IMG/VR virus record: IMGVR_UViG_3300006802_000518
Location: 1-24,909 of that record
From: a virus
Direction: 5' to 3' (one strand)
DNA length: 24,909 bases
Shown: positions 1 through 24,909 of the stretch, piece by piece
How the letters are laid out: each line of letters opens with the position of its first letter
How positions within the stretch are numbered: position 1 is the stretch's first letter
Notes under the pieces: model-generated
What the model was told of the DNA's origin: nothing
Seen by the model: only the letters and a program-made list of their open reading frames with translations
The model's database searches: none
Translations under genes and position numbers: made by a program

Positions 1-1
1 C

Positions 2-262
2 CCAGGCGGTATCACCATCGATGCTCAAGGTAATGCAAGAATCATGGGTATTCCAGTAGTACCACATTCTTTGGTTACAGCTTCTAAAGCATATGTAATG
101 GATACAACTAAGTTTGCTATTGCACAACAAAGCGGACTTGCTGTACGTTCAACTGAATTCGATCAAGATGACTTTATTAAGAACTTGATCACTTTCCGTT
201 GCGAAGCAAGATGCGATTTGATGCAGTTCCAGCCTAGCGCATGTATCTACGGAGCGATCTAA
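2..262 (+). CDS. Major capsid protein, C-terminal part (5' truncated by window)
   Basis: The frame is open from the first base of the window to the TAA at 260-262, so only the last 86 residues are seen. The end matches HK97-fold capsid proteins: a 'GIPVVPHSLV' strand, then a 'KAYVMDTTKFAIAQQ' segment, then 'DDFIKNLITFRCEARCDL' and a closing 'QPSACIYGAI'. In HK97-like capsids this is the end of the A/P domain region that forms the shell lattice. An ATG at 44 is internal and is not the true start. Position at the head of a connector/tail module and the terminator just after it fit a highly expressed capsid gene. Family assignment is by recognition of the C-terminal pattern. Confidence 0.8.
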   Translation, partial: PGGITIDAQGNARIMGIPVVPHSLVTASKAYVMDTTKFAIAQQSGLAVRSTEFDQDDFIKNLITFRCEARCDLMQFQPSACIYGAI

Positions 263-284
263 TTGCCCATACAAGATAAACTCT

Positions 285-310
285 GGGAGGCCCGTAAGCC
301 TCCCTTTTTT
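285..310 (+). terminator. Intrinsic terminator after the capsid gene
   Basis: A perfect 7-bp GC-rich stem (GGGAGGC at 285-291, GCCTCCC at 298-304) with a 6-nt loop is followed at once by six T (305-310). The next start codon is at 316, so there is no room for a promoter between them. It probably acts as a partial terminator that sets a high capsid to downstream expression ratio. Confidence 0.85.
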
Positions 311-315
311 ATACT

Positions 316-816
316 ATGCCATACTCATACGATTATTTTAAAGTAGATGTGGTAAATCACATCATCAAAAAGTTTCCGCATACCACAAAGATTTTAGATG
401 TAGGTGCTGGTAGCGGTAAATACGGATCAATGCTGAGATATAATTTTAATCACATTGACGCAATAGAGATATTTGAACCATACATAGATCATTTCAATCT
501 CAAATCAATTTATAACAATGTATACAATGCCAATATCATGGATTTTGATATTGACATGTATAATTATATAATAATGGGTGACATTATAGAACATTTATCA
601 GTAGAGGACGCTCATAATTTACTCAGTAAAATTCATTTTTATAATAAGCAATGCTTGGTTGCAGTTCCATATAAAATGGAACAAGGTGAAGTATATGACA
701 ACATATACGAAACACATTTGCAACCAGATCTAACACAAGAAAACTTTTTATTTAGATACCCAATGATGAAACCATTATATATGAATGAATCATATGGGTA
801 TTATATAAACTATTAA
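316..816 (+). CDS. Class I SAM-dependent methyltransferase (short form)
   Basis: 166 residues with a Rossmann methyltransferase core. Motif I is 'ILDVGAGSGKYG' at residues 26-37 (SAM-binding glycine loop). An acidic residue at the end of strand 2 (E51, in 'IDAIEIFEP') would bind the SAM ribose, and the post-motif region is 'IMGDIIEHL' at 86-94, as in the methyltransf_11/23-like groups. The protein is short and lacks an obvious substrate-binding extension, so the methyl acceptor cannot be read from it. It is followed after 2 nt by a glycosyltransferase gene, which suggests a shared role in making or capping a glycan on the virion or host surface (inference). It lies just after the capsid terminator, so its expression depends on read-through. 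Confidence 0.8.
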   Translation: MPYSYDYFKVDVVNHIIKKFPHTTKILDVGAGSGKYGSMLRYNFNHIDAIEIFEPYIDHFNLKSIYNNVYNANIMDFDIDMYNYIIMGDIIEHLSVEDAHNLLSKIHFYNKQCLVAVPYKMEQGEVYDNIYETHLQPDLTQENFLFRYPMMKPLYMNESYGYYINY

Positions 817-818
817 TT

Positions 819-1787
819 ATGAATATTGTTGCTTCAATACATCTATATATGCCCCAACATTCGTGTGGCGCGGAATGGATGATCCACTACATACTCAAGC
901 ATTTGCAAAGCAAAGGGCATAATGTTAGAGTACTTTTACATCAAGCAAATAAATATAGAATTAAAAATAATTATGTTTTTGACGGCATTGATGTATTTCC
1001 TCCAAATGATAATGTCGTTGATAATTTAATGCGTTGGGGAGATGCAATATTTACGCATTTAGATTATACAAGATGGACAATTGGAGCTGCTGGTATGTTT
1101 AAAAAACCAGTCTTTCATTTGATCCATAATAGTCATCCATATCCAGAAATTATAGGTGCAAGGCACAATCAACATATTGTGTATAACTCTTTATGGCTAA
1201 AAAACCTATTGAATTACGAATGGCCTAACTTTATAATGACGCCTCCAGTTGATTATCGTATTTACGACTTAAAGATTGACCCAGCGAAAAACGAATACAT
1301 TACTCTGATAAATACGAACGAGAACAAAGGCGGAAAGATATTTGAAGAGATTGCTAGAAAAATGCCGCATAAGCGATTTTTAGGCGTTTTAGGCAGCTAT
1401 GATGAGCAAATGGATGCTAGGCTTCCAAATCTCAAATTAGTGCCAAATACGCCAGATATTATGCAGCACTATAAGCAAACTCGCATATTGCTCATGCCAA
1501 GTGAATATGAGAGCTGGGGCAGAACAGCAACTGAAGCAATGTGTAGCGGAATCCCAGTGATTTGCAGTGAGGCGGAGGGATTGAAGGAAAACTGTGGGAA
1601 TGCTGCGATATACATAAAAGATCGTAATGACATTAAAAGCTGGACTAACGCAATTACTAAACTGGATGACAAAAAGGCCTACGAGGAAGCCTCTCGTAAA
1701 GCAAAAGCGAGATCCAGAGAGCATGATCCGCGAGAAACGCTTGATCAGTTTGAGGCCTGGGTCAGAGAAATGGTTAATAAATATTAG
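819..1787 (+). CDS. GT4-like (GT-B fold) glycosyltransferase
   Basis: 322 residues. The N-terminus starts with a Rossmann strand and a loop containing 'CGAEWMIHYILKHL', typical of GT-B enzymes that bind the acceptor. The C-terminal domain carries the GT4 donor-site signature 'PSEYESWGRTATEAMCSG', with E231 and E239 forming the E-x7-E motif, followed by 'PVICSEAEGLKEN'. Such retaining enzymes transfer a sugar from a nucleotide-sugar to an acceptor in the cytoplasm. It is paired with the methyltransferase upstream and sits inside the structural module, so the acceptor may be a virion protein, or host surface glycan altered during infection; the sequence does not decide. The 3' half is visibly less AT-rich than the tail genes that follow, which hints at separate acquisition. 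Confidence 0.85.
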   Translation: MNIVASIHLYMPQHSCGAEWMIHYILKHLQSKGHNVRVLLHQANKYRIKNNYVFDGIDVFPPNDNVVDNLMRWGDAIFTHLDYTRWTIGAAGMFKKPVFHLIHNSHPYPEIIGARHNQHIVYNSLWLKNLLNYEWPNFIMTPPVDYRIYDLKIDPAKNEYITLINTNENKGGKIFEEIARKMPHKRFLGVLGSYDEQMDARLPNLKLVPNTPDIMQHYKQTRILLMPSEYESWGRTATEAMCSGIPVICSEAEGLKENCGNAAIYIKDRNDIKSWTNAITKLDDKKAYEEASRKAKARSREHDPRETLDQFEAWVREMVNKY

Positions 1788-1792
1788 TAAAA

Positions 1793-2353
1793 ATGGCGAT
1801 ATATATAAACGGAGTGACGATTGTAGCTGATGCTGTAGTGGAGCCAGTCAGTCTCACAGACGCAAAGAATTGGATGAGAATAGATTATACATCAGATGAT
1901 TCTTTAATACAAGGACTTCTGAATGCGTCAAGAGTTCATCTTGAAAAACTGACTGGCCTTTCTTTTGTAAATAAACTAATTAGAACGAATTTTGAGTTGA
2001 CTGGTACTGCGCCACTTGTGTGGATGGTTGATTTGCCATATGGACCGTTGGTTTGTGTGGATGAGTTAAAAATAAAAACTGGTATGAATACTTATACCAC
2101 TTTGACTAAAAACGAAGACTTTGAGGTGATTGGTGGTAAGTTATGGATGTATACTCAAGGTATATACTCAGCTCTTTATCAAGGCGGATTTGGAACATTA
2201 CCAGAGGATTTGGCGGATGATATTATGGCATTGACTGCATGGCAGTATGAAAACAGAGGTAAGAAGATGAATGCGGACAAAAGTTCACTTCTTAGTCAAT
2301 ATCCAAACTGGGATGGACTTAATTATCATCAATATAAAAAAGTTGTGATATAA
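1793..2353 (+). CDS. Head-tail connector protein (gp6-like)
   Basis: 186 residues. The N-terminal part has the pattern of the phage gp6-like/phiE125 gp8-type connector family: 'VSLTDAKNWMRIDYTSDD' at about 19-36, then 'LIQGLLNASRVHLEKLTGL'. This family forms the ring under the portal that connects capsid and tail. The later segment 'ALYQGGFGTLPEDLADDIM' and 'ALTAWQYENRG' is also typical of the family, a short helix that packs in the ring. It starts 5 nt after the glycosyltransferase stop and overlaps the next gene by the A of TAATG, so it opens the neck/tail operon. Confidence 0.8.
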   Translation: MAIYINGVTIVADAVVEPVSLTDAKNWMRIDYTSDDSLIQGLLNASRVHLEKLTGLSFVNKLIRTNFELTGTAPLVWMVDLPYGPLVCVDELKIKTGMNTYTTLTKNEDFEVIGGKLWMYTQGIYSALYQGGFGTLPEDLADDIMALTAWQYENRGKKMNADKSSLLSQYPNWDGLNYHQYKKVVI

Positions 2354-2784
2354 TGGCTTTAAAAGTTAAAGTCATAGGAATTGAGCAAAGTTTGAATAAA
2401 ATAAAAACAAACTTTGAAAAAGCATCTAAAGAAATTGATGCGGAAATGTCTGCTATATCTGAAAGTATAGTTACAACTGCAAAACAATTATTGCCATCTG
2501 ATTTAGGTCAATTAAGATCTTCATTATATAAAAAAGGATCCAACTTTCATTATGAGGTTGGAAGTAATTTATATTATGCTCCATATATTGAATTTGGAAC
2601 TGGGCCATATGCTAAAAAATATGTTCCAACATTAGATAAAGAATGGCAAGTATATGCGGCAACATTTAAAAAATCTAAGCCTGGACATTCTATTCAACAT
2701 CCATATTTTTATCCAAGCATAAAATCTTGGTTAATTGTTTTAAGAAGTAATATTAATCAGATTATAAAAAAATATGAAAGATAG
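2353..2784 (+). CDS. HK97 gp10-like neck/tail completion protein
   Basis: 143 residues. It shows the HK97-gp10-like pattern: an N-terminal strand 'LKVKVIGIEQSLNKI', a long helix, 'LLPSDLGQLRSSLYKK' and the hallmark 'YYAPYIEFGTGPYA' near residues 75-88. Members act at the head-tail junction as head closure or tail completion proteins. The order connector, gp10-like, tail terminator, tail tube is the standard one. It shares one base with the connector stop and overlaps the next gene by 11 nt, which indicates coupled translation. Confidence 0.8.
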   Translation: MALKVKVIGIEQSLNKIKTNFEKASKEIDAEMSAISESIVTTAKQLLPSDLGQLRSSLYKKGSNFHYEVGSNLYYAPYIEFGTGPYAKKYVPTLDKEWQVYAATFKKSKPGHSIQHPYFYPSIKSWLIVLRSNINQIIKKYER

Positions 2785-3205
2785 TAGTAATAGTGTCAGA
2801 ACTATATATGTTAATGCATTAAATGGAAATATATCATATAATGGTAAGGATGTGCCAGTATATGGTCAAGATCCATTTAAAACATTACCACAAAATTATG
2901 TGATCATTTCATCTATTACTGAGCAGGCTAATAATACTAATCATACATTTCAAAATATTGTTTCAGTTGACATAGATATATTTAGTGAACAATATAGAGT
3001 AAATGATCTTTCAGTGGTTGATGATATATCTGGTCAGATATTAAATATTTTGATTCCAGATACTGCAATTGATGGATTTTCTGACTCAAATTTTGTTGTA
3101 TATCCAATGTCAAGAACAAATTCATTATATTTACCTTTGTATAATGGTGACAATTATGTCGCACGTAAAATAATAACAATCAACAATTTAGTAAACCAAA
3201 AATAA
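2774..3205 (+). CDS. Probable tail terminator / tail completion protein
   Basis: 143 residues with no catalytic motif. The pattern is an N-terminal helix region, a central 'YVIISSITEQANN' strand and 'VSVDIDIFSEQYRVNDLS' followed by a helix with 'ILNIL'. This matches the layout of gp17/DUF3168-like tail terminators: a helix, strands with 'V.(V/I)DI(W/F)S', then a helix. These proteins cap the tail tube after it reaches its length and join it to the head. The placement directly before the major tail protein supports this. The call rests on layout and position more than on a strong sequence signature. Confidence 0.6.
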   Translation: MKDSSNSVRTIYVNALNGNISYNGKDVPVYGQDPFKTLPQNYVIISSITEQANNTNHTFQNIVSVDIDIFSEQYRVNDLSVVDDISGQILNILIPDTAIDGFSDSNFVVYPMSRTNSLYLPLYNGDNYVARKIITINNLVNQK

Positions 3206-3212
3206 AACAACA

Positions 3213-3644
3213 ATGGCACAAGTACAAGGTTCATTGCAAAACATCGAGATTGACGTAACTGGTGGGTCGTCATACTTAAACCTCGTATGTTTGCGCACAT
3301 CTTCTGTAAATTCTACAGTAGATTCAACCACCGATCAAACAAACTGTGGCGTTCTTACAGCTGTAGGTGAGCCTCAAATGAGTTTGGATTTCGATGCAAT
3401 TTGCGAAACAGCTCCAAGCGTTTCTCAAGTATCTTATAGCTCTTTGCTTACTGCATGGGCAAATAAGACAAAAGTTTCAGTTAGAGTACAAAACCCAGTA
3501 GTTACTGGTTCTTCAGCTGGTGCCGCATATTACCATCAATTTTATGGTTATATCACATCATTGACTATGAATCAATCTACAACTGAATTTATTAACTTCT
3601 CTGGAACAATTGCATCTACTGGTACAATTGACGTAACTGTTTAA
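3213..3644 (+). CDS. Major tail (tube) protein
   Basis: 143 residues, rich in beta-strand forming residues, Ser and Thr. Features shared with siphovirus tube proteins are an early 'YLNLVCLRTSS' strand, 'EPQMSLDFDAIC' in the middle, and a C-terminal 'FYGYITSLTMNQSTTEFI' to 'FSGTIASTGTI', the strand pair that closes the tube barrel. It has richer codon choice (more C/G at third positions) than its neighbours, as expected for a highly expressed structural gene. It lies between the tail terminator and the G/GT chaperone, the standard position. Confidence 0.8.
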   Translation: MAQVQGSLQNIEIDVTGGSSYLNLVCLRTSSVNSTVDSTTDQTNCGVLTAVGEPQMSLDFDAICETAPSVSQVSYSSLLTAWANKTKVSVRVQNPVVTGSSAGAAYYHQFYGYITSLTMNQSTTEFINFSGTIASTGTIDVTV

Positions 3645-3646
3645 TT

Positions 3647-4006
3647 ATGAATTATACTACTTTAACTATTAATGGAGAAAAAATTGGACTAAAATTTGGC
3701 ATGGCTTCCTTTAGATATCTTTCTGAAGGAAAATTTGTAGAAGGAAAAGCATTCTCCAATAATCAACTTACTGAAATTGGAATAGCGCATATATTATATA
3801 GTGGCTATCAAAATAATTGTTTAGTTAAAGATATTGATGAAAAGTATTCTTTCGAAGACTTTGTTGATTTCATAGAATTAAATATTACTAATGAAAATTT
3901 TATGAATGAAATGAAATCAGTTATAGAAGTTTGGTCTAAATCTGATTTTATACAAGTAAATCAACCAGTTGATACAAAAAAAAAGAATACTCGTGGGAAG
4001 AAATAG
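3647..4006 (+). CDS. Tail assembly chaperone, short form (G)
   Basis: 119 residues in the 0 frame, starting 2 nt after the tube gene stop. The sequence is largely helical and acidic and ends in a Lys-rich tail encoded by the slippery A-run. By position, between tube and tape measure genes, it is the G protein of the lambda G/GT type, which coats the tape measure during tail assembly. A frameshift at 3979-3985 makes the longer GT form, with 113 residues from this frame and 99 from the next. No recognisable enzyme motif is present. Confidence 0.75.
   Translation: MNYTTLTINGEKIGLKFGMASFRYLSEGKFVEGKAFSNNQLTEIGIAHILYSGYQNNCLVKDIDEKYSFEDFVDFIELNITNENFMNEMKSVIEVWSKSDFIQVNQPVDTKKKNTRGKK
3979..3985 (+). 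promoter_or_regulatory. -1 programmed frameshift site A AAA AAG
   Basis: A run of nine A (3976-3984) followed by G gives the heptamer A AAA AAG in phase with the 0 frame, the same slippery sequence used in E. coli dnaX. The -1 frame is open only from 3973 (a TGA lies at 3970-3972), and the 0 frame stops at 4004-4006. The overlap is therefore about 30 nt and the slippery site sits inside it. I see no clear downstream hairpin. Confidence 0.85.
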
Positions 4007-4284
4007 AATCATTTGCATTTGGACAACTATCTTTAAAGCCTCGTGAATTTTATGAAATAAGTCCAAGGCATTTATCTTTAATGATTAGAGGATTTGAAGA
4101 TAAAAAAATTGATTCTTATAAACAGACTAGGTTATTGATGTTTACAATGGTGCGGTTAATGGGGGATCCAAAATCCGCACCAAAAACACCTGAACAATTA
4201 TGGAATCTTCCTGGTGATGAAGATATAAATAAAATAGATCAAGAAGAATATAAGAATATATTTAAAAGGTTAGCAAATGAGTGA
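3985..4284 (+). CDS. T extension of the tail assembly chaperone (GT), read by -1 frameshift
   Basis: After the slip the ribosome reads GAA TAC TCG from 3985. The result is 99 residues beginning EYSWEEIESFAFGQLSLKPR, then 'EFYEISPRHLSLMIRGFED'. The 'W.EI...AFG.L.L.P.EFYE..P....LMI.G' pattern is characteristic of the T domain of phage tail chaperones, which recruits tube subunits to the tape measure. The ATG at 4081 is internal to this domain and would cut it in half, so it is unlikely to be a separate start. The frame ends at 4282-4284 and overlaps the tape measure start by 8 nt. The full fusion would be 212 residues. Confidence 0.8.
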   Translation, partial: EYSWEEIESFAFGQLSLKPREFYEISPRHLSLMIRGFEDKKIDSYKQTRLLMFTMVRLMGDPKSAPKTPEQLWNLPGDEDINKIDQEEYKNIFKRLANE

Positions 4285-5947
4285 TCAAGGGGTAAAATAT
4301 GTCATAGATGCTGATGTTTCAAATGCAGCCAAAAATATAGAAGATTTTTCCAAAAAATCTAGAATTGCTCTTACGCAATTAAGTTTAGTTGCTCAAGATT
4401 TACCGTACGGATTTATAGGTATACAAAATAACGTTCCATTTTTGGTAAAATCATTTTCTGATTTAACCAAAGAAAGTGGGGGTGTCATGGGTGCATTTAA
4501 GGCACTTGGAGCAGAATTAATTGGACCTACTGGAGTTTTATTTGCAGTCAGTGCAATAACAGCTGGGGTTACGGCATTAATACAAAAATATGGTAGTTTA
4601 GAAAATGCAATTGCTGCATTAACTGGTAACGTAGATAAGTTTAATATACGTTTACAAGCAGCTCAAAAATCATATGCAGATTTTAATAAAGAATCACAAG
4701 ATTCAGTAAAAATTAGTAATGATGCATCTGCAAGTGTTCAAGGACAAATTTTAAAAGTTCAAACACTTACTGAAGCAATTAAAAGTAATACAACAAGCAG
4801 CCAGGATAAGCAAAAAGCTATACAAGAATTAAAAAAAGTAAGTGATGCATATTTTGGTTCTCTTTCTACAAAAGCTATTGATTTAAAAAAGCTGACAGAT
4901 ATTACTAATGAATATACTCAAGCATTAATAAATCAAGCTATTGCTAAGGGATATGAAGAAGAGATTGTTAGGACTACTAAAGAATTAAATGATCAAAATA
5001 GACTTTTATTAGATATTGTTAGCAAATTACCAGAACAATATAAACAAATAAAAGATTTAGCAAAAGAAAACCAAAAATATGGTGATTTTGGTGGGGGTAT
5101 ATTAAAATTTGCTCAAAGTGAAAATGCAATAAAATTAGCTACAGATAATGTAAATAAAAAGTTTTTAGATCAAGCTCAAGTAGTATCTGATTTAAATAAA
5201 AGATTAAATGAATATAGAAAGTTATTTAAAGATATAACTTTACAAACTCTTCCTTTATTAGAGTTTGAAGATCCAAAAGGGCCGAAAGCTAAAAAAATAA
5301 AAGAAGATATTATAGGTGTTTATTTCCCTACAATGGCTGAATGGGAAATAGAGTTTAGAAAACGTGCAAAACAATTCAGTGAATTAAATGCAAAATATGC
5401 ACTTGATGTATTAGATTTTAAAGGAAAGCAAGCACCTGGTATAAAACAAGTTATTAGTCCAGAATTATTTGCTAGAAAAAAACAATTAGAAGATTTTTTA
5501 AAAGGATTAGAAAGTGATATAAAAGCAGCTTCAGCATTGATTGGCGGTGTTTTATTAGATCCATTAACTAATATGTTTAATGAATTTTTAAATACTGGTA
5601 AATTAACATTTAAAGAATTTGGTAAAGTAGTATTAGAAAACTTAAAAAAATTAACAGCACAAATTGTAGCAACTGGAATTATACAATTATTGGCAACAAT
5701 ATTTACTGGTGGATTTGGTGCAGCAGCTGGGTATGCTAGTGGAACAACTGGATTTCAAGCTGGTTTAAAATTATTTGGTAAAGCATTTGGGTCAGCATTA
5801 GGATTTAAAAGTATTGCAAATCCATCTTTCGGAGGAGTAGGTCCAGGCGGTCTTGCAATGTCGGGCGCAGTTAGTTTAAGTTTAAGAGGGTCGGATTTGG
5901 TAGGAGCGATAAATAGAACAAATACTAATATTAATAGAATTGGCTAA
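4277..5947 (+). CDS. Tape measure protein
   Basis: 556 residues. An N-terminal helical segment is followed by 'LPYGFIGIQNNVPFLVKSF', typical of Bacteroidota phage tape measures. Then come a hydrophobic Gly/Ala segment (about residues 81-105), a long charged coiled-coil stretch (about 110-320), and a C-terminal hydrophobic region (about 455-510) rich in Gly and Ala. It runs inside the tail tube, sets tail length and is released on infection. At roughly 0.15 nm per residue the tail would be about 80 nm, so short for a siphovirus (inference). An AAAAGG sequence 8 nt before the ATG is a reasonable ribosome site. The start overlaps the GT stop, and the end overlaps the next gene. Confidence 0.85.
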   Translation: MSDQGVKYVIDADVSNAAKNIEDFSKKSRIALTQLSLVAQDLPYGFIGIQNNVPFLVKSFSDLTKESGGVMGAFKALGAELIGPTGVLFAVSAITAGVTALIQKYGSLENAIAALTGNVDKFNIRLQAAQKSYADFNKESQDSVKISNDASASVQGQILKVQTLTEAIKSNTTSSQDKQKAIQELKKVSDAYFGSLSTKAIDLKKLTDITNEYTQALINQAIAKGYEEEIVRTTKELNDQNRLLLDIVSKLPEQYKQIKDLAKENQKYGDFGGGILKFAQSENAIKLATDNVNKKFLDQAQVVSDLNKRLNEYRKLFKDITLQTLPLLEFEDPKGPKAKKIKEDIIGVYFPTMAEWEIEFRKRAKQFSELNAKYALDVLDFKGKQAPGIKQVISPELFARKKQLEDFLKGLESDIKAASALIGGVLLDPLTNMFNEFLNTGKLTFKEFGKVVLENLKKLTAQIVATGIIQLLATIFTGGFGAAAGYASGTTGFQAGLKLFGKAFGSALGFKSIANPSFGGVGPGGLAMSGAVSLSLRGSDLVGAINRTNTNINRIG

Positions 5948-8402
5948 ACAAGAAAAATATAGATTAGAATTTATAAACTGTGAAGGTGATACATGCCAAG
6001 TTCAATTTCATTTTGAAGGATGGACTGGCGGAGTAACTTATTTGACACCAGCTGCTAGACCATTTGTTTTATCTGAATATAATACTGACGAAAATTTATT
6101 TAAGGGTTATAGACCACAGCAAGCAACTATTAATATTGTTGCATCTGACTCATCGGTAACAATTGACAATTTTATTACTAATAGTGATGATGATATTTTA
6201 GTCATTTTTTCTTTTGGCTCCTTTTCATCCTATTGGTATGGGTATATATTACAAGATAATTTTCAAGAAACTTGGCTATCTACAAGTCATATTTTGACTT
6301 TGACTGCTACAGAAGGTGTAGGCCAATTGAGTGAAAAAGAATTTAGTGACGATGGGGTAGAAGTAGTTGGTAGAATAACGCCATGGGATGCAATAGGATA
6401 TTGCTTACAAGATACAGTGCAAAATTTGATTCAATCACGAGTTTATAATAGTTTATATCATTCATCAATGGATGATACAAACACAGATATGTGTTTAGAT
6501 CAGTGTTATTTAGATACAAGATCCTTTGTCATTGAACCAAGACAATATGAAAGCAAACTTGATGTATTAAATAAAATCAATACATCATTTTGTCAGACAA
6601 TGTTTCAGTATAAAGGCCAATGGTATTTTCTTCGTTTAGAAGATTTATATATTCCTACAAATCAAAATTTGCGAGGTTTTAGAAATCAAATAGGAGGAAC
6701 AAGAGCAACATCAAATAGAAGATACGATGCAAATATTGGAGTAAATGAAAGTATGAAGCCAATTACTCCAGAAATGCTTCGTTATATCATGCGCAGAACA
6801 AAGAAAGATATTGTTAGGCGTGAATATGAAATGTTTGCAGAATGTGTTCCAAATTCATCATTTACAAGAGGTGCATTACTAAGTGAAAATGCTTCACTTA
6901 GAGAATATACATTAGCTAACTGGACTTTTAATGAAGGTTCATTTAGTAGTCCAACCGTAGTAACAAGACCTTACGCGGTTGATGAATTGTTTATTGATAC
7001 AATACTAAGTGAAAGAAATGCATTTTTTAGACTTGGAAATACCAATCCAAGTTGGATTATATCAGAATATTGTTATGTAAGAATATTTGATACATTAAAC
7101 TTTTCATTTGATTATAAATATACTTATTTTCCTTCTGTTAATTATCCTCCAATCACAGTTCCAGTTAATATTTGGATTAATATAGCATATGTATTACTTG
7201 AAACTCCACTTGCTAATTATGTATTAGACTCAGATGGTCACTGGCATCAAGCAAGTGCAAACTTTGCTGGACTTCCTGAGGCTCCAGATTATAAAGTTGA
7301 TAATACAGCTATTCAATTTAATGTAAATGATGGAAAAGATGTATTTGCTGATCAGTGGAATACATTTAATATACAATCAGATCCAGTACCAAATGCTGGT
7401 AAATTGAGATTTGTATTTTATGGTTTAGATAAACAAGGTTATTTAGATAATCAAATTAATATCAAAAATTTTCAGTTTCAGACTATACCAATATTTAACG
7501 TTGATGAAAGACGATCAAATATTACTGGACATGAATTTTATTACGAAAAAGCAGATAATTTAAGAAACGTATCTGAGAATATGATACATCTTGAAGATAA
7601 CGTATCATATAATTTTAAGGGGACTTTATTTGAATCAGATGCTTTGACTTTAACAAACGCAGAATGGTTTAGATATAGATACAATACAGAAAGTTTCCCA
7701 TTCATTCAGGAGGCTTTGATTGCATATTGGGAACATAACAAGTTTAATAGAAATAAAATAGATGTAAATTGTTATGGCTTAAAGTTTAATAGTGGAGCTG
7801 ATCCAATTGGCCTTATAAACACATTTATTTTTGTTGACGATGATCCAGATAAAGTGTATTATGTTTTGAATATGCGTGAGATTGATTTTGATGCTGCTAC
7901 ATGGAGTGCAACTCTTATTGAGGTCTATGATACTCAAAAGGATCCTGGATCAAATATTACAAAGAACTTCCAAGCAGATGTCACTACTGGTACTTACTCA
8001 TCTACGACTTATGTACCATGGACGATTGTAAGTCCTGCTGACTTTACGCTTGGTGGCACATCAAATATCACATATAACGGTGCAAATACAATAAATGTTA
8101 ATATAACTTGTAATATATCTGGAGCCATAAATAGTGCAGGAGCTGCAAGTGTTGATTTTAAATTGGAGAAAAATGGCACGGCTATTAATACACAAACTGT
8201 ATATATAAATAATAGTCCAGAATATTTTAATGTAGATTTGAGTACAAGTGGCATTACTTTAAATAATGGAGATATTTTGACTGTTTGGATGGATACAAAT
8301 ATTTATTCAATTGATTTAACTGGAGGCTCTATGAGTTTTAGTTATGTAACAAATACTGCACAAGTTTTTGATACTTATGTAGATAGATATTTAACAAATT
8401 AA
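5940..8402 (+). CDS. Large tail tip / baseplate protein
   Basis: 820 residues starting with TTG at 5940, overlapping the tape measure stop by 8 nt; no in-frame ATG is found for the next ~150 residues, so TTG is preferred. The first ~130 residues look like a distal-tail or hub-type beta domain ('FHFEGWTGGVTYL', then 'DDDILVIFSFGSF' and 'WYGYILQDNF'). The middle contains Trp/Tyr-rich beta segments, and the last ~130 residues form a beta-sandwich-like Ser/Thr/Asn-rich domain. The position right after the tape measure is that of Dit/Tal-type tip proteins, which nucleate tube assembly and hold the fibres. I cannot assign it to a named family with certainty. Confidence 0.65.
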   Translation: MAKQEKYRLEFINCEGDTCQVQFHFEGWTGGVTYLTPAARPFVLSEYNTDENLFKGYRPQQATINIVASDSSVTIDNFITNSDDDILVIFSFGSFSSYWYGYILQDNFQETWLSTSHILTLTATEGVGQLSEKEFSDDGVEVVGRITPWDAIGYCLQDTVQNLIQSRVYNSLYHSSMDDTNTDMCLDQCYLDTRSFVIEPRQYESKLDVLNKINTSFCQTMFQYKGQWYFLRLEDLYIPTNQNLRGFRNQIGGTRATSNRRYDANIGVNESMKPITPEMLRYIMRRTKKDIVRREYEMFAECVPNSSFTRGALLSENASLREYTLANWTFNEGSFSSPTVVTRPYAVDELFIDTILSERNAFFRLGNTNPSWIISEYCYVRIFDTLNFSFDYKYTYFPSVNYPPITVPVNIWINIAYVLLETPLANYVLDSDGHWHQASANFAGLPEAPDYKVDNTAIQFNVNDGKDVFADQWNTFNIQSDPVPNAGKLRFVFYGLDKQGYLDNQINIKNFQFQTIPIFNVDERRSNITGHEFYYEKADNLRNVSENMIHLEDNVSYNFKGTLFESDALTLTNAEWFRYRYNTESFPFIQEALIAYWEHNKFNRNKIDVNCYGLKFNSGADPIGLINTFIFVDDDPDKVYYVLNMREIDFDAATWSATLIEVYDTQKDPGSNITKNFQADVTTGTYSSTTYVPWTIVSPADFTLGGTSNITYNGANTINVNITCNISGAINSAGAASVDFKLEKNGTAINTQTVYINNSPEYFNVDLSTSGITLNNGDILTVWMDTNIYSIDLTGGSMSFSYVTNTAQVFDTYVDRYLTN

Positions 8403-8403
8403 T

Positions 8404-9027
8404 ATGGCAGAAGTAGTAAAATCAGAAGGTTTAGTTTTAGCGATTACAAATGTATCTGGCGAAGTATATCCTTTTGCTTGTACTAAAAATGCATCTATAA
8501 GTATTACTAGGGATTTCTTAGAACTTGCACCAAGGACAAATGGCATTTTTCGTGAATATTTGGCTAATAGATCATCATTCACAATTAGTGGTGACGGCCT
8601 AGTAAAAATGGTGCAAACATACATGCAACCTATAACTTTTTTTGATACATTTATTGAAGGCAGTGACAGTGAATATGTGGGATATTTAGATATGATTGAT
8701 GCGTCAGGCAACTACAAAGTTTATACCTTTAATTGTATAATACAAGATTTATCTTTAACTTCTACTGTCGGTCAATCAGCAACTTACTCTTATACTCTGC
8801 AAGGCACTGGTCCTTTTACTGAAATTAGCGAAATTGATAGCTACACTGTAACTGCATCTTATATTCCTGCAAGGAATCCAACATCATATAAATTGGTGGC
8901 AGTTGGCATTGAGGGCGTATGGTATTATAACTATATAGTGACGCCAGCAGGTGGGGGACTTTACGACATTCTCATTGGAAGTCAATTTAACGGTAAAACA
9001 GCTAAAGCTGTATATATATCAATATAA
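8404..9027 (+). CDS. Second tail-tube-like protein in the tip region
   Basis: 207 residues. The layout resembles TP901-1-type tube proteins: 'NASISITRDFLELAPRT', then 'SSFTISGDGLVKM', then a 'CIIQDLSLTSTVG' strand followed by 'ATYSYTLQGTGPF'. The last ~65 residues form an extra small beta domain after the tube-like core, ending 'NGKTAKAVYISI'. It is placed between the tip protein and the fibre genes, so it may be a tip ring or spacer between tube and baseplate. The start is one base after the tip protein stop. The tube-fold assignment is an inference from pattern and needs structure comparison. Confidence 0.5.
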   Translation: MAEVVKSEGLVLAITNVSGEVYPFACTKNASISITRDFLELAPRTNGIFREYLANRSSFTISGDGLVKMVQTYMQPITFFDTFIEGSDSEYVGYLDMIDASGNYKVYTFNCIIQDLSLTSTVGQSATYSYTLQGTGPFTEISEIDSYTVTASYIPARNPTSYKLVAVGIEGVWYYNYIVTPAGGGLYDILIGSQFNGKTAKAVYISI

Positions 9028-9051
9028 AAAAAATATGTAATTTTAAGCGAA

Positions 9052-9273
9052 ATGGAAGCAAATTTCTGGTTGGTTCTCGGTATACAAACTATAGCATTCG
9101 GACTCGGTGCTATTCGTATTTATACGGATATGAAAATAAAGCTGAGAGAGCATGATCTTAGGTTAAGAACTCTTGAAAAGAAAGAAGATGAGACCGTGGA
9201 ACAATTTAAAGAGATTATGCAAGCTCTGAATGAAATAAAATTGCAATTAAAAGATAAAATGGATAGAATATGA
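9052..9273 (+). CDS. Small membrane protein with coiled coil
   Basis: 73 residues. One N-terminal hydrophobic segment (about residues 5-23, 'FWLVLGIQTIAFGLGAI') is followed by a highly charged heptad-like helix from about residue 28 to the end. The plan (membrane anchor then cytoplasmic or periplasmic coiled coil) is seen in many small phage proteins near fibre and lysis genes, including some holin accessory proteins, but nothing here proves such a role. It shares an ATGA overlap with the next gene (9270-9273). Function unknown. Confidence 0.55.
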   Translation: MEANFWLVLGIQTIAFGLGAIRIYTDMKIKLREHDLRLRTLEKKEDETVEQFKEIMQALNEIKLQLKDKMDRI

Positions 9274-9608
9274 TAGGTGAACACAATATGGCTCCGATAA
9301 AAAAAGGTGATACATATGTTGTCACTTATTCATTTTATGAAGATGAATGCGAGAATACGCCACTCGATGTAAGTACATATAGCTTTAAACTCATGGCTAA
9401 AAACAGCTCAGGATCTACCATGTTTACATGGACCAACTCTGACTTTGTGGTTATTGACAACTATACAAGAAAAATCACTCTGACTCCTACTACAACAGCA
9501 GCTTACACAGCTGGTGAATTTGTCTACGAACTAGAGGTAACCATATCCTCAAATAAATATACTTGGATGCAAGGTTATGTTGAAGTTCAAAACCAAATAA
9601 CATCGTGA
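9270..9608 (+). CDS. BppU-like baseplate / fibre-adaptor protein
   Basis: 112 residues. It begins with the pattern of the BppU N-terminal domain family: 'IKKGDTYVVTYSFYED', then 'PLDVSTYSFKLMAKNSSG', a 'NYTRKITLTPTTTAAY' segment and 'FVYELEVTISSNKYTW'. Such domains form an Ig-like beta sandwich at the baseplate to which fibres attach. An in-frame ATG at 9288 (MAPIKKGD), with AGG ten bases upstream, is an equally good start. The gene is coupled on both sides: ATGA with the gene before, and its stop overlaps the GTG start of the fibre gene after it. Confidence 0.6.
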   Translation: MIGEHNMAPIKKGDTYVVTYSFYEDECENTPLDVSTYSFKLMAKNSSGSTMFTWTNSDFVVIDNYTRKITLTPTTTAAYTAGEFVYELEVTISSNKYTWMQGYVEVQNQITS

Positions 9609-10828
9609 TTGTAGTAAAAATTGCATATAGCTATACAATGCCAGTGATTAAAGTAACGTATGACGTTACTGAGGTCAATATCTCTGGCGGTAATCCAAGT
9701 CCAATTTATGTGAACTTGGATTATAATGCATCTGGAGCAGCTACGCTTCTGACAAGCGTTGGCCTCAGTATGCCGACTGGGTTTAGTGTGGCTAATAGTC
9801 CACTAACGCAAAGTGGCACTTTGGCGGTGACGTATGCGAGTGGTTATAGTTTACCAAGTGATGCGGAGCAAGCAACTTGGGACACTGCATATAATAGGAG
9901 CTTGACTGCTGCAAATGTTAGCGGTACGACAACCAAGACACTTACCCTAACAAAGCAAGATGGCTCAACATTACAAGCAAGTTGGTCTGATTATGATACT
10001 GCACCAGTGACAAGCGTTTTTGGAAGGACTGGCGATGTGGTGGCTACTGAAGGGGATTATAACTTAACGCAACTTGGTGATGTAACAATTACCTCGCCAT
10101 CTACCAATCAAGTGCTTAAATATAATGGCACTGCATGGGTGAACGGAACGGATACGGATACTGGTCTTACAAGTGTTGGCTTATCTATGCCATCAGCATT
10201 TACGGTGAGTAATTCGCCTTTGACTAGCAATGGCACAATCGCAGTGACTGGTGCTGGTACAACTTCTCAATATGTTCGAGGTGATGGATCGCTTGCGAGC
10301 TTTCCGACAATAGTGAGTGAGGCACAAACGCTCATTCGTGAGGTTTACAACGAGACTGGAGCAACTCTTACAAAGGGAACAGTAGTGTATATAAACGGTG
10401 GTCATGGAAATTTACCTACTGTTACAAAAGCACTTGCCGTAGGTGATGCAACAAGTGCGCAGACTTTTGCAATTGTTCAGAGCGATATTACTAACATGAA
10501 CAATGGATATGTGGTTGTGGCTGGTGGTATTGGTGATTTGGACACGCAAGCATACGCTGCTGGTACGGCTCTTTATTTGAGTGGCACAACGGCTGGTGCT
10601 TATACCTCAACAAAGCCTTATGCGCCAATACATTTGGTTTATATAGGTGTAGTGGTGAGGTCGCATCCAACCCAGGGTGTTATTGAGGTTAAGATACAAA
10701 ACGGTTATGAGCTAGACGAGCTGCATAATGTATCTGTACAATCACCAAGTGATGGTATGATCATAAGTTATGTGGCAGCGACAAGCCTTTGGACAAAGAC
10801 AAACACAATTGATTTAGGAACGTGGTAA
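9605..10828 (+). CDS. Tail fibre protein, repeat-rich (first of two)
   Basis: 407 residues from a GTG at 9605, which overlaps the upstream TGA; an in-frame ATG at 9641 is an alternative. It is Thr/Ser/Gly-rich with an internal repeat: 'SVGLSMP' at residues 51-57 and again at 190-196, each followed by an 'SP(L)T...GT(L/I)AVT' strand. The segment 'VFGRTGDVVATEGDYNLTQLG' (shared type across many phage fibres) lies between them. A 'YVRGDGSL' turn follows the second repeat and recurs in altered form in the next gene. The C-terminal ~150 residues are a different domain ('YNETGATLTKGTVVYINGG'). A tail fibre or shaft protein is the likely role; receptor unknown. Confidence 0.75.
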   Translation: MIVVKIAYSYTMPVIKVTYDVTEVNISGGNPSPIYVNLDYNASGAATLLTSVGLSMPTGFSVANSPLTQSGTLAVTYASGYSLPSDAEQATWDTAYNRSLTAANVSGTTTKTLTLTKQDGSTLQASWSDYDTAPVTSVFGRTGDVVATEGDYNLTQLGDVTITSPSTNQVLKYNGTAWVNGTDTDTGLTSVGLSMPSAFTVSNSPLTSNGTIAVTGAGTTSQYVRGDGSLASFPTIVSEAQTLIREVYNETGATLTKGTVVYINGGHGNLPTVTKALAVGDATSAQTFAIVQSDITNMNNGYVVVAGGIGDLDTQAYAAGTALYLSGTTAGAYTSTKPYAPIHLVYIGVVVRSHPTQGVIEVKIQNGYELDELHNVSVQSPSDGMIISYVAATSLWTKTNTIDLGTW

Positions 10829-10840
10829 TTTAAAATATAT

Positions 10841-13800
10841 ATGCCAAATTTATTAAAGTTAAAAAGAGGTACTGCCGCAACAATTCCAGTTGGATCTGCT
10901 GCCGAGCCTTTATTCACAACGGACACATACGATCTTTATATTGGTAAAGGGAATGGAAGCAATCAACGCTTTCAAAAGTATATTGCGAGTGGTACATCTT
11001 CGCAGTTCATAAAAGGTGATGGATCGCTTGATAGCACATCTTACCAAACGGCACTTACTTTTAGTTCGCCTTTGGTGAATACAAGTGGTACAATTAGCAT
11101 CCCAGCCGCTACTGGTAGTGTGAATGGATATTTAACAAGTACCGATTGGACAACTTTTAATAGCAAAGAGCCAGCCATCACTGCTGGCACTTCTTTACAA
11201 TATTATAGAGGCGATAAAACCTTCCAAACGCTCAATACAAGTGTAGTGCCAGAGAGTGGTGCTATTTATTTTACAGAGCCTAGGGTTCTTGCAACGGTAC
11301 TAACTGGACTTAACTTAAGTGGTGGTGGTACAATTGCTGCGACTGATAGCGTGTTAACTGCATTTGGTAAGATTCAAAACCAAATTAGTGGCATCGCTGG
11401 TGGGGTATCTTATCAGACAACTTGGAACGCAAGTACAAATACTCCTACTCTTACATCAAGTGTAGGTACAAAAGGGTATTATTACGTTGTAAGTGTGGCT
11501 GGTTCTACTAACTTGAACGGCATCACCGATTGGAAAGTAGGTGACTGGGCAATCTTTAATGGTACAACGTGGGATAAAGTTGATAATACAGACGCCGTAA
11601 GCTCTGTGAACGGATTTACTGGTGCGGTGAATCTTGGACTTGGTGATATTAGCAACGTAACTTTAACGAGTCCGACAAATGGGCAATTATTGCAGTTCAA
11701 TGGCACATCAAGTAAATGGGTGAATTGGACACCAACTTATATAAGTGGCAACCAGACAATAACATTGAGTGGAGATGTGAGTGGTAGTGGAGCAACTGCA
11801 ATCACTACAACTATTGGAGCTTTAAAGGTTACTAATGCCATGCTTGCTGGTACTATTGACTATGCAAAGATGGATGCTACAACCGTTCCAACTTGGAATC
11901 AAAACACAACTGGAAGCGCAGCAACTCTTACAACTGCTCGCACATTAACAATAGGCGCAACTGGCAAAACATTTAACGGATCGGCTAACGTATCGTGGAG
12001 CTTGGCAGAGATTGGTGCATTTGCCAATCCAATGACTACGCTTGGCGATATTATATATGGTGGTGCTTCTGGTGCAGCAACAAGACTTGCTGGAAATACA
12101 GTAGCTTCAAAAAGATTTTTAATACAGACTGGCGATGGTACTAATAGTGCTGCTCCTTCTTGGGGTTCAATTGCTGCTTCTGATGTACCTACACTCAATC
12201 AAAACACAACTGGAAGTGCCGCTACGTTAACAACTGCAAGAAATTTCACAATCAATGGTACTGCAAAGTCTTTTGATGGCTCAGCTAACGTAAGCTGGAC
12301 TGCTGCTGAGATTGGACTTACATCTTACCTTCCTTTATCTGGCGGTACTCTTACTGGCGCATTAAGCGGAACGAGTGCTACGTTTAGTACAGAAGTTACA
12401 AGTTCTGGAAGTCAAGGTAGATTTGGTGGATGGGCAACTGGTGCTGGATATCAAGGTGCTGCTTTAGAAGCTGGTGTATCTGGTGGAACTGCAACATTAC
12501 TTGGTTATAATAGGACAACAAGTGCATATATACCATTAACAATTGGAGGTAACACAAATCAAACAACAACAATAGGAGGAAATACTATTGTTTTACAAAA
12601 TAATGGTGTTACTGCATTATCAATTGCCTCAACTGGCGCAGCTACGTTTAGTTCGAGTGTGACGGCTGGGGGACAAATCAAAACAACATATACATCTACT
12701 GACGCTTCTTTATCAAGTGATTCAGGAGCTGGTTTAAATTTAGTTGGTAGTAGTGGGGTAAGATTAAATTTTGGAACTCTTGCAGGTTCACCATATCATT
12801 CATGGGTACAAGCAAGTAATGGTTCTGGAACTGCTTACGGAATTTTATTAAATCCATTAGGCGGCAACGTCGGCATCGGGACTACTTTGCCATTAGGGCC
12901 AATTCATGCAGTTAATGGTTCAAACTATTCTGCACCAGCTACAACTGGAAATTCAATTGGTCATGCAATATTTGGTAAATTAACAGATAGTGGAATTGCA
13001 ATTGGTAGTTATCGTGGTTCTGGTACAAGTGGTTATACATGGTTTCAAGCACAAATATTAGATGCTGCACAATACAATAATAATATAGTATTTCAACCCA
13101 ATGGCGGCAATGTCGGCATCGGGACTACTTCGCCGAGTGCATTATTACATGTAGCAAAAGGTAGTTCAGGAGAAGTAGCAAGATTCTCTGCTCCAAATGC
13201 ATATGTTCCTTATATTATAATTGGCAGACCTGATGTAGCAACAGAAGGTATGAAGCTAACTTATGATTCTAATAATGGTGATACAAGTTTTGAAACAGTT
13301 GCCGCTCATAATATGTTATTTAAAAATAACAATACCGAACGCATGCGCATCACGAGTGGGGGGAATGTATTAATTGGTACTACAACTTCCGCAGGTGCAG
13401 CAATTTCGCTTCAAGCTACATCAAGTGCTTATTCTATTTGGTCAATAAATGATGCAACTGCAAACTATTCTCAATTCTATTTTGGTGGAACGGCATCATC
13501 AGGTTATCAATTTATTCGTTCTGATGGAAGAAGTGGCGGATGGATATCATTAGGCACACAAGATACCGAACGCATGCGCATCACGAGTGGGGGGAATGTC
13601 GGAATCGGGACTACTTCGCCGAGTAATAAATTAGAAGTTGTAATAAGTTCTGGCACGTATAATACTTTATTCCATAATAGTTCTACATCAACTTCTGAAT
13701 ATAATGCTATAAGAATTACACAAGGTGCATCAGGTTCTGCAACTGTATACTTGGGAACTGGTGGAAGTGCAACTGCTAATACTGCATTTAGAAATACATT

Positions 13801-14221
13801 TGTTGTTGGTACACAATCAAATAATGATTTTGTATTAAATACAAATGATACCGAACGCATGAGAATAACTTCTGGGGGAGAACTTCTCATCAACACCACA
13901 ACAGATAGCGGAGCGTATTACTTGCAAGTAAATGGTTCAGTCTATGCCACTGCTTATTACGAATCATCTGACATCAGACTTAAAAATGTTCTTACAAACT
14001 CATATAGCGAGAACTTTAGCGCAATCGAGTTCATGTGGAAAGACAAAAGAGATGAGAAAAAGCATTGGGGATATGCAGCCCAAGATGTACTTAAATACAT
14101 CCCAGATGCAATCGAGATGAATAACGATGGCATGATGACCGTAAACTACAATGAGGCGCATACTTGGAAGATAGCGCAACTTGAGAAGGAAATCCTTGAA
14201 TTAAAAGCAAAGATTAAATAA
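10841..14221 (+). CDS. Long tail fibre with C-terminal S74 self-cleaving chaperone domain
   Basis: 1126 residues. The N-terminus carries a '[20 protein letters not shown]' segment common at fibre starts, then beta repeats. A duplicated module begins '[15 protein letters not shown]' at residues 353 and 453. Repeats of '[10 protein letters not shown]' type begin near 674, 755 and 919, and 'ERMRITSGG' begins at 833, 910 and 1005. The last 84 residues are an intramolecular chaperone (Peptidase_S74) with the catalytic Ser-Lys pair in S1043-D-I-R-L-K1048, then '[17 protein letters not shown]', and a terminal helix. In this family the domain drives trimer folding and then cuts itself off before the Ser, here between S1042 and S1043 (predicted). 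The gene's stop overlaps the next ATG by one base. Confidence 0.85.
11897..12216 (+). repeat. Direct repeat pair within the fibre gene (300-nt period)
   Basis: A 20-nt sequence starting AATCAAAACACAACTGG is identical at 11897-11916 and 12197-12216. It belongs to a protein repeat of about 45 residues separated by exactly 100 residues. The copies diverge at synonymous positions around the identical core. Confidence 0.75.
12860..13624 (+). repeat. Repeats coding NVGIGTT(SPS) motifs
   Basis: Three copies: 12860-12887, 13103-13138 and 13595-13624. The core GTCGGCATCGGGACTACTT is identical in the first two, and CGCCGAGT follows in the second and third. The copies are clearly more GC-rich than the AT-rich sequence between them. 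Confidence 0.8.
13332..13599 (+). repeat. Perfect 37-nt direct repeat coding ERMRITSGG
   Basis: Identical 37-nt copies at 13332-13368 and 13563-13599 contain the core CGAACGCATGCGCATCACGA. A third, shorter copy (GATACCGAACGCATG) is at 13847-13861, after which the codons diverge although the protein motif is kept. Confidence 0.8.
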
Positions 14222-14700
14222 TGGCAACAACTTGGGATGGTAACGCATATAACCAATTGTGTACGCTGCAAGCGTTGAGAAATGCTTGTAGTATAGGATA
14301 TTATAAATATACAACCTTGCCGGCAAATACAACCGAGATTGCTACCATTGGAGATGTAAATACGGCAGCCGTAACATATTATAATGATTCTGCTACTACA
14401 TTAGTATATGGAACACTAACTGGATATAGCACATCTCAATGTATATCTAAAAACTTACTTGATATAGGTGCTTATTGGTATAATGGAACAACGGCAACGG
14501 CATCTGGAACGGCTGGATCACTTGCTATGATTTATTCAAGTGGTACATCAACACTATTTGCCATTGGATGCCAACTATATTCAAATCGTGCAAGGACTAC
14601 AACACAAACTTATGGCACACAAGGATGGGTATATATGGGAAGTTCGAGATGGGCGAAAGTGAGTACGGCTGGAGTAATTTTAGATATATTTGCGGCATAA
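14221..14700 (+). CDS. Small fibre-associated protein, unknown function
   Basis: 159 residues, Thr/Tyr/Ala/Gly-rich and probably all beta. Four Cys are present. The C-terminal part contains 'CQLYSNRARTTTQTYGTQG' followed by 'WVYMGSSRWAKVSTAG', a pattern that resembles short repeats in Bacteroidota surface and phage tail proteins. It starts on the last base of the fibre stop, so it is translated together with it. It may be a fibre tip, a fibre cap or a decoration protein. No enzymatic motif seen. Confidence 0.55.
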   Translation: MATTWDGNAYNQLCTLQALRNACSIGYYKYTTLPANTTEIATIGDVNTAAVTYYNDSATTLVYGTLTGYSTSQCISKNLLDIGAYWYNGTTATASGTAGSLAMIYSSGTSTLFAIGCQLYSNRARTTTQTYGTQGWVYMGSSRWAKVSTAGVILDIFAA

Positions 14701-14727
14701 TCATTAAATTAGCAAAAATTAAACACT

Positions 14728-15123
14728 ATGACTTACAAAGAACTGCTTATTTTAATTGAGAACATTAAACTCAACATCGGACAACAAGAGACAAAAGGAC
14801 AAAAGAAGCTATTTAAAATCTACGAAAAGCTCAAGCCATCTATTGATGAGTTCCAAGCAAAGATCGAAGATATTAGGCTTGACCACGCTGCGGTAGATGA
14901 TAAAGGCAATTTGATCCTAAACGATAAAGGAGAATACAACTTTAATAAAGAAGGATTAAAAAAGTTAAAAGCCGAGTTAAAGAAGCTCGAAGATAGTGAG
15001 TTTGAGCATAAAGTGATTGAGGTAGCCAACCCAGGCGGACTTGAGCCATATTGGTTCTTAGAAGGATGGACAAATGGCGTTCAGTACGTTAAGCCAGAGA
15101 AAGAACAAGAAGAAGAATTATAA
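14728..15123 (+). CDS. Charged helical protein near fibre genes, unknown
   Basis: 131 residues, very rich in Lys and Glu. Two helical coiled-coil-like stretches (about residues 3-50 and 74-95) flank a short beta segment 'DDKGNLILNDKGEYNF'. The C-terminal part, 'EPYWFLEGWTNGVQYVKPE', has aromatic residues. It lies between fibre genes and the lysis cassette, where small accessory or fibre-assembly proteins are common. The layout is faintly similar to DUF1617-type phage proteins, but I cannot confirm it. Its stop overlaps the next ATG by one base. Confidence 0.5.
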   Translation: MTYKELLILIENIKLNIGQQETKGQKKLFKIYEKLKPSIDEFQAKIEDIRLDHAAVDDKGNLILNDKGEYNFNKEGLKKLKAELKKLEDSEFEHKVIEVANPGGLEPYWFLEGWTNGVQYVKPEKEQEEEL

Positions 15124-15494
15124 TGAGAATAAATAGGTCATTAATAACAAACTTTGATCAAGACTTAAATGCAAGTAATTTAATATTTGCTTATGAGTCT
15201 AAAACGGCTAATTTCACAATTACCGAGACCAATGGCCTAATCACATATCTCGTAAATGCAACATCAGGAGCTATTACAGTCACGCTACCAACGGCGGCTG
15301 ATAATGGCTCTTATTTTATTATAAAAAAGACCGATGTTACCGCAAACGCAGTTACAATAGATGCTTATAGCAGTGAAACAATAGACAACTCTACCACTAT
15401 TGCTTTATATGATCAATATAATTACATAGCAATAGTGAGTAATGGAGTGAATTGGGTAGTAGTAGATGAATTTAGAAATGAAATTTGGACATGA
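15123..15494 (+). CDS. Small beta-rich structural protein
   Basis: 123 residues. The region from about residue 30 follows a pattern seen in virion and fibre accessory domains: 'TNGLITYLVNATSGAITVTL', 'PTAADNGSYFIIKKTD', 'AVTIDAY', 'QYNYIAIVSNGVNWVVV'. This alternation of short strands and turns suggests a compact beta-sandwich or beta-helix capping module. It probably forms part of the fibre or tail tip. It overlaps both neighbours (1 nt upstream, ATGA downstream), linking the structural genes with the endolysin in one transcript. No enzymatic motif seen. Confidence 0.55.
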   Translation: MRINRSLITNFDQDLNASNLIFAYESKTANFTITETNGLITYLVNATSGAITVTLPTAADNGSYFIIKKTDVTANAVTIDAYSSETIDNSTTIALYDQYNYIAIVSNGVNWVVVDEFRNEIWT

Positions 15495-16087
15495 TCACGC
15501 AAAAATTACGCTTAAAAATACCATCAAAAGTTCTCGATGAATTGCCAAGCGTGATTGATACGTTTAAGATCAACTCTATTAATAAGCTATCAAATTTCCT
15601 TGCACAGTGTGCGCATGAGTCAGGTAACTTTAAATTTGTTACCGAGAATCTCAATTATAGCGCAGAAGGACTGCTAAAAATATTCCCAAAATACTTCTCC
15701 AAAGAAACGGCGGAGATAGCGGCTAGAAAGCCAGAGATGATAGCAAATATTGTCTATTCTAACCGTATGGGTAATGGTGACAAGGCAAGTGGAGATGGAT
15801 GGAAGTATAGAGGCAGAGGTTACATCCAATTGACTGGTAAAGTAAATTATTCCCAATTTGGGAACTTTATCGGAGTTGATTTATTAAAAGACCCAGATTT
15901 AGTAGTTAGCAAATATGCACTTACGTCTGCTGCCTGGTTTTTTGAATATAAGAATTTGTGGCTTTTGGCCGATAGAGGAATTGATGATGAAACCATTAAG
16001 CACTTAACCAGACGAATCAACGGAGGACACAATGGCCTTGAAGATCGCATATCTAAAACAAAAACTTTCAATTCACTATTATGCTAA
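15491..16087 (+). CDS. Endolysin, glycoside hydrolase family 19 (chitinase-like muramidase)
   Basis: 198 residues. The start is ATG 15491, in an ATGA overlap with the preceding stop; an in-frame TTG two codons earlier is less likely. GH19 features are the catalytic Glu in 'AHESGNF' (E43), the second acidic position in 'TENLNYSA' (E52), the family signature 'GDGWKYRGRGYIQLTG' at 101-116, and 'RRINGG' at 174-179. Phage GH19 enzymes cut the glycan strand of peptidoglycan. No signal peptide is seen, so export depends on a holin. It is followed by a predicted spanin (7-nt overlap), which supports a lysis role. Confidence 0.9.
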   Translation: MITQKLRLKIPSKVLDELPSVIDTFKINSINKLSNFLAQCAHESGNFKFVTENLNYSAEGLLKIFPKYFSKETAEIAARKPEMIANIVYSNRMGNGDKASGDGWKYRGRGYIQLTGKVNYSQFGNFIGVDLLKDPDLVVSKYALTSAAWFFEYKNLWLLADRGIDDETIKHLTRRINGGHNGLEDRISKTKTFNSLLC

Positions 16088-16536
16088 AATACTTACCCAT
16101 TATCATTCTATTCTCATCATGCGTAACCTCAAATAAAGTTAAGAGGTTTATGCTATTGCATCCAGAGAAAGCTGCCGAGTATTGCCTTGAGCAGTTCCCA
16201 CAAGAGAGCAAAATCGACACGATTCGAGTTGTCAAGGATTCCTTGATTGTTGACAAAAGCATTGATACTCTATACAAATGGGTAACTGATACAAAATACA
16301 TTGACAAAGTATCGTTCAAAGACAAGATAAAAAAAGTTATCGTTGCCTCACATGATACTATCATCATCAATACTACCAAATGGGATGATAGATATAAAGT
16401 GCTATACGAAAAGAAGTCAAAGGACTACACAATACTTGAAGAAAAGCACGCAAAGAAATCAAAAGCATTATTTTGGACTTGGCTATGGATTGGGCTAGTA
16501 GGCGTAGGATATATGGCCTATAAACGCTATCTATGA
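16081..16536 (+). CDS. Predicted unimolecular spanin (lipoprotein with C-terminal TM)
   Basis: 151 residues. The N-terminus is a lipoprotein signal ('LPIIILFSSC', predicted lipidated C14). A soluble periplasmic part of about 110 residues follows, with strand- and coil-forming segments and a charged helix at about 105-128. A C-terminal transmembrane segment is at about 129-147 ('LFWTWLWIGLVGVGYMAY') with a basic end. Outer-membrane lipid anchor plus inner-membrane TM in one chain is the T1 gp11-type u-spanin plan, which fuses the two membranes in the last step of lysis. It overlaps the endolysin by 7 nt and is joined by ATGA to the next gene. The role is inferred from topology and context, not from sequence identity. 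Confidence 0.65.
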   Translation: MLKYLPIIILFSSCVTSNKVKRFMLLHPEKAAEYCLEQFPQESKIDTIRVVKDSLIVDKSIDTLYKWVTDTKYIDKVSFKDKIKKVIVASHDTIIINTTKWDDRYKVLYEKKSKDYTILEEKHAKKSKALFWTWLWIGLVGVGYMAYKRYL

Positions 16537-17261
16537 CTAAAAGAAAACGGCTCTATTTTGACATAGAGACTTCGCCAAACATTGGTCTATTTTGGGAGGC
16601 TGGTTACAAAAAGAATATAGATTATTCTAATATTATCAAGGAGCGAGCCATCATTTGCATTTGCTATAAATGGGAAGACTCAAAGCAAACAGAGGCATTG
16701 ACCTGGGATTCCAAGCAATGTGATAAAAAAATGCTTGAAAAGTTTGTCAAAATTGCCAATACATCAGATGAATTAGTTGGGCATAACGGCGACAAATTTG
16801 ATTTAGCCTGGATAAGAACACGATGCCTATTTCATGGGATTGGAATGTTTCCAAATTATGTTACTATTGACACACTAAAAGTTGCACGAAATAAGTTTCG
16901 GTTTAACTCAAATAGGTTAAATTATATCGCTAAATTCTTAGGTATTGGTCAAAAGATTCATACCGAGTTTGATCTATGGAAGGCTATTGTACTTGACAAG
17001 GATAAAGTAGCCATGGATAAAATGGTCAAGTATTGCAAAATGGATGTGGTACTGCTAGAAAAGGTTTATAAGCATTTAGCGACTCATATAGCACCAAAAA
17101 CGCATTATGGTGTAATATTCGGTCAAGATAGGGGAACTTGCCAAGAATGTGGCTCTAATGAGCTTATAAGGCATTTGCAAAGGATAAATGCAAGTGGTAT
17201 AAAGAAAATAGTGTATCAATGCAAGACTTGTGGGAAGTATCATACCAGGACTGACAAATGA
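16533..17261 (+). CDS. DEDDy 3'-5' exonuclease with C-terminal zinc ribbon
   Basis: 242 residues. The RNase H-like exonuclease fold carries Exo I 'YFDIETSP' (D10, E12), Exo II 'GHNGDKFDLAW' (D90) and Exo III 'YCKMD' (Y167, D171). This gives the complete DEDDy metal site of DNA polymerase B-type proofreading domains, but with no polymerase attached. After residue 200 a zinc ribbon, C203-x2-C206 and C230-x2-C233, follows. It could trim DNA ends in recombination or degrade host DNA. The gene sits in the lysis cassette, coupled by ATGA to the spanin before and the HExxH gene after. Confidence 0.85.
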   Translation: MTKRKRLYFDIETSPNIGLFWEAGYKKNIDYSNIIKERAIICICYKWEDSKQTEALTWDSKQCDKKMLEKFVKIANTSDELVGHNGDKFDLAWIRTRCLFHGIGMFPNYVTIDTLKVARNKFRFNSNRLNYIAKFLGIGQKIHTEFDLWKAIVLDKDKVAMDKMVKYCKMDVVLLEKVYKHLATHIAPKTHYGVIFGQDRGTCQECGSNELIRHLQRINASGIKKIVYQCKTCGKYHTRTDK

Positions 17262-17527
17262 GAATCCGCATAAAATATCGCAAACTAGGTAAAGAGAAGG
17301 TGTGGGGTGTTGCTCATAGCGATGGACTCATTGAGATAGAGGAGCGACTCAAGGGTAAAAAGCACCTTGAGATCATTGTCCATGAGGTGCTGCATTTGTT
17401 ATGGCCAGAAGCGGATGAGGAGGAAATAGTCAAAAAAAGCGTAACTTTAACAAAGATTCTTTGGAAAGAAAATTATAGAAGGGTTGAGCCACATGAGGAT
17501 CAACCATTACAAGATGGAACAATATGA
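17258..17527 (+). CDS. Minimal HExxH metallopeptidase-like protein
   Basis: 89 residues. The central helix contains 'IIVHEVLHLLWPEADEEE' with HEVLH at 42-46, the zinc-binding and catalytic motif of gluzincin/SprT-like metallopeptidases. An acidic residue a few positions on (E52, D54 or E55) could be the third ligand. The protein is much shorter than typical peptidases and has no signal peptide, so it may act on an intracellular target. It is linked by ATGA overlaps to the exonuclease before and the holin candidate after, in the lysis cassette. Catalytic activity is not established by sequence. Confidence 0.6.
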   Translation: MRIRIKYRKLGKEKVWGVAHSDGLIEIEERLKGKKHLEIIVHEVLHLLWPEADEEEIVKKSVTLTKILWKENYRRVEPHEDQPLQDGTI

Positions 17528-17733
17528 AAAAATTAATTAACTGGTTAAGTGGCTTCGTATCAAAAGATGGCGAAGCATCAAGCAAAAGGCTTGTTGGCAT
17601 TGGATGTGCAATCTTTCTGTGCTATGCACTTGTAAAGGCTGGTGAACATCCACCAAGTGACGCACTCGTATGGGCGGTGGCTGGACTTGCTGCGGCTGCG
17701 CTTGGGTTCACGAGTTGGGAGAAGAAGCAATAA
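17524..17733 (+). CDS. Putative class II holin (two TM segments)
   Basis: 69 residues. A short basic N-terminal region is followed by two hydrophobic segments, about 23-39 ('LVGIGCAIFLCYALVKA') and 46-63 ('DALVWAVAGLAAAALGF'), joined by a short turn 'GEHPPS', and the end is charged ('SWEKKQ'). This size and topology (both ends inside) match class II phage holins that form inner-membrane lesions for the endolysin. The gene is the last of the late cassette, followed by two terminator-like hairpins. No family signature is specific enough to prove it. Confidence 0.6.
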   Translation: MKKLINWLSGFVSKDGEASSKRLVGIGCAIFLCYALVKAGEHPPSDALVWAVAGLAAAALGFTSWEKKQ

Positions 17734-17744
17734 TAGGTTAGTAA

Positions 17745-17775
17745 ATTGAGCAGAAACTGCTCAATAGCTATTTTT
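17745..17775 (+). terminator. Hairpin, terminator-like, after the late operon
   Basis: ATTGAGCAG (17745-17753) and CTGCTCAAT (17757-17765) form a perfect 9-bp stem with a 3-nt loop. A T-run starts 6 nt later (17771-17775), so it is weaker as a terminator than the next one. Confidence 0.55.
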
Positions 17776-17795
17776 CATAAGCGGTTGGTTAAACG

Positions 17796-17821
17796 CCCCT
17801 GGTTTCTACTAGGGGTTTTTT
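17796..17821 (+). terminator. Intrinsic terminator of the late operon
   Basis: CCCCTGG (17796-17802) pairs with CTAGGGG (17809-17815), including one G-T wobble, around a 6-nt loop. Six T (17816-17821) follow directly. It probably ends the lysis/late transcript. Confidence 0.8.
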
Positions 17822-17852
17822 CATCTAATTAAGTGCAATATATCGCCCAATT

Positions 17853-17881
17853 TGAGCCGATTATGGTCGATATTCGGCTCA
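17853..17881. repeat. Inverted repeat 1 in the late/early gap
   Basis: TGAGCCGA (17853-17860) and TCGGCTCA (17874-17881) form a perfect 8-bp inverted repeat. Three more pairs follow after one mismatch. It lies upstream of the early promoter. It could be a protein-binding site or a hairpin; nothing decides. Confidence 0.6.
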
Positions 17882-17887
17882 TTATTG

Positions 17888-17912
17888 AACTATCTGGAAT
17901 TTACGGATAGTT
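17888..17912. repeat. Inverted repeat 2 (AACTATC / GATAGTT)
   Basis: AACTATC (17888-17894) and GATAGTT (17906-17912) are exact reverse complements with an 11-nt spacer. A further GATAGTT lies at 17995-18001, between the promoter elements. This arrangement fits a repressor operator set (inference). Confidence 0.45.
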
Positions 17913-17916
17913 GATA

Positions 17917-17955
17917 AGTACCAAAAAGTGTGATATGAGGCACTTTTTAGGTACT
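17917..17955. repeat. Inverted repeat 3, 14 bp with one bulge
   Basis: AGTACCAAAAAGTG (17917-17930) pairs with CACTTTTTAGGTACT (17941-17955) with a single bulged base and a 10-nt loop. The CACTTTT arm can instead pair with AAAAGTG at 17957-17963, so two exclusive structures exist on one strand. Confidence 0.65.
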
Positions 17956-17964
17956 GAAAAGTGT

Positions 17965-17978
17965 CGAAAACGTTTTCG
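17965..17978. promoter_or_regulatory. Perfect 14-bp palindrome, likely operator
   Basis: CGAAAACGTTTTCG reads the same on both strands. It lies just upstream of the predicted promoter of the XRE regulator gene at 18040, a typical place for a site bound by a dimeric HTH protein. The link to that protein is inference. Confidence 0.55.
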
Positions 17979-17987
17979 TAATATAAT

Positions 17988-18019
17988 TTGCTTAGATAGT
18001 TTTGTTTATATTATATTTG
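17988..18019 (+). promoter_or_regulatory. Bacteroidota-type promoter of the early operon
   Basis: TTG at 17988-17990, a 21-nt spacer and TATATTTG at 18012-18019 match the TTG-N17-23-TAnnTTTG consensus described for Bacteroidota. Transcription would begin about 7 nt downstream, leaving a short leader before ATG 18040. A GATAGTT copy lies between the two elements. Confidence 0.7.
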
Positions 18020-18039
18020 CATAAACAAAAACACATTAT

Positions 18040-18231
18040 ATGGATTTGATTCAAAAGATTAGCGATTTACGAAAAGCGAAAGGTCTAAGCCGAGAAAAAT
18101 TGGCTGCGGCATGTGGACTTACTTCACAAACAATTTATAGAGCTGAGAAAACTGGTAAAGTGACTTTAACTAACTACAATAAAATACTTCAAACTTTACA
18201 ATCTTATGGTACTAATCATTCTAGTCTTTAG
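18040..18231 (+). CDS. XRE-family HTH regulator
   Basis: 63 residues, little more than one Cro/CI-type helix-turn-helix. Helices 2 and 3 are seen at about residues 17-36 in 'SREKLAAACGLTSQTIYRAE', preceded by 'LIQKISDLRKAKG'. A protein of this size would bind DNA as a dimer and lacks a cleavable or ligand domain, so it looks like a Cro-like or autoregulatory factor. It is the first gene after the palindrome-rich control region and the predicted promoter, and it overlaps the next gene by 26 nt. It probably sets early gene expression; whether the phage is temperate cannot be told. Confidence 0.8.
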   Translation: MDLIQKISDLRKAKGLSREKLAAACGLTSQTIYRAEKTGKVTLTNYNKILQTLQSYGTNHSSL

Positions 18232-18550
18232 TGCTATCTTGGCATTTGTATTTTTGCCGAGTTCAAAGCCTTTTAAGAAAAAGAAAGTTAGAATAGATCG
18301 CAATGATAAATATAAAATCCCACCAGTATTTTGGGATGAATATAATTGGCTTCAGATGAAGATTTATAAAATGGAGCGTCAAGATACTGACACTGTACAA
18401 GCCAGGATCAATGAGTTCATTTATAAATACGAGCAATTTGTAGAGTTTAATGTGTTCAATGAAAAAATATCACATTTGCTATCAGCATATCAAAGAAGAG
18501 TTTCCTTATTACTTAACAATAAACATTTAGAACATGGGACTTCAGTCTAA
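18206..18550 (+). CDS. Membrane-anchored small protein, unknown
   Basis: 114 residues. An N-terminal hydrophobic stretch (residues 2-17, 'VLIILVFSAILAFVFL') is followed at once by a Lys-rich cluster 'KPFKKKKVRIDR', which favours a signal anchor with the rest in the cytoplasm. The remainder is mostly helical and charged ('FWDEYNWLQMKIYKMERQD'). The gene overlaps the regulator before it by 26 nt and the SSB-like gene after it by 17 nt, so it is part of the early operon. No family recognised. Confidence 0.55.
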   Translation: MVLIILVFSAILAFVFLPSSKPFKKKKVRIDRNDKYKIPPVFWDEYNWLQMKIYKMERQDTDTVQARINEFIYKYEQFVEFNVFNEKISHLLSAYQRRVSLLLNNKHLEHGTSV

Positions 18551-19112
18551 TCAAGGTTCTGGCGTTTTCCTATCCATCTCGAATGGTAAATTAGTACGCC
18601 AATTCAAATCTCCTACTGACCATTCAGTTTCTAGAGTAAACAAAGCTGGCAAAGAGGTACATGAAGAGTTTTATGACTCTCTCATAGGCCAGATCAAAGA
18701 CCTCAAAACCAAAGAGACAGAGTATGGTAAGTTTTGGGTGATCACTGTCACTGATGGTAGTATCAACTACATGCTTGAGATGAAATACTCAAGCGGTTAT
18801 TCAGTGAGCTTTTTAAAGGCATTGCCAAATGTAGATCTAAAAAAGCCAGTGACACTTTCTCCTAAACTTTACATTGACGGAGATAAAAAATCATCAGTGC
18901 TATTCATTAACCAAAATGGTGCGGCTATCAAGCATCACTTCACGAAGGACACGCCCAATGGCATGCCTCCCCTTGAAAAGATCAAGGTGAAAGGGGTAGA
19001 GACATGGGATGATACCAAGCGTATGGAATTTTTGGAAGATTATGTGAAAACACATATCTTGTCAAAGATATCTGTCCTCCCAGAAGTAAGCGAGGAAGAG
19101 GCACCATTTTAA
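18534..19112 (+). CDS. Single-stranded DNA-binding-like protein
   Basis: 192 residues. The N-terminal and central parts look like an OB-type beta barrel: 'GVFLSISNGKLVRQF', 'EFYDSLIGQIKDLKTKETEYG', 'KFWVITVTDGSINYMLEMKY'. The last residues, 'PEVSEEEAPF', match the acidic tip with terminal Pro-Phe by which bacterial SSBs recruit partner proteins. With a RecB-like nuclease and a primase-helicase downstream, an ssDNA-binding role in replication or recombination is likely. It is not a canonical Ssb by primary sequence, so the fold is an inference. A strong terminator follows the gene. Confidence 0.6.
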   Translation: MGLQSNQGSGVFLSISNGKLVRQFKSPTDHSVSRVNKAGKEVHEEFYDSLIGQIKDLKTKETEYGKFWVITVTDGSINYMLEMKYSSGYSVSFLKALPNVDLKKPVTLSPKLYIDGDKKSSVLFINQNGAAIKHHFTKDTPNGMPPLEKIKVKGVETWDDTKRMEFLEDYVKTHILSKISVLPEVSEEEAPF

Positions 19113-19122
19113 TTGGTTTGTT

Positions 19123-19153
19123 TAGGGAGTTGCAAGTGCGGCTCCCTATTTTT
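19123..19153 (+). terminator. Intrinsic terminator after the SSB-like gene
   Basis: An 11-bp stem (19123-19133 with 19138-19148, two G-T wobbles) with the tetraloop AAGT is followed by five T. It is a well-formed terminator between the first early genes and the nuclease/helicase group. I do not see a clear TAnnTTTG promoter after it, so read-through may supply the downstream genes. Confidence 0.8.
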
Positions 19154-19198
19154 CACTTCGCTCATAATATTTTTTAACTTTTACTAAAAACATTTACT

Positions 19199-19942
19199 AT
19201 GACTAATTTTATCATCGACCAAAATAAAGGTCGTATCGAGTTTATCGACTCACGTTTTTATCTTTTGCCAGATGGAGGCTACGTTCCATCAGTTACAACA
19301 ATTTTAGAGGCTTTCCCAAAAGATGCGAGCTATTTTAAATGGCTTAAAGATGTTGGTGGTGACGCTGACATGATTCGCGACGAAGCAGGACGCAGAGGCT
19401 CTGTAGTCCACGAATTGACCGAGCAATATGACGCAGGAGAGGAAGTGACTTTTGTTAATCAGTACGGAAGTCCGCAGTACAAAATGCTTGAGTGGTCTAT
19501 GTTTGAGCGTTATGTTGACTTTTGCAAGAATCATAATCCAAAAAACGAAATGGTAGAAGCTCACATGATTTCTAAGAAATTAGGATTTGCAGGTACCATT
19601 GATAGGGTTATTGAGATGAATGGCAAATATATCTTAATGGATATAAAAACATCTAACAGCATTTATCCATCTTATTGGTTGCAACTTGCTGCTTATAACG
19701 AACTTATTAAAGAATTGAATATTGAATGCGATCAGGTAGCCATTTTATGGCTGAACGCAAAGACTCGGACGAATGGAAAGAACGGAGCTATACAAGGTTT
19801 AGGCTGGCAGTTAGTTAGCCGAGATATGAAAGAGGTAAAGAAGGATTATAAACTATTCAAAAGCACATACGAGCTTTGGAAGTTCATGAACGAAGACATC
19901 AAACCAAGAGAGATTAGTTACCAATTAAAACATAAGAAATGA
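19199..19942 (+). CDS. PD-(D/E)xK nuclease, RecB/Cas4-like
   Basis: 247 residues. The motif series of the RecB/Cas4-like nucleases is present: 'RRGSVVHELTEQY' (H71), E120, 'GFAGTIDRVIEM' (D135), 'ILMDIKTSN' (D148, K150), and 'YWLQLAAYNEL' (Q162, Y166). These residues bind two metal ions and cut DNA ends. The Cys cluster of iron-sulfur Cas4 proteins is absent. Likely an exonuclease for recombination or host DNA processing, working with the SSB-like protein upstream. It overlaps the next gene by 4 nt (ATGA). Confidence 0.85.
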   Translation: MTNFIIDQNKGRIEFIDSRFYLLPDGGYVPSVTTILEAFPKDASYFKWLKDVGGDADMIRDEAGRRGSVVHELTEQYDAGEEVTFVNQYGSPQYKMLEWSMFERYVDFCKNHNPKNEMVEAHMISKKLGFAGTIDRVIEMNGKYILMDIKTSNSIYPSYWLQLAAYNELIKELNIECDQVAILWLNAKTRTNGKNGAIQGLGWQLVSRDMKEVKKDYKLFKSTYELWKFMNEDIKPREISYQLKHKK

Positions 19943-20145
19943 GAGATTCAATTACCAATCGTATAATAGAACTTATTGAAACCCGTGCTGATAAAGGCTT
20001 GCAGACATATGGCGTGACAATGGATAGAGAGGATTTGGATTTGGATGCATGGTTTGATCACGCAATAGAAGAAGCACTTGACTTAGCTATTTACTTAATG
20101 AAAATAAAAACAATCGCAAATGAAAACAACACACAAAGTAGGTGA
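19939..20145 (+). CDS. MazG-like all-alpha protein
   Basis: 68 residues, all helical. 'RADKGLQTYGVTMDRED' followed by 'AWFDHAIEEALDLAIYLMK' resembles small phage MazG-like proteins, in which an EExxD helix (E44, E45, D48) binds a metal for cleaving nucleoside triphosphates. Only one of the usual two acidic helices is clear, so the protein may be a truncated or specialised form. The gene is coupled on both sides (4 nt upstream overlap, 26 nt downstream). A nucleotide clean-up or regulatory role is possible. Confidence 0.5.
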   Translation: MRDSITNRIIELIETRADKGLQTYGVTMDREDLDLDAWFDHAIEEALDLAIYLMKIKTIANENNTQSR

Positions 20146-20326
20146 GTACATCACCGTCAACCAAATGAGAAGCCAGGTATGGTGGAGAATGATCAACGGC
20201 AATCTTTATTTTAGACACAATGGAAAATGGATGGACAAGAGCCAGTTCAACAATGTGTTTCCTAAAATGGAGTACAAAAGATTTAATGATAAAGGAGAGA
20301 ACCCAGATTGGAAAAAGAATTTATGA
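20120..20326 (+). CDS. Small protein, unknown
   Basis: 68 residues, basic and rich in Trp, Asn and Lys ('VWWRMINGNLYFRHNGKWMD', 'PKMEYKRFND'). A beta hairpin-like core with aromatic residues would fit a small nucleic-acid or protein-binding domain, but no family is recognised. It is packed between the MazG-like gene (26-nt overlap) and the next small gene (ATGA overlap). It therefore belongs to the replication operon and is very likely translated. Confidence 0.5.
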   Translation: MKTTHKVGEYITVNQMRSQVWWRMINGNLYFRHNGKWMDKSQFNNVFPKMEYKRFNDKGENPDWKKNL

Positions 20327-20559
20327 TTTACCAAACCATCCACGAGATAATGAACCCATTCGATGTTGAAACACCGATTGGATATGGTGTGGCTCTTTTT
20401 ATGATTTCTGGTTCAATACATTCAAATCCGCAGTTTATCGTTAGGTTTTACCACACTGGTGAACTGCGGACTATTGATCAGAATGATATAAAAGTTTACG
20501 GGAACCCATCGAATGGAGAAAAATTAGTTCCAAATACTATTACAGTAAAGCCATGTTAA
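20323..20559 (+). CDS. Small SH3-like protein, unknown
   Basis: 78 residues from ATG 20323, chosen because it makes an ATGA overlap with the previous stop; an in-frame TTG at 20308 would add five residues. The pattern 'ETPIGYGVALFMISGSI' then 'QFIVRFYHTGELRTIDQNDI' looks like a short SH3-type barrel found in small phage proteins. Such domains bind partner proteins or nucleic acids. It overlaps the helicase start by 7 nt, so it may be a helicase accessory factor (inference). Confidence 0.5.
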   Translation: MIYQTIHEIMNPFDVETPIGYGVALFMISGSIHSNPQFIVRFYHTGELRTIDQNDIKVYGNPSNGEKLVPNTITVKPC

Positions 20560-21782
20560 GAGACTACCAAATAGAAATTAGTGATAGGGCTGCTGTCATA
20601 CTTCGAGAGAAAAAAATTGTGTATTTAGCGATGCAAGTTCGAACTGGCAAGACTTTGACGAGTTTAGCAACGGCTTACAAATATGGTGCAAGCAAGGTTT
20701 TGTTTGTCACGAAAAAAAAGGCAATATCCGATATCATCGATCAGTTCCACCAAGCTGGGTTTGACATTGAGATTAAAGTTGTCAATTATGAATCTCTGCA
20801 TAAATATGACTGTAATTATGATCTTATTATTTTAGATGAGGCGCATGGTCTAGGAGCCTTTCCCATGGCGAGTTTGCGAGCAAAAGAGGTGAAAAGGATA
20901 GCGGAGAAAAAGCCCATTATTTACCTTAGTGGAACCCCTACGCCAGAAAGTTATTCACAAATCTATCATCAACTTTATGTATCTTCATTTTCCCCTTTTA
21001 AAAAATATAAGAACTTTTATCAGTGGGCTAAGGATTTTGTACATGTCAAACAAAAGTTTTATTTCAATCGAGCTGTTAATGATTACTCGAATGCGAAAGA
21101 AAAAGAAATAAAAGAAATAATTGAACCGTATATGATCACATTTACTCAAGAAGAGGCTGGCTTTGACTCATTTGTAGATGAAAGCGTTTTATATGTTAAA
21201 ATGGATGAAGCAGTATATAAGCTTGCTGATTATATGCGTAAGCATAAGATTGCAAAAAATAAAGATGGCGAAACTATTCTTGGCGACACTGAAGTGAAAT
21301 TAATGATGAAGCTTCATCAGATTTATAGTGGCACTGTCATCGTTGATGAGCCAACTGGATTACATAAGATTATTGACTATACAAAAGCAGAATTTATCAA
21401 GCAGCATTTTAAAGGAAAGAAGATCGCTGTGTTTTATAAGTTTAAGGCTGAGTATATGGCACTGTTTTGGGCTTTTGATAAGAAAGTTACTTTTGACGCA
21501 GAGCAGTTCAATAACTCCGATGACCTGGTTTTTGTATCGCAGATCGTTTCTGGTCGTGAGGGTTTGAATCTTAGTTCGGCTGATGCGCTTGTGTTTTACA
21601 ATATTGACTTCTCTGCTGTTTCATACTGGCAGAGCAGAGCAAGAATTCAGACAAAAGATAGGACAAAGGAGAGTAAGATATATTATGTATTTGCAGAGAA
21701 AGGAATTGAAGATAAAATTTATAAGGCTGTGATGGATAAGAAGGATTATACATTAAGTCACTTTAAAAAAGATTTCTTATGA
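20553..21782 (+). CDS. SF2 helicase, SNF2-like
   Basis: 409 residues. An N-terminal 'LRDYQIEIS' resembles the Q-motif. Walker A is 'MQVRTGKTLTS' (28-38), motif II is 'LDEAHGLG' with DEAH at 95-98, and motif III is 'YLSGTPTPES'. In the second domain motif V is 'SGREGLNLSSADALVFYN' and motif VI is 'YWQSRARIQ'. This is the SNF2-type phage helicase or translocase that moves on DNA with ATP, used in replication or recombination. The canonical first Walker A Gly is replaced, as in many phage members. It is joined by ATGA to a small membrane protein gene after it. Confidence 0.9.
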   Translation: MLRDYQIEISDRAAVILREKKIVYLAMQVRTGKTLTSLATAYKYGASKVLFVTKKKAISDIIDQFHQAGFDIEIKVVNYESLHKYDCNYDLIILDEAHGLGAFPMASLRAKEVKRIAEKKPIIYLSGTPTPESYSQIYHQLYVSSFSPFKKYKNFYQWAKDFVHVKQKFYFNRAVNDYSNAKEKEIKEIIEPYMITFTQEEAGFDSFVDESVLYVKMDEAVYKLADYMRKHKIAKNKDGETILGDTEVKLMMKLHQIYSGTVIVDEPTGLHKIIDYTKAEFIKQHFKGKKIAVFYKFKAEYMALFWAFDKKVTFDAEQFNNSDDLVFVSQIVSGREGLNLSSADALVFYNIDFSAVSYWQSRARIQTKDRTKESKIYYVFAEKGIEDKIYKAVMDKKDYTLSHFKKDFL

Positions 21783-21946
21783 TTCATTTAAAAATGGTAG
21801 TAATAATACTACTCTATGCAATGCATTTCTTTTTTGTATGCATACCATTATTTTTTACAATTATTATTGGACTTGAAATATCATACGCATTAAAATATAT
21901 TTATGAGAGAATCGCAGTTACAGACAAAAATCCGCAAAAGGCTTGA
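21779..21946 (+). CDS. 55-residue membrane protein between helicase and VRR-NUC genes
   Basis: A short frame starts with ATG 21779, forming an ATGA overlap with the helicase stop, and ends with TGA 21944-21946 inside the next gene (44-nt overlap). The product is almost all hydrophobic in its first 32 residues ('MVVIILLYAMHFFFV', then 'IPLFFTIIIGLEIS'), which gives one long or two short membrane segments, and it ends with a charged tail 'YERIAVTDKNPQKA'. It could be a small anchor or toxin-like peptide; function unknown. Below the usual length cut-off, so it can be missed. Confidence 0.5.
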   Translation: MIHLKMVVIILLYAMHFFFVCIPLFFTIIIGLEISYALKYIYERIAVTDKNPQKA

Positions 21947-22175
21947 AGAGCATCATTGGTTAGTCATTAAGTTGATACAGACAAATAGGAACGGCATACC
22001 TGACCTTATGTGCATAAAAGGAGGCAGAGTTATGTTTCTTGAAATAAAAACTCCAGAAGGAAAGGTGAGTGAATTACAACAGCATATGCTTGAGAAGCTC
22101 AATGCATGTGGATGTCACGCACGAGTAGTGCGTAGCCTTGAAGAAATAGATGTTTACTGTGGGAAAACTTTTTAG
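21903..22175 (+). CDS. VRR-NUC domain nuclease
   Basis: 90 residues, a minimal VRR-NUC (PD-(D/E)xK) domain. The N-terminal 'MRESQLQTKIRKRLEEH' supplies the first Glu (E3). 'NGIPDLMCIKGGRVMFLEIK' carries D34, E47 and K49, and 'SELQQHMLEKLNACG' follows as in the family. Stand-alone phage members cut DNA at structured or branched sites, possibly Holliday junctions. It lies between the SNF2-like helicase and the primase-helicase, consistent with recombination-linked replication. It overlaps the small membrane protein gene by 44 nt. Confidence 0.85.
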   Translation: MRESQLQTKIRKRLEEHHWLVIKLIQTNRNGIPDLMCIKGGRVMFLEIKTPEGKVSELQQHMLEKLNACGCHARVVRSLEEIDVYCGKTF

Positions 22176-22193
22176 CAGCGATGAAATGCTGCT
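22174..22193 (+). other. Short hairpin between VRR-NUC and primase genes
   Basis: AGCAGC (22174-22179) and GCTGCT (22188-22193) form a perfect 6-bp stem with an 8-nt loop that begins on the VRR-NUC stop codon. A T-run (22203-22207) is too far away for a good terminator. It may affect translation or partial termination. Confidence 0.35.
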
Positions 22194-22211
22194 CTAAAAC
22201 TAAATTTTTAT

Positions 22212-24719
22212 ATGAACTATTTAGAACTTGGACTCAACTGTATTGCCGTTAATGAAAATAAAAGGGCGATTTTCCCTTGGAAAGACTACCAAAGCAGAAT
22301 GATAACAAAGGCGGAGTTTGACATGCAGATGTCAGACCCAAAGACGAAAGGAGTCGCTGTGATTTGTGGATCTGTGAGTGGAGGACTTGAAGTAATTGAC
22401 ATTGACACTAAATACCAGACATATGACTTATGGGAGAAAATTAAGACGAGATTACTTGAAGGAATATATGCTAAACTACATATCGTCAAGACTCGAAATG
22501 GAGGATATCATTTATACTATAGATGCGAGGTGGTTGAAGGCAACACTAAGCTTGCTAACAGACCAGCAAGTGCAGAAGAAATTAAAGCAAATCCACACCT
22601 TAAGGCTCTCACAATCATTGAAACAAGAGGTGAAGCTGGCTATGTCGTTGCTCCGCCTACAGAAGGTTATGAAGTCATCCAGACAAGTGGTATACCAGTG
22701 CTTAGTGTCGAGGAAAGGGAACATCTCATGGAAGTTATGCGATCGTTCAACGAAGTGGTCGAGGAAGAGATCGTTGAAGCAGCGCATCGACCTTCACCAA
22801 AAGAGTACGGCATCTCGCCGTTCGATGAATACAACCAAAGAGGCGACATTGAAGCATTACTTACGAAACACGGCTGGAAAAAAGTGGGTAACGGCGGGGC
22901 GAGGGCTTACTATCTACGGCCAGGTGGGACATCATCCCATAGCGGGTCATATAATATGGAGATGGGGTTGTTCTCGGTCTTCAGCACAAACACTCCCTTC
23001 AAAGTTGGCAAAGGCTATCGACCAGCCTCCGTATATGCTATCTTAGAATGCAATGGTGATTTAAAGGCGGCGGCTCGGAAGTTGCTGGATGAAGGATATG
23101 GTGAGCGGAAGGGATTGAGCAGAGTTGACGCCGATTTGGTAAAGATGAAAGTAGAAGGGATTACCAATGAGGATTTGGTAAATTATTTGATCAATAGGAA
23201 AGATTACACAAAAGAGGAGGCTCACCTCAAGGTAAAGGAACTAAAAAAAAACTACGGTCCCGATTTGCGAACGTTCTGGGACGTTAAGTTTAAGAACAAA
23301 GAAGTCATACCCTCTATAAACCGTTATAAGCTACAAAAATTCCTCTCTGAGGTCGGAGGGTATAAATTATACTTCTATGACAATAACAGCCAAATTTATA
23401 GGCTTATACGCGTTAAGGATGGGTTTGTGGAAGAGAGTTCGAGTGAACATATTAAAAAGTTCATAAAGGGATATATTGATAGGTTGGATTCGAGTTTGGT
23501 GGATGGTGTTTCGCAGGAGAGTTTGCTTGAGTTGATATACCAAGGCAGTTCGATTTTATTCTCGGATGCTTTTTTTGAGTTTTTTGATCGGGCTGAGTTA
23601 AACTTTTTAAGTGATACAAAGAATGCTGCTTACTTTCCGTTTAAGAATGGAGTGGTAGAAGTTAAACAAGATGGAGTGAGGTTAAGGTCGTATGGTGAAA
23701 TGGACTCTGTTATTTGGAAGTCCCAGGTTATAGATCACCATATAGTTTTGGAGTCGGATCTTGACATGGATAAGGTAGAATATTGGAGGTTTTTGAAGTT
23801 TATAAGTGGTGAAGATGATGAGCGTCTTGTTTATGCTTGTGGACTGATTGGGTATTTGTTGCATAAGTACAAAGACCCAGCTCGGCCGTTTTCGGTGATA
23901 CTTTGCGAAGAGACTGAGAATGAAGCCAAAGGTGGCGGGACTGGTAAGGGCATTTTCGTGAAGGCTTTATCGTTTTTGAACAATACTGTGCGAGTGGATG
24001 GCAAGAACTTTAAGATTGATAAGAACTTTGCTTTTCAGAGGGTTGATTTGGATACGAGGATCTTGGCTATTGAGGATACGAGGAAGAACGTGGATTTCGA
24101 GGGATTTTATGCGATTATAACGGAAGGTATCACTGTAGAGAAGAAAAACAAGGACGAGCTGTTTATACCTTATAAGGATTCGCCTAAAGTGATGTTTACT
24201 ACAAATTATACGTTGCCTTCGAGTGGTAACCATGCTAAAAGGAGGCAGAAGGTGTTGGAGTTCGCACCATATTTTGGGCTTGATAAGACACCTGAGGATG
24301 AGTTTGGACATAAGCTATTTGACGATTGGGATAAGGATGAGTGGAATAGGTTTTATAATATGATGTTTGAGTGTGTCAGAGATTACCTGGAGAATGGGGT
24401 TATGGAGATGGAGAAATCAGACAAGCTGATTAGAAAGCAGATCAAAGTTCAGTTCGGGGAAGAGTTTTTGGAGTACCTGGTTGGGGTGCTGGAAGAGGGG
24501 GATGAAAATTGGATTTCTCAGGAGCAATTATACAACGATTTTTTGGCGATGGCAGGGTTCGAAAAGAAGGATTATTCGGTGAAGCGATTTTCAAAAGCAG
24601 TGGAAGAATCGTGTACCCTGATGGAAATATCGTGTACCCAGAAGAGAGAAAAGGCGTCCCAAAATCGAAAAGTTTACAAGTTTAGTAAGATAAAAGTAGA
24701 TGATGTTGAATTGTTCTAA
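22212..24719 (+). CDS. Primase-helicase: Prim-Pol domain plus SF3 helicase
   Basis: 835 residues. The N-terminal Prim-Pol (archaeo-eukaryotic primase) has motif I 'LEVIDIDT' (D63, D65), motif II 'RNGGYHLYYR' (H100) and motif III 'IIETRGEAGYVVAPP' (E137). A middle domain at about 195-305 ('YYLRPGGTSSHSG', 'FSVFSTNTPF', 'GYRPASVYAILECNGD') is typical of mobile-element primases. The SF3/D5-like helicase has Walker A 'GGGTGKG' (574-580), Walker B 'LAIED' (618-622) and sensor 'VMFTTNY' (660-666). A C-terminal helical region may be a winged helix. It lays primers and unwinds DNA to start replication. The iteron array lies just after the stop. Inverted iteron-like copies lie within its last 115 bases. 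Confidence 0.9.
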   Translation: MNYLELGLNCIAVNENKRAIFPWKDYQSRMITKAEFDMQMSDPKTKGVAVICGSVSGGLEVIDIDTKYQTYDLWEKIKTRLLEGIYAKLHIVKTRNGGYHLYYRCEVVEGNTKLANRPASAEEIKANPHLKALTIIETRGEAGYVVAPPTEGYEVIQTSGIPVLSVEEREHLMEVMRSFNEVVEEEIVEAAHRPSPKEYGISPFDEYNQRGDIEALLTKHGWKKVGNGGARAYYLRPGGTSSHSGSYNMEMGLFSVFSTNTPFKVGKGYRPASVYAILECNGDLKAAARKLLDEGYGERKGLSRVDADLVKMKVEGITNEDLVNYLINRKDYTKEEAHLKVKELKKNYGPDLRTFWDVKFKNKEVIPSINRYKLQKFLSEVGGYKLYFYDNNSQIYRLIRVKDGFVEESSSEHIKKFIKGYIDRLDSSLVDGVSQESLLELIYQGSSILFSDAFFEFFDRAELNFLSDTKNAAYFPFKNGVVEVKQDGVRLRSYGEMDSVIWKSQVIDHHIVLESDLDMDKVEYWRFLKFISGEDDERLVYACGLIGYLLHKYKDPARPFSVILCEETENEAKGGGTGKGIFVKALSFLNNTVRVDGKNFKIDKNFAFQRVDLDTRILAIEDTRKNVDFEGFYAIITEGITVEKKNKDELFIPYKDSPKVMFTTNYTLPSSGNHAKRRQKVLEFAPYFGLDKTPEDEFGHKLFDDWDKDEWNRFYNMMFECVRDYLENGVMEMEKSDKLIRKQIKVQFGEEFLEYLVGVLEEGDENWISQEQLYNDFLAMAGFEKKDYSVKRFSKAVEESCTLMEISCTQKREKASQNRKVYKFSKIKVDDVELF
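24606..24639. repeat. Two inverted iteron-like copies at the 3' end of the primase gene
   Basis: ATCGTGTACCC occurs at 24608-24618 and 24629-24639, 21 nt apart. Its reverse complement, GGGTACACGAT, differs by one base from the iteron GGTACGCGAT found downstream. The copies are in coding sequence and point opposite to the main array. Confidence 0.55.
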
Positions 24720-24746
24720 AGGTTTTTGTTGGACTTTGGGGTTTTT

Positions 24747-24853
24747 GGTACGCGATTTTTGGGTTTGGTACGCGATTTTTCGAAAAAGTACGCGATTTGG
24801 TACGCGATTTGTCGTTGATAATCAACGCGGTACGCGATGGACGCGATTTTTTT
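24747..24853. repeat. Iteron-like array, candidate replication origin
   Basis: Direct copies of GGTACGCGATTT start at 24747, 24767, 24787 (first base A), 24799 and 24829 (ending GATGG). A shortened copy, GGACGCGATTTTTTT, starts at 24839. Starts are spaced 20, 20, 12, 30 and about 10 nt. Copies 2 and 3 are joined by a perfect palindrome TTTTTCGAAAAA (24776-24787). The array follows the primase-helicase gene, as expected for an initiator-bound origin, with T-runs that could melt easily. Other uses (operator array, packaging or partition site) are possible. Confidence 0.7.
24813..24827. repeat. 15-nt palindrome inside the iteron array
   Basis: CGTTGAT-A-ATCAACG is a perfect 7-bp inverted repeat around a single A, between iteron copies 4 and 5. 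It could be a binding site for a dimeric protein or a cruciform. Confidence 0.6.
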
Positions 24854-24861
24854 CTACTTTT

Positions 24862-24909
24862 ATGTATGAGAAAAAAAATACAAATGAATCTGTGGGGGGA
24901 GGTAGAAAC
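24862..24909 (+). CDS. Possible start of a gene truncated by the window end
   Basis: After the iteron array an ATG at 24862 opens a frame (MYEKKNTNESVGGG...) and a second ATG at 24866 opens another (MRKKIQMNLWGEVE...); both run to the window end. The sequence is too short to choose between them, and neither product is recognised. The GGGGGGAGG at about 24894-24902 could also be the ribosome site of a gene starting just outside. Treat as a weak call. Confidence 0.3.
   Translation, partial: MYEKKNTNESVGGGRN

Follow-up and report, generated by a model that had tools for sequence, protein, structure and literature searches.

An iteron-bearing repeat module at the end of a Prim-Pol/D5-type helicase gene as the probable replication origin of Bacteroidota tailed phages

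The repeats at and behind the end of the primase-helicase gene described here are observed far above chance, and they are probably the replication origin of the phage, bound by its own Prim-Pol/D5-type helicase, where the binding and the origin activity are what we infer. The window, i.e. the whole stretch of DNA that was analysed, is a metagenomic phage contig, a linear IMG/VR record of 24,909 bases ending within the repeat feature, and the virus is a tailed phage whose host group is Bacteroidota bacteria. The contig breaks off at 24909, within the central part of a larger dyad, and the window therefore lacks the inverted right arm; the right-arm pair lies beyond its end and is visible in the relative L004 at 6361-6385. 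The features are the following.

22212..24719, plus strand: gene of 835 aa with Prim-Pol (AEP), D5-type SF3 helicase and C-terminal winged helix
24420..24686, plus strand: codons of the winged-helix domain (residues ~737-825, from structure models)
24579-24620, plus strand: codons of the recognition helix, residues 790-803 (predicted secondary structure)
24608..24617, minus strand: in-gene inverted unit A, GGTACACGAT, codons 799-802, last turn of the recognition helix
24629..24638, minus strand: in-gene inverted unit B, GGTACACGAT, codons 806-809, start of the first wing strand
24747..24756, plus strand: array unit 1, GGTACGCGAT
24767..24776, plus strand: array unit 2, GGTACGCGAT
24776..24787, no strand: 12-bp palindrome TTTTTCGAAAAA, conserved in close relatives only
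24787..24796, plus strand: array unit 3, AGTACGCGAT
24799..24808, plus strand: array unit 4, GGTACGCGAT
24813..24827, no strand: 15-nt palindrome CGTTGATAATCAACG with the core TTGATNATCAA, conserved family-wide
24829..24838, plus strand: left-arm unit 1 of the dyad, GGTACGCGAT
24839..24848, plus strand: left-arm unit 2 of the dyad, shortened, GGACGCGATT, 10 nt after left-arm unit 1
24849..24864, plus strand: T-run and CTACTTTTA, inner stem sequence of the left arm
24894..24909, plus strand: G-run and AGGTAGAAAC, where the right half of the dyad begins
L004:6612-7013, further downstream, past the end of the window: gene for a stand-alone DnaA domain IV

Seven one-mismatch matches to GGTACGCGAT occur in the 24,909 bases searched, against 0.32 expected, all of them within 24608-24838, and none of 100 shuffled windows attained that number. 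Thus, as in iteron origins, several short direct repeats of one word stand at the initiator gene, above chance. The five units and one shortened unit of the preliminary description are present, all on the plus strand downstream of the primase gene, and so are its 12-bp palindrome joining copies 2 and 3, its 15-nt palindrome between copies 4 and 5, and its two reverse copies 21 nt apart inside the primase gene. The exact 20-nt spacing that it gave for the first three units (24747, 24767, 24787) holds in the window but is confined to close relatives, as is the TTTTTCGAAAAA palindrome; widely conserved instead are the TTGATNATCAA palindrome and, after it, a tandem pair with ~10-nt spacing.

A scan with the primase protein yielded 71 related loci in viral contigs, with more added by alignment and distant-member scans, and about 50 lineages were compared for the module. 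Its order begins with two inverted units within the last 80-130 coding bases of the primase-helicase gene, and continues after the stop with direct units, TTGATNATCAA, two units ~10 nt apart, a T-run, a centre and an inverted pair. The centre measures about 65 bp and has a mean A+T of 68%. It contains a run of at least four G in 27 lineages out of 39, against an expectation of 6.3. Position and layout are retained in relatives down to ~44% primase identity, and the array adjoins the Prim-Pol/SF3 gene with the same architecture even where the word is a different one, which was the conservation that the earlier reading called for. The repeat words, by lineage, are GTACGCGAT, GTACACGAT, GTACGTGAT, TAACATCAT, TGTAGTCCAT/TGTAGCGCA and TTGCGCGAT, with TGTACCACTT, TGTTCCACTT, ACCACTT, GACTTGAT, GGAACCGAT and others in further lineages. 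Extension of the array into coding sequence, previously taken as unusual, turns out to be a regular part of the module, the reverse copies occupying the same protein columns in most lineages.

In many lineages the tandem pair, the centre and the inverted pair together make a large imperfect dyad, and clear right arms start 83-105 bp after the left pair. Its folding beats that of shuffled sequence in L004, L005, L051, L030 and L060 (z -2.2 to -4.1) and is weak in L012 (z -1.6), L016 (-1.1) and L052 (+0.6); in some lineages, e.g. the TGTAGTCCAT types, L023 and L038, either the right arm or a copy inside the gene is weak or missing altogether. L061 and L062 carry the module in the opposite orientation with respect to the primase gene and the flanking genes, as is permitted for an origin. 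L004 equals the window over 6,300 bp, with zero differences up to base 24852, and extends beyond the window end. From window position 24853, right after the left iteron pair, L004 diverges abruptly; the split is either a recombination joint at the origin centre or an assembly join.

The array, the in-gene copies and the right arm change together, lineage by lineage. When the word was taken solely from the DNA behind the gene and its inverted form compared with the gene end, the in-gene copies differed from the lineage's own word by a mean of 1.53 mismatches and from other lineages' words by 2.70 (32 lineages; 0/10,000 permutations). A repeat on 17 other lineages gave 1.35 versus 2.42 mismatches (again 0/10,000), whereas the effect in forward orientation was much weaker (228/10,000). 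Likewise, the match of the right arm was better to the left arm of its own lineage (9.1) than to those of other lineages (7.1; 40 lineages, 0/10,000 permutations). All these permutations swap lineages, by which shared ancestry is removed incompletely. T-runs made the comparison of array and gene end by raw shared k-mers too noisy, and word-based tests were used instead.

Inside the gene, the copies of most lineages fall on window residues 798-799 and 805-806, independently of the word. Unit B reads I-S-C-T in the clade of the window and I-A-Y-L, with either L or Q as the final residue, in L012, L030 and L047; that nearly one word is thus read in different frames at the same columns indicates that the DNA is constrained and not the peptide. 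Synonymous codons within the copies were invariant in two subgroups (9/9 informative codons versus 92/190 outside; p ~0.02 each), to be read with the caveat that synonymous variation falls towards the gene end generally. Across lineages, coding sequence is apparently constrained to an origin word at the in-gene copies.

The proposed initiator matches Prim-Pol (2e-12) and DUF5906 (1.2e-7) in Pfam. An AlphaFold2 model of residues 401-835 (pLDDT 84, pTM 0.81) places a winged helix at its end, with wing strands predicted at residues 807-813 and 819-825. The best PDB match of this model is the SaPI5 primase-helicase 7ola (E 5.7e-13, 421 columns), and the next matches are other D5-type primase-helicases. 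An earlier model of residues 501-835 had been poor outside the winged helix, with weak structure matches, and was improved by a deeper alignment; a profile search with the sequence of the final 335 residues gave no match in the PDB. With the helicase core controlled, the distance between words correlates with that between winged helices (partial Mantel r 0.30, p 0.001). This correlation owes part to the in-gene copies themselves, the wing without them giving a partial Mantel r of 0.16 (p 0.013). The word thus coevolves with the DNA-binding domain of the initiator, if weakly for the recognition helix alone (r 0.16, p 0.046), whose residues are much alike across lineages with quite different words.

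A second candidate reader is encoded close by. A DnaA domain IV protein of ~130 aa lies downstream of the module in most relatives (Pfam Bac_DnaA_C 9.5e-15 in L004), its gene starting ~130-570 bp past the primase stop in most of them; a similar gene is annotated in the cultured Olleya phage Harreka_1. It could be argued that the repeats are divergent DnaA boxes to which this stand-alone protein binds, serving as initiator or co-initiator, the more so as it follows the module so regularly, retains the DHTTV motif of DnaA and matches solved DnaA proteins. We nevertheless consider this very unlikely, as the word varies with the winged helix and not with the DnaA-domain-IV protein next to it: with the helicase core controlled, the partial Mantel for word against DnaA_C is -0.14 (p 0.97), and against its HTH -0.18 (p 0.99). 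Moreover, one word is found with DnaA_C proteins only 23-30% identical, DnaA_C switches within a word class, and in one subgroup the primase and upstream genes differ between word classes while DnaA_C has been exchanged. The recognition motif of DnaA_C is conserved although the words differ, and no adjacent DnaA_C was found in L052, L056, L057 and L060-L062, which all bear the module. Canonical DnaA boxes (TTWTNCACA) are mostly absent from the module: 5 were matched across 21 kb of module DNA, and most lineages have none. The oriC/DnaA-box class of origins was likewise set aside, the clustered DnaA boxes that define it being missing here.

Three further readings were considered. The repeats might be operators of a phage regulator at a promoter for the downstream dnaA-like and late genes, with no role in replication. 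The module does sit between the replication genes and the dnaA-like/terminase genes, TAnnTTT-like sequences follow the left pair in 18 of 39 lineages (12.5 expected), and L037 and L040 carry an inverted unit at the start of the dnaA-like gene. Yet the Bacteroidota promoter consensus is not clearly enriched (exact TAnnTTTG in 2/39 lineages, 1.6 expected), the module of L061 and L062 runs against the flanking genes, and an operator of a downstream promoter has no need of copies held in primase coding sequence, which lie ~90-110 nt ahead of the stop. Furthermore, an operator found at many loci had been named as what would speak against an origin, and all matches in the window lie at this one site, with at most one stray match outside the module in the nearest relatives. 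We regard the operator reading as unlikely. Even less credit, indeed hardly any, is due to a packaging site (cos/pac) read by the small terminase subunit, notwithstanding that the module lies upstream of the terminase genes and that the window contig ends inside it: in L004 ~2.8 kb and several genes separate the module from the putative small terminase, contigs pass through the module in most relatives, and units are found inside the primase gene. Nor does the terminase vary with the word: between two word classes, fixed differences number 0/381 in the large terminase and 31/832 in the primase, and 8 of these 31 fall in the last 30 residues of the primase. In the remaining reading, after the example of the plasmid pRN1, the initiator would recognise the folded stem-loop and not the repeat sequence, the words being stem material only. 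Several lineages do fold the dyad better than shuffled sequence, the arms covary, and pRN1 origins retain structure, not sequence (PMC4234260). Against this, the same words recur away from the dyad, both in the direct array and within the gene, and folding is weak in L012, L016 and L052, which makes it improbable to much the same degree as the reading by DnaA_C.

Two of the three tests set for the iteron-origin interpretation were passed and support it. GC skew is positive nearly throughout six contigs (one of them a complete genome), with no sign change at the site, and is for that reason uninformative.

In the origin reading that we prefer, the origin would be the segment from ~24606 to beyond the contig end, and we infer direct binding, origin activity, the loading of a double hexamer and a bending role of TTGATNATCAA. 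The C-terminal winged helix of the helicase would bind the ~10-bp iterons, the in-gene inverted units and the direct array serving to gather initiator protein, and TTGATNATCAA may be a site for a host bending protein. The iteron pairs in the dyad arms, facing each other across the T-rich, often G-run-containing centre, would position two helicase hexamers, which could then melt the centre, prime there and launch forks in both directions.

To our knowledge, origins have been described for few of the many phages with Prim-Pol/D5-type initiators, and in the open-access literature we found no earlier description for phage DnaA-domain or Bacteroidota phage origins. The nearest comparison is pRN1, whose ORF904 has its domains arranged in the same order and depends on a stem-loop of ~100 bp immediately behind its gene; the origin diverges in sequence while its structure is kept, and it is functional when moved (PMC4234260). 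As in pRN1, Prim-Pol, SF3 and winged helix are joined in one protein here, and a large dyad stands just downstream whose structure is kept as its sequence changes, albeit weak or absent in some lineages. However, pRN1 is said to be without iterons, with its recognised motif stated as unidentified, and a pRN1-type origin has been proposed for the phages BIP-1/BPP-1 (PMC4234260). Here, unlike in pRN1, the dyad arms are built from iterons and are joined by an extra array, in-gene units and a conserved palindrome; given these iterons, we do not file the module as a plain pRN1-type origin.

Other systems share the repeats. In SaPI Rep and SCCmec Cch2, the C-terminal domain binds short repeats directly downstream of its own gene (PMC7581432). 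The phage protein, by its predicted structure, likewise has a D5-type (self-loading) SF3 helicase fold and a C-terminal DNA-binding domain, with repeats directly downstream of the helicase gene. It differs in bearing a Prim-Pol domain and in belonging to a Bacteroidota tailed phage, and neither in-gene copies nor paired dyad arms, both seen here, are described for SaPI Rep and Cch2 in the passages of that source considered here (PMC7581432). The alpha protein of phage P4 (ori/crr) is also a primase-helicase whose C-terminal winged helix binds origin repeats, according to a summary (PMC4234260). P4 alpha differs, having a TOPRIM primase and another repeat layout. Lambda has its iterons midway along gene O, and the O protein is no helicase. 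In lambda and lambdoid origins the iterons lie within the coding sequence of gene O, beside an AT-rich tract (PMC7466680), whereas just two inverted units lie in the gene here, at DNA-binding-domain codons. The lambdoid class, with iterons and AT-rich tract wholly inside the gene, was rejected, as the rest of the module follows the stop. For PLE RepA, the DNA-binding domain and the origin iterons covary between variants as a module (PMC8263062), but this protein is of the RepA_N family, its iterons are semi-palindromic and ~30 bp long, and PLE is a satellite, not a phage. If the module is an origin of this kind, as is most likely, what is new in it is that a pRN1-like dyad and P4/SaPI-like iterons come together with sites inside the gene, where the DNA-binding domain of the reader is encoded. 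The comparison of about 50 lineages reveals how the module is laid out, what its unit is and which protein is the likely reader; the more than ten words that occur naturally are a ready set for working out how winged helices of this kind recognise DNA and how the specificity of an origin shifts.

A bolder proposal, which we find possible but would not yet call probable, is that of a doubly coded origin, in which the surface with which the initiator reads DNA, formed by the last part of the recognition helix together with the first wing strand, is encoded by a stretch that is at the same time a pair of binding sites for the initiator. Reader and sites would then have to change together, so that origin specificity could jump as one linked unit, while the site would act as a recombination joint across which the downstream half, including the dnaA-like gene, is freely exchanged.

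Beyond these lineages, the cultured phages BT-TP2 and Leef_1, as well as MW202828, showed no array following the helicase gene, and by the test of copy number against shuffles L088, L090, L091 and L093 have no clear array. Behind the distant helicase gene of L089, L094, L095 and L096, arrays of other words reach 10-13 copies (at most 6 in shuffles); these are bacterial assemblies, mostly of Bacteroidota including Mariniflexile sp., and their short words are unrelated and stand in both orientations. The layout may thus be general in Bacteroidota mobile elements.

Several minor observations concern the module's surroundings and the rest of the genome. Between the right arm of the dyad and the dnaA-like gene, a tract of GTTTTTGG-type repeats on one strand occurs at L004:6392-6500 and L006:8760-8916, and also in L012, L021 and L125; it possibly forms a G-quadruplex. 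G010, the contig of L025 (34,791 bases), carries a 99-bp direct terminal repeat and is therefore probably the complete genome of a relative. In the window, 15485-16087 encodes a protein with a Chitinase class I (GH19) domain, a probable endolysin. The large tail-region protein encoded at 10841-14221 contains an Mtd_N domain, which in the tropism determinant of the Bordetella phage forms the N-terminal part.
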